Origin: Gandjariella thermophila
Lineage (GTDB): Bacteria > Actinomycetota > Actinomycetes > Mycobacteriales > Pseudonocardiaceae
NCBI RefSeq assembly: GCF_005405885.1
Contig: NZ_BJFL01000023.1
Location: 1 to 64,000, forward strand
Reading direction: 5' to 3'
Length of the DNA stretch: 64,000 bases
Both the position numbers and the translations under genes were made by a program. How positions within the stretch are numbered: the stretch's first letter is position 1; every line of letters starts with the position of its first letter. The notes under the pieces are model-generated. The model was not told where the DNA came from. It saw only the letters and a list, made by a program, of their open reading frames with translations, and did not search any database. This document shows, one piece after another, positions 1-64,000 of the stretch.

Positions 1-124
1 CTGTAGTAGACTGGTAACGCAACGGCCCCGCCTGTAAGTCGTGTTCTGTGGTAGGAAAACGATCTTACCTGATCGGGGTCGTTGCCCTACTTTGAGGTGA
101 TCAAGCCGGCCTGAATAACGCTCA

Positions 125-421
125 ATGTTCCGTCAGCTGCGACATCTTCAGAAGATGTCAACCGAGCCCAACGTCGTACTTCGGGTCGTGCCTCGGGAGG
201 CTGTTCGTCAACTGGTCGTCGCGTCGTCGTTCACGCTGCTGAAGTTCCCGGCTCAGAAGCGATCCGTGGTGTATCTGGAAGACGTAGTGGGAGCAACTTA
301 CCTGCAGAAGGTCGCCGATGTCAGCCAGTACAGCGTGGTGTTTGGTCGGCTACGTGAGACGGCGCTCAGCCCCGAGGAATCCGAGGACTTGATTGCTACA
401 GTTGCGGCCACGTATGGGTGA
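125..421 (+). pseudogene. C-terminal remnant of a DUF5753 (Scr1-type) regulator
   Basis: The 98 residues resemble the C-terminal part of actinobacterial DUF5753 proteins. They contain a QLRHL segment, an NVVLRVVP strand, a SFTLLKFP strand, and an ending LSPEESEDLI that is typical of the family. Family members normally have an N-terminal XRE helix-turn-helix and about 270-290 residues. Here an in-frame TAA (116-118) lies just before the ATG, and no HTH-coding frame is visible in the first 124 bases. Base composition is also less GC-rich than in neighbouring genes. I read this as a truncated gene rather than a functional regulator. The family is usually paired with a DUF397 gene, which follows directly. 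The homology is fairly sure; loss of the N-terminus is inferred and could partly reflect the window start. Confidence 0.65.
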
Positions 422-444
422 CCGGTCGCTGAGGAGTGCGCGAT

Positions 445-660
445 ATGGAGCCGCCGCTGAGCTGCGGAAACTGGCGCAAGAGCAGCTGGAGCGGCTCCAG
501 TGGCGGCCAGTGCGTTGAGGTTGCCCTGGCTGGCGAGGTCGTCGCGGTGCGGGACTCGAAGAATCCGGGTGGGCCGGTGCTGATGCTTTCACCGTCCACA
601 TGGGACGGTTTTCGGGCAGAGATCGTAGCCGGGCGGTTCGACATCCATGGCACGCGCTGA
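445..660 (+). CDS. DUF397 domain protein
   Basis: This small protein (71 aa from the ATG at 445) has the DUF397 signature: a W-R-K-S-S-W-S motif near the N-terminus, a GGQCVEVA strand, VAVRDSKNPGGPVL, and a final W..F segment. An in-frame GTG at 436 overlaps the GAGGAG ribosome-binding site (431-436), so the ATG at 445, 8 nt after that site, is the better start. DUF397 proteins are small partners of XRE-DUF5753 regulators in actinomycetes; their biochemical role is unsettled. The upstream partner here is a truncated remnant, so this copy may be orphaned. Confidence 0.85.
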   Translation: MEPPLSCGNWRKSSWSGSSGGQCVEVALAGEVVAVRDSKNPGGPVLMLSPSTWDGFRAEIVAGRFDIHGTR

Positions 661-723
661 GGTGTGCGTTTGCGTCGTTCGGGCCGGTCCGTTCAGTCGG
701 GGGCTTCCCGCCCGCCGCCGGCA

Positions 724-1854
724 TCAGCCGGCTGCCAATGTCTCCAGGCGGGGTACCAGGGCGGCGGGGGCGGGCATGGCGGCCATCTCGGCGCGCACCT
801 CGGCGGTGGCCCGGCGCAGCTTGTCGTTGCCGAGCAACTCGCCGAGCAGGTCCGGGTCCACCGCGTCCGCCTCGGCGGTCAGCCCGGCGCCGCGTTCGGT
901 GACCGCGTGGGCGTTGATGTAGCGGTCCGCGCCGTCGGGCACCACGAGTTGCGGCACGCCCGCGTCGAGCACGGTGAGCGTGGTGCCCGCGCCGCCGTGG
1001 TGTACGGCAGCGGCGCAGGTGCGCAGCAGCGCGCCGAGCGGGGTCCAGCCGACCGGGCGGACGTTGTCCGGTAGCTCGCCGAGGGCTCCGGTGTCCGTGT
1101 TGCCCAGGGCGAGCACGAACTCGGCGTCCACGTGCCTTGCCGCCGCCACGATCCGTTCCACCGGGCCGAGCCCGGACATCCGCGGCACGACGGTGCCCAG
1201 GGTGACCGCGATGCGGGGCCGCTCCGCCGGCCGGACCAGCCACTCCGGCAGCACTGCGCCGCCGTTGTACGGCACGTACCGCATGGACCAGCCGTGCGGC
1301 TCGCCGCCCAGCATGCTGGGCGGCGCCACGTCGATGGTGGCATGCCGCCGCGGCGGCGCGGCCACCCCGTGCCGGTCGTAGGCGTCGGTCATGTGCTCGT
1401 GCAGCAGCGGCAGAGCGTCCTCGGCGCGGGCGAAGCCGAAGCCGTGCCCGACGGCCGGCACGCCCAGCTTGGCGGCGGCGAGCGGGCCGGTGCCCTGGAA
1501 CTGGGAGTACACCACCAGGTCCGGCCGCCAGTCCTCGGCGGCCTCGACCACTCCGTCGGCGAGGTGGCTGGCGATCCGGCCGAACGCGGTGATCGCCAGG
1601 CGGACGTCCCGAAGCTGGCCGCTCCGCATCCGCTCCACCAGCTCCGGCTGCTCCTCGTGCACCCGCGCGAAGAGGTCCCGCATGGTCAGGCCGGGGGCGA
1701 TGTCCACGACCTGCAGCCCGGCGTTCCGCACCGCCAGCGCGTCGGCCCCGGTGGCGAACAGCACCTCGTGCCCGGCCGCACGCAGCGCCCACGCCAGCGA
1801 CACCATCGGGAACGCGTGCCCGATGCCCGGCGTGGAGACGAAGAGAACCCGCAT
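724..1854 (-). CDS. GT1 family (MGT/EryCIII-like) glycosyltransferase
   Basis: The 376-aa protein matches the GT-B fold nucleotide-sugar glycosyltransferases that decorate macrolides and other small molecules. The N-terminus (MRVLFVSTPGIGHAFP) has the glycine-rich acceptor-domain strand. The C-terminal donor-binding half carries PVGWTPLGALL, the HHGGAGTTLTVLDAGVPQ motif and a DRYINA segment, which bind the nucleotide sugar. I start at 1854, not an upstream in-frame ATG at 1881, because GGAAGGA sits just before it. No biosynthetic cluster surrounds it, so aglycone and sugar are unknown; drug inactivation is another possible role. The gene stands alone, downstream of the GH16 gene on the same strand and separated from it by a strong hairpin. 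Confidence 0.88.
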   Translation of the reverse strand: MRVLFVSTPGIGHAFPMVSLAWALRAAGHEVLFATGADALAVRNAGLQVVDIAPGLTMRDLFARVHEEQPELVERMRSGQLRDVRLAITAFGRIASHLADGVVEAAEDWRPDLVVYSQFQGTGPLAAAKLGVPAVGHGFGFARAEDALPLLHEHMTDAYDRHGVAAPPRRHATIDVAPPSMLGGEPHGWSMRYVPYNGGAVLPEWLVRPAERPRIAVTLGTVVPRMSGLGPVERIVAAARHVDAEFVLALGNTDTGALGELPDNVRPVGWTPLGALLRTCAAAVHHGGAGTTLTVLDAGVPQLVVPDGADRYINAHAVTERGAGLTAEADAVDPDLLGELLGNDKLRRATAEVRAEMAAMPAPAALVPRLETLAAG

Positions 1855-1923
1855 CCGGCCCGTCCTTCCCCCGATCATCACCTGCGCTCGTGGACGCTAC
1901 TCGCCCCGCTGCCGGCCCATGGT

Positions 1924-1948
1924 GGGTGGGCGGTGTTCCCGCCCACCC
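1924..1948. terminator. Hairpin terminator downstream of the GH16 gene
   Basis: A perfect 10-bp stem (GGGTGGGCGG / CCGCCCACCC) with a 5-nt loop lies 12 bp beyond the GH16 stop codon, in the gap before the glycosyltransferase start. No U-tract is evident, as is usual for actinomycete terminators. Confidence 0.7.
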
Positions 1949-1959
1949 GACCCGGGTCG

Positions 1960-3360
1960 CTAGTGGGCGAAGTCAAACCAGTTCAGCGAGACGAACGGGG
2001 CCGGTTGGCCGCTGGTGAACGTCAGGTAGACGGTGTGCACGCCGGTGGTGGCGGCGATGTTGGCCGGTATCGTCCGCCAGCTCTGCCAGCCGCCGGTGTT
2101 GGCCACCGCGAAGCTGCCGATCGGCGCGCTGTCCCTGCGGTCCAGCCGCACCTCGACCAGGCCGCTCACCCCGCCGGCCGCGCCGGAGGCCACCCTGCCG
2201 TGGAACTGGGTGGCCGGCGTGGCGCCGAAGTCGACGTTCGGGTACTCGGCCCACGCCCCGTTGGCGAGCTGGCCGAGATCCTGGCCTCCCGAGGTGTCCA
2301 TGGTGGACTCCGTGGCCAGGCCCGAGGTCTGGCTGGCGCTCTCCGCCTGGATGGTGCCGTACGCGCTGGTGGTGCCGCTGGACGGGGCGGTCGTGGTCGT
2401 GGTGCCACCGCTGCCGCCCTTGGTGGCCACCGAGACGTAGTCCACCAGCATGGGTTGGCCGGAGACGGTGGCCGAGGTGGGGCCGCCGCCGAACGCCGCG
2501 GGGAAGCCACCGCCCATGGCCACGTTCAGGATGACGAAGAAACCGTGCTGGGTGGCGTTGTTCCAGGTGGTCTGGTCGACCTGGTTGGCGTTGACGGTGA
2601 AGAAGTTGTTGCCGTCCAGGTACCAGCGGATCTGCTGCGGGTTGGTGCTGTAGTCCAGCTCCATGGCGTAGGTGTGGAAACCGGTCTGGCAGCCGGCGCA
2701 GCCGCGTTCACCGCTGCCGATGCCGGTGGTCTCGTCGCACGGCCCGCCCGGGTCGGTGCCGCAGTGGAAGGTGCCGAACTCCGAGCTGCGGCCGTTGATG
2801 TCCTCCATGATGTCGATCTCGCCGATGCTCGGCCAGTTGGTCGCGCCGACCGGGCGGGCCGGTGCGCCGAGCATCCAGAACGCCGGCCAGTAGCCGAGGC
2901 CGTTCGTGGTGTTCACGTTCGGCTGCTGGATGGACGCCTCGACGCGCAGCACGCCGCCCGGCGGCGGCTGGAAGTCGGTGCGCTGGGTCTCGATGCGCGC
3001 CGACGTCCAGTTGCCGGACGCGTCGCGCACCGGGCGGATGGCCAGGTGGCCGTTGCCGTCCAGGGAGACGTTGTTCGGGCTGTTCGTCATCGTCTCGACC
3101 TCACCGGTGCCCCAGTGGTCGGCGCCGCCGGGGTAGCCGGTTCCGGTGTCGAACAGCCAGTTGGCGGAGGACGGCAGGGTGCCGCCCGCGCCGTCGAAGT
3201 CGTCGCTCCAGATGGTGGTGAACCCGCTGGGCGGGGCGGGAGCGGCATGCGCCGGCCGATCCTGGCCGGCGGTGAGTAATCCGGCGGGCACCACCGCGGC
3301 GGCGGCGCCGGCGGCGAGCAGCGCGCGCCACCGTCGGCTGGCGCGAGAGATGGCATGCAT
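1960..3360 (-). CDS. Secreted GH16 beta-glucanase with C-terminal CBM6
   Basis: This 466-aa protein is a predicted extracellular endo-beta-1,3(4)-glucanase (laminarinase type). It has a signal peptide of about 39 residues (Arg-rich start, hydrophobic core, AHA cleavage site) and a GH16 domain with the catalytic motif GEIDIME (nucleophile and acid/base glutamates near 181 and 186). A Thr/Ser/Gly-rich linker follows, then a CBM6-like carbohydrate-binding domain (from about residue 335: IQAESAS, ends SLNWFDF). The GTG that opens the frame at 3378 reads through the ribosome-binding site AAGGAGG, so the ATG at 3360 is the real start. A LacI/CebR-like palindrome 61 bp upstream suggests induction by glucan oligosaccharides. 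Confidence 0.92.
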   Translation of the reverse strand: MHAISRASRRWRALLAAGAAAAVVPAGLLTAGQDRPAHAAPAPPSGFTTIWSDDFDGAGGTLPSSANWLFDTGTGYPGGADHWGTGEVETMTNSPNNVSLDGNGHLAIRPVRDASGNWTSARIETQRTDFQPPPGGVLRVEASIQQPNVNTTNGLGYWPAFWMLGAPARPVGATNWPSIGEIDIMEDINGRSSEFGTFHCGTDPGGPCDETTGIGSGERGCAGCQTGFHTYAMELDYSTNPQQIRWYLDGNNFFTVNANQVDQTTWNNATQHGFFVILNVAMGGGFPAAFGGGPTSATVSGQPMLVDYVSVATKGGSGGTTTTTAPSSGTTSAYGTIQAESASQTSGLATESTMDTSGGQDLGQLANGAWAEYPNVDFGATPATQFHGRVASGAAGGVSGLVEVRLDRRDSAPIGSFAVANTGGWQSWRTIPANIAATTGVHTVYLTFTSGQPAPFVSLNWFDFAH

Positions 3361-3421
3361 GCGTGACCTCCTTGTCACGGCGGGATTCGGTGACCGGGCC
3401 GACCGGCCACTGACTCGATTA

Positions 3422-3435
3422 TGAGAGCGCTCTCA
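3422..3435. promoter_or_regulatory. LacI/CebR-type operator upstream of the GH16 gene
   Basis: TGAGAGCGCTCTCA is a perfect 14-bp palindrome. It differs from the CebR cellulose-response operator consensus (TGGGAGCGCTCCCA) only by one symmetric base change in each arm. Its place just upstream of a secreted glucanase fits repression by a LacI-family sugar sensor. No such regulator is encoded in this window. Confidence 0.75.
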
Positions 3436-3587
3436 CAACCGGAGTCCAATCGACCGTTCGGACCAACCGGTTCGCCCCGCCACGCCGCGCATCCCGGCAC
3501 ATGGGTGACCCAGGGGAGGTGGGGGCGGGGCCGCCTCGTCCTCTTCGCCGCCGGCGGCGCGGTGCGGACCGGAGCCGGCTGGGCGGG

Positions 3588-4244
3588 CTACCCGGTGGCC
3601 ACCGGAAGATCGGCCAGGCGCCACTCCAGCATCCCGTCGACCAGCCGGCGCGCGGCTCGGCCGTGCGCGGTGAGCAGGCGCACCGCGTCGTGCGCGAGCA
3701 CGCAGTACGCCCCCCGGCAGTAGGCGACGATCTCCTGGTCGGCCGGGATCTCGGCGAGCCGGCCGAGCAGTTCCGTCACCGGTACCGAGATCGCCCCCGG
3801 GATGTGCCCGGCGGCGTACTCCTCGCGCGGGCGCACGTCGAGCACGATGGTCTCGCCGGCGCGGACGCGGCGGAGCAGATCGTCCCGGCTGACCGACTCG
3901 GTGTCCGGGCCGAGATAGGCGGCGGCCGCCGCCCCGACATCCGGCAGGTGGGCGCTGGCGACCGTGCGCACCAGCGCGTAGAGCGCGGCGACGTCGGTGC
4001 CGGCGAGCCGGTAGTACACCCGGGTGCCCTCCCGGCGGGTGGCCACCAGGTTGGCCTGCCGCAGCGTCCGCAGGTGCGCGGACGCGGTGGTCAGGCCCAG
4101 GCCCGCGGCCCGCGCCAGGGACTCCACGGTGCGCTCCCCCTGGGCCAGCAGGTCCAGCAGCTCCAGCCGCCTGCCGCTGCCCAGCGCCTTGCCGACCCGG
4201 GCGAACTGCTCGTACAGCGCCGCCTTCGCGTCCCGATCGCTCAT
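3588..4244 (-). CDS. ArsR-family regulator fused to a rhodanese domain
   Basis: The 218-aa protein has an ArsR winged helix (about 10-100; recognition region TTASAHLRTLRQANLV, wing REGTRVYYRL). A rhodanese domain (about 118-215) follows, with the entry motif VLDVRPREEYAAGHIPGA and active loop YCRGAYC. No cysteine occurs in the HTH part, so the classical dithiol sensor of BigR/SqrR-type persulfide regulators is absent. The only two cysteines are in the rhodanese loop. It is divergent from an MBL-rhodanese enzyme across 72 bp of AT-richer DNA, so control of that operon by sulfane sulfur is likely (inferred). Confidence 0.9.
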   Translation of the reverse strand: MSDRDAKAALYEQFARVGKALGSGRRLELLDLLAQGERTVESLARAAGLGLTTASAHLRTLRQANLVATRREGTRVYYRLAGTDVAALYALVRTVASAHLPDVGAAAAAYLGPDTESVSRDDLLRRVRAGETIVLDVRPREEYAAGHIPGAISVPVTELLGRLAEIPADQEIVAYCRGAYCVLAHDAVRLLTAHGRAARRLVDGMLEWRLADLPVATG

Positions 4245-4316
4245 CGTTCCTCCACTGATCTATGGAATAGTGTATAACGGCGGTAGGGTGGCCGCCGGAC
4301 CGCGGGGAGGGCTGGC
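4245..4316. promoter_or_regulatory. Divergent promoter region of the rhodanese locus
   Basis: The 72-bp gap between the divergent genes holds an AT-rich stretch around 4260-4278 (tatggaatagtgtataac) that stands out from its surroundings. It has an imperfect dyad (TAT...ATA ends) of the kind bound by ArsR-family proteins. GGGGAGGG at about 4303-4310 is the SD site for the rightward gene. Exact operator and promoter elements cannot be fixed by eye. Confidence 0.5.
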
Positions 4317-5678
4317 ATGGGCACGGTCGATGTCGTTCCGCTGGTTGACGAGGGGCTGGGCAACTCGGCCTACCTGCTCGATCTCGGCGACGGGCGGGCG
4401 CTGGTGGTGGACGTCAGCCTCGACCTGCGCGGGGCGCGCCAGGCCGCCCGGCGCCGCGGGCTCGCCGTGGCGTTCGCCGCGGACACCCACCTGCACGCGG
4501 ACTTCGTCTCCGGCGCCCGGCAGCTGGCCGTCACCGAGGGCACCCGGATTCTCGCCTCCGCGGCCGGCAACCGGGAGTTCCCGCACACCGGGCTGCACGA
4601 CGGCGACGAGATCGACCTCGGCGGCCTGCGGCTGCGCGCCCTGGCCACCCCCGGGCACACCCACGAGCACCTGTCCTTCCTGCTGCTCGATGGGGACACC
4701 CCGGTCGGCGTGTTCACCGGCGGGTCGCTGCTGGTGGGCGCGGCCGCCCGGACCGACCTGAGCGGCCCGGAGCGCACCGAGCACCTGGCCCGCCGGCAGT
4801 ACGCCTCGCTGCGGCGGCTGGCCGTGCTGCCGGACGAGGTGGCGGTGTGGCCGACACATGGCGCCGGCTCCTTCTGCTCCGCGCCGCCCGGTACCCGGCG
4901 CACCAGCACCATCGGCCGGGAGCGGGAGACCAACCCGCTACTCCGCGCCGCTGACGAGGACGCCTTCGTCGCCGCGCTGCTCGGCTCGCTGGGCAGCTTC
5001 CCGCCGTACTTCCTCCGCCTGGCCGAGGTGAACCGGCGCGGCCCGGTCGTGCTCGACGCCGACCCCGCGCTGGCCCCGCTGGACGTGGCCGCCGTGCGGT
5101 CGCTGCTGGCCGGGGGCGCCGAGCTGGTCGACGTGCGGCCGGTGCCGGAGTTCGCCGCGGCGCACGTGCCCGGGGCGCTGTCCATCCCGCTGCGCCCGCA
5201 GTTCGCCTCCTGGCTGGGCTGGCTCGCACCGCAGGACCGGCCGCTGGTGGTGGTGCGGTCGGCGGACCAGGATCCCGGTGAGGTCGCCTGGCAGGCGGCC
5301 AAGATCGGCTACCGCAACCTCGCCGGCGAGCTGGCCGGCGGCCTGGACGCGTGGACCGCCGCCGGGCAGCCCACGGCCAGCACCCGCCTGGTGCGCGCCG
5401 GCGAGATCGGCGCGGCGCGGGTGCTGGACATCCGCCAGGCGCCGGAGTTCGCCGCCGGCCACCTGCCCGGCGCCGCGCACGTCGAGCTGGGCGATGTGCC
5501 CGGCCGGGCGGAGGAGTTGCCACGCGAGCCGACGGTGGTGATGTGCGGTCACGGCGAGCGCGCCATGGGCGCGGCCAGCCTGCTGGAGCGGGCCGGGCAC
5601 CGCGATCTCGCCGTGCTGCGGGGCGGACCGGAGGACTGGGTCGCGGTCACCGGCCGGGAGCTGGCGACCGGGCCATGA
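4317..5678 (+). CDS. Metallo-beta-lactamase fold hydrolase with two rhodanese domains
   Basis: The 453-aa enzyme resembles persulfide dioxygenase/rhodanese fusions (ETHE1/CstB/BLH type), which oxidise glutathione or other low-molecular-weight persulfides. The MBL domain (about 1-235) has metal-binding motifs THLHADF, ATPGHTHEHL and PTHGAGS. Two rhodanese domains follow. The first (about 255-350; LVDVRPVPEFAAAHVPGA) lacks the active-site Cys (VVVRSADQ) and is probably structural. The second (about 360-450; VLDIRQAPEFAAGHLPGA) has VVMCGHGERA, with the cysteine in place. It forms an operon with the MFS gene through an ATGA overlap and is probably controlled by the divergent ArsR-rhodanese protein. 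Confidence 0.9.
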   Translation: MGTVDVVPLVDEGLGNSAYLLDLGDGRALVVDVSLDLRGARQAARRRGLAVAFAADTHLHADFVSGARQLAVTEGTRILASAAGNREFPHTGLHDGDEIDLGGLRLRALATPGHTHEHLSFLLLDGDTPVGVFTGGSLLVGAAARTDLSGPERTEHLARRQYASLRRLAVLPDEVAVWPTHGAGSFCSAPPGTRRTSTIGRERETNPLLRAADEDAFVAALLGSLGSFPPYFLRLAEVNRRGPVVLDADPALAPLDVAAVRSLLAGGAELVDVRPVPEFAAAHVPGALSIPLRPQFASWLGWLAPQDRPLVVVRSADQDPGEVAWQAAKIGYRNLAGELAGGLDAWTAAGQPTASTRLVRAGEIGAARVLDIRQAPEFAAGHLPGAAHVELGDVPGRAEELPREPTVVMCGHGERAMGAASLLERAGHRDLAVLRGGPEDWVAVTGRELATGP

Positions 5679-6943
5679 CCACCACCCGGCCGGTGCGGCT
5701 CGGGCTACGCGCCAACCTGGCCCAGTTCAGCCTGCTGGTCGCGGTCAACGCGCTGGTCGGCGGGGTACTCGGGCAGGAGCGCAACGTGCTGCCCCTGCTG
5801 GCCGAGCGGGACTTCCGGCTCACCGCCTACACCGCCCTGCTGACGTACGTGCTCGCCTTCGGCGTCACCAAGGCGACCACCAACTACGCCGCCGGCACCC
5901 TCGCCGATCGGTTCGGCCGCAAGCCCGTGCTGCTGGCCGGCTGGCTGGTGGCCGTCCCGGTCCCGCTGCTGCTCATCTGGGCACCCAACTGGGGCTGGGT
6001 CGTCGCGGCCAACGTGCTGCTCGGCGTCAACCAGGGGCTCACCTGGTCCACCACGGTGATCATGAAGATCGACCTGGCCGGCCCGGCCCGGCGCGGGCTG
6101 GCCATGGGGCTCAACGAGGCCGCCGGCTACGGCGCCGTCGCGGTTACCGCCGCCACCACCGGCTACCTCGCCGCCCGCTACGGGCTGCGGCCGGCGCCGT
6201 TCCTGCTCGGCGCCTGCTACGTCGTGCTCGGCCTCGGCCTGACCACCTTCGCCGTGCGGGAGACCCGCGACCACGCCCGGCTGGAGGCCGCGCAGCACGT
6301 GCCCCGCGCGGGCGGCCGGCACGACCCCCTGCACGCCGGGCTCACCGCGCGGGAGGTGTTCGGCCACACCAGCCTGCGGGAACCGGCGCTGTCCGCGGCG
6401 AGCCAGGCCGGCATGGTGAACAACCTCAATGACGGCTTGGCCATGGGCCTGTTCCCGATCCTGTTCGTCGCCGGCGGCCTGTCCATCGGCCGGATGGGCG
6501 TGCTCACCGCGCTCTACCCGGCGGTCTGGGGCCTCGGGCAGCTCGTCACCGGCCCGCTGTCCGACCGCTGCGGCCGCAAGGGCCTGATCACCGCGGGGAT
6601 GCTGGTCCAGGCCGCCGCCCTGGCCCTGGTCGCCGCCGGCGACGGCTTCGGGTTGTGGGCCGCGGCGGCCGTGCTGCTCGGTGCCGGCACCGCCATGGTG
6701 TACCCCACGCTGCTCGCGGTGATCGGCGACGTGGCCCACCCGGCCTGGCGGGCCCGCGCGGTTGGCGTGTACCGGCTGTGGCGGGACGGCGGTTTCGCCG
6801 TCGGCGCCGTGGTCTCCGGCGTCGCCGCCGACCTGTGGGGCGTGCGCGGCGCGGTGTGGGTGGTCGCCGCGATCACCGCCGCCTCCGGGCTCGTCGTCGC
6901 CGCCCGCATGTACGAGACCCACCCGCGCGAGCGGGCCGGTTAG
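5675..6943 (+). CDS. MFS transporter of the rhodanese operon
   Basis: The 422-aa membrane protein has about 12 hydrophobic segments. The MFS signature between TM2 and TM3 (GTLADRFGRKPVL) is repeated in the second half (GPLSDRCGRKGLI). Its ATG overlaps the TGA of the MBL-rhodanese gene (ATGA), so the two are translationally coupled. The context suggests export of a sulfur oxyanion or a thiol-linked compound, but the sequence does not reveal the substrate. The stop overlaps by 3 bp the stop of the convergent ABC permease gene. Confidence 0.88.
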   Translation: MTTTRPVRLGLRANLAQFSLLVAVNALVGGVLGQERNVLPLLAERDFRLTAYTALLTYVLAFGVTKATTNYAAGTLADRFGRKPVLLAGWLVAVPVPLLLIWAPNWGWVVAANVLLGVNQGLTWSTTVIMKIDLAGPARRGLAMGLNEAAGYGAVAVTAATTGYLAARYGLRPAPFLLGACYVVLGLGLTTFAVRETRDHARLEAAQHVPRAGGRHDPLHAGLTAREVFGHTSLREPALSAASQAGMVNNLNDGLAMGLFPILFVAGGLSIGRMGVLTALYPAVWGLGQLVTGPLSDRCGRKGLITAGMLVQAAALALVAAGDGFGLWAAAAVLLGAGTAMVYPTLLAVIGDVAHPAWRARAVGVYRLWRDGGFAVGAVVSGVAADLWGVRGAVWVVAAITAASGLVVAARMYETHPRERAG

Positions 6944-7674
6944 GGCGTGCGGCGGCGCAGGTTGGCGGCGCCAAGCAGGAGCGCGAGCAGCACGCAGCCG
7001 GCGACGATCGCGATGTCCCGGACCAGGTCCGTGTCCACCGTGCTGGACGACGTGACGTGGTTCAGCGCGTCCACGGCGTAGGACAGCGGCATCACGTCGG
7101 ACGCCCAGCCGAGCACGGTGGCCATCTGGCCGCGCGGCTGGAGCAGTCCACAGAGGAGGATCTGCGGCATCGCGAACACCGGCATGAACTGCATGGCCTG
7201 GAACTCGGTGCGGGCGAACGCGCTGACGAACAGGCCGAGCGCCATGCCGAGCAGCGCGTCCAGCACGGCCACCAGCACGAGTGTCCACACCGGACCAGCG
7301 ATGTCCACGCCCAGCCAGGCCAGCGACACCCCGAGGGTGACGGCCACCTGGAGCACGGCGAGCAGCCCGAACGCCAGCGCGTAGCCGAGGAGCAGGTCGA
7401 GCTTGGCGATCGGCATGGTCATCAGCCGTTCCAGCGTGCCCGTGGTGCGCTCGCGCAGCGTGATGATCGAGCTGATCATGAACATGATCAGGAACGGGAA
7501 GACGGCCAGCAGCGCGGGGGCGAGGTGGGCGAAGAGGCGCTCGGAGTCGAAGACGTAGCGCAGCAGCACGAGCAGGGCGGTGGGCAGCAGCACCAGCATC
7601 ACCACCGTCCTGGGGTCGTGCCGGAGCTGGGTGAGCAGCCGCCGCGCCGTCGCCAGCGTGATGACCGGGTTCAC
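6940..7674 (-). CDS. ABC-2 type transporter permease
   Basis: This 244-aa membrane protein has six predicted TM helices and typical ABC-2 features: a cytoplasmic RERTTGTLERLMTMPI loop after TM2 and PLSYAVDALNHV before the last helix. It is the membrane half of a drug/lipid exporter with the ATPase upstream. The GTG at 7674 has GGGAGGGG before it; the longer open frame upstream is Arg/Pro-rich and overlaps the ATPase end, so I discard it. Gene order is TetR, ATPase, permease, all leftward. Confidence 0.9.
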   Translation of the reverse strand: MNPVITLATARRLLTQLRHDPRTVVMLVLLPTALLVLLRYVFDSERLFAHLAPALLAVFPFLIMFMISSIITLRERTTGTLERLMTMPIAKLDLLLGYALAFGLLAVLQVAVTLGVSLAWLGVDIAGPVWTLVLVAVLDALLGMALGLFVSAFARTEFQAMQFMPVFAMPQILLCGLLQPRGQMATVLGWASDVMPLSYAVDALNHVTSSSTVDTDLVRDIAIVAGCVLLALLLGAANLRRRTP

Positions 7675-7717
7675 GGCCCCTCCCTCCCACGTCGGCGGCT
7701 GCGGCTTGGCGCACGCA

Positions 7718-8485
7718 TCAGGAAGCCACCTCCGTCGTCCGCGGGTTCGTCCCGGCAGCCGTCTCCCGCGCCTCCTCGGCGCGTACCAGCCGGAGGAACG
7801 CCTGGTCCAGGTCGTCCGCGGCGGTCGCCGCGCGGAGCGCGGCCGGGGTGTCATCGGCGAGCAGCCGGCCCCCGCGCATCAGCAGCAGCCGCTGGCAGCG
7901 GGCGGCCTCGTCCATGACGTGGCTGGACACCAGCAGGGTCACGCCGCGCCCGGCGAGCCGGTGGAACAGCGTCCAGAGTTCGTCGCGCAGCACCGGGTCG
8001 AGCCCGACCGTCGGCTCGTCGAGGACCAGCAGTTCCGGCGCGCCGAGCAGGGCGGCCGCCAGGCTCACCCGGCTGAGCTGACCGCCGGAGAGTCGCCCGA
8101 CGAGCGCGCCGGCCTCGGGTGTCAGCCGGACCTCGTCGAGCACCCGGCGCACGTCCGCGCGCGGCGCCCGCCGCGCCGCCGCGAAGTAGCGCAGGCACTC
8201 GGCGACCGTCATGTCCGGGTACACCGCGGGGCTCTGCGGCGAGTATCCGATGCGCCGGCGCAGCGCGGCGCTGCCCGCCGGCCGGTCCAGCACCGTGACC
8301 GCGCCCCCGGCGACCGCCTGCACGCCGACCAGCACGCGCAGCAAGGTCGTCTTGCCGCAGCCGCTCGGGCCGACCAGGCCGGTGATCGAGCCGCGCGGCA
8401 CCGCGAAGGACAGCCCGTGCAGCACCTCCCGGCCGCCGCGGCGGACCCGGAGCCCGGCCACGTCGACCGCAGGCGAATTAGTCAT
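7718..8485 (-). CDS. ABC transporter ATP-binding protein
   Basis: The 255-aa ATPase has Walker A GPSGCGKTT (about 39-47), Q-loop YSPQS, signature LSGGQLSR, Walker B LLVLDEPT and the switch His in VSSHVMDEA. It energises the ABC-2 permease encoded 43 bp downstream. The ATG at 8485 lies inside a GAATTA-N10-TAATTC inverted repeat, a candidate operator for the TetR regulator encoded just upstream. No strong ribosome-binding site precedes the start. Confidence 0.92.
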   Translation of the reverse strand: MTNSPAVDVAGLRVRRGGREVLHGLSFAVPRGSITGLVGPSGCGKTTLLRVLVGVQAVAGGAVTVLDRPAGSAALRRRIGYSPQSPAVYPDMTVAECLRYFAAARRAPRADVRRVLDEVRLTPEAGALVGRLSGGQLSRVSLAAALLGAPELLVLDEPTVGLDPVLRDELWTLFHRLAGRGVTLLVSSHVMDEAARCQRLLLMRGGRLLADDTPAALRAATAADDLDQAFLRLVRAEEARETAAGTNPRTTEVAS

Positions 8486-8496
8486 ACGTTTAATTC
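8475..8496. promoter_or_regulatory. Candidate operator over the ABC ATPase start codon
   Basis: GAATTA (8475-8480) and TAATTC (8491-8496) form a perfect inverted repeat with a 10-bp spacer containing the ATPase start codon. Such AT-rich symmetry is rare in this DNA. It lies between the TetR gene and the ATPase gene, so binding there would block initiation of the transporter genes. Confidence 0.5.
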
Positions 8497-8537
8497 TGTG
8501 TGGCCGGCCGCGGCGCGGTCAAGGGCGGGGGACATCC

Positions 8538-9128
8538 TCAGGGTCGAGACGGGCCGCGACCGTCCACGTAGTACTGGATGACCGGGGCGACGAGCTGGAC
8601 GATCTCCTCCTCGTCGGCGGTGGACAGCGGCTCCATGCCGATCACGAACCGCAGCAGCGCCAACCCGATCACCTGCGCCGCCGCGGTGGTCAGCCGCAGC
8701 TTTGGCACGCCGAGCGCGCCGGCGAGGCGTTCCAGCACGGTGCGCTCCACGAACTGGCGGAACATCCGGACCGCGTCCTCGTGGCTGGCCACCGAGCGCA
8801 GCAGGGCGAGGAAGGACGCCCGGGCGTCCGGCTGCCGCCACACCTCGAGCATCACGCGCACCATCCGCTGGCCGAGTTCCCCGCGCGGCCCGTCCAGGAT
8901 GCGCGGCACCACCGTGGCCGGGTCGATGGGCAGGTTCAGCGCGGCCACGAAAACCTGCTCCTTGGTGCCGAAGAAGTGGTGCAGCAGCGCGGGGTTGACC
9001 TCGGCCGCGGCGGCGATCGCCCGGATCGTGGTGCCCTCGTAGCCGCGCTGCCCGAACAGTTCGCGCGCCGCGGCCAGGATCCGCTCCCGCGTCCCCGTCC
9101 GCCCCGGCCGACGACCCGCCCGCGCCAC
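8538..9128 (-). CDS. TetR-family regulator of the ABC exporter
   Basis: The 196-aa protein has an N-terminal TetR HTH (about 14-60: RERILAAARELFGQRGYEGT ... VNPALLHHFFGTKEQVF) and a helical C-terminal ligand domain with the YYVDGRG ending typical of the subfamily. Upstream GAGGGAGG supports the GTG start at 9128. It is the first gene of a leftward operon with the ATPase and permease genes. Two palindromes are candidate operators: GAACCGG-N7-CCGGTTC upstream of its own start, and GAATTA-N10-TAATTC at the ATPase start. Confidence 0.9.
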   Translation of the reverse strand: MARAGRRPGRTGTRERILAAARELFGQRGYEGTTIRAIAAAAEVNPALLHHFFGTKEQVFVAALNLPIDPATVVPRILDGPRGELGQRMVRVMLEVWRQPDARASFLALLRSVASHEDAVRMFRQFVERTVLERLAGALGVPKLRLTTAAAQVIGLALLRFVIGMEPLSTADEEEIVQLVAPVIQYYVDGRGPSRP

Positions 9129-9146
9129 GCTCGCCTCCCTCGTCCC

Positions 9147-9167
9147 GAACCGGCCCCCGACCGGTTC
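9147..9167. promoter_or_regulatory. GAACCGG-N7-CCGGTTC palindrome upstream of tetR
   Basis: A perfect 7-bp inverted repeat lies 18 bp before the TetR start. It could be the autoregulatory operator. It could also be a terminator for the DNA polymerase-like gene, whose stop is 77 bp away on the same strand. Confidence 0.5.
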
Positions 9168-9243
9168 ACGGCGCCGGTGTCTCCGGGACCAGTCTCTCCG
9201 GTGCGGGCGACCGCGGCGCGCCGACCGGCCGGCACAGGCCGCG

Positions 9244-10962
9244 CTACTTGGCGTCCGCGTAGCAGGTGACCACGTGCACGTCGAGCGGGAAGCGGACCGG
9301 CGTGGCCCCGAACACCAGGCGGGTCGCCTCCTCGGCGGCCGAGCACAGCTCCGCGCACACCGCGTCGGCCACCGCCTCCGGGCAGTGCACCAGCACCTCG
9401 TCGTGCTGGAAGAACACCAGTTCGGCGGCGGACACCCTGGCGGAAAGGCGGCGGCGCAGCACGGCGAGCAGCGCCGCCGCCCAGTCGGCCGCGCTGCCCT
9501 GCACCACGAAGTTCCGGGTGAACCGGCCCCAGTCCCGGGCCGCGCGCAGCGAACGGCGCTGTGCCGTCTCGTCCGCCTCCGGCCGGGAGCCGCCACCGAT
9601 CATCTCGCGCCACGCGGCCGACGGCGGCGGGCTGGTCCGGCCCAGCCGGGAACGCACCAGCCCGCCCTGCTCGCCGGTGCGGGCCGCGGCCTCCACGTAG
9701 CCGACGGCGTCCGGGAACCGGCGGCGCAGCACGGCCAGCAGCGGCCCGGCTCCGCCGCTGCTGCCGCCGTACATGGCGGAGAGCATGGCCACCTTGGCCC
9801 GCGCGCGGTCCCCGGCGAACGAGTCCGCGGCGAGGCTCGCGTACAGGTCGCCGGCGGCCGCGACCTCGGCCAGCCGTGCGTCCCCGGCCAGGGCGGCCAG
9901 CACCCGCGGCTCGAGCTGCGCGGCGTCGGCCACCACGAGCACGTGGCCCGGCTCGGCGCGCACCGCCGACCGCAGCGCCCTGGGCAGTTGCAGCGCCGCA
10001 CCACCGCGGGTGGCCCACCGGCCGGACACCACCCCGCCGACCACGTACTCGGGGTGGAAGCGGCCGTGCCGCACCCAGGACTCCAGCCACGACCAGCCGT
10101 GCGCCGCGTACAGCCTGGCCAGCTCCTTGTACTCGAGCAGCGGTTCGACGGCCGGATGGTCGACCTCGCGGAGCACCCACGCCCGGGTGGACGGCACGTC
10201 GACGCCGGCGGCGGCGAACGCGCGCACCACCGACGCCGGGCTGTCCGGGTTGACCTGCCGGCCGCCGAGCGCGGCGGCGATCTTCTCGGCCAGCTCCGCC
10301 AGCCGGGCCGGCCGCGCACCCGGCGCCGGCCGGGGACCGAGCAGCTCGGCGAGCAGCGCCTCGTGCACGTCCGCCCGCCACGGCAGGCCGGCGTGCGACA
10401 TCTCCGCGGCGGCCAGCGCACCGGCCGACTCGGCGGCGATCAGCACCCGCATGCGGTCGGGATGTTCGACCTCGCCGGCCGCCCGCTGCTGCCCGCCGTG
10501 CACGGTGACCGCGGCGCGCACCGGGTCGACCCCGTCCGGCAGCGGGCTGCGGTCCGGCTCGAACAGGGTCGGCTGGTCCTCCCGGCGCACCGGCGGCGGG
10601 TCGTCCGGCACCGGCAGCCCCCGGGCGCGGGCCCACGCGGCGGCCAGGGCTCGGGGCTCGCCGTGCCGGCCGTGGTAGTTCAGAATCAGACCCTCGGCGA
10701 GCGCAAGGTCGTGGCAGCGTTCCACCCGCACCCCGGAGCGCAGCAGGTCCGGGTAGATGTCCGCGGTGTGCGGCCACACCCACCGCGGCCGGTGGGTGCG
10801 CTCCAGCTCGGCGACGCGCGGCGCCAGATCGTCCAGCCACTCGGGCTCGCCGGCCGGGGTGCCGTCCTCGGTGAACACGCCCAGGTGCCCGGCCACCCGG
10901 CCGGCACCACCCCCGCGCGGAACGACGAAGACCAGCACGAAGCCGATTGTGCGCCGCGGCAC
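9244..10962 (-). CDS. Family A DNA polymerase-like protein (degenerate exonuclease/polymerase)
   Basis: The 572-aa protein belongs to the actinobacterial 'bifunctional 3'-5' exonuclease/DNA polymerase' family related to Pol I. The 5' nuclease domain is absent. The C-terminal half has polymerase motif A as VVADAAQLEPRVLAALAGD and motif C as FFQHDEVLVHCP, with the HDE residues. The motif B region (ARAKVAMLSAMYGG) departs from the canonical R-x3-K-x6-YG arrangement. The N-terminal exonuclease-like half (1-200) lacks an obvious DED set. The start is uncertain: GTG at 10962 gives the longest form, and GTG at 10938 is possible. It is divergent from the ESX-type cassette. Confidence 0.85.
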   Translation of the reverse strand: MPRRTIGFVLVFVVPRGGGAGRVAGHLGVFTEDGTPAGEPEWLDDLAPRVAELERTHRPRWVWPHTADIYPDLLRSGVRVERCHDLALAEGLILNYHGRHGEPRALAAAWARARGLPVPDDPPPVRREDQPTLFEPDRSPLPDGVDPVRAAVTVHGGQQRAAGEVEHPDRMRVLIAAESAGALAAAEMSHAGLPWRADVHEALLAELLGPRPAPGARPARLAELAEKIAAALGGRQVNPDSPASVVRAFAAAGVDVPSTRAWVLREVDHPAVEPLLEYKELARLYAAHGWSWLESWVRHGRFHPEYVVGGVVSGRWATRGGAALQLPRALRSAVRAEPGHVLVVADAAQLEPRVLAALAGDARLAEVAAAGDLYASLAADSFAGDRARAKVAMLSAMYGGSSGGAGPLLAVLRRRFPDAVGYVEAAARTGEQGGLVRSRLGRTSPPPSAAWREMIGGGSRPEADETAQRRSLRAARDWGRFTRNFVVQGSAADWAAALLAVLRRRLSARVSAAELVFFQHDEVLVHCPEAVADAVCAELCSAAEEATRLVFGATPVRFPLDVHVVTCYADAK

Positions 10963-11083
10963 CGACAGTCCCGGCCGCCGCGCCGTACGTTACCCGGGTA
11001 CGGCGGCCCGGGGTGGAACCGCGCTCGGTCCGGCTGCGTCGGTCACTGGTGGAACCGGACCGACGACGTGGGAGGGGACCGGG

Positions 11084-11626
11084 ATGGGCAGCGGGCCGAT
11101 GTTCGGGCGCGACCCCGAGGCCGTCACGCGCATGCTCGATGACATCACGGCGCAGGCTCGGCAGCGACACCAGCAGTTCGCCATGGTACGGCAGAAGATC
11201 GAGGCGGTCACCGTCACCGAGCGGTCGCCGGACGGCGTCGTGCGCGCCACGGTCAATTCCGGCGGCGCCCTGACCGGCCTTGCCCTCACCGACCGGGCGC
11301 GGCAGCTCAGTCCGAACGAGATCGCCGCGCGGGTGCTGGCCTGCGTGCAGCGCGCCCAGGCGCGCATCGCGGAACGGGTGCGGGACATCGTTGCCGAGAC
11401 CGTGCCCGGCGACGACCCGGCGGCGGCCAAGATCGTGGCCGGCTTCCGCGGCCGCTTCCCGGAGCCGCCCGCGGACGCCGGCACCCGGACTGAGCCCGCC
11501 GCCGAGATCCGGCTTGGCGAGTTGGCGCAGGAGCCGCCCGCCCCGCCGAAGCCGGCTCCGCGGCGTCAGGGCGCCCCCAGCGACGACGGCGATGACGACT
11601 GGGCGCACCGGTCGTTCCTGCGTTGA
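11084..11626 (+). CDS. YbaB/EbfC-like protein of an ESX-type cassette
   Basis: The 180-aa protein has an N-terminal region (about 10-105) with the YbaB/EbfC layout: a long helix, then strands TVTERSPDGVVRATVNSGGALTGLALTDRA, then a second helix. An acidic/proline-rich tail follows, ending DDWAHRSFLR. YbaB family members bind DNA non-specifically, but ESX-associated versions occur beside EspC and WXG100 genes in actinomycetes and may act as chaperones (inferred). GGAGGGG precedes the ATG at 11084. It is the first gene of four closely spaced rightward genes. Confidence 0.75.
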   Translation: MGSGPMFGRDPEAVTRMLDDITAQARQRHQQFAMVRQKIEAVTVTERSPDGVVRATVNSGGALTGLALTDRARQLSPNEIAARVLACVQRAQARIAERVRDIVAETVPGDDPAAAKIVAGFRGRFPEPPADAGTRTEPAAEIRLGELAQEPPAPPKPAPRRQGAPSDDGDDDWAHRSFLR

Positions 11627-11653
11627 ACCCGAATCCGAAAGGAGCGCGACACG

Positions 11654-12121
11654 GTGACCGGCTCGCTGCACGTCATCTCCGACGAACTCCGTGCCCATGC
11701 GCAGCACACCCGGGCCGCGCAGGCCGCCACGAACCTCGCGGTGGACGCGGCACACCAGGTAACGCCGGGCGGGTGGGCCAACGCGTACGGGGTGATCTGC
11801 CAGTTCTTCCCGCTCGGTGTCCGGCCGTTGGCGGAGATCGGCATCGACATCGTCAAGCGGATCTCCGAATCGCTGGGACTGACCGCGGACCAACTCGGTC
11901 AGACCGCCGACGCCTACCAGCGGGCCGAGGAGGATCAGGCGCACCGGATGCGGCAGATCCACGACCGGATGGACGGCAACGCCAAGCCTCCCGCGGTGGC
12001 CGGTGCCGGCCCGGCCCCGGAACGCGTCGAGTCCCCGGCACCGACGCACCGGGTGAGCCCGCCGCCGAACGTTCCCGGCGACGCGCCAGGTGCCGGGCCT
12101 GGACAGCAGGCAACGCGGTAG
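11654..12121 (+). CDS. EspC-like type VII secretion target
   Basis: The 155-aa protein resembles EspC/DUF2580-type ESX substrates. A helical region covers residues 1-100, with LHVISDELRAHAQHT at the start and LGQTADAYQRAEEDQAHRM at the end; the latter fits the Y-x3-D/E secretion signal (YQRAE). A disordered Pro/Gly tail of about 50 residues follows. A GTG start is preceded by AAAGGAG. It lies 27 bp after the YbaB-like gene and 47 bp before the WXG100-like gene. It is probably secreted as a hetero-complex with a helical partner; the secretion machinery is not in this window. Confidence 0.8.
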   Translation: MTGSLHVISDELRAHAQHTRAAQAATNLAVDAAHQVTPGGWANAYGVICQFFPLGVRPLAEIGIDIVKRISESLGLTADQLGQTADAYQRAEEDQAHRMRQIHDRMDGNAKPPAVAGAGPAPERVESPAPTHRVSPPPNVPGDAPGAGPGQQATR

Positions 12122-12168
12122 CTCCGAACGGTCAGCCACCCGCACGAGGAAAGTGAGGCGAGGAGCAC

Positions 12169-13059
12169 GTGGCGGGCGACAACCCTCTGGTCGATCCGAA
12201 GTCGCGGTTCAACCCCAAGGAGTACGAGTTCGGCATCAACCCGGTCGAGCTGTCCAAAGGGGACTACAGCGCGCTGAACCCGGTGACCTCCGGACCAGGC
12301 GGCAACTGGTACTCGGGCACCGGCATCATCGACGACTTCCTGCAGTACAAGAAGGACATCGAAAGCGGAAACGGTTGGGCGTCCAGCTTCGACATGGTCG
12401 CCGTCGGGTTGGACACCCTCGGCCTCATCCAGGACCCGCTCGGCAGCGCGCTCAGCATGCTCGCCGGCTGGATGATCGACCACCTCAAACCGCTGAAGCT
12501 CATGCTGGACGAGCTGGCCGGTAACCCGGACACCGTCACCGGGGTCGCCAACACCTGGAAGAACATCAGCAGGCAGCTCACCACCACCGGGACGAACTAC
12601 CGGGAGTCGGTCTCCCGGGACATCGCCGGCTGGCACGGCCCGGCCGCGGACGCCTACCACCGCCGGGCCAGTGTCCTGGTGGAGGCGCTCGCCTCCGCCG
12701 CCGCGCTCGCGGACGCGATGAGCGCGCTCGTCACCATCGGCGCCGAACTGGTGAGCACGGTGCGCGGCACGATCCGGGACATTATCGCCAACCTGGTCGG
12801 CGAGCTGGCCTCGGACGCGCTCCAGGAGGCTTGCACCCTCGGCGCCGCCACGCCGGTGGTCGCCGAGGAAGCCACCGGCGCCATCGAGCGGGAGACCGCG
12901 GTGGCCGCGAAGCTGGTGAAGAGCCTGGTGAAGGTGCTCACCGACGGCCTGTTCATCGCGAGCAAGCTCAACACGCTGTTCTCCGAGATCGTCAAGGTCC
13001 TGCCGTCGCTGCAGCGGATCGGCAAGGATGTCCAGGCGGGGCCCGCCGTCGCTCAGTAG
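12169..13059 (+). CDS. Large WXG100-like ESX substrate
   Basis: The 296-aa protein has a central WXG100-like helical hairpin (about 120-200): a TWKNISRQL helix, the turn DIAGWHGPAADAYHRRA (W-x-G-x3-AY form), then a long Ala-rich helix. The N-terminal 60 residues are polar and aromatic (KEYEFGINPVELSKGDY). The C-terminal 100 residues are helical and amphipathic, with no recognisable toxin domain. GAGGAG precedes the GTG start. It probably pairs with the EspC-like product. Its length, about three times a plain WXG100 protein, suggests an effector or surface component of unknown activity. Confidence 0.78.
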   Translation: MAGDNPLVDPKSRFNPKEYEFGINPVELSKGDYSALNPVTSGPGGNWYSGTGIIDDFLQYKKDIESGNGWASSFDMVAVGLDTLGLIQDPLGSALSMLAGWMIDHLKPLKLMLDELAGNPDTVTGVANTWKNISRQLTTTGTNYRESVSRDIAGWHGPAADAYHRRASVLVEALASAAALADAMSALVTIGAELVSTVRGTIRDIIANLVGELASDALQEACTLGAATPVVAEEATGAIERETAVAAKLVKSLVKVLTDGLFIASKLNTLFSEIVKVLPSLQRIGKDVQAGPAVAQ

Positions 13060-13098
13060 GGCAGGCGATCTCGGCACATCGGGAGGGAGGGAAACGCG

Positions 13099-13818
13099 GT
13101 GGGCGCAGCCGTGCCGGTGCTCGCGGCGCTGTCCGGGATGGTCCTGGTGGCTGCCGTGCTGTTCGTGGTTCGGGACACCCGGCAGCGCAAGGAGTTCGCT
13201 AGCACCCGGCCGCCGGCCGGCACCGTCCTGCCTGGACCGGGCCGCGTCGACTGGGTGCCCGAACCGCCGGATGACCGGCTGGTGGACCGCTTCACGGGCG
13301 GCCCGCTGGCCGCGGCGCACGGCGGCCGCAACGCACGCGGCCACCGCATCCGGCAGGTGCTCCGCGCCCAGCACCGCGGGTACCGGGCGGTCGCCTTCGT
13401 CTATACCTACGACCAGCTGGTCTACGTCCGCCGACTCGGCACCTCACCGACCCGCCAGTACACCGTCGTCTCGATCGACCTGCCGGAAGGCCGCCCCACG
13501 CTGGAGCTGTCCGCGGCGCGGCGGCCCGTGGCCGGCCAACTCCGGCTCGGTCACGATGCCTTCGACGCGGCGTTCCGGTTGGTCTCGGACAGCGCCGAGT
13601 TCGCCCGCGCGGTGCTGCCGCCGGCGGTGATCCAGTGGCTGCTCGCCGACCCACGGGCGCGGTACTTCCCGATCCGGATCGAGGGCGCCACCGTGAGCAC
13701 CTGGACCACCAGCGACGTGGCCTTCGGCCCGGCGCCGATGCGGCCCGAGATGATCAACCCGATGGTCGACTACCTCGCCGAGTTCCTCGGCCATGTGCCT
13801 GCGGGGGTGTGGCGTTGA
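13099..13818 (+). CDS. Membrane-anchored protein of the ESX-type cassette
   Basis: The 239-aa protein starts with one hydrophobic helix (about 5-25: VLAALSGMVLVAAVLFVV), followed by RDTRQRK and a soluble domain of mixed strands and helices. I recognise no family. GGGAGGGAGG precedes the GTG start and the gene is 39 bp after the WXG100-like gene, so it is the fourth member of the cassette. A role as membrane partner or immunity-like protein for the upstream substrate is possible but unproven. Its last 49 bp overlap the end of a convergent truncated gene. Confidence 0.65.
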   Translation: MGAAVPVLAALSGMVLVAAVLFVVRDTRQRKEFASTRPPAGTVLPGPGRVDWVPEPPDDRLVDRFTGGPLAAAHGGRNARGHRIRQVLRAQHRGYRAVAFVYTYDQLVYVRRLGTSPTRQYTVVSIDLPEGRPTLELSAARRPVAGQLRLGHDAFDAAFRLVSDSAEFARAVLPPAVIQWLLADPRARYFPIRIEGATVSTWTTSDVAFGPAPMRPEMINPMVDYLAEFLGHVPAGVWR

Positions 13819-14276
13819 GCGCCGGGTACCGCTCGCCGGTACCGCGGGGAGTCAGCCCGCGTACGGTCGGCGTTGTCCGCGATCTTGCCGAGTGCCCCGC
13901 CGAGGGCGTGCATGACCAGCCGGTGCAGCCCGCCGCCGAAGGAGATCCGGGCCACCCCGAGCGCGGCCAGCTTGTCCAGACCGGGCGCGCCGGGCCGGGC
14001 GAGGATGTTGACCGGGCCGTCCACCCCGTCGACCAGGGCTCGGATCGTCGGCTCGTCGCCGGCCAGGATCGGGTAGACGCAGTCGGCGCCGGCCGCGCGG
14101 TAGGCCCGGGCCCGGCGCAGCGCCTCGGCCAGCCGGTGCTCGCCGTCCTTGTCGTGCAGGTAGACGTCGACCCGCGCGTTGATCACCACGTCCACCCCGG
14201 CGGCGCGGGCGGCGTCCCGGACCTCGCGCAGCCGCTCGGTGTGCTTGCGCAGTCGGGTCAGGTCCACCGTCGCCAC
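13770..14276 (-). pseudogene. C-terminal fragment of an isocitrate lyase/PEP mutase family enzyme
   Basis: The fragment matches the second half of the PEP mutase/ICL superfamily barrel: DVVINARVDVYLHDKDG, RARAYRAAGADCVYPI, GPVNILARPGAPGLDKLAALGVARISFGGGLHRL. The N-terminal half is missing, including the Mg-binding and catalytic KKCGH-type loop that full-length members (about 260-280 aa) need. Between its upstream end and the putB stop there are only about 60 bp, so no room remains. It is therefore a remnant, probably left by the deletion or rearrangement that brought putB next to it. It also overlaps the end of the convergent ESX-cassette gene. Confidence 0.8.
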
Positions 14277-14336
14277 CTTCTGCCCGGAGAAACAGCTTGC
14301 ACCGTCTGGACGAGCCGGCGGCCCGGTTCGTGACGC

Positions 14337-15266
14337 TCAGCCGGTGCCGGCGAGGGAGCGGAGGAAGAACACGACGTTGGCCGGGCGTTCGGCGAGCCGG
14401 CGCATGAAGTAGCCGTACCACGCGTCCCCGTAGGGCAGGTAGACCCGCATGGTGTGACCTCGCGCGGCGATCCGCCGCTGCTCACGCGGGCGCACCCCGT
14501 GCAGCATCTGGAACTCGTAGCTGCCCGGCTCGCGGCCGGCGTCGCCGGCGAGGTGCTCGGCGATCGCGACCAGCCGCGGATCGTGCGAGGCCACCATGGG
14601 GTAACCCGGCCCGCGCATCAGCACCTTCAGGCAGCGCACGTAGGAGGCGTCCACCTCGTGCCGGCGTTGGAACGCCACCGAGGCCGGCTCCCGGTAGGCG
14701 CCCTTGCACAGCCGCACCCGCGATCCCGCGGTGGCCAGGTCGCGGCAGTCCCCCTCGGTACGCCGCAGGTAGGCCTGGAGCACCGCGCCCACCCACGGGA
14801 AGTCCACCCGCAGGTCGCGCAGGATGCCGAGGGTGGCGTCGGTGGTGGTGTGGTCCTCCATGTCCAAGGTGACCGTGGTGCCGGCGGCGGCCGCCGCCTC
14901 GCAGATCCGCCTGGCGTTGTCCAGCGCGATCTTCTCGCCGTCCCGGGGGAGGAACTGGCCCACCGCGGACAGCTTCACCGACACCTCGGCCCGGTCGGCC
15001 AGCCCCGCGTCCCGCACCGTGGCGAGCAGCCGCAGGTAGGCATCCACCGTGGCGTCCGCGTCCCGCGCGTCGGCGACGTCCTCGCCGAGATGGTCGACGG
15101 TGACGTGGCAGCCGCCCGCGACCAGCTCCCGGGTCGCGCGGATGGCGTCGTCCAGGGCGGCCCCGGCGACGAACCGGTCGACGACCGGACGGGTCAGCGG
15201 GGTCGCCTCGACCAGTGCGCGGGTGCGCGCGGATCGGGAGACGGCGAGCAGGGCGGGGCGGAGCAT
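14337..15266 (-). CDS. putB: Proline dehydrogenase (monofunctional)
   Basis: The 309-aa FAD enzyme oxidises proline to delta-1-pyrroline-5-carboxylate, the first step of proline catabolism. Visible motifs are VTVDHLGEDV, VSVKLSAVGQ, TLDMEDHTTTD, RLCKGAYREP and the C-terminal substrate/FAD signature YGYFMRRLAERPANVVFF. The ATG at 15266 (MLRPALLAVS) gives the usual family length; the longer open frame is Arg/Pro-rich. It follows pruA on the same strand after 179 bp. The symbol follows actinobacterial usage for the short form. Confidence 0.93.
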   Translation of the reverse strand: MLRPALLAVSRSARTRALVEATPLTRPVVDRFVAGAALDDAIRATRELVAGGCHVTVDHLGEDVADARDADATVDAYLRLLATVRDAGLADRAEVSVKLSAVGQFLPRDGEKIALDNARRICEAAAAAGTTVTLDMEDHTTTDATLGILRDLRVDFPWVGAVLQAYLRRTEGDCRDLATAGSRVRLCKGAYREPASVAFQRRHEVDASYVRCLKVLMRGPGYPMVASHDPRLVAIAEHLAGDAGREPGSYEFQMLHGVRPREQRRIAARGHTMRVYLPYGDAWYGYFMRRLAERPANVVFFLRSLAGTG

Positions 15267-15445
15267 CGTGGGGTCCTCGGTTGGTGCGGGGTCACGCCGG
15301 TCCCGGCGGGCGCTCGGGATCGGAGCATCGCGCTCCCGCCCGCCGGGACGGCTGGTTGCGGTGTCCGCTGTGGACAATCGGCGCGGTCGGCGCTGCGGTG
15401 TCCACACCGGACGGTCCTGAAGGGACGGTCGGCCCCCCAGGGAGA

Positions 15446-17071
<1,626 letters not shown>

Positions 17072-17138
17072 GGGTGCCTCCTTCGTGCCGGAGTGTTTCG
17101 GGTTCCGCGCAACGCTATGCCGCGCACCGCCCGCCCGG

Positions 17139-17156
17139 GTTGTCCGTCCGGATAAC
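17139..17156. promoter_or_regulatory. Candidate operator in the pruA/pucR divergent promoter
   Basis: GTTGTCCG-TC-CGGATAAC is an inverted repeat with 7 of 8 arm positions matching. It sits 42 bp before the PucR start and 67 bp before the pruA start. It is the clearest dyad in the divergent region and a good candidate site for the adjacent regulator. Confidence 0.55.
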
Positions 17157-17198
17157 ATCGACCGCCACCCGTCGTCCGAGCTGACAAGGGAGCGTCCG

Positions 17199-18791
17199 GT
17201 GCCGGAAGAGCGCGCGGCGACCCTGGAGCAGGTGCTGCTGGCTCTCGGCGAGCCGCTGGCCGAACTGCGGGCCGCCCCGTCCGGCCTCGACGCCGCCGTC
17301 CGCGACGTGGTCATCCTCGACCCGGACGACGACCTGGAGGCCCGGTTCGGCGACCTGGTGCTGGTCATCGGGGCGCGCGGCCGGGCAGCGGTGCGTGCGG
17401 TGCGGGGCGCCGGAGCCGGGGGTGCCACGGCGGTCGCGGTCAAGGTGGACCGCGCGCAGGACGCGACCATGCTCGCCGCGGCCGCCCGGGACGCCAGCGT
17501 CGCGTTCCTGGCGGTGCGGCCCGAGGTGCGCTGGGAGCAGCTCGCCGCGCTGGCCCGCGGCGTGGTCAGCACCGCGGGCGACCCCGGCGAGCCGCTCGGC
17601 GACCTGTTCGCGCTGGCCCAGACGATCGCCGCGGTCACCGAGGGCATCGTCAGCATCGAGGACACCGCTAACCGCGTGCTGGCCTACTCGCGGTCCTCCG
17701 ACGAGGTGGACGAGCTGCGCCGGCTGTCCATCCTCGGCCGGCAGGGACCGGAGCCCTACCTGGCGCTGCTCCGCGAGTGGGGCGTGTACGAGCGGCTGCG
17801 CTCCGGCGAGGAGGTGGTGCGCATCGACGAGCGGCCGGAACTGGGCATCCGCCGCCGCCTGGCGGTCGGCATCCACGCCGGCGAGCAGCCGCTGGGCACC
17901 ATCTGGGTGCAGGAGAGCGGGGCGCCGCTGGGGGAGCGGGCCGAGCGGGCGCTGCTCGGCGCGGCCCGGGTGACCGCGCTGCACCTGATCCGGCAGCGCA
18001 GCGAGGCCACCGGCGTGCCGCGGCTGCGCGAGGACCTGCTCGCCGCGCTGCTCGACGGGCGGGTGGACGCCGCGTCGGTGGCCGGCGAGATCGGCGCGGA
18101 CGCCGCCCGCCCGGCCGCCGTGGTGGCGTTCGCGCTGCCCACCGGCGCACCGGCCCGCTCGGCTGGGCGCGCCGAGCTGGAACTGCGCCGCGCCGAGCTG
18201 ACCGGCCTGGTCTCCGTGCACGCCGCGGCGTACCGGCGTAGCGCGCTGGTCACCCCGGTCGGCGCGCGGACCTACGTGCTGCTGCCCGACCTGCCCGCCG
18301 GCGCCCCGCTGATCGGGCTGACCCGGGAGATGGTCGCCGCCGCGCGCCGGCACCTCGGCGTGGCGGTGCGAGCCGCGGTGGGCCGCGTCGTCGACGGTCT
18401 TGCCGACGTGCCGGACTCCCGCGCCGAGGCGGACCGGGTGCTCGACGCGATGGCCCGCGACCTGGACCTGGACGTGGCCACGCTGGCCGACGTGCGGTCC
18501 ACCGTGCTGGTCAGCGAGACGCTGGCGCTGCTGGCCGCGCACCCCGAGGTTCGCGACCCCCGGCTGACCCGGCTGGCCGAGCACGACGCGGAGCACGGCA
18601 GCGAACTGGTCCGCTCGCTGCTGGCCTACCTGGACGCGTTCGGCGACGTGCGGGCCGCCGCGGCCGACCTGCACGTGCACCCGAACACGCTGCGCTACCG
18701 GGTGCGGCGGGCCGCCGAGGTGTCCGGCCTCGACCTCGGCGACCCGCGGCAGCGCCTGTTCGCCGCGCTGCAGCTTCGGTTGCCCGGCTGA
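17199..18791 (+). CDS. PucR-family transcriptional regulator (proline catabolism)
   Basis: The 530-aa protein has an N-terminal PucR-type sensory region, a central GGDEF-like/CdaR-type region (VVAFALPTGAPA ... YVLLPDLP ... [26 protein letters not shown]) and a C-terminal PucR HTH (LLAYLDAFGDVRAAAADLHVHPNTLRYRVRRAAEVSG). The GTG at 17199 has ACAAGGGAG before it. Divergence from pruA-putB suggests it is their proline-responsive activator, as described for PutR/PruR-like PucR regulators of actinobacteria. Ligand and DNA site are inferred. Confidence 0.88.
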   Translation: MPEERAATLEQVLLALGEPLAELRAAPSGLDAAVRDVVILDPDDDLEARFGDLVLVIGARGRAAVRAVRGAGAGGATAVAVKVDRAQDATMLAAAARDASVAFLAVRPEVRWEQLAALARGVVSTAGDPGEPLGDLFALAQTIAAVTEGIVSIEDTANRVLAYSRSSDEVDELRRLSILGRQGPEPYLALLREWGVYERLRSGEEVVRIDERPELGIRRRLAVGIHAGEQPLGTIWVQESGAPLGERAERALLGAARVTALHLIRQRSEATGVPRLREDLLAALLDGRVDAASVAGEIGADAARPAAVVAFALPTGAPARSAGRAELELRRAELTGLVSVHAAAYRRSALVTPVGARTYVLLPDLPAGAPLIGLTREMVAAARRHLGVAVRAAVGRVVDGLADVPDSRAEADRVLDAMARDLDLDVATLADVRSTVLVSETLALLAAHPEVRDPRLTRLAEHDAEHGSELVRSLLAYLDAFGDVRAAAADLHVHPNTLRYRVRRAAEVSGLDLGDPRQRLFAALQLRLPG

Positions 18792-19338
18792 CCGGCCGTC
18801 CGTCCAGTGAGACGTACCGGTCGTGGTCACGCAGGGCCACCCGCACGTGCTCGGCGCGGGCGTGCCGGGAGACGTTGCTGAGCAGTTCGCGGGCCGTGCT
18901 GAGCAGCAGCGCGTCGTTCGGGTGCCGGCGCGGATAGTCGGTGTCGAGGAAGATGGCCACCACGGAGACGCGCGCGATGTCCGTCCTGATCTGCGCGGCG
19001 GAGAACATCGGCAGGAACAGCAGCAGCACCAGCGGCAGGTAGCCACCGTCGGAGAGCAGCTGCAGGACCAGCACCACGACGATGTCCACCAGCATGGCGG
19101 ACGCGGTCGTCCGCCGGCCGTGTGTTCGCGGCGGCCGGCGGTACCAGAGCCAGGTCAGGGCCACCGCCCAGCCGGCATAGCCGACCGCCAACCCGAGCTG
19201 GGCGGCCCACTCCCGCGGTTGGGTGCCGGCGTAGACGGCGAGCACCATGACCGCGACGAAGGCCAGCCGCAGTACCGCCTGCACCCGCTGCGCCCGGGTC
19301 TCGTGTGTCGCGAGGATCTCTTCGACGTCGCTGTTCAT
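18792..19338 (-). pseudogene. Sensor histidine kinase remnant with internal deletion
   Basis: The N-terminal part (from ATG 19338) has several TM helices, as in actinobacterial NarL-type sensor kinases. After TDIARVSVVAIFLD the sequence jumps directly to the N-box of the ATPase domain (STARELLSNVSRHARAEHVRVALRD). The phospho-accepting His region that should lie between is absent. The G1/F/G2 boxes are also missing: the frame runs antisense through the end of the PucR gene to a stop at 18511, giving only Arg/Pro-rich sequence. No response regulator gene is adjacent. It is a decayed kinase that cannot signal. Confidence 0.75.
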
Positions 19339-19371
19339 CCCCACCGACCTCGACAGTCACTGCGTTTCTCC

Positions 19372-19410
19372 AGGTTAGCGCCGGTACGCCGGCCACACCG
19401 GGGCTAACCT
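19372..19410. terminator. Hairpin terminator at the YidC-like stop codon
   Basis: AGGTTAGC (19372-19379) pairs with GCTAACCT (19403-19410). Inside it CCGGT pairs with ACCGG, separated from the outer stem by one G/G mismatch, leaving an 11-nt loop. The right arm includes the stop codon of the leftward YidC-like gene, so it probably ends that transcript. Confidence 0.65.
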
Positions 19411-20096
19411 CTCCGGCGCAGCGCGGCCCGTTCCACCAGCGTCCAGGTGGTCGAGGTGAGCAGGTACAGCCCGGCGGCCAGCGGCAGCACCGCGGCGGCG
19501 AGCACGGTGCCGAACGGCAGCAGCCGCAGCAACCGGCCCGCGGGCGCGGTGGCCGGCGTGGTGCGGGCCAACCACACCGAGGACAGCGCGGCAACCACGG
19601 CGAGCAGCGCGGCCAGTCCGGCGAACACCAGCACGCCGGACCCGCCGAGGCTGCCGAACAGGTGCGCGCCCAGCGGCACGCCGAACAGGGTGTGGCCGAG
19701 CAGCGCGTTCGTTACCCCGCCCACGGTCGGCGAACTGAACAGGCGGTAGGTGACCGAGAAGAACGGCAGTTGCAGCAGGGTGGGCAGGCAGCCGGCGAAC
19801 ATCGGCACGCCGTGCCGCCGGTGCAGCGCGACGAGTTCGCGTTGCAACCGTTCAGGCTGGTCGCGGTGTCGCCGCCGCAGCCGGTCGACCTCGGGCTGCA
19901 GCGCGGCCCGCGCCCGCTCCGCGCGAACCTGGGCGCGGACCAGCGGGTGCAGCAGCAGGCGAACGGCGGCGGTGAACAGCATGATCGCGGCCGCCGTGCT
20001 GGCTCCGCCGAGCAGCGGGTGAACCGCCCCGGCCAACGCGGCGACCAGGTGGTACGCGCCCGACATGGGTGCGTCGAGCAGGGTGAACGGGAACAC
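19404..20096 (-). CDS. YidC/Oxa1-family membrane insertase paralogue
   Basis: The 230-aa membrane protein has the YidC core: TM1, a cytoplasmic Arg-rich hairpin (RAQVRAERARAALQPEVDRLRRRHRDQPERLQRELVALHRRHGVP), and then helices including GCLPTLLQLPFFSVTYRLF. The conserved Arg needed for insertion in the hydrophilic groove is probably one of those in the first helix. It is short compared with main actinobacterial YidC (about 350-400 aa) and is not next to rpmH/rnpA/jag, so it is a secondary paralogue. GTG at 20096 (GGAG 8 nt before) is my start; ATG 20066 is possible. It is probably co-transcribed with the upstream DUF6412-like gene. Confidence 0.85.
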   Translation of the reverse strand: MFPFTLLDAPMSGAYHLVAALAGAVHPLLGGASTAAAIMLFTAAVRLLLHPLVRAQVRAERARAALQPEVDRLRRRHRDQPERLQRELVALHRRHGVPMFAGCLPTLLQLPFFSVTYRLFSSPTVGGVTNALLGHTLFGVPLGAHLFGSLGGSGVLVFAGLAALLAVVAALSSVWLARTTPATAPAGRLLRLLPFGTVLAAAVLPLAAGLYLLTSTTWTLVERAALRRRG

Positions 20097-20273
20097 AGCG
20101 CACTCCGACGTCTGTCGCGAACGAACTCGGACGGGCGGAGGCGGCCGCGCTGCGGGACATACGGAAAGGACCCGGAACGCCGGGAATGGGCCCGCTTCCC
20201 GCCGGCGGACGGCCCCGAAGGCCATCTCGAGTGGCTGGTCTACCGGGCCGGACCGGCGGGAAGGGTGGGGTGG

Positions 20274-20582
20274 CTACGCGGCCGCCGGGCCCGGCGAGGG
20301 CGCTCGCGGCCGGGTGCGGCCGGGCGCGTCGGGATCGCGCAGGCGGAGGAAGGCGGCCCGGCCGGAGCGGGTGCGCAGCGCCAGCGCGCGGACCCGGGCG
20401 GGCGAGGCGGTGCCGTGCGCCCCGCTCCGCTGGTCGTCGACGACCAACAGGGCGGCCAGCGCGCCGACGAGGACGGCGGCGGTGGCGAGGCTCAGCAGGC
20501 CGCTCGGGCCGGCTGCTCCCGGTGCGCCCAGGACCGCGATGGCAGGCACCAGTGCCACCAGCACGGACCACGACCGCAGCAC
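20274..20582 (-). CDS. Small two-helix membrane protein (DUF6412-like)
   Basis: The 102-aa protein has two hydrophobic helices (about 5-27 and 28-48) and a basic cytoplasmic tail ending in Arg/Pro-rich sequence. It resembles DUF6412 proteins, small membrane proteins found upstream of secondary YidC paralogues in actinomycetes. GAGGGAG precedes the GTG start at 20582. It may be a substrate or partner of the insertase (inferred from location only). Confidence 0.65.
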   Translation of the reverse strand: MLRSWSVLVALVPAIAVLGAPGAAGPSGLLSLATAAVLVGALAALLVVDDQRSGAHGTASPARVRALALRTRSGRAAFLRLRDPDAPGRTRPRAPSPGPAAA

Positions 20583-20641
20583 GCGGGCTCCCTCACGAGA
20601 TCATCGACTCGGCGCCACTGTACCGGGACGCGGCTACCGGC

Positions 20642-21454
20642 TCACGGGGTCGTGCCGTCGCCGGGGGCGGGCTCGCGGCGCCTCGCGGTCAGGAAGGCGG
20701 CCACGCGGTGCGGGAAGGCGTCGTCCGCGGCGGGCGTGGCGGGCGCCGCGGCCGCGGCCCGCCGCAGCGGCTCCAGCCCGGTCCGCACGGACCGCTTCAC
20801 CGCGCGCAGCGCCTCCGGCGGCTGGGCGCACAGCGTGGCCAGCAACTCGTCCGCCGCCCCGTCGACCTCGTGCTCGGCGTGCACGTGGGTGGCCATCCCG
20901 GCAGCCGCGGCCTCGGCGCCGCTGAGCAGCCGGCCGGTGTACAGCAGGTCCCTGGCGCGGGCCGGGCCGACCAGGGTGGCCAGCCGCAGCGCGAACGGCG
21001 CGCTGACCAGGATGCCGTGCCGGGTGATCGGCATGCCGACCCTGGCGTCGGCCGAGACCACGTGGAGGTCGCAGGCGAGCATGATCTGGCAGCCGGCGCC
21101 GGTGGCCGCGCCGTGCACCACCGCGACCGTGGGTACCGGGATGCCCTCGATGGCGCGCAGCGCGGTCTCCATCGCGGTGAAGGTGGCGTCCACGTGCCTC
21201 GGGTTCGCGTCCACCCACTCCCGCAGATCGAAACCGGCGCAGAAATCCCGACCGGCGCCGCGCACCACCACCGCGGCGGGCGGGTCGGCGGCGAGCCGGT
21301 CGGCGACCGCGGCCAGCTCCGCCCACCCGGCCATGCCCAGGGCGTTCATCCGTTCCCCGGCACCGAGATGGACCGTCGCCACGCCGCCGTCCCGGTGGAG
21401 CCGAACGTGGACCTGCCCCTCCGCGTCGGGCGGAACCCGGTCCGACCGTGACAT
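20642..21454 (-). CDS. Enoyl-CoA hydratase/isomerase family protein lacking catalytic glutamates
   Basis: The 270-aa protein has the crotonase fold: ERMNALGMAGW, the oxyanion-hole motif GRDFCAGFDLREW, VAVVHGAATGAGCQIMLACDL, MPITRHGILVSAP and a C-terminal helical part. The two glutamates of true hydratases (GGGxEL and PE-L positions) are Gln and Ile here. Hydratase activity is therefore unlikely; an isomerase, hydrolase, lyase or decarboxylase-like role within the superfamily is possible. Two stacked dyads lie just upstream, suggesting specific control. It is a single gene, 77 bp from its upstream neighbour. Confidence 0.85.
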   Translation of the reverse strand: MSRSDRVPPDAEGQVHVRLHRDGGVATVHLGAGERMNALGMAGWAELAAVADRLAADPPAAVVVRGAGRDFCAGFDLREWVDANPRHVDATFTAMETALRAIEGIPVPTVAVVHGAATGAGCQIMLACDLHVVSADARVGMPITRHGILVSAPFALRLATLVGPARARDLLYTGRLLSGAEAAAAGMATHVHAEHEVDGAADELLATLCAQPPEALRAVKRSVRTGLEPLRRAAAAAPATPAADDAFPHRVAAFLTARRREPAPGDGTTP

Positions 21455-21457
21455 AAC

Positions 21458-21501
21458 GCCAATGTAGCAAGATTGGCTAGGCCACTATACCAGTATGGTG
21501 G
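21458..21501. promoter_or_regulatory. AT-rich promoter/operator region of the crotonase-family gene
   Basis: GCCAAT-N8-ATTGGC (21458-21477) is a perfect inverted repeat 3 bp before the start codon. A 20-bp imperfect palindrome (CCACTATACC/AGTATGGTGG, 21482-21501) lies next to it. Together they form an AT-rich island suited to a TetR- or GntR-type operator over the promoter. Confidence 0.5.
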
Positions 21502-21531
21502 TGCTTCTGATCACGCCGCCGTCGCCGGGGC

Positions 21532-22404
21532 TCAGAGGTCGGCGACGGCCGGGATGACCTCGCGACCGATGATCTCCAGCGGGGTGAACCGCCAGACGTC
21601 GCGGACGCTGCCGATGACGGTCTGGATGCCGAGCCCGGCCAGCTCGCGCAGCTCGCCGACGATCGCGTCGACCCGCTCGCCGTTCTCCCCGAGGTCGAAC
21701 CGGTACAGGCAGGTCTTCTCGATCTCGCCGTAGTCGCGGCCCTCCCGCTCGCAGTGCTCGCGCAGCACCTCCAGCTTGTGCGCCAGGTCCGGGCCGGGGA
21801 ACAGGTTGCACGCCTGCGCGTACCGGGCGACCAGCCGCAGCGTCTTCCGCTCGCCCCCGCCGCCAATGAGGATCGGCGGGTGCGGCCGCTGCAGCGGGCG
21901 GGGCGAGTTCAGCGGCCGCTCCAGCGCATAGTGGCTGCCGTGGAACGGGCTCTCGTCGCCGGCGAACATCCGCAGGCAGATCCGCAGCGTCTCGTCCAGC
22001 CGCTCGAACCGCTCGGCCCTGGGCGGGAACGGGATGCCCAGGCCGCGCGCCTCCTCCTCGTACCAGGCCGCGCCGATGCCCAGCCAGGCGCGGCCGCCGG
22101 AGAGCACGTCCAGCGTGCTGACGATCTTGGCGAGCACCCCGGGATGGCGGTAGACCGCGCCGGTGACCATCGTGATCAGCTTCGCCTTCGAGGTGACCCC
22201 GGCCAGGTAGCCCAGGGTGGTGTACGCCTCCAGCATCTCCCGCTCCGGCGGCCCGATGTAGCCGATCTGGAAGAAGTGGTCCATCACCGAGATGGAGTCG
22301 AAGCCGGCCACCTCGGCGGTGCGGGCCACGGCGGCGAGCTGCCCGCCGAGCCGGGAAGGTCCGTCGGGAAAGCTGAAATCGGAGATCTGCAGGCCGATCT
22401 TCAT
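21532..22404 (-). CDS. LLM-class F420-dependent oxidoreductase
   Basis: The 290-aa protein is a luciferase-like monooxygenase-fold enzyme of the class that usually uses coenzyme F420 in actinobacteria. It has MKIGLQISDFSFPDG, DSISVMDHFFQIG, VTGAVYRHPGVLAKIVSTLDVLSGGRAWLGIGAAWYEEE and PILIGGGGERKTLRLVARYAQACN, the typical barrel strands. I use the ATG at 22404 because the nine codons before it do not match the family. The substrate is unknown. A VOC-family gene follows upstream on the same strand, separated by a hairpin. Confidence 0.9.
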   Translation of the reverse strand: MKIGLQISDFSFPDGPSRLGGQLAAVARTAEVAGFDSISVMDHFFQIGYIGPPEREMLEAYTTLGYLAGVTSKAKLITMVTGAVYRHPGVLAKIVSTLDVLSGGRAWLGIGAAWYEEEARGLGIPFPPRAERFERLDETLRICLRMFAGDESPFHGSHYALERPLNSPRPLQRPHPPILIGGGGERKTLRLVARYAQACNLFPGPDLAHKLEVLREHCEREGRDYGEIEKTCLYRFDLGENGERVDAIVGELRELAGLGIQTVIGSVRDVWRFTPLEIIGREVIPAVADL

Positions 22405-22442
22405 GCGCCGATTGTGTCCGGCCAGGCGCACCCGCGCAGCCC

Positions 22443-22470
22443 GGCCGGCGGCAGCCCGGTCCCGCCGGCC
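22443..22470. terminator. Hairpin terminator after the VOC-family gene
   Basis: A perfect 9-bp stem (GGCCGGCGG / CCGCCGGCC) with a 10-nt loop lies 33 bp beyond the stop of the leftward VOC gene and before the next gene's start. Confidence 0.55.
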
Positions 22471-22502
22471 CGGTCCGGGTCAGCGCCGGCGCGTGCCGTG
22501 CG

Positions 22503-23117
22503 TCACGCCAGCACCACCCGGCCGTAGCGGCTGCTCACGCTGGCGGTCAGGGCGGCCCGCTCGCCGGGGAACACCTTCATCTCCACGCCCAGCGCGCGCA
22601 GCGCCACCCGCACCGCCTCCGGTTCCGGGTGGGTGCCGGTCAGCTCGATCAGCGGCACCACGGGCAGCGGCCGGTTCGTCGGGTGCGGGGTGGCGCCCCA
22701 GTCGATGAGGAACGGCACCAGGTCGCCGCGGTTCAGGCCGCGGCTGGTCACCTGCCACTCCAGCAGCTCACCGTCGGCGGTGCGGCGGGACATCCGCTGC
22801 ACCGGCCCCGGGTCGAAGCCGTGCTCCCGGGCACGGGCCGCCCAGTCCTCGATGCCCTTCACCCGCACCGCCCAGGCCACCAGCCGGGGCCGGTCCAGGG
22901 TGTCGATGCCGAACGGCCGCGGCTGGTCCAGCTCGCACTGCTCCGGGTCCGGTCCGATGATCTCCAGGTAGGCCCGACCGCCCAGGCTGACCAGGTGGCT
23001 GACCGTGCCCCGGCCCACGTGCCGGCCGCCGACCACCGGCCGAACCCCGGTCCGGCGCTGGAAGTCGGCGACCGCGCCGGCGAGGTCGGGGCAGGCCAGG
23101 ACGAGGTGATCGAGCAC
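22503..23117 (-). CDS. VOC superfamily (glyoxalase-like) protein
   Basis: The 204-aa protein begins with VLDHLVLACPDLAGAVADFQRRTGVRPV, the first beta-alpha-beta module of glyoxalase-like (PF13468-type) proteins, followed by GGRAYLEIIGPDPEQ and a second half (AWAVRVKGIEDWAARAREHG ... RTADGELLEWQV). It is probably a metal-binding dioxygenase/isomerase-fold protein of unknown substrate. The GTG at 23117 is preceded by AGGAGG; upstream in-frame codons overlap that site, which fixes the start. Confidence 0.85.
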   Translation of the reverse strand: MLDHLVLACPDLAGAVADFQRRTGVRPVVGGRHVGRGTVSHLVSLGGRAYLEIIGPDPEQCELDQPRPFGIDTLDRPRLVAWAVRVKGIEDWAARAREHGFDPGPVQRMSRRTADGELLEWQVTSRGLNRGDLVPFLIDWGATPHPTNRPLPVVPLIELTGTHPEPEAVRVALRALGVEMKVFPGERAALTASVSSRYGRVVLA

Positions 23118-23210
23118 GACGCCTCCTACCACGATCCCGCCGGCCCGCCGGGGCACGGGCCGCGGGCGTCAACGGTAGCCAAGGGCGGGACGGGCGCCGG
23201 GAACCCGCTC

Positions 23211-24941
23211 TCATTCGTCCGAAGTGGACGACCCGTCGCCGGACGTGGTGTACGCCCGGTCGCGCAGCGAGAAGTGTGCCTCCGCCCGGATGCGCTCCAC
23301 CGCGTGCGGGTAGTGCAGCTCGAACGCGGGTCGCTCGGAGCGGATCCGGGGCAGTTCGGTGAAGTTGTGCCGGGGCGGCGGGCAGGAGGTCGCCCACTCC
23401 AGCGAGTTGCCGAACCCCCACGGGTCGTCCACCTCGGCCGGTTCGCCGTAGCGGTAGCTGCGCAGCACGTTCCAGATGAACGGGATCGTCGAGGCGCCCA
23501 GCACGAACGCGCTGACCGTGGAGATGGTGTTCAGCGTGGTGAACCCGTCCGAGGGCAGGTAGTCCGCGTACCGGCGCGGCATGCCCATCGCCCCCAGCCA
23601 GTGCTGCACCAGGAACGTGCCCTGGAAGCCGAGGAACGTGGTCCAGAAGTGCAGCTTGCCCAGCGGCTCATCCAGCATCCGGCCGGTCATCTTCGGGAAC
23701 CAGAAGTAGATCCCGCCGTAGGTGGCGAACACGATCGTGCCGAACAGCACGTAGTGGAAGTGCGCCACCACGAAGTACGTGTCGGTGACGTGGAAGTCCA
23801 GCGGCGGCGAGGCGAGCAGGATTCCGGTGAGGCCACCGAGCAGGAAGGTCACCAGGAAGCCGACCGCGAACAGCATCGGCGTCTCGAAGGTGAGCTGGCC
23901 CCGCCACATCGTGCCGATCCAGTTGAAGAACTTGATGCCGGTCGGTACCGCGATGAGAAAGGTCATGATCGAGAAGAACGGCAGCAGCACCGCGCCGGTG
24001 GCGAACATGTGGTGCGCCCACACCGCCATGGACAGCGCAGCGATCGAGCACGTGGCGAAGACCATGCCCTTGTAGCCGAACAGCGGCTTGCGGCTGAACA
24101 CCGGCACGATTTCGGTGATGATCCCGAAGAACGGCAGCGCCACGATGTAGACCTCGGGGTGCCCGAAGAACCAGAACAGGTGCTGCCACATGATCGCGCC
24201 GCCGTTGGCCGGGTTGTACACCTGCGCGCCGAGCACCCGATCGGCCAGCAGCGCGGCCAGCGCCGAGGTCAGGATCGGGAATGCCAGGAGCACCATGATC
24301 GATGTGATCAGGATGTTCCAGGTGAAGATCGGCATCCGGAACATGGTCATGCCGGGTGCGCGCAGGCAGACCACCGTGGTGATCATGTTGACGCCGCCGA
24401 GGATGGTGCCCAGGCCGGCGACGATCAGGCCGGTGATCCACAGGTTGCCGGCGAGCCCCGGCGAGTGCATGGCGTCCGACAGCGGGGTGTAGGCGGTCCA
24501 GCCGAAGTCCGGTGCCCCGCCCGGGGTGACGAAGGACGACATCACGATCAGCCCGCCGAACAGGAACAGCCAGTAGGAGAACGCGTTCAGCCGGGGAAAC
24601 GCCACGTCAGGTGCACCGATCTGGAGCGGCAGCACCACGTTGGCGAAGCCGAACAGGATCGGCGTCGCGTACAGCAGCAGCATGATGGTGCCGTGCATGG
24701 TGAACAGCTGGTTGTACTGCTCCTGGGACAGGAACTGCAGCCCCGGCCGCGCCAGTTCGGCGCGCATCAACATGGCCATCAACCCGCCGGCCATGAAGAA
24801 CGCGAACGAGGTCGTCAGGTAGAGAATCCCGATCTGCTTCGGGTCGGTGGTGCGCACCCAGCCGAGAAAGGCCGAGCCCTTCGACCGTCGCCGTGCGACG
24901 TTTTCGTGGACCACGACGGGCGTGGGCGATACCGCGGTCAT
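23211..24941 (-). CDS. ctaD: Cytochrome c oxidase subunit I (aa3-type)
   Basis: The 576-aa membrane protein is subunit I of the aa3 terminal oxidase, reducing O2 and pumping protons. It has 12 TM helices. Visible motifs are MHGTIM near the heme a ligand, GHPEVYI (CuB His and cross-linked Tyr), WAHHMFATG (His-His CuB ligands), PTGIKFFNW (K-channel Lys) and [11 protein letters not shown] (heme ligands). The long N-terminus before TM1 and the acidic/Ser-rich tail are normal in actinobacteria. ATG 24941 follows GGGGAA. Other cta/qcr genes are not adjacent, as is common for ctaD in this order. Confidence 0.97.
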
Positions 24942-25149
24942 CGCCGTTCCCCGGATTCCGGGCCGCGGCGCGCGCCACGGTCGCCGTGGATGCCGCGAAC
25001 TGACACGCTCATGGACACTCCCGACGCGCATGTCGACCAACTTCGACGGGCGGCGCATCGCGGCTGTATGCCGTGGTGACGTCGTCTTTCGTCAGCCCAT
25101 GCTGCCTCGCCCACGGCCGGCTGGCAATTCGTTCCCGGTGGTCGTCGCG

Positions 25150-25176
25150 GTTTGACGCGGACCCGGCAATGGGTAC
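25150..25176 (+). promoter_or_regulatory. Sigma-B-like stress promoter of csbD
   Basis: GTTT (25150-25153) and GGGTAC (25171-25176) are 17 bp apart. They match the GTTT-N13-17-GGGTAT type recognised by actinobacterial SigB/SigF-family factors. The csbD start is 60 bp downstream. CsbD is a general-stress protein in bacilli, which agrees with this promoter class. Confidence 0.55.
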
Positions 25177-25235
25177 TAGCGGAGGAGCCAGGGGCAAGGT
25201 GTTCGACCCGCGCAACCCGGAGGGAGCGGAACGCG

Positions 25236-25415
25236 ATGGGCGCCGACGACAAGATGCGCAACAAGGGTCAGGAGATCCGCGGCCGCGCCAAGAAGGCCAC
25301 CGGCGACGCCACCGGCAACGAGCAGTGGCAGGCCGAGGGCCGCGTGGAGCAGTTCAAGAGCAACCTGAAGCAGGCCGCGGAGAAGGTGAAGGACGCCTTC
25401 CGGAACCGGTCCTGA
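25236..25415 (+). CDS. csbD: CsbD-family stress protein
   Basis: The 59-aa highly charged protein has the CsbD pattern: MRNKGQEIRGRAKKATGDATGNEQWQAEG, then KSNLKQAAEKVKDAFR. The family is small, hydrophilic and stress-induced; its molecular function is unknown. GGAGGGAG precedes the ATG at 25236. A sigma-B-like promoter (GTTT-N17-GGGTAC) lies upstream, which strengthens the stress assignment. Confidence 0.92.
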   Translation: MGADDKMRNKGQEIRGRAKKATGDATGNEQWQAEGRVEQFKSNLKQAAEKVKDAFRNRS

Positions 25416-25427
25416 CCCGCGTCGCGG

Positions 25428-25468
25428 ACCCGGGCGGCCGCAGCGCACCACGACCCGGCGGCCCGGGT
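25428..25468. terminator. Possible terminator after csbD
   Basis: ACCCGGGC (25428-25435) pairs with GCCCGGGT (25461-25468) around a 25-nt loop, 13 bp after the csbD stop. The long loop makes it a weak candidate. Confidence 0.35.
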
Positions 25469-25574
25469 GTACGCGAGGTGGGCGGGCATGTTAGTGGTAT
25501 GTGGCCATGCCGGCTGTCATTCGCGGGGGAACCGGGCACCGCGCCGCGGTGTAGACGCTAAGGACGGAGCGCAG

Positions 25575-26846
25575 ATGACGGGCCAGGTCGACACGGTTCC
25601 CGCCGAACCATCCGAGCCACCGCAGATCATGCTGGGCGGGCGGTACCGGCTGGGCGCGCCGCTGGGCGCCGGCGGGATGGCCGTAGTGCACCGGGGCCTG
25701 GACACCCGGCTGCAGCGGGTGGTGGCGATCAAGGTTTTCCGGACCGACGCGGACGGCGCCGGGCAGCGCCGGTTCGACGAGGAGGCCAGGCTGCTGGCCA
25801 GCCTCGAACACCCCGGGCTGGTCACCGTGTTCGACGCCGGGATGCAGGACGGCTGCGCGTACCTGGTCATGCAGCTGATCAACGGGCACACGCTGCGGGA
25901 GGAAATCGCGCACGGGCCGCTGCCCGCCGTGCGGGTCGCCTTACTGGGCGCGCGCATCGCGGACACGCTGACCCACGTGCACTCCCGGGACGTGGTGCAC
26001 CGCGACGTCAAACCCTCGAACATCCTGCTGGACGCGGACGGGCGGCCCTACCTCGCCGACTTCGGCATCTCCCTGCTCGCCGGCGGCAACCGGCTCACCT
26101 CGTCCAACAAGCTGATCGGCACGGTCGGTTACCTGGCGCCCGAGCAGGTGCGCGGGCAGACCATCGGCCCGGCCGCGGACGTCTACGCGCTCGGCCTGGT
26201 GCTGCTGGAATGCCTCACCGGCCGGCCCGAGTACGTCGGCGGTGATGTCGAGGCGGCGGTGGCCCGGCTGAGCCGGCCACCGCACGTGCCGGACACCGTG
26301 CCCGAGGCGCTGGGCCGGCTGCTGCGGGCGATGACCGACGGCCGGCCGGAGCTGCGGCCGGACGCGGCTGGCTGCGCGGAAGCGCTGGCCACCGCCCTGG
26401 ACGCGCTGTCAAGGGGCACCGGCTACCCGGCGGCTCCGGCCGGTGCGGACGTGCCCACCCGACCCGTCGACCGGTACCCGGCGCGGCCGGTGCGGGACGC
26501 CACCAGGACGCTGCCCGCCGACATGGTGCCGGTCGAGGGCACCGAGCCGGCCGCCGAGTTCGGCCGGTCGCACGCGCTGCTGCCGCGCAGCCGCGCCGCC
26601 CGCGCCACGCTGGCGGTGCTGGCCGCCGGCCTGCTCGGCGGCCTCGGCGCGGTGGTCCTCTCCGGCTCCGGGTCGCCGGCACCGCCGGCGGCGAACCAGT
26701 CGGCGCCGCCGGACACCGGCCAACCCGCCCAGCCCAGTACCATGCCGCCGCCCCCGGTGACCAGCGCACCGTCGCCGGTCGTTGACCAGCACCCGGCCAA
26801 CCCGGGCGGGAAGCGTCACGGCGGGCACGGCAAGCGGGGCGGCTGA
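25575..26846 (+). CDS. Membrane Ser/Thr protein kinase (PknB-type)
   Basis: The 423-aa kinase has the glycine loop GAGGMAVV (31-38), ATP-binding Lys53 (VVAIKVF), catalytic loop HRDVKPSN (142-149), DFG (162-164), and activation segment to APE (188-190; GTVGYLAPEQ). It thus has all residues for Hanks-type activity. A juxtamembrane linker leads to one TM helix (about 344-363) and a short Pro-rich outer tail of about 55 residues, with no PASTA or other sensor domain. ATG 25575 follows ACGGAG. Its 3' end overlaps the convergent MalT-like gene by up to 438 bp. Confidence 0.93.
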   Translation: MTGQVDTVPAEPSEPPQIMLGGRYRLGAPLGAGGMAVVHRGLDTRLQRVVAIKVFRTDADGAGQRRFDEEARLLASLEHPGLVTVFDAGMQDGCAYLVMQLINGHTLREEIAHGPLPAVRVALLGARIADTLTHVHSRDVVHRDVKPSNILLDADGRPYLADFGISLLAGGNRLTSSNKLIGTVGYLAPEQVRGQTIGPAADVYALGLVLLECLTGRPEYVGGDVEAAVARLSRPPHVPDTVPEALGRLLRAMTDGRPELRPDAAGCAEALATALDALSRGTGYPAAPAGADVPTRPVDRYPARPVRDATRTLPADMVPVEGTEPAAEFGRSHALLPRSRAARATLAVLAAGLLGGLGAVVLSGSGSPAPPAANQSAPPDTGQPAQPSTMPPPPVTSAPSPVVDQHPANPGGKRHGGHGKRGG

Positions 26847-29537
26847 GCGCGGTTCGGCGCGGGTTAACAGCAGGCCCAGCCGCCGCGCCCGGGCCACCGC
26901 GCTGCGCCGGTTGGTCACGTCCAGCTTCCGGTACAGCGAGCGCAGGTGGGACTTGACCGTGTTCACCGATAGGTACATCTGCGCCGCGATCTCCTCGTTG
27001 ACCATCAGCGACGGCAGGTAGCGCAGTACCGCGAGTTCGCTGTTGGTCAGCGGTTCCAGCAGCGCCTGCGACGGCCCCGGACGCCCGCCGGCGCGGGCCT
27101 CGAAGCGCCGCAGCAGCTTCTCCCGCATCGCGCCGTGCGCGCCCTCCGGGCGCACATGCAGCGTGAGCAGCGCCTGGATGTCCGCGCCGGCGTCAACGAA
27201 GACCCGGGTCAGGCCCTCCGGCGCGGCCAGGCCCAGCGCAGCTTCCAGCAGCCGCACCGCCTCGTGGCGGTTGCCCAGCCGGCGGTGCGCCGATGCGGCG
27301 ACCAGCAGCACGCCGACCGTGGTCAGCGGGTCGCCGTCCGGGCTGGCCGCTTCCACGTGCCGCTGCACCGCGCGCAGCGCCGCCGCCGGATCGTCCCCGG
27401 CCAGCCGCACCGTGCCGACCAGCACCGCGTCGTCGGCCGCGTCCGGGGCGGCCGCCTCACCGAGCGCGCGCTCCAGCACCGCGCCGGCGTCCACCGGGTC
27501 GCCGGTGGCCAGCAGGGCGCGGGCGTGCAGCAACGTGGCCGCGTGCCGGGGCCAGGCCGCCCGGGCCGGCGGGTGGTGGCGAAGCGCGTCCAACTCGGTG
27601 CGCGCGGCGCCCGGCTCGCCCTCGTCGATCAGCAGCCGCGCGCGCACCAGGCCGCTGGCCACCGCGACGACCGGATCGGCCGGCTCGTGGTCGCCGAGCA
27701 GGTCGCCCGCGCCGCCGGGCTCGCCGCCTTCCAGTTCGACCACCGCCCGGGCGAGCCGCGCCAGTGTCGCCGCGGCCGGCGCCGCGCGCTCCTCCGCGGC
27801 GGTCAGCGTGGCGATCTGGGCCGCGTCGGTGAGCCGGCCGGCGGACGCGGTGCGCAACGCCAGCCAGCCGCGCGCGAGCAGCGTGAGACGGTCGTGCCCG
27901 GTGCCCTCCAGCAGCCGCAACGCCTCGGCGAACGCCAGCCGCGCCGGCTCCGGCTCGTCGGCGAGCAGGGTGGCCACCGCCAGGTGGTAGCCGAGCAGGG
28001 CCACGCCCCGCCGGTGCGCCGGCAGCATCACCTCCCCGCCGTCGGCGCGGAGCAGTTCCCGGCCGGCCTTGACCACCGTCCGGTCGATCTCGCCGCGCAG
28101 GCACCCCTGGCACAGCCGCAGCGCCAGGCAGGACCGTTCCAGCGCGGCCGGGCGCGGCCCCTCCACCGGGGTCCGCTCGGCGAGGTACAGGAACGGTTCC
28201 GCGGCCACCGGGTCACCGCCGGCCAGTTGCACCGCGGCGAACACCGCGGCCAGCTCCGGGTCCCCGGTGACCCGTGCTTCCGGAAAGCCGGCGAGCAGGT
28301 GCCGGAGGTCGCCGCCACCGGCACCGCTGCCGTCTCCGGCGGCGAACGGCAGCCGCAGCTCGTCCGCGACCAGCAGCCGGGCCGCGTGGTCCCAGTCGGC
28401 GCCGGCCACGGCCAGCCGCAGCGCCCCGGCCGTGTCGCCGCGCGCCGCGTGCCAGGCGGCGGTGCGGCGGCGCAGGTCGGCGACCGCCCCGGGCATCTCC
28501 CGCCGCAGTTGCGTGCGCAGCGCCTCCCGCAGCATCGGGTGGTACCGGAACCACCCACCCCCGTCGGCGGCGACCAGCGCGTGGTCCCGGACCAACCGGT
28601 CGAGCAGCGAACCGGCACCGCCGTTCCCGGTCAGCTCCTCGGCCAGTTCGGCGTGGACCCGGTCGGCCAGGCAGGTGCGCAGCAGCAGCGCGCGCGCCTC
28701 GGCCGGTTGCCGGTCGAGCACCTCCTCCCGCAGGTACTCGGCCACGCCCTCGCCGTCCGGCGCGGCCGCGAGCAGCCGCACCCCGGCCAGCCAGCCCGCG
28801 GTGCGGGCCAGCACCGCGTCCACCCGCTCCGGCGTCGGCCGCGCGTCCAGCGCGGCGAGCACCGCCTCGGTCTCCTCCCGGGTGCACGCCAGCGTGGCCG
28901 CGGTCACCTCACCCACCTCGCCGGACAGCCGCAGCCGGCCCAGCCGCAGCCCAGCGGTGCCGCGCCCGCTGAGCACGACGTGCACCGGGGACGGGCCGTG
29001 CCGCAGCAGCCGCTCCAGGCCGCGCAGCACCCGCGGGTCGGCGAGCTCGTGCACGTTGTCCAGCACCAGCAGGGTGGGCCGGGCGAGGTCGTACAGCGCG
29101 TCCAGCAGTTCGCGCACCGGGTCGGCGGCCCTGGCCCTCGGCACCGCCGGGCCAGCACCGTTGCCCCCGCCGGCAGCGTCGCCGGCAGCGGCGGCACGGC
29201 GCACCGCCGCGCCCAGGCAGGCGAAGAACACGTCGGGGTCGTTGTCCCCGGAGTCGAGGTTCACCCAGGTGACCGGGTACTCGGGTGCGGTGTCCCGCAA
29301 CCATGAGACCAGCAACGCGGTCTTGCCGCTGCCGGCCGGCCCCACCAGCGTGGTGATCCGCGGCCGGACGGCCGCCGCCAGCGCCGCGTACAGCCGCGGC
29401 CGCGGCACGATCGGCCCGGCGAGCCGGGGAACGCTCAGTTTCTCCGCGAGCAGCAGGGGATGCATGGGGCGGTGGGGCTCGTCCCCCTCGGTCCCTCGGC
29501 GGGTCCACGTGCCACTGCTCGTCATGGTCATCTGCAT
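26409..29537 (-). CDS. MalT-like LuxR-family ATPase regulator with extended C-terminus
   Basis: The large STAND regulator has Walker A GPAGSGKT (about 66-73), Walker B LLVLDN, a winged-helix and TPR-like helical middle, and a LuxR HTH (about 830-890: LTNSELAVLRYLPSLMVNEEIAAQMYLSVNTVKSH...). Family members end shortly after the HTH, near RRLGLL. Here no stop follows: the frame continues about 150 residues to 26409, antisense to the kinase gene, and that part is Arg/Gly-rich and family-unlike. It may be translated, or the family's original stop may have been lost. ATG 29537 is the longest start; ATG 29465 is an alternative. No inducer can be predicted. Confidence 0.85.
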   Translation of the reverse strand: MQMTMTSSGTWTRRGTEGDEPHRPMHPLLLAEKLSVPRLAGPIVPRPRLYAALAAAVRPRITTLVGPAGSGKTALLVSWLRDTAPEYPVTWVNLDSGDNDPDVFFACLGAAVRRAAAAGDAAGGGNGAGPAVPRARAADPVRELLDALYDLARPTLLVLDNVHELADPRVLRGLERLLRHGPSPVHVVLSGRGTAGLRLGRLRLSGEVGEVTAATLACTREETEAVLAALDARPTPERVDAVLARTAGWLAGVRLLAAAPDGEGVAEYLREEVLDRQPAEARALLLRTCLADRVHAELAEELTGNGGAGSLLDRLVRDHALVAADGGGWFRYHPMLREALRTQLRREMPGAVADLRRRTAAWHAARGDTAGALRLAVAGADWDHAARLLVADELRLPFAAGDGSGAGGGDLRHLLAGFPEARVTGDPELAAVFAAVQLAGGDPVAAEPFLYLAERTPVEGPRPAALERSCLALRLCQGCLRGEIDRTVVKAGRELLRADGGEVMLPAHRRGVALLGYHLAVATLLADEPEPARLAFAEALRLLEGTGHDRLTLLARGWLALRTASAGRLTDAAQIATLTAAEERAAPAAATLARLARAVVELEGGEPGGAGDLLGDHEPADPVVAVASGLVRARLLIDEGEPGAARTELDALRHHPPARAAWPRHAATLLHARALLATGDPVDAGAVLERALGEAAAPDAADDAVLVGTVRLAGDDPAAALRAVQRHVEAASPDGDPLTTVGVLLVAASAHRRLGNRHEAVRLLEAALGLAAPEGLTRVFVDAGADIQALLTLHVRPEGAHGAMREKLLRRFEARAGGRPGPSQALLEPLTNSELAVLRYLPSLMVNEEIAAQMYLSVNTVKSHLRSLYRKLDVTNRRSAVARARRLGLLLTRAEPRSAAPLAVPAVTLPARVGRVLVNDRRRCAGHRGRRHGTGLGGLAGVRRRRLVRRRRCRRPGAGEDHRAEAAEQAGGQHRQRGAGGAAARQQRVRPAELGGRLGALDRHHVGGQRPGGVPHRPRRVPVDGSGGHVRTGRSRRVAGAP

Positions 29538-29820
29538 GCCCTCGGCTCGACGGTGATGCTCCGTTACCGCAGGTTGTGCGTGTTCGCGCGAGCCCCGGCT
29601 GCCCCGGGCACGCGGGAAGCCCCCGGCCCGCGGCCGTCCTCACCGCAACATCCGACCCGAGTCGCGCACTGCGGTCCGTCGTCCCGCGCGGCGCTGGACC
29701 TTCGGCCCTAACGCGCCGAAAGTGCCGGCATCTCACCGGATTCCGCTTACCCGCCGGGGATGAGGCGCCTCGGCGTCACCCCGGAGTAGCAGCGGTGCGC
29801 ACGGGTCGGAGCCGCTCGCG

Positions 29821-30660
29821 TCAGCCGGGCCGGCCGCGCCGACCCGCGGGTGGGCGGGCACGGCGTACCGTGCGCCGCTGGCCCCCGCGCCCGCGCGGTG
29901 TGCCGGCAAGCGGGGCGGCCCCGCGGCCGACCGGCCGGGCCGTCGGGCGCCGTGGCCGCCGCTCCGGCACCCGCTCGGCCTGCCGGCGGGCACCCGGCTG
30001 GAACGCCGACACCAGCCGCGCCACCAGGGTGACCAGGAAGATCTGCCCACCCAGGGCCTCCAGCACGGCGACCGCCCTACCCGTGTTGGTGGCCGCCGTG
30101 TAGTCGCCGTAGCCGAGCGTGGTCAACGTGGTGAAGCTGAAGTACTGCAACACGGCCGGATCGACCGCCGCGCCGTGCGCGAAGAACGGCCGCGACCCCA
30201 GCTCGTCGAGCGCCCCGTACCCGGCGGCGAACATCAGCCCGACGATCAGGTAGGCGCTCAGCGCACCCAGAATGGTCTGCACCGAGACCACCGGGTGGGA
30301 CAGCACCCTGCGCACGATCACCAGCACGGTGAGCAGCAGCACCAGCGCCACCCAGCTGTCCAGCACGCCGGCGGCGACCCGGCTCTGCGTAGCCAGCGAC
30401 AGGCTCACCGTGGCCACCGTTCCGGTGAGCGTGGCGAGCACCAGCAGCCGCGTGATCCGGCGGCGGACCAGCGAGGTGCGCAGCGCCAGGTACAGGGTGG
30501 CCGTGAAGAACACCAGCCGCAGCACGGCCGCGCCGGTTCCCCCGGAGTAGGCCGACACCAGGAAGCTGAGCACCAGCAGGGCGAGCAGCATCCCGTACCG
30601 GTCGGGCCGCCAGCTGGGACAGCGGAGTCGTGCCACGGCTCGCCCGTTCCCCCGTCGCAT
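29821..30660 (-). CDS. Ion channel with K+ selectivity filter
   Basis: The protein (up to 279 aa) has about six hydrophobic segments. The last two flank a pore loop with the K+ selectivity filter (FTTLTTLGYGDYTA), so it is a 2-TM-pore potassium channel with extra N-terminal helices but no obvious S4 charge pattern. The last 70 residues are Arg/Pro-rich and cytoplasmic. No RCK/TrkA domain is present. The start is uncertain: ATG 30660 has a weak SD, and ATG 30591 is possible. A role in potassium flux or membrane potential is inferred. Confidence 0.85.
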   Translation of the reverse strand: MRRGNGRAVARLRCPSWRPDRYGMLLALLVLSFLVSAYSGGTGAAVLRLVFFTATLYLALRTSLVRRRITRLLVLATLTGTVATVSLSLATQSRVAAGVLDSWVALVLLLTVLVIVRRVLSHPVVSVQTILGALSAYLIVGLMFAAGYGALDELGSRPFFAHGAAVDPAVLQYFSFTTLTTLGYGDYTAATNTGRAVAVLEALGGQIFLVTLVARLVSAFQPGARRQAERVPERRPRRPTARPVGRGAAPLAGTPRGRGGQRRTVRRARPPAGRRGRPG

Positions 30661-30685
30661 TCCAGGCAGGATTCCGAACAGGAAG

Positions 30686-30720
30686 GAGGCGCCCCCGTGA
30701 CCCCGGTACGGAGGCGCCTC
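30686..30720. terminator. Possible terminator after the DUF7144-like gene
   Basis: GAGGCGCC (30686-30693) pairs with GGCGCCTC (30713-30720) around a 19-nt loop, about 60 bp past the stop of the leftward membrane protein gene at 30779. Confidence 0.45.
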
Positions 30721-30778
30721 GTGGTCGTGGATCAGCCGGTCCGGCGGGGTGGGCGGCGGTGCGGGCCGCCGTGCCCGG

Positions 30779-31288
30779 TCACACCGGCTGCCGCCGCTCC
30801 GACGGTGTCGCCTGGGTGGGCGTCTCGGCCGGCGTGGTCGCCCGGCCGGGTGGGGCCTCCGCCAGGCTCGGCGGCTGGCCGCCGTACACGGTGAGCCCGA
30901 ACAGCGCCACCACGTCCACCGCGATGATCAGCAGCGACCAGGCCGGGTAGAACGGCAGGAACACGATCTGCGCGAACATGTTCAGCGCGATCACGGCCAC
31001 GCCGAACCAGCGGGCGAGCTGGTTGCGGGCCAGCACCCCGAGCCCGGCCGCGATCTGCAGGATGCCCAACCCGAGCAGGCTCCAACCCCAGGCCGGCAGG
31101 TTGCCGAACACGTAGGTGTTGTGGACCACCAGGACCGCCGGGCGGAAGATCGCCGAGACGCCGTGCAGGCAGTTGTACGCGCCGAGGACGATCAGCAGCA
31201 CCGCGCCGAAGACGAGCAGGCCGGACGTCTGCCCGAGCTCGGCCCAGCTGGGCATCTGTGGTGCGCTCCGTGCGGGTCTGGACGTCAT
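30779..31288 (-). CDS. Four-helix membrane protein (DUF7144-like)
   Basis: The 169-aa protein has four TM helices, including SGLLVFGAVLLIVLGAYNCLHGVSAIF, GWSLLGLGILQIAAGLGVL, WFGVAVIALNMFAQIVFLPFYPAWSLLIIAVDVVALFGL. The pattern fits the actinobacterial DUF7144 family of small integral membrane proteins. GGGGAGG precedes the ATG at 31288. It has no known function. It is divergent from the BBE-type oxidoreductase across a 203-bp gap containing a TCACCCG-N3-CGGGTGA palindrome. Confidence 0.75.
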   Translation of the reverse strand: MTSRPARSAPQMPSWAELGQTSGLLVFGAVLLIVLGAYNCLHGVSAIFRPAVLVVHNTYVFGNLPAWGWSLLGLGILQIAAGLGVLARNQLARWFGVAVIALNMFAQIVFLPFYPAWSLLIIAVDVVALFGLTVYGGQPPSLAEAPPGRATTPAETPTQATPSERRQPV

Positions 31289-31404
31289 GGTGCACCTCCC
31301 CGTTGTCCGGACGCGGGTGCGCCCGATCCCGATCCCCTGCAACGCGAACGTCGGAACGCAGCGCTGTCCGGGCTAGTTTGCGCAGGCGTCCCGGCGGCGT
31401 CGCA

Positions 31405-31421
31405 TCACCCGCAACGGGTGA
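31405..31421. promoter_or_regulatory. 17-bp palindrome in a divergent promoter region
   Basis: TCACCCG-CAA-CGGGTGA is a perfect 7-bp inverted repeat between the divergent DUF7144-like gene and the BBE-type oxidoreductase gene. It is a candidate operator, with the repressor unknown. Confidence 0.45.
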
Positions 31422-31491
31422 GTTGGTGGGTCGCCGCCGGTGCCATGGTCGGCGGTGGGCACCGGCCGCTCGCCCGTGGAAAGGAGCCGAC

Positions 31492-32868
31492 ATGCCCTCC
31501 GCTCCGATGGACCGGCTACGCGAACGGGTGCGCGGCCAGATGGTGACACCGGCCGACGCCGGGTACGACGAGGCCCGCCGGGTGTACAACGCGATGATCG
31601 ACCGCCGGCCCGCGGTCGTCGTCCGCTGCGTGGACGCCGCGGACGTGATGGCCGCCGTGGACCACGCCCGCGACCACGGGATGGACCTGTCCGTCCGGGG
31701 CGGCTCGCACAGCGTGCCCGGGTTCGGCACCAACGACGGCGGCGTGGTCGTCGACCTCTCCCGCATGCGCGGCGTCCGGGTCGACCCGCTCACCCACACC
31801 GCGCGCGCCGAGGGCGGCTGCACCTGGGGCGACTTCGACCACGCCACGCACGCCTTCGGACTGGCCACCACCGGCGGCATCGTGTCCAGCACGGGAATCG
31901 GCGGGCTCACCCTCGGCGGCGGCATCGGGTACCTGGCCCGCCGCTTCGGGCTGACCGTGGACAACCTGGAGTCGGTGGACGTGGTCACCGCCGCGGGGCG
32001 GCAGGTGGTGGCCAGCGACAAGTCGCACGAGGACCTGTTCTGGGCGGTGCGGGGCGGCGGCGGGAACTTCGGCGTGGTCACCTCGTTCGAGTACCAGCTC
32101 CACCCGGTGCGCGACGTCGTGGCGGGCCTGTTCTTCTACCCGGTGGAACGCGCCGGTGACGTGCTCGACTTCTACCGCTCCTACATCGACACCGCGCCGG
32201 AGGAGATGGGCGCCTACCCGGCGTTCCACCTCGCCCCGCCGCTGCCGTTCATCCCGCCGGAGGAGCACGGCAGGCCGTTCAGCGTGATCATCGCCTGCTG
32301 GTCCGGTCCCGCGGACCGGGCGGAGCGGGCGCTGGAACCGATCCGCCGGGCCGCGCCGATCGTCGCCGAACACGTCGACACGGTGCCCTATCCGGCGATG
32401 AACACGCTGTTTGACGAGCTGCTGCCGCCGGGGTTGCAGCACTACTGGAAGACCGCGTTCGCCACCGAGCTGACCGACGGCGCGATCCGGGCCCACCTCG
32501 AGTACGGCCCGCGGGTACCCGCGGTCAACACGGCGGTGCACCTGTACCCGATCAACGGCGCCTGCCACCGCGTCCCGTCCGACGCCACCGCGTTCGCCTA
32601 CCGGGACGCGCGGTTCGCCACGGTGATCGCCGGCATGTGGCCGGACCCGGCCGACAACGCCGCCAACACGGCCTGGGTGCGCGACTACTACCGCGCACTG
32701 GAGCCGCACTCGACGGGCGGCGGCTACGTCAACTTCATGGCCGACGACGACCAGGCCCGCGTGCACGACAGCTACCGGGACAACTACGCCCGGCTGGCCG
32801 CGGTGAAGCGCGCCTACGACCCGGACAACCTGTTCCACCTCAACCAGAACATCCCGCCCGCGGACTGA
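31492..32868 (+). CDS. FAD-linked oxidase with BBE domain
   Basis: The 458-aa flavoprotein has a PCMH-type FAD domain (VVVRCVDAADVMAAVDHARDHGMDLSVRGGSHSVPGFG ... GIGGLTLGGGIGYLARRFGLTVDNL) and a C-terminal berberine-bridge domain ending YDPDNLFHLNQNIPP. The His of RGGSHS is the probable covalent FAD attachment site. The region before GGLTLGGG lacks the Cys of bicovalent members, so mono-covalent binding is likely. Members oxidise alcohols, sugars or secondary metabolites; the substrate here is unknown. AAAGGAG precedes the ATG. Confidence 0.9.
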   Translation: MPSAPMDRLRERVRGQMVTPADAGYDEARRVYNAMIDRRPAVVVRCVDAADVMAAVDHARDHGMDLSVRGGSHSVPGFGTNDGGVVVDLSRMRGVRVDPLTHTARAEGGCTWGDFDHATHAFGLATTGGIVSSTGIGGLTLGGGIGYLARRFGLTVDNLESVDVVTAAGRQVVASDKSHEDLFWAVRGGGGNFGVVTSFEYQLHPVRDVVAGLFFYPVERAGDVLDFYRSYIDTAPEEMGAYPAFHLAPPLPFIPPEEHGRPFSVIIACWSGPADRAERALEPIRRAAPIVAEHVDTVPYPAMNTLFDELLPPGLQHYWKTAFATELTDGAIRAHLEYGPRVPAVNTAVHLYPINGACHRVPSDATAFAYRDARFATVIAGMWPDPADNAANTAWVRDYYRALEPHSTGGGYVNFMADDDQARVHDSYRDNYARLAAVKRAYDPDNLFHLNQNIPPAD

Positions 32869-32874
32869 GGTCTT

Positions 32875-33861
32875 TCAGCGGCGCAGGTGCTCCAGCACGG
32901 CGGCGACCGGCAGGTCGGTGCGGTCCCGGTCGTCGGACCAGCGTTCCAGCACGGTGGCGGTGGCGTCGGCGAGGTCCGGCGGCAGGCCGGCGGCGTCCAG
33001 GGTGTGGGCGATCTCCCGTAGCTCCGGCGCCCACCGCCAGGCTCTGCTGGCCACGCTGGGCAGGAAGTCCCGGTCGCCCAGGATGTACACGGGCATGCGC
33101 TGCGCCTCGGCCAGCAGCGCCTCCGTGACGCCGTGGTGGTCGGCGAGCGCGTGCGCCAGCGCGGCCAGCACCCTGCTGGCCTTCTGGAACGACGCGAACG
33201 CCATCTTCAGCGCGCTGGCCCGGCCCAGCTCACCGCCCAGCGGCACGGCCTCCACCTGGCTGCCGGTGAACAGTTCCGCCACCGTGGCCACTCCGGCGCC
33301 GGGGCCGGACAGGTAGAGCCGCACGGTGCGCTCGGCGGTGGGCGGCGCGCCGATGATCGACCCGTCCATCGCGGCCGCGCCCGCCGCGGACACCACCGCG
33401 GCGATTCGGCGCGCGGTGGCCGGGTTGACCGCGTTGGCGTCCACGTACAGGCCGCGGTAGCCGGCGGCGGCGACCCGGCCGGCGACGTCCTCGGCGGCCG
33501 CCGGTGGGCAGATGGACAGCACCACGTCCGCGCGGTCCAGCAGCCCGTGCAGATCCGCGGTCGCCTGCAGGTCCGCCCGCAGGGCACGGCGTTGCGTCTC
33601 GGTGCCGCGGCCCTCCGGGCACCACAGCACGGTGTGGCCGGCCCGGCGCAGCTCCGCGCCGACCGCGGCGCCCATCTGGCCGGGATGCAGCAGCCCGACG
33701 GTGCGCGGTTCGGCCCGCCGGCGTGCTTCCTCCCGCGGAGGCGGCGAAGAGTACCGCCGACGTGCTTCCTCCCGCGGAGGCGGCGAAGAGTACCGCCGAC
33801 GTGCTTCCTCCCGCGGAGGCGGCGACGGGTACCGCCGGCGTGCTTCCTCCGGCCCACTCAT
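32875..33861 (-). CDS. NAD(P)-dependent dehydrogenase (6PGDH/DUF1932-like) with N-terminal tandem repeat
   Basis: The 328-aa protein has an N-terminal Rossmann domain (TVGLLHPGQMGAAVGAELRRAGHTVLWC, residues about 54-80; ADVVLSICPP) and a C-terminal helical domain like DUF1932/imine reductase-type enzymes (GSIIGAPP, ALKMAFASFQKASRV with the conserved Lys). Unusually, residues 6-49 are 3.5 tandem copies of EEARRRYSSPPPR. The ATG overlaps the stop of the upstream regulator gene (ATGA), so translation very probably includes the repeat. The substrate is unknown. Both genes form a leftward operon. Confidence 0.82.
   Translation of the reverse strand: MSGPEEARRRYPSPPPREEARRRYSSPPPREEARRRYSSPPPREEARRRAEPRTVGLLHPGQMGAAVGAELRRAGHTVLWCPEGRGTETQRRALRADLQATADLHGLLDRADVVLSICPPAAAEDVAGRVAAAGYRGLYVDANAVNPATARRIAAVVSAAGAAAMDGSIIGAPPTAERTVRLYLSGPGAGVATVAELFTGSQVEAVPLGGELGRASALKMAFASFQKASRVLAALAHALADHHGVTEALLAEAQRMPVYILGDRDFLPSVASRAWRWAPELREIAHTLDAAGLPPDLADATATVLERWSDDRDRTDLPVAAVLEHLRR
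33715..33850. repeat. 39-bp in-frame tandem repeat, 3.5 copies
   Basis: Copies at 33715-33753, 33754-33792 and 33793-33831, plus a 19-bp partial at 33832-33850. Each encodes EEARRRYSSPPPR (one copy YPSPPPR) at the N-terminus of the dehydrogenase. Copies differ by only a few bases, so the expansion is recent or maintained by recombination. Confidence 0.92.
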
Positions 33862-35228
33862 CGGGCTCGCTCCGGCAGCGCGGGCGTCTGCGGGGCGTCG
33901 CAGAACGCGGTGATCTCGTCCCGCAGGTCGAGGGCGAGCGCGGCGGAGGAGAACCGTGGGCGCTGCAGCGCGGTGGCAAGCTGGCGCAACCGGCGCACCA
34001 CGCTGTCCGTGCGGCGCCGCTTGGCCACCGCGAGCACCTCGGGGACCTGCTCCGCGGCGCCCTCCAGGTTCTCCTGGCCGAGCCGGGCCACGGCCAGATC
34101 AAGCCGGGCCAGGCTCAGTTCGCCGAGCCGGCGCCGTTCCGGCGGGTCGGCCACGTACAGTTCGATCGCCTCACCGGCCAGCCGCTCCGCGCGGGCCAGG
34201 TTGCCCTCGTCGCCCAGCCACAGCCGGGCGGTGGCCGCGTACATCGCCTGCTTGGCCGGGGGAAAGGCGAACATGCCGCCCGGGTCGTCGGCGGCCCGCA
34301 CCTCCTCCCGGGCCCGCTCGGCACGGGACAGCGCCTCCTCGGTGGCGGCCTCTTCGCGCATCCTGGCGTACGCCCGGGCGGCGATCGCGGCCAGCCGGAC
34401 CCGGGCGGTACCGCTCTCCGGAACGTACCGCCAGCCGTCCTCGGCCAGCTCCACGGCGTCCCTGGGCCGGTCGTCCCAGTAGGCGATCAGGCTCTGCGTG
34501 CCCCGGATCCACGCGCGCAGCGCGTTGTTGCCGGCCAGTTCGGCGCACAGGAACGCGGTGCGGGCCTGGGTCTCCGCGGCCGGCAGCCAGCCGAGGTCGA
34601 ACGACGCGTTCGCCAGCACCCCGCACACTACGCCGGCGACCACGTGCAGCTCCCGGCTCTGCGCCGGATGCTGCCGGCCCTCCAGCAGTTCGAACGCCCG
34701 GTCCCGCAGCTCGCGCAGTTCCACGAACATCGGGTAGACGGGGCGGTTCGGGTAGACGTTGATGATCCGCATGGTGTCCGCGCGGAACTGCTCCAGCGTG
34801 TGCGGGCCGACGTTGCTCTGCTCGATGAACTGCCCGAACCGAGCCGACTCGGTCGCGGCCATTGCGACCTCCCTCTCGATCGTTCCCCTCGGGTCCCCTT
34901 CGGCGTGGCCACCGGATGTCTCCCGGGCCGGCACGCCACCGCGCTGGTCGGGGGAGGGACCGTGCTGTGCCGGGCCGAACAGAACCTCCGCCGGCTCACC
35001 GAACATGTGCTCCAGCACACGGCAGGTGGCCGGGTGCGGTAACCCGCCGAGGCGGCCGCCCATCCACCGGCTCGCATGCCGTTCCGAGACGGTCATCGGC
35101 CGGCCACCCACCTCGCGCGAGGCTTCGTGGAAGTCCTCGCAGAACTCTCCGACGGTGCGGCGGCTCTGCCGCACCAGTTGTTCGAGGCGGGTTCGGGGCG
35201 CTGGCTGCGATCCGAGCAACGGGTGCAC
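33858..35228 (-). CDS. TPR-containing transcriptional regulator (NsdA-like)
   Basis: The 456-aa protein begins with an actinobacterial DNA-binding region (about 12-75: RTRLEQLVRQSRRTVGEFCEDFHEASRE ... MTVSERHASRWMGG ... CRVLEHMFGEPAEVLFGP). A linker and an all-helical TPR-like domain (about 150-440) follow. The layout resembles NsdA and related regulators of development and antibiotic production in streptomycetes. The start is a GTG at 35228 after an A/G-rich AAAAAAGGGG tract. It is translationally coupled to the dehydrogenase gene and divergent from a GT9-like gene. Targets are unknown. Confidence 0.78.
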   Translation of the reverse strand: MHPLLGSQPAPRTRLEQLVRQSRRTVGEFCEDFHEASREVGGRPMTVSERHASRWMGGRLGGLPHPATCRVLEHMFGEPAEVLFGPAQHGPSPDQRGGVPARETSGGHAEGDPRGTIEREVAMAATESARFGQFIEQSNVGPHTLEQFRADTMRIINVYPNRPVYPMFVELRELRDRAFELLEGRQHPAQSRELHVVAGVVCGVLANASFDLGWLPAAETQARTAFLCAELAGNNALRAWIRGTQSLIAYWDDRPRDAVELAEDGWRYVPESGTARVRLAAIAARAYARMREEAATEEALSRAERAREEVRAADDPGGMFAFPPAKQAMYAATARLWLGDEGNLARAERLAGEAIELYVADPPERRRLGELSLARLDLAVARLGQENLEGAAEQVPEVLAVAKRRRTDSVVRRLRQLATALQRPRFSSAALALDLRDEITAFCDAPQTPALPERAR

Positions 35229-35299
35229 CCCCTTTTTTCAGGGCGTCGGTCGCCGGGGACCTCCGCACCCTACGAAGTAAAGGGCACGTTCCAGCCATA

Positions 35300-35347
35300 T
35301 GTCATGCAAACGTCGGACAGGCATTCCGAACTGTCATGCCGGTGTCC
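35300..35347. promoter_or_regulatory. Direct and inverted repeats in a divergent promoter region
   Basis: TGTCATGC occurs at 35300-35307 and 35332-35339, 32 bp apart (about three helical turns). GGACAGGCAT (35315-35324) and ATGCCGGTGTCC (35336-35347) form an inverted repeat with a 2-nt bulge. They lie between the divergent NsdA-like regulator gene and the GT9-like gene. Confidence 0.4.
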
Positions 35348-35401
35348 GGGGACGTGAGCGCACACTCGATCGCACATCCGTGAGCCGCCGACGGAGGTGG
35401 A

Positions 35402-36493
35402 GTGGTGCCGACCCAGCAGGACGTGATCCAGTGGCAGGTCCAGGACGTGCGATGTCACCGAGGCGGGCGGCTGGTGGTACCGGCGGAGCAGGCGCCGTTC
35501 GGGCGGGTGCTGACCTACCGCAGGGCCGCCGGGCAGCGGCCGGCGCCGGGCTGCGCCTCGCTGGTGCGCTCCCGAGGCTGGATCGCGGACCTGGGCCAGT
35601 GCGGCTCGGCCGAGCTGCTGCTCGGGCTGGCCACGGTCGCGGCGCTGCGCGAGTTAACCCCGGAGGTGCCGCTGCACTACAGCGGACCGCAGGCGGCGCT
35701 GATGCGGCGCTGCGCGCTGCCCATGGAGTCCACCAGGCACGCCTGGGGGCCGCACGTGGTGCGCACCGCGACCCGCGCGCCGGTCCGCTTCCGGGTCGAC
35801 TCCGCCGAGCCGCCGACCTGGCTGGACGCGGTCGAGCCGGGGATGGTCGAGGTGCATGCCGCGCTGCCGATGCGGCACTACCTGGCCACCGAGCAGACCC
35901 TGGGGGAGCGGCTCGCCCGCGACGCGACACCGGCGCCGCTGTTCCCGTCGGCGCACCAGCTGAAGCCAGGGCACGTCGTGCTGGTCACCGTGCCGGGGTG
36001 GCCGCGGCGGCTGGACTTCCAGGTGGCCGACTTCGCCGCGGTGGCCGCCGAACTGGCCCGCGCCCGCGGCGCCGCCCGGCACTTCACGGTGATCACCTCG
36101 CGGAACGTCACCGGCGCCGAGGCGTTCGACGGGTTGCCGGTCGACGTGCTGTGCGAACCGGACCCGGCGGACTGCGTCGACCTGTTCGCCTCGGCCGAGC
36201 TGGTGATCGGCGCCGACGTCGGCCTGACCCAGCTCGCCGCGCTGACCAGCCGCACCGACGGCAGCGGGCCGTGCGTGGTGGGCCTGTACTCGCGGCATGC
36301 CCACACCAAGTGGATCACCGGCTCCGACCGGCACCACGCGGTGGCCACCCGGTTCGCGCAGATGCTCGCGCTGGCCGACCGGTCGGCCGACCCGGCCGAG
36401 CTGGACGACGCCACCTGGGGCGGCGCCGCCGACCTGCGTAACGTGTCCCGCACGCTGGTGGCCGACTTCGCCGCGGAGTGCGCCGGCTGGTGA
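35402..36493 (+). CDS. Hypothetical protein, possibly GT9-like glycosyltransferase fold
   Basis: I do not recognise this 363-aa protein with certainty. The C-terminal half (HVVLVTVPGWPRRLDF ... HFTVITSRNVTGAEAF ... CVDLFASAELVIGADVGLTQLAALT ... CVVGLYSRHAHTKWITGS) has the order of elements seen in GT9/heptosyltransferase-like GT-B folds: a strand, a donor-site loop with D-x-GLTQLAA, and then a short GLYS strand. The N-terminal half has Rossmann-like strands. An enzymatic activity is unproven. GGAGG lies just before the tandem GTG starts at 35402/35405. It may be controlled by the divergent TPR regulator. Confidence 0.55.
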   Translation: MVPTQQDVIQWQVQDVRCHRGGRLVVPAEQAPFGRVLTYRRAAGQRPAPGCASLVRSRGWIADLGQCGSAELLLGLATVAALRELTPEVPLHYSGPQAALMRRCALPMESTRHAWGPHVVRTATRAPVRFRVDSAEPPTWLDAVEPGMVEVHAALPMRHYLATEQTLGERLARDATPAPLFPSAHQLKPGHVVLVTVPGWPRRLDFQVADFAAVAAELARARGAARHFTVITSRNVTGAEAFDGLPVDVLCEPDPADCVDLFASAELVIGADVGLTQLAALTSRTDGSGPCVVGLYSRHAHTKWITGSDRHHAVATRFAQMLALADRSADPAELDDATWGGAADLRNVSRTLVADFAAECAGW

Positions 36494-36624
36494 CCGCCCA
36501 CCACTCGCTGACGGCCGAGCTGACCACCGCCGGGCGCCCGACGCGCCGCCCGCGGTGGGCGCACCCGAACCGGCCGCCACCCGACCCGCCCCGCGCCGGT
36601 TAGCCCACCGCGACCGGGGCATCC

Positions 36625-36673
36625 CGGACATGTCGGTGCCTCTCCACGGCTTTTCTGGAGGCTGACATGTCCG
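36625..36673. promoter_or_regulatory. Inverted repeat enclosing the esterase RBS and start codon
   Basis: CGGACATGTC (36625-36634) is perfectly complementary to GACATGTCCG (36664-36673). The right arm contains the ATG (36667) and the 29-nt loop contains the TGGAGG ribosome-binding site. Each arm also holds the self-palindrome GACATGTC. It could be an RNA hairpin hiding the start or a pair of protein-binding sites. Confidence 0.5.
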
Positions 36674-37635
36674 AGACCGCGACGCGCCAGGTGGTCCTGG
36701 AGCCGGCCGCGCAGCGGTTCGCCGAGGCCACCGCCAACCCGCCGTACCCGCCCGACCTCGGACCGCAGCGGGGCCGGGAGGTGATGGATCGGGTCCAGGC
36801 CGGCGAGGTCCCCAAGCCGGACGCCGACATCGAGGACCTGACCCTCTCCGGCGGGCCCACCGGTGAACTCACCGTGCGGGTGGTCCGCCCGAAGGGCGCC
36901 CGCGGGGTGCTGCCGGTGATCGTTTACATCCACGGCGCGGGATGGGTGTTCGGCAACGCGCACACCCACGACCGGTTGATCCGCGAGCTGGCCACCCGCT
37001 CCGGCGCCGCCGTGTTCTTCCCGGAGTACTCCCGCTCGCCGGAGGCGCGTTACCCGGTCGCGCTGGAGGAGTGCTACGGGGCCGCGCAGTGGGTCGCCGA
37101 GCACGGCGGGGAGCGCAACCTGGACCCCTCGCGGATCGCGGTCGCCGGGGACAGCATGGGCGGCAACATGGCCACCGTGCTCACCCTGCTGGCCAAGCGG
37201 CGCGCCGGGCCGAGATTCGTCCAGCAGGTACTGTTCTACCCGGTCACCGACGCGAACTTCGACACCCCGTCCTACCACCAGTTCGGCGAGGGCTACTTCC
37301 TGCGCCGGGACGCGATGCAGTGGTTCTGGGAGCAGTACACCCCCGACCCGGCGCAGCGCACGGAGACCACCGCGTCGCCGCTGCGGGCCAGCCCGGACGA
37401 ACTGGCCGGGCTACCACCGGCCCTGGTGATCACCGGCGAGGCGGACCCGCTGCGGGACGAGGGCGAGGCGTACGCGAGCAAGCTGCGGCAGGCCGGCGTG
37501 CCGGTGATCGCGGTGCGCTATGAGGGCATCATCCACGACTTCGTGATGCTCAACGAGCTGGCCGACACTCAGGCCGCCCGGGCCGCGATCGCGCAGGCCG
37601 CGGGTGTCCTGCGGGACGCGCTCTACCGCGCCTGA
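36667..37635 (+). CDS. Alpha/beta hydrolase, hormone-sensitive lipase family
   Basis: The 322-aa carboxylesterase-like protein has the HSL oxyanion motif as HGAG (IVYIHGAGWVFG), nucleophile elbow GDSMGG, Asp in EADPLRDEGE and His in IIHDFVM, a complete catalytic triad. A cap-like N-terminal region of about 50 residues is present. It is predicted cytoplasmic (no signal). The SD (TGGAGG) and ATG lie within an inverted repeat. It is separated by only 55 bp from the following DUF309 gene and could be co-transcribed. The natural substrate is unknown. Confidence 0.93.
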   Translation: MSETATRQVVLEPAAQRFAEATANPPYPPDLGPQRGREVMDRVQAGEVPKPDADIEDLTLSGGPTGELTVRVVRPKGARGVLPVIVYIHGAGWVFGNAHTHDRLIRELATRSGAAVFFPEYSRSPEARYPVALEECYGAAQWVAEHGGERNLDPSRIAVAGDSMGGNMATVLTLLAKRRAGPRFVQQVLFYPVTDANFDTPSYHQFGEGYFLRRDAMQWFWEQYTPDPAQRTETTASPLRASPDELAGLPPALVITGEADPLRDEGEAYASKLRQAGVPVIAVRYEGIIHDFVMLNELADTQAARAAIAQAAGVLRDALYRA

Positions 37636-37690
37636 GACCGTCGTGGTCGAGTTACCGTGCGGTGGTTACCTGCGGCAAGGAGGCGACCGC

Positions 37691-38173
37691 ATGACGACCC
37701 GCGACCGTGATCCGGCCGGACGGCCGCGCAACGCGCGGCCCCGGGACGCCGCCGGCAGGCCGCTGCCGCGCGGCGCCCAGGGCATCGACCGGGTGCCCGA
37801 CGACCTCGTGCTGACCCCGGACGCGACGGTGGACGAGGCCCAGCGGCTGATCGACGGCGGGCTGCCGTTCCAGGCGCACGAGGTGCTGGAGGCGGCGTGG
37901 AAGGCCACCGAGGGCGGGGGCCGGGACATGTGGCAGGGCCTGGCCCAGCTCGCCGTCGGCCTGACCCACCTGCAGCGCGGCAACGGCAGGGGCGCGGTCG
38001 CGCTGCTCCGCCGCGGCGCCGACCGGATCGAGCCGTACGCCGCCGACCCGCCGCACGCGCTCGACCTCGCCGGCCTGGTCCGGCAGGCCAGGGCGGTGGC
38101 CGACCGCGTCGAGCAGGCCGGCCCGGAAGGCGTCCCGGAGCCGGACGCCCGCTTCCGGCTGCGCGGACGCTAG
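37691..38173 (+). CDS. DUF309 domain protein
   Basis: The 160-aa protein carries the DUF309 helical core: AQRLIDGGLPFQAHEVLEAAWKATEGGGRDMWQGLAQLAVGLTHLQRGN, with the conserved F-x-AHE-x-LE-x-xW. The family is a small helical metal-binding-like fold of unknown function. The N-terminal 40 residues are Arg/Pro-rich. AAGGAGG precedes the ATG at 37691. It follows the esterase gene in the same direction. Confidence 0.9.
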   Translation: MTTRDRDPAGRPRNARPRDAAGRPLPRGAQGIDRVPDDLVLTPDATVDEAQRLIDGGLPFQAHEVLEAAWKATEGGGRDMWQGLAQLAVGLTHLQRGNGRGAVALLRRGADRIEPYAADPPHALDLAGLVRQARAVADRVEQAGPEGVPEPDARFRLRGR

Positions 38174-38236
38174 CGCTCGCCGCGCCGCTGGGCGGCCGTG
38201 TGACGCGGCCCGCCCGCGTCGCCCTCGACCTCAGGC

Positions 38237-38391
38237 CGATTGGCGGAACGTCCGGGGCGGTCGGCGAGGTGCTCGGCGGCGTGGCCCGCGACGCGTTCGG
38301 CTCGTACCAGCCGGTGTGGCTCGCCGCCGGGGTGCTCTGCGCGGTCGCGGCCTTGCTCGCGCTGCCCGGCGGCGCGCAGCAAGATCGGTGA
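38237..38391 (+). pseudogene. MFS transporter C-terminal fragment
   Basis: One frame reads GGTSGAVGEVLGGVARDAFGSYQPVWLAAGVLCAVAALLALPGG, which matches the last two helices of MFS transporters (loop D-x-FGSYQP-W followed by a final TM). Nothing upstream in this frame resembles the rest of a transporter, because the DUF309 gene occupies it. I read it as the tail of a deleted gene. Confidence 0.5.
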
Positions 38392-38555
38392 CGGGCGGCC
38401 GTTTCCGCGGGCGACCAGGGGCCCTTCCGATGCACCGGGTGCTGGTATAACGCGGATGGAGCATTCCGATCGCGGAATGTGTCGTTGCCCCCGGCCGCTC
38501 CGGGGCCTCCGGCGGGCGGGGGCGCTCGGCACGGCGGGACCCGAGGCGTGAGGCG

Positions 38556-39452
38556 GTGATGATGGTCGGCGTGGACGGCGGGCGTTGGCTGTGCGAACCG
38601 ATCCGGCCGGACGTGGCTGACCTCTGGCGGCTCGACGAGGTGCGCTACGAGGGCAAGACGCCGTACCAGCGGGTGTTGATCGCCCGCACCCGGCTCGGGG
38701 TGACGCTGTTCTGTGACGACAACCCGCAGAGCGCCGAATGCGGTCAACTGGCCTTCCACGAGGCCGAACTGGTGCCCGCGATGCTGCTCGCCGAGCGGGT
38801 GCGGCGGGTACTGGTGATCGGCTGCGGGGAGGGCACCGTCTGCCAGATCGCCGCCGAGGCCGGCGCCGAGCACGTCGACCACGTGGACATCGACCCGGAC
38901 TGCGTGTGGGCATGCGCGCGGCACCTGCCGTACGGCTACGACGAGGACCAGGTCCGCGCCGCCGAGCGGGGCGAGGGACCGATCCGGCTGCACTACGCCG
39001 ACGGCGGGCAGTTCGTGCTGGACGCGCTGCGTTCCGGCACCCGCTACGATGTCGTCGTGCTGGACCTGCCCGAGGAGCAGGACGGCTCCGAGACCGGGCA
39101 CAACGCCCTGTACGGCACCCAGTTCCTGGCCTGCTGCCGGGACCTGCTCACCCCCGGCGGCGTGGTCGCCACCCACGTCAGCCGCCCCTACCTCAGCCTG
39201 CCCACCGCGGACTCGGTGGGCAGCTTCGTCCGGCCCTGGCGACGGTTCGCCGAGGTGTTCGGTACCCGGGTGTACTTCCGCTCCGACGAGCAGCCGTGGG
39301 GCACGATCATGCTCGGCCGTGCCGACACCGTGGCCGATCCGGTGCGGCGCATGATCGACCGGCTGCCCGCGCTGCGCTACCGCCCGGCGACCATCGACGC
39401 GCCCATGCTGACCAGCGCGACCCACCTGCCCGCGGTGCTCCGCGGCGGCTGA
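38556..39452 (+). CDS. Spermidine synthase-like (PAPT-fold) protein
   Basis: The 298-aa protein has the polyamine synthase layout: an N-terminal beta domain (YEGKTPYQRVLIARTRLGVTLFCDDNPQSAE), then a Rossmann AdoMet-type domain (VLVIGCGEGTVCQIAAEAGAEHVDHVDIDPDCV), YADGGQFVLD, and VVVLDLPEEQDGSETGHNALYGTQFLACCRDLLTPGGVVATH. The usual gatekeeper HPE/MxH and D-x-S-D-P motifs are altered (DLPEE), so the aminopropyl acceptor may differ or the enzyme may be a methyltransferase-like relative. The start is ATG 38556 (an ATG pair) with a weak SD. A strong bidirectional terminator follows. Confidence 0.8.
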   Translation: MMMVGVDGGRWLCEPIRPDVADLWRLDEVRYEGKTPYQRVLIARTRLGVTLFCDDNPQSAECGQLAFHEAELVPAMLLAERVRRVLVIGCGEGTVCQIAAEAGAEHVDHVDIDPDCVWACARHLPYGYDEDQVRAAERGEGPIRLHYADGGQFVLDALRSGTRYDVVVLDLPEEQDGSETGHNALYGTQFLACCRDLLTPGGVVATHVSRPYLSLPTADSVGSFVRPWRRFAEVFGTRVYFRSDEQPWGTIMLGRADTVADPVRRMIDRLPALRYRPATIDAPMLTSATHLPAVLRGG

Positions 39453-39473
39453 GCCGGCCGCCGCGACGCGCAC

Positions 39474-39507
39474 CGTGGCGTGCCCGCGGCTCGTCGGGCA
39501 CGCCACG
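39474..39507. terminator. Bidirectional terminator between convergent genes
   Basis: A perfect 13-bp stem (CGTGGCGTGCCCG / CGGGCACGCCACG) with an 8-nt loop lies 22 bp past the spermidine synthase-like stop and 10 bp past the PBP stop. It probably serves both convergent transcripts. Confidence 0.85.
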
Positions 39508-39516
39508 CCGCGAGCG

Positions 39517-42504
39517 CTAACCGCCGCCCGGCCCGGGCTGGCCGCTGATCTGCCGGTTCGGGTTCGACGTGGTCGTCCCGGTCGGCGGCTCGGTGGTCGG
39601 GCAAGCGAAGACGCCGCAGTCCCGGCTCCGGCTGGTGCGCGTGGTGGTCTCGGTGGTCGTCTCCGTGGCCGTCGTCGACGGCGGGGTCGACTCGGTCGTC
39701 GTGGTCGTCGGCGGCACGGTCGTGGTGGTGTGGCCGCTGAAGTTGCTGTCCGTGCCGAGCGGCTGGAACGCCGGGAACTGCTCGACCGGCTTGCCCTTCA
39801 GGTAGTTGTTCATGAACAACTGCCAGATGTAGCTGGGCTCCTCGCGGCCGTAGATGTCGTAGTCGTGCGCTTTGCCGATGGTGTTGCGGTAGTTGCCGAA
39901 GATGGGCCCCGGCTTGTCCTTGTTGCCGACCCACACGGCCGCGGCGATCTGCGGCGTGTAACCCACCATCCAGGCCGCCATGTTGTGCCCGGTGTCCTGG
40001 AACTGCGCGGTACCGGTCTTGGCCGCCACCGGCCGGCTGCCGTCCAGCGGTACCCCGCTGTGGCTGGCCACCTCGATCATGGACTCGGTGACGTTGCGGG
40101 CCAGCTTGGCGTTGTGGTCCGGGTCGTTCGGGTCGAACGCCGGCTTCGGCGCCACGTTGGCCTGGTACATCACGTTCCCGCCGCTGTCCACGACCTTGCT
40201 GACGAAGTGCGGGGTGGCCTTCATGCCGTTGTTGGCGAACGTGGCGTAGGCGGCGGCCATGTCGAGGGTGCGCACCGGGTACTGGCCCAGCGCGATACCC
40301 GCCTCCACGTTGGTGCCCTTTCCGTTGCTGTCCACGGTGATCAGGCTGGGCACCTGGTCGCCGCTGACGTCCCGCATCGTCGGGGCGATACCGGCCTGCA
40401 GGGCGGCGTTGCGCACGTTCCCGGTGCCGGCGTCCACGCCCATCCGGTAGAAGACGGTGTTCACCGACTCGGTCATCGCGGTCTTCACCGTGCACAGCTG
40501 GCCGCAGGTCTCACCGTCGGAGTTGTGCACGGTGCGGCCGGCGATCTGCTGGTTGTCCGTGCCGTCGTAGAGGGTGTTGAGCCCGATCTGCGGGTTGTTC
40601 TCCATCGCCGCGAGGAACACGAACGGCTTGAACGACGAGCCGGGGGGGTGCGGAATGGTGGCCATGTCGTAGTACGACGAGTCGTCCCCGCCGTACCACG
40701 CGACGATGCCACCGGTCTTCGGGTCGACCGCGGTCAGCGCGGTGGCCAGGCTCGGCGTCTTGGCGTCCGCTGCCATCACCTTGTGCGCCGCGTCCTCCGC
40801 CGCCTTCTCAGCCTTCGGGTCGATCGTGGTGTAGACCTTCGCGCCGTTCACCTGCACCTGGTCCCAGGTGAGGTGCTGGGCGTCCAGTTCGGCCTCGATC
40901 TGGCGCTTGATGAACTGCCCGGAGTCGGAGAGCTGGTCCGAGCGGGACGCGTTCTGCGCCACCGGGTTGGGCAGCGTCGCGGACTGGCGCTCCTCCGCGC
41001 TGAGCCAGCGGTACTTGACCATCTGGTCCATCACGTAGTTCCACCGCGTCTGCACGTAGTCGCGGTTCTCGGAACGACCCGGGCCCTGGATGAGGCCGGC
41101 CAGGTAGGCGGCCTCCTCCGGGCTGAGCTGGCCGACGTCCTTGCCGAAGTACGCCTGGGCGGCCGCCTGGATGCCGTACGCGCCACGGCCAAGGTAGATC
41201 GTGTTCAGGTAAGCGGTGATGATGTCGTTCTTGGACTCCTGCTGGCTCATCTTGTAGGCCTTGACCAGCTCCAGGAACTTCCGCGTGATCGTGTGCTGGT
41301 CGTTGCCGGTGGCCTGCTTGATGTACTGCTGGGTGATCCCGGAACCACCGCTGGCGCCGCCGGTGGCCTGGATCCACACCGCCCGCACGATCGACTTCAT
41401 GTCGAAGCCGTGGTTGGACGGATCCTCGAACGTCGCGTCCTCCGCGGCCTCGACGGCGTGCCGCACCTGGTCCGGGATCTGCTCGTACTTGACCAGGACC
41501 CGGTTTCCGGTCTTGGGCGTGACCTTGCCCATCTCCGAGCCGTCGGCGTAGTACAGCGTGACGACCTGCTGCTGCTTCGCCGCGACCTCCTGCGGATCGG
41601 GGACGGAGACGAACTGGTACGCCACCACGAATCCGATGATCGGGCCGAGGACGCCCACCGCGCCCAGCGCGTAGCAGGTGCGACGCACCCGCCGCCAGAT
41701 CTTCTTCCGCCGCAGCCGCTGGTCGTCCTCCAGGTAGCCGCCGTCGCCGTCGCCCCCTAACCCGACGCCGTACTCGTGGCTCACCGCATCGGCGTGGGTG
41801 AGCAGCGCCGGCTCGGGCCGGTGCCGCGGGTCGATCCTCTCGGTGGGCGGCTCCATGGCGCGGTATCCGGGCGGTGGTCCGCCGGCACCGGGCGCCGGCC
41901 GGCGGCCCGGCGGCGAGCCGGGCATGCCAGGCCGCGCACCGGCCGGCGGCCCACCGGGCCCACCGGGCATGCCGTGCGCGCCCGGGCCGCTTCCGCCCGG
42001 CCGGGACGGCCCAGGGCCGGCGGGGCCGCCCGGGCGAGGCCCCGGTCCGCCCGGTGCGGACGGGTTAGGTCCGTTCGGGAGGCCGCGCGGCGGCGTGCCC
42101 GGTCCGGGCCGCGCGGCACCGGCCGGCGGCACACCCGGGCCACCGGATTGCGGGCCGCCGGGTTGCCGGGGGCCACCGGGCGGGATGCCCGGGCGCTGTG
42201 CCGGCCCGCCGGCGGTCCCGCCACCGGCGGGTGTGCTCGCGGGTGGGGTAGCGGGGGAACCCGGAGCGCGGGGACCGGCGGGCGCGCCGCCGGCGACGGG
42301 ACGGCCGCCCGCCTGGCGCGGGCCGGCGTCCGCGTCGGGCGGCTGGTCACCGTCCGTGGTCGGCCAGAGGGCGGTGCGCTCGCCGGCGGACCGAGCGCCA
42401 GCTTCCGACCCTTCGGGACGCGCGCCCTCGGCGATGTCGGGGTCCTCACCCGTTGGCCACCGCGGCTCACCACCGCGGTCTCTGTCGTCGTACCGGTCGT
42501 TCAC
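39517..42504 (-). CDS. Class A penicillin-binding protein (PBP1A-type)
   Basis: The 995-aa bifunctional murein synthase polymerises glycan (GT51) and crosslinks peptides. A cytoplasmic N-terminus of about 265 residues is Pro/Gly-rich and low in complexity. A single TM (about 270-292) follows, then GT51 (EAAEDATFEDPSNHG with catalytic Glu; GGSGITQQYIKQ; YLNTIYLGRGAYGIQ) and the transpeptidase domain with SSFK (PPGSSFKPF), SVN (TESVNTVF) and KTGT motifs. A Thr-rich tail ends the protein; no PASTA domain is present. The GTG at 42504 follows GGGAGG, which excludes an open frame extending to 42891. Confidence 0.95.
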   Translation of the reverse strand: MNDRYDDRDRGGEPRWPTGEDPDIAEGARPEGSEAGARSAGERTALWPTTDGDQPPDADAGPRQAGGRPVAGGAPAGPRAPGSPATPPASTPAGGGTAGGPAQRPGIPPGGPRQPGGPQSGGPGVPPAGAARPGPGTPPRGLPNGPNPSAPGGPGPRPGGPAGPGPSRPGGSGPGAHGMPGGPGGPPAGARPGMPGSPPGRRPAPGAGGPPPGYRAMEPPTERIDPRHRPEPALLTHADAVSHEYGVGLGGDGDGGYLEDDQRLRRKKIWRRVRRTCYALGAVGVLGPIIGFVVAYQFVSVPDPQEVAAKQQQVVTLYYADGSEMGKVTPKTGNRVLVKYEQIPDQVRHAVEAAEDATFEDPSNHGFDMKSIVRAVWIQATGGASGGSGITQQYIKQATGNDQHTITRKFLELVKAYKMSQQESKNDIITAYLNTIYLGRGAYGIQAAAQAYFGKDVGQLSPEEAAYLAGLIQGPGRSENRDYVQTRWNYVMDQMVKYRWLSAEERQSATLPNPVAQNASRSDQLSDSGQFIKRQIEAELDAQHLTWDQVQVNGAKVYTTIDPKAEKAAEDAAHKVMAADAKTPSLATALTAVDPKTGGIVAWYGGDDSSYYDMATIPHPPGSSFKPFVFLAAMENNPQIGLNTLYDGTDNQQIAGRTVHNSDGETCGQLCTVKTAMTESVNTVFYRMGVDAGTGNVRNAALQAGIAPTMRDVSGDQVPSLITVDSNGKGTNVEAGIALGQYPVRTLDMAAAYATFANNGMKATPHFVSKVVDSGGNVMYQANVAPKPAFDPNDPDHNAKLARNVTESMIEVASHSGVPLDGSRPVAAKTGTAQFQDTGHNMAAWMVGYTPQIAAAVWVGNKDKPGPIFGNYRNTIGKAHDYDIYGREEPSYIWQLFMNNYLKGKPVEQFPAFQPLGTDSNFSGHTTTTVPPTTTTTESTPPSTTATETTTETTTRTSRSRDCGVFACPTTEPPTGTTTSNPNRQISGQPGPGGG

Positions 42505-42869
42505 CTGTTGGCCTCCCAGAGCGGCGCACAGCCTGCGGTCGCCGTTCGGCGGACGTGCGCCGCGCGCTGGCGGGCATGCGGCACCCGCGGATGGCGTCCA
42601 TCGGCCAGCCGCGGCCGCGCAGGCTCCCGCGCTCGCAAGACGTGCGAGGGCACCAAGTGGTTCCCGCGACGGCTCGACCAGATCCGTGATCCGCGCCGCA
42701 GACGAGTTCCGCGGGCGGCTCGGGCCGGGCCGGGCAGAGCAACGGTACCCCCGTGGGGTGCCGGCCCGGCGCGATGCGGTCCGATACGGCCGGTACGGGT
42801 GCCCAGCGGCGCCAATGTGTCCGTTTTGGCGCGATTGACCCGTTATTGCGTTGGGCCTAGCGTGGCAGC
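42505..42869. other. Intergenic region between PBP and a decayed LuxR-type gene
   Basis: This 365-bp stretch has no supportable gene. It must hold the leftward PBP promoter, which I cannot pin down. Near its right end TTGACC (42836-42841), a 17-bp spacer and TAGCGT (42859-42864) form a housekeeping-type promoter. Its start point would fall at about 42870, the GTG of the following gene, implying a leaderless mRNA. Confidence 0.6.
42836..42864 (+). promoter_or_regulatory. SigA-type promoter giving a leaderless start at 42870
   Basis: The -35 element TTGACC and -10 element TAGCGT are separated by exactly 17 bp, and the GTG codon begins 6 nt after the -10. No SD site precedes the GTG, which fits leaderless translation. 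Confidence 0.55.
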
Positions 42870-43665
42870 GTGGCTGGGGCCACGACCCCACGGGCGGCTG
42901 GCCTGCCCGTGGAGATGACGAGTTTCATCAACCGCCAGGCCGAGGTCGACCGGGCGCGGAGCCTGGTGCGCTCATCGCGGCCGCTGACCCTGACCGGCGC
43001 CGGCGGGGTGGGCAAGACCCGGCTGGCGTTGCGGGTGGCCCGGGGGATGGGCCGGTCGTTCCCGGACGGGATGTGGTTCGTCGATCTCGCCCCGCTGCGG
43101 AATCCGGCGTTGCTGGCGCACACCGTCGCCCAGACCCTGGAACTGGCCGACCAGGCGGCGCACGATCCGGTGGACGTCCTGGTGAGCTACCTGCGTCCCA
43201 GGCGGCTGCTGCTGGTGCTGGACAACTGCGAGCGGGTGCGGTGCCGAAGCATCAGCGAGGAGCGCGGTGACATCTGGGCGCTGTCCTGGGCACTGTGGAC
43301 CTTGGCGCTGGTCGAGTGGAGCAGGGGCCGGCCGGGCCTGGCGGCCGAGTACGCGCGGCAATGCCTGCGGATCAAGCACGTCTTCCACGATGCGCTGGGC
43401 GTGGCCTGCGCCCTGGACATGCTGGCCTGGACGGCCGCGGCCGAGGGGGGCCGACGACCGCGCCACGGTGCCGCTGGGTGCCGCCCAGACCACCTGGCTG
43501 ACCATCGGGGAACCCCAGGCCGGCGCTCCCGAGCTGGTCGCCTCGCACGAGGCGAGCGAGGCCGCCGTCCGGCGGGCGCTGGGGGACAGGGCGTTCGACG
43601 AGGCGTTCAAGCGCGGCATGGACTATGAGGTCGACCAGGCCGTCGACTACGCCCTCGCCCGCTAG
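42870..43665 (+). pseudogene. Decayed LuxR-type STAND ATPase regulator
   Basis: The first 120 residues match the start of the intact paralogue that follows (EMTSFINRQAEVDRARSLV, Walker A GAGGVGKTRLA, SFPDGMWFVDLAPLRN, RLLLVLDNCERV). At about 43240 the sequence jumps to the late TPR region (ALSWALWTLALVEWSRGRPGLAAEYARQCLRIKHVFHDALG), deleting roughly 450 residues. At a run of six G (43445-43450) the frame shifts. The new frame continues the family sequence (ALGDRAFDEAFKRGMDYEVDQAVDYALAR) and stops at 43665, so the C-terminal LuxR HTH is also absent. The gene is broken in at least three ways. Confidence 0.88.
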
Positions 43666-43730
43666 CCGAGCCCGGCCCTCGGTCCGTCTCCGGCGTCGCG
43701 ACCACGGCTGACAGGGGGTTCGAGACAGAG

Positions 43731-46064
43731 ATGGTCGACCCGGCGGGTGGGCACCAGCGCTACCGGCCCCTGCCGCTCGAGCTGAGCAGCTTCGTGGGCC
43801 GCCGGTCGGAGGCGCGCGAGGCGAGGAAGGCGCTGAGCAGCGGGCGCCTGCTGACCGTCACCGGGCCCGCCGGGGTCGGCAAGACGCGACTGGCGCTCCA
43901 CGTCGCCGACCGCCTCCAGCGCACCTTCCCCGACGGGGTCTGCCTGATCGAGCTGGCCGAACTGCGCGACGCGGCGCTGGTGGCCGATGTGGTCGCGGAC
44001 AGCCTGGGCGTGCGCGGCCCATCCTCCGGCCCCGCCGTCAACGTGGTCATCGGCCACCTGAAGGCCGACCGCGTTCTGCTGGTGCTCGACAACTGCGAGC
44101 ACCTGGTCGACGCCTGCGCGGACCTCGTCGACGCGCTGCTGCGGTTCTGCCCACGGGTACACGTGCTGGCCACCAGCCGCCAGCCGCTCGGCGTGTACGG
44201 CGAGCACATCCTGCGGATCGGGCCGTTGGCGGTGCCCAGCGCGGAGAACGTCCCGGCACCACGGTCGCTGCTGGCCTGCGACGCCGTCCGGCTGTTCGTC
44301 GACCGGGCCACCGCCGTGCTGCCCGAGTTCGCCGTCTCGCAGGAGAACAGCGCCGTGCTCGCCCGGTTGCTGCGCAGCCTGGAGGGCGTCCCCCTGGTGA
44401 TCGAACTGGCCGCGCGGTGGCTGTCCTCGCTGTCGCTGGACCAGATCGAGCAACGCGTGCGCCTACACCGCTACGGGCTGCTGACCACCGGCTCGCGCGT
44501 CGACCCGGACCGCCACCGCACCCTGCGGGGGCTCATCGACTGGAGTTACGAACTGTGCACCGAGGCCGAGCGCCTGGTATGGCGGCGCGCGTCGATGTTC
44601 TCCGGCGGTTTCGACGCGGCCGCCGCCGAGTACGTCTGCCAGGGCGGCGGACTGGCCGCCGACGACGTACCGGGCGTGCTCACCTCGCTGGTCCACAAGT
44701 CGCTGCTGTTCTACGAGCAGGCCGGCGGCACGGTGCGCTACCGGATGCTGGAGACCATCCGCGACTACGGCCAGCACAGCCTCGCCGCCGAGGACGAGCA
44801 TGGCCGGGTCCGCCACCGGCACCGCGACTACTACGCGCGGCTGGTCCGGCAGTGGGACGCTGAGTGGGTCGACGGCGACCAGGTCGCCTGGGTGGACCGG
44901 CTGCGCCGGGACCACGCCAACCTGCGGGCGGCGCTGCACTGCTGCGCCGAGCAGCCGGGCGGGGCCGTCACCGGGTTGCGCATGGCCAGCCTGCTGGACG
45001 ACTACTGGGGTATCTGCGGCCTGCACACCGAGGCCCGCTACTGGCTCGACACCCTGCTGCGGGTGGCACCCGCGGCCGCGCCCGAACGTGCGAGCGCGCT
45101 GCGGACGGCCGGTTGGTTCGCCCTGCTACAGGGCAACGTCGACGTCGCCAACCGGCTGCTGGCCGAGGCCGCCGAGGTGGCCGATCGCGTGGGTGACCGC
45201 GTCGAAGCCGCCTACGTCACCCACGCGCGGGGCATGGCCGCCCTGTTCACCGGGCATCACGACACCGCCGTCGGGCTGTTCGGCGAGGCCCTGGCGGGCT
45301 TCCGCGCGCTCGACAGCCGGCGAGGCAAGATTTTCGCGCTGTTCAGCCTGGCGCTCGCCCTGGGCTGGCAGGGGGACCACGACCAGGCACTCGCCCTCCT
45401 CCAGGAATGCCTGGCCGGCACCGTCGAGGTCGGTCAGACCTTCTGGCGGTCCTACGCGCTGTGGGCGGTCTCCTACGTCGAGGTGCTCCGCGGCGCGCCC
45501 GACCGGGCCGAGCACGCCGGCCGGCAGGCGCTGCAGATGCACTGGCAGCTGGACAACAAGCTGGGCTTGGCCTTCTCGATCGACACGATCGCGTGGATCG
45601 AGCACCTGCGCGGCGATCCCGCCCGGGCCGCCACCCTGTTCGGAGCGGCCGAGGCCGTCTGGGACCGGATCGGCGCCGCGCCCGGCTACTACCTGCCCTT
45701 CGCCGGCCCGCACGACGAGTATCTCCAGCGGACCCGGACCGTGCTCGGTGCCCGGCGCTTCGCCGCCGCCTTCCAACGGGGCCGAGAACTCCCGATTGAG
45801 CAGGCGGTCGACTACGCCGTGGCGGCGAGGTCGCCCAAGACACCCACATCCCCGGCTCCGCCGCGCGAGCCGCCGCTGACCCGGAGGGAACGACAGATCG
45901 CCGAACTGGTCGCCGCCGGCTTGAACAACAGGGAGATCAGCGATCAGCTGGTGATCTCGCGGCGCACCGCCGAGGCGCACGTCCAGCACATCCTGGTCAA
46001 ACTGGGATTCACCTCGCGCACCCAGATCGCGGCGTGGATCTCCGCGGGGCCGCCGACCGGCTGA
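43731..46064 (+). CDS. LuxR-family STAND ATPase transcriptional regulator
   Basis: The 777-aa regulator has an NB-ARC-like ATPase (Walker A GPAGVGKT at 45-52; Walker B VLLVLDNCEHL; ATSRQPLGV sensor; GVPLVIELAAR), a winged helix (SYELCTEAERLVWRRASMFSGGF) and a TPR-like region (about 370-690). It ends in a LuxR HTH (about 705-770: LTRRERQIAELVAAGLNNREISDQLVISRRTAEAHVQHIL). It is the intact relative of the decayed copy just upstream. Such proteins are ATP-dependent switches activated by a ligand or partner; none is evident. The start ATG has only a weak purine-rich SD. Confidence 0.92.
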   Translation: MVDPAGGHQRYRPLPLELSSFVGRRSEAREARKALSSGRLLTVTGPAGVGKTRLALHVADRLQRTFPDGVCLIELAELRDAALVADVVADSLGVRGPSSGPAVNVVIGHLKADRVLLVLDNCEHLVDACADLVDALLRFCPRVHVLATSRQPLGVYGEHILRIGPLAVPSAENVPAPRSLLACDAVRLFVDRATAVLPEFAVSQENSAVLARLLRSLEGVPLVIELAARWLSSLSLDQIEQRVRLHRYGLLTTGSRVDPDRHRTLRGLIDWSYELCTEAERLVWRRASMFSGGFDAAAAEYVCQGGGLAADDVPGVLTSLVHKSLLFYEQAGGTVRYRMLETIRDYGQHSLAAEDEHGRVRHRHRDYYARLVRQWDAEWVDGDQVAWVDRLRRDHANLRAALHCCAEQPGGAVTGLRMASLLDDYWGICGLHTEARYWLDTLLRVAPAAAPERASALRTAGWFALLQGNVDVANRLLAEAAEVADRVGDRVEAAYVTHARGMAALFTGHHDTAVGLFGEALAGFRALDSRRGKIFALFSLALALGWQGDHDQALALLQECLAGTVEVGQTFWRSYALWAVSYVEVLRGAPDRAEHAGRQALQMHWQLDNKLGLAFSIDTIAWIEHLRGDPARAATLFGAAEAVWDRIGAAPGYYLPFAGPHDEYLQRTRTVLGARRFAAAFQRGRELPIEQAVDYAVAARSPKTPTSPAPPREPPLTRRERQIAELVAAGLNNREISDQLVISRRTAEAHVQHILVKLGFTSRTQIAAWISAGPPTG

Positions 46065-46086
46065 CCGGCGGGCCATGTCGCGGATG

Positions 46087-46293
46087 TCACACGTCCCGGA
46101 GGCGCTTGCCGTCGAGGGCGTCGAGCCCAAGCATCTCCAACAGGTTCGCGCAGTCGTCGGCGTCATCGGCGTGGCAGGCGACGGTGCGGGCCGCTCTGCC
46201 GTTCTGGATCTCGGTGTGGGCCTTGGCGATGGCTCGTTGTTCGGCGAACCGGCCGTGGTCTTGTACGGGGCTGGCGTGCCGTGCCCAGGTCAT
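46087..46293 (-). CDS. Small hypothetical protein next to tRNA-Arg
   Basis: The 68-aa protein (from ATG 46293) is hydrophilic and helical: HGRFAEQRAIAKAHTEIQNG, then CHADDADDCANLLEMLGL. AGGAAGG precedes the ATG by 6 nt, so it looks like a real gene. I recognise no named family, but short proteins ending in a DADDC..LL..LGL-like helix occur near integrative-element genes in actinomycetes (general impression, unchecked). Its position between a convergent LuxR gene and a tRNA with a nearby att-like repeat suggests a mobile-element remnant. Confidence 0.6.
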   Translation of the reverse strand: MTWARHASPVQDHGRFAEQRAIAKAHTEIQNGRAARTVACHADDADDCANLLEMLGLDALDGKRLRDV

Positions 46294-46617
46294 GCGGCAC
46301 CTTCCTGCGATCCGCCACGACCGGTGGGCGGTCACGGCGGGAACGCGAGCGGCATCGTCTACACGGGCGAACCTCCGGGCGGCGGCGTGCCCGGCGTAGA
46401 TCATCGGGGGAAGTCGGGGCCGGGAAACGCACCCATCATGGCACCCACGGTGGGGGGACACCAGGCCTCGAACCTGCGCGGAAGATCGTGCGGGAACGCC
46501 GTGGCACCCCTGATGACGGACCCTACGGCCCGTGTGACGCCTGTTCCCGCCTGATCGACACTGGCGGACTTTCCGCATGTCGATGCGGGTAACGGTGCTT
46601 CAAAGGATGGTCCGCTG
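46294..46617. other. Intergenic region with a partial tRNA-Arg repeat
   Basis: The 324-bp stretch between the small gene and the tRNA has no convincing gene. It contains a 17-bp near-copy of the tRNA T-arm (46462-46478), described separately. Short open frames here lack ribosome-binding sites and family similarity. Confidence 0.6.
46462..46478. repeat. att-like repeat of the tRNA-Arg T-arm
   Basis: CAGGCCTCGAACCTGCG differs by one base from CAGGACTCGAACCTGCG in the tRNA gene (46627-46643), in the same orientation, 165 bp away. Duplicated tRNA 3' segments are typical of integration by tyrosine recombinases, so this could be an old att scar. T-arm sequences are conserved, however, so a decayed tRNA fragment is the alternative. 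Confidence 0.45.
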
Positions 46618-46690
46618 TGCCCCCGGCAGGACTCGAACCTGCGACCCAGAGATTAGAAGTCTCTCGCTCTGTCCGCTGAGCTACGGGGGC
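46618..46690 (-). tRNA. tRNA-Arg (anticodon TCT)
   Basis: The complement folds as a full cloverleaf: acceptor GCCCCCG/CGGGGGC with discriminator A, D-arm GCTC/GAGC, anticodon arm AGAGA-CTTCTAA-TCTCT (anticodon TCT), and T-arm GCAGG-TTCGAGT-CCTGC. CCA is not encoded. It reads AGA codons, which are rare in high-GC genomes, and tRNA-Arg genes are frequent integration targets. Confidence 0.97.
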
Positions 46691-47135
46691 CAGGCGACCG
46701 CGCGGCGCCGCGACCGCGGCGCATCCGGTCCCATGCTTCACATCGCTCGTCACGCCTGGACCGTTTCGGATTACGCATCGGAAGGACGAAGACGCAGGTC
46801 AGCGGCGTGGCGGGAAGAAGGCGCGCAGCAGGCTAGGCGAATCTGACCATGCTGGCGCGGCCGGCGGGGCCGTCGTTCCGGCGCCGGCCGTGGCTTGCGG
46901 GCAGGCGGCCGACCTGCCGGGGCGTGCCGTTGGTCGCCGCCCGGCCGAGCGTCGACGACCGCAACGCGTGCGCGGTTGCGCAACCGCTGAGCATGTCACC
47001 GACTCTACCAACCACCCCGCTGACCAGCAGGATTACTGATGGTGACCGACGGCGGTGACGCCAAGGCGCGGGAGCGCTTCCATGCCGTGACGGCCCCGCG
47101 AACAGGAAGGATGCGCCGCGACCTACCCTCGTGAG
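46691..47135. other. Intergenic region upstream of the CopD-CtaG gene
   Basis: I see no supportable gene in these 445 bp; open frames on both strands are short, Arg-rich and lack SD sites. It contains a perfect 16-bp palindrome (46972-46987) and, at its right end, a -10 element (TACCCT, 47124-47129) placed 6 nt before the GTG of the next gene. Confidence 0.6.
46972..46987. promoter_or_regulatory. Perfect 16-bp palindrome upstream of the CopD-CtaG gene
   Basis: GCGGTTGCGCAACCGC is fully self-complementary. It lies 148 bp before the GTG start of the copper-protein gene and is the strongest symmetric element of the region, a candidate regulator-binding site. Confidence 0.4.
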
Positions 47136-49172
47136 GTGTCGCACGAAGCCACCCCGGCCGCACCGGCAGGTGTCGACGTGGCCGCGGCGCCGCGCCAGCG
47201 CGCCCGGCTCGCCCCGTTGCTGCTGTGCTGCGTCGTGCTCGCCGCCCTGCTGGCCGCCGCGCTGGTGTCGCTGTCCGGTTCCCGCCAGTACCTGATCTAC
47301 GGGTTGCCCGACCCGGGAGCCTTCACCAGCTACGGGCTGACCGTGGTCCGCGTGCTCACCGAGACGGGCGCGGTGCTGACCATCGGGTCGCTGCTGTTCG
47401 CTGCCTTCCTGGTGCCGCAGCAGCGTTCCGGGCTGCTGGCCGCCGACGGGTACGCGGCGTTGCGCACCGCGGGCTGGGCTGCGCTGCTGTGGTTCGCCGG
47501 CGCACTGCTCTCCGTGCCGTTCACCGCGGCCGACCAGGCCGGTCGACCGGTCGGCCAGATGCTCAACCCGACCACGCTGCTGCCCATGGTGGACGCCCTG
47601 GAGCAGGCCAAGGCGTGGGCGCTGACCGCGTTGATCGCGTTGCTGGTCACCGTCGGCTGCGCGCTGGTGCTGTCCTGGGGCTGGGCCACGACGCTGTTCT
47701 TCGTGTCGGTGTTCGGGCTGGTGCCTGTCGCCGTGTCGGGCCACTCGGCCAGCGGCGGTTCGCACGACGTGGCCACCAACAGCCTGCTGTTCCATCTGGT
47801 GGCGGCCGCGCTGTGGGTGGGTGGCCTGGTGGCGCTGCTCGCCCACGCCCGGCGCCGCGGAGCGCACCTGGGCCTGGCCACCTCGCGCTTCTCCACGGTG
47901 GCGCTGGGCTGCTGGCTGGTGATGGCTGCGTCCGGCGTGCTCAACGCGCTGGTCCGGCTGCCCGTGCATGACCTGCTGCGCAGCACCTACGGCCTGCTCG
48001 TGCTCGCCAAGATCGTCCTGCTGCTGGCCCTGGGGTTGTTCGGCTACCTGCAGCGGCAGCGCGGCGTGCGCGCGGTGACCGGCACCGGGTCACGGGCCGC
48101 GCTGGTGCGGTTGGCCGCGGTGGAGATCCTGGTGATGTTCACCACGCTGGGTGTGGCTGCGGCGCTGAGCCGCACCCCGCCGCCGGCCGACGCGGCCACC
48201 CGGCCGAGCACCACCGAACTGCTCGTCGGCTACGACCTCGCCGGCCCGCCGACGCTGCTCCGGCTGTTCCTCGACTGGCGCTTCGACCTGCTGTACGGCA
48301 CCGCCGCGATCGGCGCCGCGGTGCTCTACCTGGCCGGCGTGCGCCGGCTGCGGCAGCGGGGAGACGCCTGGCCGGTGGGCCGCACGGTGGCCTGGCTGGC
48401 CGGCTGCGGCAGTGTGCTGCTGGCCACGTCGTCCGGCATCGGCCGGTACGCGCCCGCGATGTTCAGCGTGCACATGGGCAGCCACATGATCCTCAACATG
48501 ATGGCGCCGATCCTGCTGGTGCTCGGCGGCCCGGTGACGCTCGCGCTGCGCGCGCTGCCCGCGGCCGGCAAGGACGATCCGCCCGGTCCCCGGGAATGGC
48601 TGCTGGCGTTCGTGCACTCGCCGGTGGCCCGGGTGCTCACCCACCCCATCGTGGCGCTCGCCCTGTTCGTCGGGTCGTTCTACGTCCTGTACTTCTCCGG
48701 GCTGTTCGACACCGCGCTCAACTACCACTGGGCGCACCTGGCGATGAACGCCCACTTCCTGCTCACCGGCTACGTCTTCTACTGGCCGATCATCGGCATC
48801 GACCCGGCCCCGCGCCGGCTGCCCGCGCTGGGACGGCTCGGCCTGCTGCTCGCCTCGATGCCGTTCCACGCGTTCTTCGGGGTCATCCTGATGAGCCGGC
48901 AGACGGTGATCGGGGAGACCTTCTACCGGTCGCTGGCCCTGCCGTGGGTCACCGACCTGCTGTCCGAGCAGCGGCTCGGCGGCGGCATCGCGTGGGCGGC
49001 CGGAGAGGTGCCGCTGATCGTCGTGGTCATCGCGCTGCTCGCGCAGTGGGCGAAGGCCGACGAGCGGCAGGCCCGCCGCTCGGACCGGCGCGCCGACACC
49101 CGGGGCGACGAGGAACTCGCCGCGTACAACGCGATGCTGCGCCAACTCGCCGAGCGCGGTCCCGGCCGGTGA
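47136..49172 (+). CDS. CopD-CtaG fusion membrane protein (copper/cytochrome oxidase assembly)
   Basis: The 678-aa membrane protein has about 14-16 TM helices. The N-terminal half (about 25-345) resembles CopD copper-resistance proteins (VSGHSASGGSHDVATNSLLFHLVAAALWVGGLVAL with conserved His). The C-terminal half (about 370-650) is a CtaG/caa3-type assembly domain (MFSVHMGSHMILNMMAPILLVLGGP, HWAHLAMNAHFLLTGYVFYWPIIGIDP, SMPFHAFFGVILMS). It probably delivers copper to the CuB site of the aa3 oxidase; ctaD lies about 22 kb away. No SD precedes the GTG, but TACCCT lies 6 nt upstream, so the mRNA may be leaderless. Confidence 0.9.
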   Translation: MSHEATPAAPAGVDVAAAPRQRARLAPLLLCCVVLAALLAAALVSLSGSRQYLIYGLPDPGAFTSYGLTVVRVLTETGAVLTIGSLLFAAFLVPQQRSGLLAADGYAALRTAGWAALLWFAGALLSVPFTAADQAGRPVGQMLNPTTLLPMVDALEQAKAWALTALIALLVTVGCALVLSWGWATTLFFVSVFGLVPVAVSGHSASGGSHDVATNSLLFHLVAAALWVGGLVALLAHARRRGAHLGLATSRFSTVALGCWLVMAASGVLNALVRLPVHDLLRSTYGLLVLAKIVLLLALGLFGYLQRQRGVRAVTGTGSRAALVRLAAVEILVMFTTLGVAAALSRTPPPADAATRPSTTELLVGYDLAGPPTLLRLFLDWRFDLLYGTAAIGAAVLYLAGVRRLRQRGDAWPVGRTVAWLAGCGSVLLATSSGIGRYAPAMFSVHMGSHMILNMMAPILLVLGGPVTLALRALPAAGKDDPPGPREWLLAFVHSPVARVLTHPIVALALFVGSFYVLYFSGLFDTALNYHWAHLAMNAHFLLTGYVFYWPIIGIDPAPRRLPALGRLGLLLASMPFHAFFGVILMSRQTVIGETFYRSLALPWVTDLLSEQRLGGGIAWAAGEVPLIVVVIALLAQWAKADERQARRSDRRADTRGDEELAAYNAMLRQLAERGPGR

Positions 49173-49173
49173 C

Positions 49174-49213
49174 CGGGGCCGTTCCGGGCCGGAGGTGGTC
49201 CGGAACGGCCCCG
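49174..49213. terminator. Bidirectional terminator between convergent genes
   Basis: A perfect 14-bp stem (CGGGGCCGTTCCGG / CCGGAACGGCCCCG) with a 12-nt loop starts 2 bp after the CopD-CtaG stop and ends before the stop of the leftward ABC permease gene at 49219. It can end both transcripts. Confidence 0.88.
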
Positions 49214-49218
49214 ATCCG

Positions 49219-50058
49219 TCACGGCCGGCGGAAGCCGGGTACCGCGAACGCGACACCCAGCACGGCCAGCAGCAGGCTGGTGACCAGCGCCGACACCACT
49301 CCGGTGCCGACCGGCATGGCCAGCGCGAGGTTGCGGGCCGCGTCCACCGCGTAGGTCAGCGGGTTGACCTTCGCGACCGCCTGCAGCCAGCCGGGCAGGC
49401 CGCTGACCGGCACGTACGCGCTGGAGGCGAACATCAGCGGAAACATGGCCAGGAATCCGACCGACTGCATCGCCTCCGCGTTGCGCAGCCACGACCCGAG
49501 CGCGAGGAACACCCAGGCCAGGCCCCAGCTCACCACCAGGCCGAGGAGCAGCGCGGCGACCACGCCGGTCCACCCGCCGGCCGGCGAGAAACCGAACACC
49601 ACGGTGGCGAACAGCACCATGATCACCAGCTGGACGGCGGACCGTGCCAGGTCGGCCAGGCTGCGGGCGACGAGGACGGAGCTCAGCCGGATGGGCAGCG
49701 ACCGGAACCGGGCCAGCACGCCGCTCTTCATGTCGGTCACCAGCCCGATGCCGGACTGCAGCGCCGAGCCGATGCCGGTGGTGACGATGATGGCCGGCAT
49801 CAGATAGTTGATGTAGCTGACCCCGGCCGGGAAGCCGGGGGTGTGCGCGATGCTGCTGAACACCTGGCTGAACAGGGCCAGCATGACCAGCGGCTGCAGT
49901 AGGTTGAACACGATCAGCCTTGGGTCGCGGATGATCGCGCGCAGGGACCGGCCGGTGAGCACCAGGATCTGGGTGGCCACGCCGGTGCCGTGCCAGCCGC
50001 TGCGGGCCGGCTCCGCTCTGCTGCCGGCCCGCTCGGGCGTGTTCAGGGTTGTCGTCAT
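49219..50058 (-). CDS. ABC-2 permease, daunorubicin-resistance (DrrB-like) type
   Basis: The 279-aa protein has six TM helices and DrrB-type motifs: RSLRAIIRDPRLIVFNLLQPLVML, YLMPAIIVTTGIGSALQSGIGLVTDMKSGVLARFRSLPI, and NPLTYAVDAARNLAL. It is the membrane part of a drug exporter with the DrrA-like ATPase upstream. The ATG at 50058 is 20 bp after the ATPase stop. The operon TetR-ATPase-permease is probably controlled at a 44-bp palindrome upstream. Confidence 0.93.
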   Translation of the reverse strand: MTTTLNTPERAGSRAEPARSGWHGTGVATQILVLTGRSLRAIIRDPRLIVFNLLQPLVMLALFSQVFSSIAHTPGFPAGVSYINYLMPAIIVTTGIGSALQSGIGLVTDMKSGVLARFRSLPIRLSSVLVARSLADLARSAVQLVIMVLFATVVFGFSPAGGWTGVVAALLLGLVVSWGLAWVFLALGSWLRNAEAMQSVGFLAMFPLMFASSAYVPVSGLPGWLQAVAKVNPLTYAVDAARNLALAMPVGTGVVSALVTSLLLAVLGVAFAVPGFRRP

Positions 50059-50078
50059 GGATTCTCGTCGCTTTCGAC

Positions 50079-51023
50079 TCAGGCGGCGGACGGTTGGTGG
50101 GCGAGGGTGAGGTACACGTCGTCGAGCGTCGGCTCGGCCAGGGCGAGTTCGGCGACCTCGATCGAGGCGTCGTCCAGCGCGCGTACCACGGCGGCGAGGT
50201 CGGTGGACGCGGTCACCGGGGTGGTCACCGCGTGCCGCTCTGGGTTGTGCACGGGGTGCAGCCCGGCCCCGGCGAGCGCGGCGACGGCCCGGTCGCCGTC
50301 CGCGGGCTGGCCCAGCGTGACCGTGACCGTGCGCTGCCCCACCTGGGCCTTCAGTTCGTCCGCGGTGCCGGAGGCGACCACCCGGCCCGCGGAGAGCACC
50401 GTGATCGAGTCGGCCAGCCGGTCCGCCTCCTCCAGGTACTGGGTGGTCAGCAGCACCGTGGTGCCGTCGTCGACGAGTTCCTCGACGATCTCCCACATGC
50501 CCAGCCGGCTGGCCGGGTCCAGTCCCGTGGTCGGCTCGTCCAGGAAGATCACCTCCGGCCGGCCGACCAGGCTGGCGGCCAGGTCGAGCCGTCGCCGCAT
50601 GCCGCCCGAGTAGGTCCGGGCCGGCCGGCGCGCCGCCTGCCCGAGGTCGAAGATCTCGAGCAACTCGCCGGCCCGCTGCGCGGCCTCCTTCCGGGAGGCG
50701 CCGAGCAGCCTGGCGATCAGTATCAGATTGTCCAATCCGGACAGTTGCTCGTCCACAGACGCGAACTGGCCGGTGAGCCCGATCCGGCTGCGCACCTGGT
50801 GGGCCTGGTGAACCACGTCGAATCCGGCCACCCTGGCCGTGCCACCGCTCGGCGGCAGCAGCGTGGTCAGCACGTTGACCAGGGTGGTCTTGCCCGCACC
50901 GTTGTGGCCCAGCAGGCCGAGCACGGTGCCCCTGGGCGCCTGGACGCTCACCTCGTCCAGCGCCCTGACCGTGCCAAAGGTCTTGCTGACCCGCACGGCC
51001 TCGATTGCCGGTTGGTCGGTCAC
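50079..51023 (-). CDS. ABC ATPase, DrrA-like
   Basis: The 314-aa ATPase has Walker A GHNGAGKTTLV (about 39-49), signature YSGGMRRRLDLAASL, Walker B VIFLDEPTTGLDP, switch TTQYLEEAD, and the C-terminal DrrA-type extension (RTVTVTLGQPADGDRAVAALAGAGL ... PTLDDVYLTL). This subfamily exports hydrophobic drugs such as daunorubicin. The GTG at 51023 directly abuts the TAA of the TetR gene, so the two are translationally coupled. Confidence 0.94.
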   Translation of the reverse strand: MTDQPAIEAVRVSKTFGTVRALDEVSVQAPRGTVLGLLGHNGAGKTTLVNVLTTLLPPSGGTARVAGFDVVHQAHQVRSRIGLTGQFASVDEQLSGLDNLILIARLLGASRKEAAQRAGELLEIFDLGQAARRPARTYSGGMRRRLDLAASLVGRPEVIFLDEPTTGLDPASRLGMWEIVEELVDDGTTVLLTTQYLEEADRLADSITVLSAGRVVASGTADELKAQVGQRTVTVTLGQPADGDRAVAALAGAGLHPVHNPERHAVTTPVTASTDLAAVVRALDDASIEVAELALAEPTLDDVYLTLAHQPSAA

Positions 51024-51779
51024 TTAACCGTTTCCCCCTCTGGTGGATGTGGTGTCGATCGCGCCGTGGAGGAACACGTCGACGAGTTGTTCCGCCGACG
51101 GCCGTTCCGCGGCGTGGCTCTCGCCCTGCATGCGGTTGGCGAAGATCAGTCCGAGCAGCAGCCGGGCGGCCTGCGGCGGCGCCACGCGCAGCCGGGCCGC
51201 CTCGGGTGCGAGCAGGTCGGCGATGGCCGCGGCGACCCGCTGCATGTTCCGCTCCATCTCGTTGCGCGGTTCGGCGTGCTCCCGCCGGGCCGTCCGGTCG
51301 GCGTGCGCGTCCTCCGGCTGCGGGTGGACGCCGGCCGAGCGCAGCGCGTGCGCCAGCCGCCAGATGCGGTCCAGGTAGCCGCCGACCACCTCCGAGACGG
51401 TGGTCATCCGTTCGGCCAGCGGCAGCGAGGTGCGGATCCCGGCGATCCGTTCCACCTCGGCGTCCGACCGTGCTGCCACCCGAAGGCAGCTCGTCAGCAG
51501 GTCGTGCTTGTCGCGGAAGGCGCGGAAGACGGTGCCCTCGGCGATGCCGGCGGCGGCGGCGATCTGGCTGGTGGTCACCGCGTCACCGCGTTCCAGCAGC
51601 AACGGGATGGTGGCCGCGATGATCGACTCGCGGCGCTCCTCGACGCTCATCGCGGGCGCCCGCCTGCGGTGACCCCGATCGGCGCGCACCCCGCCGCGGC
51701 CACGCTCGGCCGCGCGTTGTGCGCGCGCCGCCGCGCGGTCGGCTCGGCGCTGTCTGGGACTCGGTCGATGGTCGGTCAC
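51024..51779 (-). CDS. TetR-family regulator of the DrrAB-like exporter
   Basis: The 251-aa protein has an Arg-rich N-terminal extension of about 45 residues, then a TetR HTH (MSVEERRESIIAATIPLLLERGDAVTTSQIAAAAGIAEGTVFRAFRDKHDLL) and a helical ligand domain. The start is uncertain: GTG 51779 has GGGAGG immediately adjacent, while ATG 51650 would remove the extension but has a poorer SD. The two consecutive 20-bp palindromes (51791-51834) directly upstream make autoregulation very likely. It is the first gene of the exporter operon. Confidence 0.9.
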   Translation of the reverse strand: MTDHRPSPRQRRADRAAARAQRAAERGRGGVRADRGHRRRAPAMSVEERRESIIAATIPLLLERGDAVTTSQIAAAAGIAEGTVFRAFRDKHDLLTSCLRVAARSDAEVERIAGIRTSLPLAERMTTVSEVVGGYLDRIWRLAHALRSAGVHPQPEDAHADRTARREHAEPRNEMERNMQRVAAAIADLLAPEAARLRVAPPQAARLLLGLIFANRMQGESHAAERPSAEQLVDVFLHGAIDTTSTRGGNG

Positions 51780-51790
51780 CCTCCCAGTGT

Positions 51791-51834
51791 ATGAGTGAGT
51801 CCTCACTCATTGCAATGAGTGAGGACTCACTCAT
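51791..51834. promoter_or_regulatory. 44-bp perfect palindrome built of two TetR-type operators
   Basis: Each half is itself a palindrome with perfect 9-bp arms: ATGAGTGAG-TC-CTCACTCAT (51791-51810) and ATGAGTGAG-GA-CTCACTCAT (51815-51834). They are joined by TGCA, so the whole 44 bp is also exactly self-complementary. It starts 12 bp upstream of the GTG of the TetR gene. The symmetry and placement fit two TetR dimers. Confidence 0.85.
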
Positions 51835-52132
51835 TCCGTCGTGCTTCGGTGTGTGGGAGCCGCCCACCGGGCGACGGTTGTCCTTTGTGCCACGAAGGAG
51901 CCCGGTTGTCGCCGGAATTACCGCGCCGATCGGAGACGCCCTCTACCACGGCGGGCCGACATTCCGTGGGCGCGACGGGCGCCGCGCGGGGAGTTCTGCA
52001 CAGGGCGCTCGCCTGTCCACAGAACCGCGGCTCCGGCGCCCGCGATGCCACGTGTCGGGCCAGGCTGGGTCGTGCCGGCGCGGGCCGGAGCGCCACGGAG
52101 TACCGGGCGCGGGACGAGCGGAGGTACCGGTG
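51835..52132. other. Non-coding stretch between the exporter operator and ssb
   Basis: Together with the operator, this is a gap of more than 350 bp without a gene. I see no convincing open frame; it probably holds the ssb promoter. GGAGGT (52121-52126) is the ssb ribosome-binding site. Confidence 0.5.
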
Positions 52133-52732
52133 ATGAACGAGACGAATGTGACCATGGTCGGGAACGTGGCCAGTGACCTGCGGCAGCGGCGCACCGCGGA
52201 GGGCGCCAAGTGGGTGAGCTTCCGGATGGCGTCGACGGAGCGCCGCTTCGATCCGGAAACCGGTCGGTGGGTGGACGGGCGGCAGGTCTTCGCCACCGTC
52301 AACTGCTGGAAGCGGCTGGCCGAAGGGGTGGCCGCGTCGCTCGGCAAGGGTGACCCGGTGGTGGTCACCGGCCGCATGTACACGCGCGACTACGAGTACG
52401 AGGGCCAGCAGCGGGTGTCGCTGGATGTCGACGCGCACGCGGTGGGTCCGGACCTCACCCGCTGCACCGCCGACCTGCGGCGCAACCGGCCGCAGTCGGA
52501 CGGGGCGCGGGATGCGCCGGCGCCGGGCGCTCCGGACGCCACCGCCGCGGTGCCGGCGGACGGCGACCGCGCTGTCGCCCGGGCGGTCGGCGCCGCGGCA
52601 GCACAGGCCTCTCCGGCTGCGGTCGGCCCTACGGAACGCTCGGTGGCGGAGTCCGCGGTGGCCGAGGCCCCGGTGGCGACCGGTCCGGCGGCGACCGGCG
52701 CGGCACGGCGGAGGCGTGCGTCGGCCGCCTGA
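52133..52732 (+). CDS. ssb: Single-stranded DNA-binding protein paralogue
   Basis: The 199-aa protein has the SSB OB-fold (about 1-110: NETNVTMVGNVASDLRQRRTAEGAKWVSFRMASTERRFD, FATVNCWKRLAEGVAASLGKGDPVVVTGRM) followed by an Ala/Pro-rich tail ending RRRRASAA. It lacks the acidic D-D-x-P-F tip used by replicative SSB to recruit partners, so it is likely the secondary paralogue that actinobacteria carry near ettA. GGAGGT precedes the ATG by 8 nt (a GTG at 52130 is also possible). Confidence 0.92.
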   Translation: MNETNVTMVGNVASDLRQRRTAEGAKWVSFRMASTERRFDPETGRWVDGRQVFATVNCWKRLAEGVAASLGKGDPVVVTGRMYTRDYEYEGQQRVSLDVDAHAVGPDLTRCTADLRRNRPQSDGARDAPAPGAPDATAAVPADGDRAVARAVGAAAAQASPAAVGPTERSVAESAVAEAPVATGPAATGAARRRRASAA

Positions 52733-52770
52733 CGGTCGGCGTGCCGATGAGGGTGGTCCGACCAGGGGGC

Positions 52771-52835
52771 GGAGTGCATCCGAGTGAGCGATTCGGTGTT
52801 CTCCGCAACCTCTGAACGGCGAACAAATGCACTCC
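52771..52835. promoter_or_regulatory. Separated inverted repeat upstream of ettA
   Basis: GGAGTGCAT (52771-52779) and ATGCACTCC (52827-52835) are perfect complements 47 bp apart in the 218-bp gap between ssb and ettA. It may be a looped operator or an RNA stem; no further support is visible. Confidence 0.35.
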
Positions 52836-52937
52836 AACGGCGGTACGGAGGAGGAAGAGGGATGCTGTGGCCGGTGTCCCGGCCGGTCCGCGCGCACATT
52901 GCAGGTGACCGCAGTGTCCAGCCGATGGCGACGCCTC

Positions 52938-52943
52938 TACGAT
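52938..52943 (+). promoter_or_regulatory. -10 element for a leaderless ettA transcript
   Basis: TACGAT ends 7 nt before the ettA ATG (52951). A weak -35 (TGTCCA, 52915-52920) is 17 bp further upstream. No SD sequence precedes the ATG, which fits a leaderless mRNA. Confidence 0.5.
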
Positions 52944-52950
52944 CGCGGCC

Positions 52951-54627
<1,677 letters not shown>

Positions 54628-54642
54628 ACGGAGAAACCGTTC

Positions 54643-57600
54643 GTGGCGGCCAGGGACGAGGCGCAGGCAGACGTCGAGGTGGACACCCTCGTGGTGTCCG
54701 CCCGGCGGCTGCGTTGGCGGGCGCCCGAACTCGCCCTGGTGCTCAGCGAGCGGGCGGCGGCGCTGGCCGGCGCCCGGCGGGACGAGGCCGAGCGGTTACG
54801 CGCGGAGGCGTTGGCCGTGTCCGCGCTCAACCGGCTGGGCCGGGGCATGCAGGTGGTCGACCGCACGGTGAGGGTGCTGCGGGCCGCCGAGGCGGCCGGG
54901 CAGCCGGAGGTCGGCTGGGAGGTGCGGGTCGAACTCGCCGCGAATGCGAAAGCGGCTCGGGTTCCGATGACCGGCTTCGCGCTGCTCCGGCCGGTGCTGG
55001 CGGCCGAGGGCGTGCCCAACGCGCTGCGCGCGACCGCCCTGATGCGGGCCACCGAATGCCTGGTCGGCCTCGGCCGCAGCCAGCCGATCAGTGACGCGCT
55101 GGACGAGTCGGACCGGCGATACGCGGCGGCCGAGGAACTGGACGGCGACACCCGGCTGCTGCTGCGCGGCCAACTCCACGCGGTGATCGCCGCGCACCAG
55201 CGGCGCTGGGGCGACCTGGCCGGCGCCATCGCCGCCGCGCGGGACGGGCTCGCCCTGCTCGACCAGGTGCGGGACCGGGACACCGACAGCGGGGAGGTGC
55301 TCGGACGCCTCGTCCTGGAGTTGGTGTGCGCGCTGATGGACTCCGACGAGGTCGGTGAGGCGTCCCGGGCCGCGGAGCCCATGCTCGACCGGCCGGTGCG
55401 CGCCCCGTTCGCCGCCAGCGCGGGCTGGCTCCGACTGGCCCTCGCCACCCGCGTCCACCTGCCTGCCGGCCGGCTGGAGGTGGCCCAGGCGTTGCTGCGG
55501 GACACCGTGGACAGCGCCACCCGCCATCAGCTGGACGACCTGCTCACCGAGGCGCTGCTCGCGGTGGCGCACGTGCACGAGACGCGCGGCGAGCTGTCCG
55601 AGGCGCTGGCCCATCTGCGGTCCGCGCACGCCGCCGAGCGCAGGCAGGCGAGAATCATGTTCGGGGTGCGCGCGCGGCTCGCAGAGGGGTTCGTCGCCAA
55701 CGGCCGCGAGGTCGGTACCGCCGTGCCGGACCAGTTGGCCGCGCTGCTGCGGCCCGGCGATGCCAGCCAGCCGCACGCCACGGCGACCACCGAACCCGCC
55801 ACCTCGCTAGCCGGAGCGCCGACGTCGATCGCCGAGCCCGTGGTGCCACCATGGTCGGCCGAACCGGCGGAACCCACCGGATTCGGTGCGCCGGAGGACT
55901 CCCCGGGAATCGCGGCCGCCGCGGAACCGCAGCTGGCGGAGCCGTCCGAGCGGTCCCGTCCGACAGAGCCGGCCGAGGCGGCCGAAGACGCCGGACCGCG
56001 GATCGCCGATGTGCCGGAGCCGGAAGCGGCTGCCGCCGTCGCCGAATGGTCCTGGACGTCCGTGGAGAGCGAGGAAGCGTCCGGCGGGGACCTCGCGGAC
56101 GGCGAGACACCACCCGCCGCGCCGCGCCGTACCAGTTCGCTCCGCCGGATCGGTCAGGGCAGCCGCGGCGAGGGGCGGCGCAGGACGCGGCGACCGGCCG
56201 ACGAGCGTGGCGACGGGCTGTCCACCGCGTGGGCGCAGGCCGCCGATCGGTGGCGGCTGCACCGGCTGCCCGGGACCTCGCCGAGCACGACGTCCGAGGC
56301 CGGTGCCGATGCGCCTGGCATCGGTGAGGCCGCGGAACTCTCCGCGCTGGGCCGAATCTCCGGCGCCGGCACACAGCAGCCCGGGTCCGCCGGCGAGATC
56401 GACGAGCCGCCCGCCGTCGAACCCGGCGCCGTCGAACCCGGCGGCGCGGATCCGACCGGCGCGAAGGCGGCAGCCGGCGAGAGCGCGGCCGCGGACAGCA
56501 CGGCGGACACCGTCACCGGCGGGGCGACGAGCGGCATGACAGGCGGCGCCGCCGACCGCCTCGGCGACGGCGGGCTGGACGGCGTTGCCGAGGCGGAGGC
56601 CGCCGGCGGCGAGGATCCGCCCGGTGGGCGGCGTCGCGCCGATGACCGCGGTCGGCACCCTCGGCATGGCACCGACCGGCCGACCGGCCTGGACGTGCTC
56701 GCGGCGGCAGGGGTCACGCCGATCCCCGGCACGGGGGGCCGCCGCCGGGCGGCCGACCCGGAGGAGGACACGGACGCCGGTGGCGCCGCCCCCAGCGCGG
56801 GCGAGGACCAGACCGCCGAGCCCCCGGGCGGACCTGCCGACGATCCGCTCGGCGCTCCGGCGGACACCGACACTGGTGCGGACCCGGCGGCGTCGGCCCT
56901 GCTGCCCGCGCCGGAGTTTCACCCGCTCAGCGCCCTCGCGGCCGAACCAGACACGCCCCACCACCCTGGCCTGCAGGACGAGCCGGCCGACGACCAGGAT
57001 CCGAGCGGCGTTCATGGGGGTTCGGGTACCGCGCCCACGGCCGACCGGGTCACCGGCGGAGCCCAGAGGGAGCACGGCGGCCCGGCCGCCGGTGAACATG
57101 GACGCGAGACCGACCGGCCGGTGCCACGGCTCGTCTCGCCGGTTGACCCCGAGCCCGCCATGGTGTGGTGCCCGGACGCGGCCCCGCTGCCTGCCTTCGT
57201 CGAGGACCCGCGGTGGTCGCGTGCGGTGGACCGGTCCACCGAGGCGCGCATCCCGGAGCCCGGCCCGGAACCCGACCTGCCGGACCCCGACCGCCCCGAG
57301 CCGCACCGGCCGGAACCCCGCCGGCCGGAGCCCGAGCGGGAGCCGTCGAAGCCGCCGCCGCTGCCGGACCCGCTGCCACCCGAGCCTGGCCCGGATGCCA
57401 TTCCGCCGGTGCCCGAGCCGGACGAGCGGCCGCACGATCCCGAGCCGCCACCTCCGGAGCCGCCCCAGCAGCCGGATGCCGGCCCGGAGCGGCGCACCGC
57501 CGCCGGCCATCGGGCGGGCAGCGAACCGGCGGCGTTCTCCGATCACGGGGCCGAGCAGCCGACCCCCGCCGGTCGGTGGGCCGACCGCGAGCCCGGGGCG

Positions 57601-59400
57601 CTCGCCGACCCCGGAAGCGACGCGCGAGCCGGTTCGCCCGACCGGCGCGGCGACGGGGGAACCGGGACGGCGGCGGAAGGCGCCGAGCCGGGGCGCGTGC
57701 GGGCCGGCACCCGCGCCGATACACGCGGTGGCTTCATCGGCGTGGTGGAGCTGCCGGCCGAGCGTGTCCCAACCGACGAGAGCGACGACACGCCCGCCGT
57801 GGCGGATGACGCGACCGGGGCGAGAGCCAGCGGGCGACCGCGCAGGAAGAGTTCGTTCCGGTTCGGTGATCCCGAGTCCCGGGAGTCCCGCCGCAGGGTC
57901 AACGCCGCGCTCGCCGAGCTGCTGGCGGAGGCGCTGGTCGCCTACGAAACCGGCCGGCGGGGCGAGGCTCCACCGGAAGAGCAGCCGGCCGGTGACGCCC
58001 GGCCCGACGGTGGCTGGGCGGAGAGCGGCGCCGACAACCCGGACCACCGCGCCGACCAGGTGGATCACCTCGCCGCGTGGGCGGAGCGGGCCACGGCCGG
58101 CGAAGCTTTCAGCTACTCGACGTCGGGCTACCCGACCAGCGGCCGCCGGGCGACCGGCCACGGACCCACGGACGACGATCTCACCGGGCACGAACCAATC
58201 CACGAACCATCCCCCGAACCGGGCGGCTATTCCGTTGCACCGGGCTATGCCGCAGGCGACGCGACCGCCCACTCGCTGCCCGCCGACGAGCCCGTCAGCG
58301 ACGAACCGGGCGGCATCGGAACCACCGGCCGCGACCCGGTCGGCGCCGAACCCGGCGGTAGCGGCCGGACCGGGCTCGAATTCGCCGGCCGTGGCCCGAT
58401 GAGCCCCGAACCCGGCCGTAGCGACCTGACGGGACTCGAACCGGCGGCCAGCGGCCTGACCGGACCCGACTTCGCCGGACCCGACCTGCTCGCCGACGAC
58501 CTCGCCGGTTCGGACCTGATCGGCCACGAACCCGCCGGCCACGAACCCGCCGGCTACCGGGCTGGCGGCGACCGGACCGGCGACGGCTCCGAACCCACCG
58601 GCTATGGCGGCACCGCGCCGCAACCCGCCGACACTGACGATCGCGCTGATCCTGGCGACCACACCGGCAGCGAGGGGGACGAGCCCGCACAGGCGGGCCG
58701 CTCCGCCGCGCAGACCGGCGACGGTCGTCCGCCCTCCGGGGGCCGGTCCCGGCGCGGCGGCGAGGGCACGGTGAGCGTCGCCGATCTGCTCGAGGGGCTC
58801 GGCGTCGACACCTCCCGCGCCGCCCGCGGCAGGGCGTCCCGGGCGGCGCGCCGCCGGAGCGCGGACGGCGGGACGGACCAGGAGGCTCCGGCCGGCAGAC
58901 ACGCGACCGGATCCGGCGTCCGGGACACGGCGGCGGCCGACCCCGCCGAAACGCCGCGCGCCACCCGGGGGCGTCACTCGGCGGAGTACTTCCGCAGCGC
59001 CTGGCAGGACGGCGGCGCGGACCGCGCCCGGCAGGACGGCGGAGCCACCGGCTACCCCGGTGACGAGTCCGCGGAACCCGGGCCAACCGACCGGTACGGG
59101 CGCCCCCGCCGGCTCACCGCCGTGTCCGGCGGGCGGCCGTGGGAGGAGGACACCGGCCCGATCCGGTTCGGCTTCCCGGAGGACGACGGCGACCTGTCGA
59201 CCACCGACAAATATTCTCTGGATCAGTACTCTGTCACGGCCGAGGAGACCTCGTTCGCCGACTGGTCACGCCCGGTGACCAACCCGCCGGCCAGCCGACC
59301 AGACGGCGGCGGCTGGACGCCGGCGTCGCCGGGGCTGATGGGCCATGCCGGCGACGAACCCGGCTGGGGGCCTGGAGATGCGGGCTACTCCCGGCTGTGA
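54643..59400 (+). CDS. 1585-aa protein: helical N-terminal domain plus giant low-complexity region
   Basis: The function is unknown. Residues about 1-380 form an all-helical, TPR-like repeat domain (VLSERAAALAGARRDEAERLRAEALAVSALNRLGRGMQVV ... EALAHLRSAHAAERRQARIMFGVRARLAEGF). Residues about 390-1070 are low-complexity, rich in Ala, Glu, Pro, Gly and Asp, with a PEP/EPxxPEP stretch near 57250-57480 nt. Short ordered islands follow: RKSSFRFGDPESRESRRRVNAALAELLAEALVAYETGRR (about 1065-1105), SVADLLEGLGVDTSRAARGR (about 1377-1396), and a C-terminal PWEEDTGPIRFGFPEDD motif. Degenerate G-x-x-EPAG repeats fill 58300-58560 nt. The GTG start is 15 bp after ettA (GGAG upstream), so it is probably co-transcribed. 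Only the N-terminal domain and islands look conserved. Confidence 0.7.
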   Translation: MAARDEAQADVEVDTLVVSARRLRWRAPELALVLSERAAALAGARRDEAERLRAEALAVSALNRLGRGMQVVDRTVRVLRAAEAAGQPEVGWEVRVELAANAKAARVPMTGFALLRPVLAAEGVPNALRATALMRATECLVGLGRSQPISDALDESDRRYAAAEELDGDTRLLLRGQLHAVIAAHQRRWGDLAGAIAAARDGLALLDQVRDRDTDSGEVLGRLVLELVCALMDSDEVGEASRAAEPMLDRPVRAPFAASAGWLRLALATRVHLPAGRLEVAQALLRDTVDSATRHQLDDLLTEALLAVAHVHETRGELSEALAHLRSAHAAERRQARIMFGVRARLAEGFVANGREVGTAVPDQLAALLRPGDASQPHATATTEPATSLAGAPTSIAEPVVPPWSAEPAEPTGFGAPEDSPGIAAAAEPQLAEPSERSRPTEPAEAAEDAGPRIADVPEPEAAAAVAEWSWTSVESEEASGGDLADGETPPAAPRRTSSLRRIGQGSRGEGRRRTRRPADERGDGLSTAWAQAADRWRLHRLPGTSPSTTSEAGADAPGIGEAAELSALGRISGAGTQQPGSAGEIDEPPAVEPGAVEPGGADPTGAKAAAGESAAADSTADTVTGGATSGMTGGAADRLGDGGLDGVAEAEAAGGEDPPGGRRRADDRGRHPRHGTDRPTGLDVLAAAGVTPIPGTGGRRRAADPEEDTDAGGAAPSAGEDQTAEPPGGPADDPLGAPADTDTGADPAASALLPAPEFHPLSALAAEPDTPHHPGLQDEPADDQDPSGVHGGSGTAPTADRVTGGAQREHGGPAAGEHGRETDRPVPRLVSPVDPEPAMVWCPDAAPLPAFVEDPRWSRAVDRSTEARIPEPGPEPDLPDPDRPEPHRPEPRRPEPEREPSKPPPLPDPLPPEPGPDAIPPVPEPDERPHDPEPPPPEPPQQPDAGPERRTAAGHRAGSEPAAFSDHGAEQPTPAGRWADREPGALADPGSDARAGSPDRRGDGGTGTAAEGAEPGRVRAGTRADTRGGFIGVVELPAERVPTDESDDTPAVADDATGARASGRPRRKSSFRFGDPESRESRRRVNAALAELLAEALVAYETGRRGEAPPEEQPAGDARPDGGWAESGADNPDHRADQVDHLAAWAERATAGEAFSYSTSGYPTSGRRATGHGPTDDDLTGHEPIHEPSPEPGGYSVAPGYAAGDATAHSLPADEPVSDEPGGIGTTGRDPVGAEPGGSGRTGLEFAGRGPMSPEPGRSDLTGLEPAASGLTGPDFAGPDLLADDLAGSDLIGHEPAGHEPAGYRAGGDRTGDGSEPTGYGGTAPQPADTDDRADPGDHTGSEGDEPAQAGRSAAQTGDGRPPSGGRSRRGGEGTVSVADLLEGLGVDTSRAARGRASRAARRRSADGGTDQEAPAGRHATGSGVRDTAAADPAETPRATRGRHSAEYFRSAWQDGGADRARQDGGATGYPGDESAEPGPTDRYGRPRRLTAVSGGRPWEEDTGPIRFGFPEDDGDLSTTDKYSLDQYSVTAEETSFADWSRPVTNPPASRPDGGGWTPASPGLMGHAGDEPGWGPGDAGYSRL

Positions 59401-59575
59401 CAACGCTTACCCAAGGGTGTGCCGGCGCGGGAGAACCCGCGCGGACCCCGCGTCCCGACCGGCGGCGGCGCGGCCGTGGCCGCCCATCCCGTCGCCGGTC
59501 GGTGTCCGGGGGCCGTCTAGGGTTGAGCCGGACCCGGCACACCGACGTGCCGGATAGCCGTGGAGCCGCCTGAAC

Positions 59576-62500
59576 ATGACCTCGACCGGAGCCCCGTCCC
59601 GCCCCCTCACCGTCGGTAACGCACTCGGCCACGACCGGACGTCGAGTCCCGAGCAGGCCCGCGACGAGCTGATCGAGCGCGCGGCCAGCCTCGCCCCGGA
59701 CATCGCCGAGCTGATCCGGCTGTACTTCCGGTACCTCCCGCCCGAGGAGGTGATCGACGACGACCCGGTCGACCTGGTCGGCGCGGTTCGCTCCACCCTG
59801 CAACTCGCCGAGAACCGGGTCCCGGGACGCCCGCTGGTGCGGGTGCTCAACCCGACCCGCGGCCACGACGGCTGGACCTCCAACTCCACCGTGGTCCAGG
59901 TGGTCACCGACGACATGCCCTACCTGGTCGACTCGGTGGCCTCCCGGCTGACCAGCGGCGGGGTGCAGGTGCAGCGCACCGTGCACCCGATCGTGGTGGT
60001 GCGGCGAGACGTCGCCGGCCGGCTGCTGGAGGTGCTGCCCACCGCGGACCCGGACGCGCCGCCACGGGACACCTTCGCCGAGTCGTGGATGAGCGTCGAG
60101 ATCGACCTCATCACCGACCCGCAGCGGGCGCGGGAGCTGGAGAACGGCCTGCTGTCGGTGCTGATGGAGGTGCGCGAGGTGGTCGAGGACACCGAGCGCA
60201 TGGCCGGCATGGCACGGTCGCTGGCCGACCGGCTGGAGGCCGACCCGCCGCCGCTGCCGGACGACGAGGTGCGGGACGGCGCCCGGCTGCTGCGCTGGCT
60301 GGCCGCCGGCCATTTCACTTTCCTCGGCTACCGGCACTACGAGCTGGTGCAGGACTCGTCCACCGAGGAGAAGCCGGCGCTGCGCGGGGTGCTCGGCTCC
60401 GGGCTGGGCGTGCTCCGCCAGGACAGCCTGGCCGCGCGCAGTTTCGTCGCCGGGCCGGACGCGGCCGCCCAGGCGCTCGCGCGCGAACTGCTGGTGCTCA
60501 CCCAGGCGAGCGCGCCCTCGCCGGTGCACCGCTCGGTCTACCCGTTCTACGTCGGCGTGAAGACCTTCGACGGCGAGGGCAACGTCACCGGCGAGCACCG
60601 CTTCCTGGGCGCGTTCACCACCGCCGCGCTGCACGAGAACGTGCTGGAGATCCCGGTCATCGAGCGGCGAGTCCGGGAGGTGATCCACCGCGCCGGGTTC
60701 CCGCTGGAGTCCTACTCCGGCCAGCGGATGCTCGAGGTGGTCCAGGACTACCCGCGCACCGAGCTGTTCTCCACGGATGTCGACACGCTGTACCACACCG
60801 TCACCGGGGTGCTCGCGCTCGCCGAACGCCGCCGGCTGCGGCTGTTCCTCCGCCGCGACCCCTACCACCGGTTCTTCTCCTGCCTGGTGTACCTGCCCCG
60901 GGACCGGTACACGACCACGTCCCGGCTGGCCATGCAGGAGGTGCTGCTCGACGAGCTGCACGGCACCCACCTGGAGTTCAGCACCCGGGTCGGCGAGTCC
61001 GCGCTGGCACGCGTGCACTTCACCGTGCACACCGACCCCACCGAGGCGGTCGAGCCGGACACTGCCCGCATCCAGGAACGGCTGACGGAGGCGGTGCGCA
61101 GCTGGGACGACCTGATGGTGGACGCGGTGGTGGCCGAGCAGCGGGACACCGAGGGCGGCCCGCAGCTCGGCCCCGAGTCCGCCTCCGAGCTGGGCCAGCG
61201 GTACGCCACCGCGTTCCCCGAGGCGTACAAGGAGGACTTCTCCGCCGCGGACGGCCTGGCCGACCTGCGCCGGCTGCAGGCGCTCGGGGATGGCGGCCTG
61301 GACATCGCCTTCTACGTGCCGGCCGACGCCGAGCCGGGGGAGCGGCGGTTCAAGCTCTACCTCTCCGGCCGCCGGGTGACGCTGTCCCAGGTGCTGCCGG
61401 TGCTGCAGCGGATGGACGTCGAGGTGGTCGACGAGCGGCCGTACGACGTGCGGCTGGACGACGGCCGGCAGTACTGGATCTTCGACTTCGGGCTGCGGGT
61501 GGACCCGGCCGTGCTGGAGCGGCTGGCCAAGGCCGACCTGGACGACGTGCGCACCCGCTTCGAGCAGGCGTTCGCCGCGGCCTGGCGGGCCGAGTGCGAG
61601 GTCGACCGGTTCAACGCGCTGGTGCTGCGCGCCGGGCTGACCTGGCGCGGCGCGTCGGTGCTCCGCGCGTACGCCAAGTACCTGCGCCAGGCCGGCACCC
61701 CGTACAGCCAGAACTACATCGAGGACGCGGTGCTGGCGCACACCGCGGTGGCCACCGCGCTGGTGCGGCTGTTCGAGACCCGCTTCGACCCGGCGCTGCC
61801 GGAGACCAACCGGGTCAACCAGGCCGAGGCGCTGACCGCCGAGATCACCCAGATGATCGACGAGGTGGAGAGCCTGGACGCGGACCGCATCCTGCGCAGC
61901 TACCTCACCCTGATCGCCGCGACGCTGCGGACCAACTACTTCGTCCGGGACGCCGACGGCCGACCCCGTCCGTACCTGGCGATCAAGCTGGACCCGCGCC
62001 GCATCCCGGAACTGCCCGAGCCGCGGCCCCAGTTCGAGATCTTCGTGTACTCGCCGCGGCTGGAGGGCGTTCACCTGCGCTTCGGCCCGGTCGCCAGGGG
62101 TGGGCTGCGCTGGTCGGACCGCCGGGAGGACTTCCGCACCGAGATCCTCGGCCTGGTCAAGGCGCAGGCGGTGAAGAACGCGGTGATCGTGCCGGTCGGC
62201 GCGAAGGGCGGCTTCGTGGTGAAGCGCCCGCCCGCCCCGACCGGCGACCCGAGCCTGGACCGGGAGGCCCAGCTCACCGAGGGCATCGCCTGCTACCGGC
62301 AGTTCATCTCGGGCCTGCTGGACCTCACCGACAACCTCTCCGGTGGCACGGTGGTGCCCGCCCCGCAGGTGGTCCGATACGACGGCGACGACACCTACCT
62401 GGTGGTCGCCGCGGACAAGGGCACCGCGACGTTCTCCGACATCGCCAACGAGGTCGCGATCAGCTACGGGTTCTGGCTGGGCGACGCGTTCGCCTCCGGC

Positions 62501-64000
62501 GGCTCCACCGGCTACGACCACAAGGCCATGGGCATCACCGCGCGTGGCGCGTGGGAGAGCGTCAAGCGGCACTTCCGCGAACTCGGCGTGGACACCCAGG
62601 CCCAGGACTTCACCGTGGTCGGCGTCGGCGACATGTCCGGCGACGTGTTCGGCAACGGGATGCTGCTCTCGGAGCACATTCGGCTGGTGGCCGCGTTCGA
62701 CCACCGGCACATCTTCGTCGACCCGAACCCGGACGCGGCGACCTCCTTCCGGGAGCGGGAGCGGCTGTTCGGCCTGCCCCGGTCGTCCTGGGACGACTAC
62801 GACCGCAGCACGATCAGCGAGGGTGGCGGGGTGTGGCCGCGCACCGCCAAGTCCATCGTCGTCACCGCGCAGATGCGGGAGGCCCTGGGGCTGTCCGAGG
62901 AGGTCACCCGGCTCGCCCCCACCGAGCTGATCAAGGCGATCCTGCTCGCCCCGGTCGACCTGCTGTGGAACGGCGGCATCGGCACCTACGTCAAGGCGGC
63001 CACCGAGACCCACGCCGAGGTCGGCGACAAGGCCAACGACGCGGTCCGGGTGGATGGCCGCGACCTGCGGGTCAAGGTGGTCGGCGAGGGCGGCAACCTG
63101 GGGCTCACCCAGCGCGGCCGGATCGAGTTCGCCCGCGCCGGCGGCCGGGTGAACACCGACGCCCTGGACAACTCCGCCGGGGTGGACTGCTCCGACCATG
63201 AGGTCAACATCAAGATCATGCTGGACCACCTGGTCACCGAGGGGCGGCTGGGCACCGACGAGCGGAACAAGCTGCTCACCGAGATGACCGACGAGGTCGC
63301 CGACCTGGTGCTGGCCGACAACTACGCGCAGAACAAGGTGCTCGGCGTGGCCAGGGCGCACGCCGCCGCCATGCTGCCGGTGCACGCGCGGCTGGTCGCC
63401 GACCTGGAGGAGCGTGGCGGCCTGGACCGCCGACTGGAGTCGCTGCCCACCGCCGCGCAGTTCAAGGAGTTGGAGAAGGCCGGCCACGGGCTCACCTCGC
63501 CCGAACTGGCCACCCTGCTGGCGCACGTCAAGCTGCGGCTCAAGGACGAGGCGCTGGCCAGCGACCTGCCCACCGGAGATGTGTTCGCCCGCCGGCTGCC
63601 CGACTACTTCCCCACGAGGCTGCGGGAGAACTACGAGGACGCGATCGCCGCGCACCCGCTGCGCAAGGAGATCATCACCACCCTGCTGGTCAACGAGGTG
63701 GTCAACGGCGGCGGCGTGTCGTACGCGTTCCGGCTGGCCGAGGAGCTGAGCGCGAGCGCCACCGACGCGATCCGCGCCTACACCGCGGTCACCCGGATCT
63801 ACGAGCTGAACCGGCTGTGGGCGGAGATCGAGGCGCTGGACAACGCGATCTCCAGCGACGTGGCCGACGAGATGGTGCTGGAAAGCCGGCGGCTGCTGGA
63901 CCGGGCGTCCCGGTGGCTGCTGTCCAACCGGCCGCAGCCGCTCGCGGTCGGCGCGGAGATCAGCCGGTTCGCCCCGGTGGTGGGCCAGCTCGCGCCGCGG
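59576..64000 (+). CDS. NAD-specific glutamate dehydrogenase, giant type (incomplete at window end)
   Basis: The visible 1475 residues match the roughly 1600-aa NAD-GDH family (GDH180 type), which deaminates glutamate to 2-oxoglutarate. The N-terminal ACT-like regulatory region begins [14 protein letters not shown] ... [20 protein letters not shown]. The catalytic core follows: [49 protein letters not shown], with the glutamate-binding Lys residues, then a Rossmann region ([40 protein letters not shown]). ATG 59576 is about 10 nt after GGAG. It stays open to the last base, so only the C-terminus is missing. It probably feeds on glutamate from the proline pathway encoded at 14-17 kb. Confidence 0.95.
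   Translation, partial: [1475 protein letters not shown]

Follow-up and report, generated by a model that had tools for sequence, protein, structure and literature searches.

Perfect symmetry in an operator invites a functional reading, and the DNA analysed here (64,000 nucleotides in full, referred to as the window) contains an exact palindrome of 44 bp ahead of a gene for a TetR-family repressor. This raised the question whether the symmetry itself serves the repressor. It looks like a by-product here, and attention is due to the promoter architecture and to the matched evolution of the operator pair.

The palindrome and its operon

The window was subjected to an inverted-repeat search, by which positions 51791–51834 were recognized as an exact palindrome, ATGAGTGAGTCCTCACTCAT-TGCA-ATGAGTGAGGACTCACTCAT, with two arms of 22 nt, a complementarity of 100% and 0 nt between them; the symmetry ends at 44 bp, where a T follows on either side. 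It is the longest perfect palindrome of the 64-kb window, the runner-up measuring 24 bp, and for a palindrome of 44 bp a chance expectation of 2.9e-7 per 64 kb was obtained from the base composition. The initial annotation, which had described an exact palindrome of two 20-bp sites, was confirmed on this point, far beyond chance. Its further description, two copies of one 20-bp unit, holds for the half-sites and fails for the centres: the 44-mer contains two sites ATGAGTGAG-NN-CTCACTCAT with TGCA as linker, of which the one at 51791–51810 has the + strand centre TC and the one at 51815–51834 the centre GA. Reverse complementation turns the first unit into the second, and the entire 44 bp is thereby self-complementary. 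At ≤3 mismatches the 20-bp unit occurs 2 times in the window, against 0 expected from 100 shuffles.

The 6.1-Mb genome to which the window belongs was searched for ATGAGTGA-N4-TCACTCAT at ≤2 mismatches, as had been recommended, and 1 additional place was obtained, with 2 mismatches. On our reading of the 3 kb examined, this sole place adjoins a DEAD-box-helicase-like ORF and has no evident TetR gene within that distance, for which reason other targets of the operator in this genome were dropped as a candidate.

All genes of the operon lie on the minus strand. The TetR-family repressor (51024–51779; Pfam TetR_N at 1.7e-09, and ortholog alignment) has its GTG start at 51779, and the palindrome was correctly placed upstream of it, at a distance of 11 bases (51780–51790) where 12 bp had been given. 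The start codon of the ATPase (50079–51023) abuts the TetR stop codon; with 335 bits against the curated cut-off of 312.45 (TIGR01188), this protein belongs to the DrrA subfamily. The permease (49219–50058, ATG start) begins 20 nt past the ATPase. Scans for it were run on the longer frame 49219–50496, in which Pfam ABC2_membrane was matched at 3.3e-35 and the DrrB model TIGR01247 at 114.3 bits, below its cut-off of 223.05, and the protein is classed as an ABC-2 permease at the Pfam level. The earlier assignment, two putative operators of TetR type preceding a TetR gene that leads a DrrA-like exporter operon, is thus supported by the sequence.

Predicted promoter architecture in related genomes

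A broad scan for two perfect half-site pairs, 2–20 nt apart, was performed with one genome per species (84,980 species) and gave 12 loci. A 6-nt gap is present in 9, all of which are Pseudonocardiaceae. The 390 genomes of this family (own included) were scanned with a fixed 6-nt gap at ≤3 mismatches. The array was present in 64 of the 390 and in 12 of 46 genera, with 0 matches of the control pattern in every genome among those listed, and the unit, which the initial annotation had proposed to look for in related genomes, was accordingly found at orthologous loci.

The array loci were all read on the TetR strand, which gave 62 distinct sites. The six bases between the operators read TTGACA in 50, TTGACG in 7, TTGACT in 3, TTGGCA in 1 and TTGCAA in 1, the last being the window alone, i.e. 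60 of the 62 carry a TTGAC[A/G/T] box. The hexamer that follows the second operator fits TANNNT in all 62, and in all 62 this operator occupies the 18-nt spacer between the two elements. Because of this base conservation, the linker is read as a −35 box and the second operator as filling of the spacer. From the −10 to the start codon of a frame of >150 aa, 6 nt were counted in 37 loci and 7 nt in 24 (61/62; the remaining one is truncated at the end of its locus, and L113, a second copy of it, has 7 nt), a distance at which the transcript is probably leaderless. In the window, the predicted promoter on the minus strand would consist of the −35 element TTGCAA (51815–51810), 18 nt, and the −10 element TACACT (51791–51786), which ends 6 nt ahead of the GTG. 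This conserved palindromic operator overlaps the predicted promoter of the tetR operon, as expected of an autorepressor, and a promoter that is probably autorepressed and leaderless would drive the TetR, DrrA-like ATPase and ABC-2 permease genes. For a recurrent actinobacterial exporter repressor this gives a clear architecture, namely operator, −35, operator in the spacer, −10 and a probable leaderless start. A general sigma-70 scan at a threshold of 9/12 consensus letters did not list the window promoter, for which we count 8/12 (TTGACA with TACAGT has 10/12).

The perfect 44-bp palindrome was found in 1 of the 62 distinct loci, the window. Exactness is confined to it because its −35 sequence, TTGCAA, is self-complementary; the exact symmetry thus looks incidental, a by-product of TTGCAA standing in place of TTGAC[A/G/T].

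For a comparison of the neighbourhood, nine named loci were used in which the operator centres are 24 bp apart (the 24-bp array). The TetR of the window was matched in 8 of 9 at 37–52% identity, the ATPase in 8 of 9 at 66–78% and the permease in 7 of 9 at 58–71%, the misses (all three genes of L023 and the permease of L014) falling off the stored locus ends. Seven of these nine double loci also carry an SSB-like gene and EttA on the other side of the palindrome; the sequence of L020 breaks off on that side, and neither gene is seen in L016. The exporter locus looks vertically inherited. In the window, the SSB-like gene (52133–52732) lies beside EttA (52951–54627) and stays under the curated SSB cut-offs (TIGR00621, 53.1 against 53.95 bits).

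Number and spacing of the operators

From the family, 25 TetR homologs without the strict 24-bp array were hand-picked. In 25/25 an operator (≤2 mismatches) is located at the TetR frame or a short distance upstream of it; a second, upstream operator was found in 7/25, one of them degenerate, and no second site at ≤3 mismatches in the other 18. The operator in the spacer (51791–51810 in the window) shares its place in 62/62 distinct double loci, and the upstream operator (51815–51834) is accessory, being absent in these 18 homologs. The degenerate case, L134, has TTGCAT in the −35 place and is possibly a double site turning single.

A search for the exact pattern in which the gap was allowed to vary matched 50 of the 390 family genomes; besides 24 bp, a spacing of 23 bp was seen in 4 genomes and one of 27 bp in 10. 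Of 393 genomes sampled from the class outside the family, 6 have a double site, and 5 of these sites precede a TetR gene of the type described here, with a spacing of 23 or 26 bp. A change from 23 to 27 bp rotates one dimer by ~140 degrees relative to the other. Variable spacing, together with the single-site homologs, makes both a fixed dimer–dimer contact and looping unlikely, and 24 bp between centres would be too short for a loop. The initial annotation had suggested looped or cooperative binding; the former is disfavoured by this short distance, and a fixed cooperative geometry by the spacings of 23, 24, 26 and 27 bp and by the 18/25 hand-picked homologs with one site. In QacR-like double binding, two dimers occupy one overlapping operator in a fixed geometry. 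The sites described here do not overlap, and they stand 23–27 bp apart or occur singly.

The three loci of the broad scan without the 6-nt gap (L019, L021 and L024) were left out of the counts. The double site of L021 adjoins a TetR homolog; L019:2576–2614 and L024:645–697 are double TGAGTGA-type sites with gaps of 3 nt and 17 nt, on our reading beside MFS-type exporter ORFs, and the TGAGTGA-type operator may serve other exporter regulators too. In one Actinophytocola genome (L018:4439–4460), an unrelated 22-bp palindrome, CTATGTGGCG-AG-CGCCACATAG, is located directly upstream of the double operator.

The repressor and its relation to RamR

An AlphaFold model of the window TetR (pLDDT 85) had TetR-family proteins as its best fold matches in the PDB. 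Among the 64 array genomes, 59 contain a TetR match at E ≤ 1e-30; the others (G211, G346, G348, G349 and G354) gave weaker matches, yet a TetR frame stands at the corresponding place.

In a search against PDB sequences, the window TetR alone matched 3he0 best (3.2e-07) and RamR fourth (4e-06). A profile of nine orthologs matched RamR first (3.7e-11), with an alignment mainly through the helix-turn-helix (RamR AGVAEGTLFRYF, window TetR AGIAEGTVFRAF) that spans positions 14–148 of 213, short of full-length similarity. RamR was absent among the 50 fold matches listed of 945, and an identification of RamR by fold search was not retained, these 50 matches not singling it out. The 20-bp unit fits the published RamR operator, ATGAGTG-N6-CACTCAT, as printed in excerpts of PMC4310594 and PMC5645378, by which this actinobacterial exporter repressor array is linked to the operator of RamR. 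In the excerpts of PMC4310594 the RamR operator, upstream of romA-ramA in Enterobacterales, places this unit over a promoter and is given as one inverted repeat; RamR controls ramA and not a DrrA-type operon, and in the window an exporter operon stands in place of the ramA/romA context.

A short basic tail ahead of the helix-turn-helix is common to 22 aligned TetRs and ends in RAPAM in 20 and in RASAM in 2. The tail of the window TetR is rich in Arg and Ala (51651–51779), ~30 residues longer than in the aligned orthologs, and ends in RRRAPAM. RaaS/Rv1219c was set aside as a known homolog, since the excerpt of PMC4155686 gives no operator.

Proposed working of the double operator

Very probably the palindrome is a double operator that brackets the −35 box, in a promoter that is autorepressed and probably leaderless and from which TetR and the pump would be raised upon ligand release. 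A TetR dimer on the spacer operator (51791–51810) would cover the ground from −35 to −10, and a second dimer on the upstream operator (51815–51834) would cover the upstream edge of the −35. Either dimer would block RNA polymerase, and both together would block it more tightly; a ligand, presumably a substrate of the DrrA-like exporter, would free the repressor, and TetR and pump would rise together. What was read directly from the DNA is the sites with their spacing, the conservation of the promoter elements, the operon and its synteny; the proposal would extend this to binding, promoter activity, ligand and tightness of control.

Other readings of the palindrome were weighed against this double operator. 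A bidirectional control element, acting on the divergent SSB-like gene at 52133 as well, would agree with the presence of this gene and EttA on that side in 7/9 named double loci and with TTGCAA reading as a −35 on both strands. It is very unlikely, however: the matching place on the + strand has TTCCGT and no TANNNT, the SSB-like gene starts ~300 bp away, and no sigma-70 site was found on either strand of 51600–52200. A divergent promoter for the SSB-like gene was rejected for the missing −10 on that strand. That the exact 44-bp symmetry is itself selected, with the repressor binding all 44 bp cooperatively, in a loop or as a tetramer, would account for a palindrome exact far past chance; it is extremely unlikely in view of the 1/62 distinct loci in which the palindrome is exact, the −35 box that forms its middle, and the varying spacing (23, 24, 26 and 27 bp) with no second site in 18/25 hand-picked homologs. 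The initial suggestion that exactness reflects selection is therefore not upheld, and the accompanying remark that self-complementary DNA of this length is normally unstable is overstated for 44 bp, judged by how stable palindromes are in E. coli. A hairpin element of RNA or DNA, be it a terminator or a cruciform, is hardly credible, although a single strand of the palindrome folds at −22.1 kcal/mol (z −8.6), for the palindrome lies upstream of the predicted start and no terminator-like site was found; the same judgement applies to an assembly artefact, since 64 separate assemblies share the array, albeit not its exact symmetry.

Comparison with known systems

The mycobacterial TetR MSMEG_3765/Rv1685c likewise represses its own ABC exporter operon by way of a long palindrome overlying its promoter region, according to excerpts of PMC5660060. 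Its motif is one imperfect palindrome of 36 bp reaching into the coding sequence, and its TetR gene is listed there as the last of the operon. SimR/simX is also a TetR-family exporter repressor with two separate operators (excerpts of PMC5812520); these are located between divergent genes and do not form an array around a single −35. QacR resembles the proposed system in having two dimers per operator (cited within PMC5812520), and differs in that its operator is a single 28-bp palindrome (excerpt of PMC4482099) and not two separate 20-bp sites as in the window. A literature search retrieved no description of the present operator array among the titles listed.

Covariation of the operator centres

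The paired central dinucleotides vary among species and are often reverse complements of each other (TC/GA, TT/AA, CA/TG, TG/CA, GA/TC, TA/TA, CC/GG). At 24-bp spacing, complementary centres were found in 21 of 62 distinct loci. By genus-and-pair combination, 15 of 28 are complementary against 4.5 upon shuffling, a value reached in 0 of 20,000 shuffles, and identical centres show no excess (3 against 3.2). The 68 double loci were also placed on a TetR tree, a quick one with 22 of 84 inner branches starred and 25 open. Complementary centres occur in 26 of its rows, where independent evolution of the columns gives 6.1 (sd 3.6); none of 1500 simulations with fitted single-column rates reached 26, with either root, and identical centres (5 against 3.0–3.6 expected) were again without excess. 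Close relatives show mirrored double changes, e.g. the sisters L126 (CA/TG) and L132 (TA/TA), with 100% SH-aLRT.

Other spacings and out-of-family loci were then added, including L145 (CG/CG, self-complementary), which on our reading adjoins a permease-like ORF unrelated to TetR. The class of the two centres matched in 26 of 41 combinations against 10.0 upon shuffling, with 17 inverted, 5 direct and 4 self-complementary pairs. Judged from these sequences, the two operators seem to evolve in concert, as copies of each other.

Origin of the matched centres

These loci offer a natural test case of duplicated operators that are kept matched either by a hairpin mutation bias or by selection. In the template-switching account, the promoter would itself fold into a hairpin during DNA replication, and a switch between the inverted arms would copy one operator onto the other. 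Tandem operators would be kept alike and new ones made in this way, and the 44-mer of the window would be a switch that also crossed the −35 (TTGACA to TTGCAA); this account is a real possibility, if short of probable. Quasipalindrome template switching in E. coli brings imperfect inverted repeats closer to perfection (excerpts of PMC7202029), and template switching can create and repair stems (excerpts of PMC8794818). The systems described in the excerpts of these two papers and of PMC8604942 are reporters, thyA, RNA stems and coding genes, with no paired operators among them, and among the 12 titles listed of 40 in a literature search, none concerned template switching at the operators of repressors. 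According to the selection account, each species' repressor prefers a certain central dinucleotide, by shape or by minor-groove reading with its Arg-rich tail, and no conversion is needed; this is conceivable and rather doubtful. It would be in line with the class match above shuffling (26/41 combinations against 10.0), with the basic N-terminal tail in all 22 aligned TetRs and with an N-terminal extension of SimR that binds the minor groove (cited within the excerpts of PMC5812520).

Template switching predicts inverted over direct matching, which agrees with a ratio of 16:3 in the family (p 0.004, uncorrected for ancestry); a C2-symmetric dimer, as assumed under selection, would be blind to orientation, and the ratio is 17:5 overall (p 0.017, ancestry likewise uncorrected). 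Switching also predicts that perfect arms are tied to complementary centres, which were found in 9/10 perfect-arm loci against 12/52 imperfect-arm loci (ancestry uncorrected), an association that speaks against selection. The change from TTGACA to TTGCAA, two adjacent substitutions, would be one event under switching; the branch of the window is long (0.65 on the TetR tree), and two separate −35 changes are possible. Other data stand against switching. Of the 28 genus combinations, 13 are non-complementary, and direct pairs exist (5 against 17 inverted among the 41 combinations), as selection would allow. Arm asymmetry is retained in 20/21 distinct rows of the genus g25, and asymmetry beside the −35 in 22/22 distinct rows of g8; since such asymmetries persist through whole clades, conversion cannot be frequent. 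Outside the family the inverted:direct ratio is 1:2 by combination, and for purine–pyrimidine centres alone the inverted bias is not significant (6:2, p 0.29). Selection for sites of the same repressor explains the class matching and not the inverted bias, unless this arose by descent and transitions. As a possible cause, template switching is favoured over selection only slightly.

Further features of the window

The second longest perfect palindrome of the window, CGCCGCCCAGCATGCTGGGCGGCG (24 bp), is located at 1302–1325. An ORF of 1585 aa extends over 54643–59400, and its later part is repetitive and rich in Pro, Gly and Glu.
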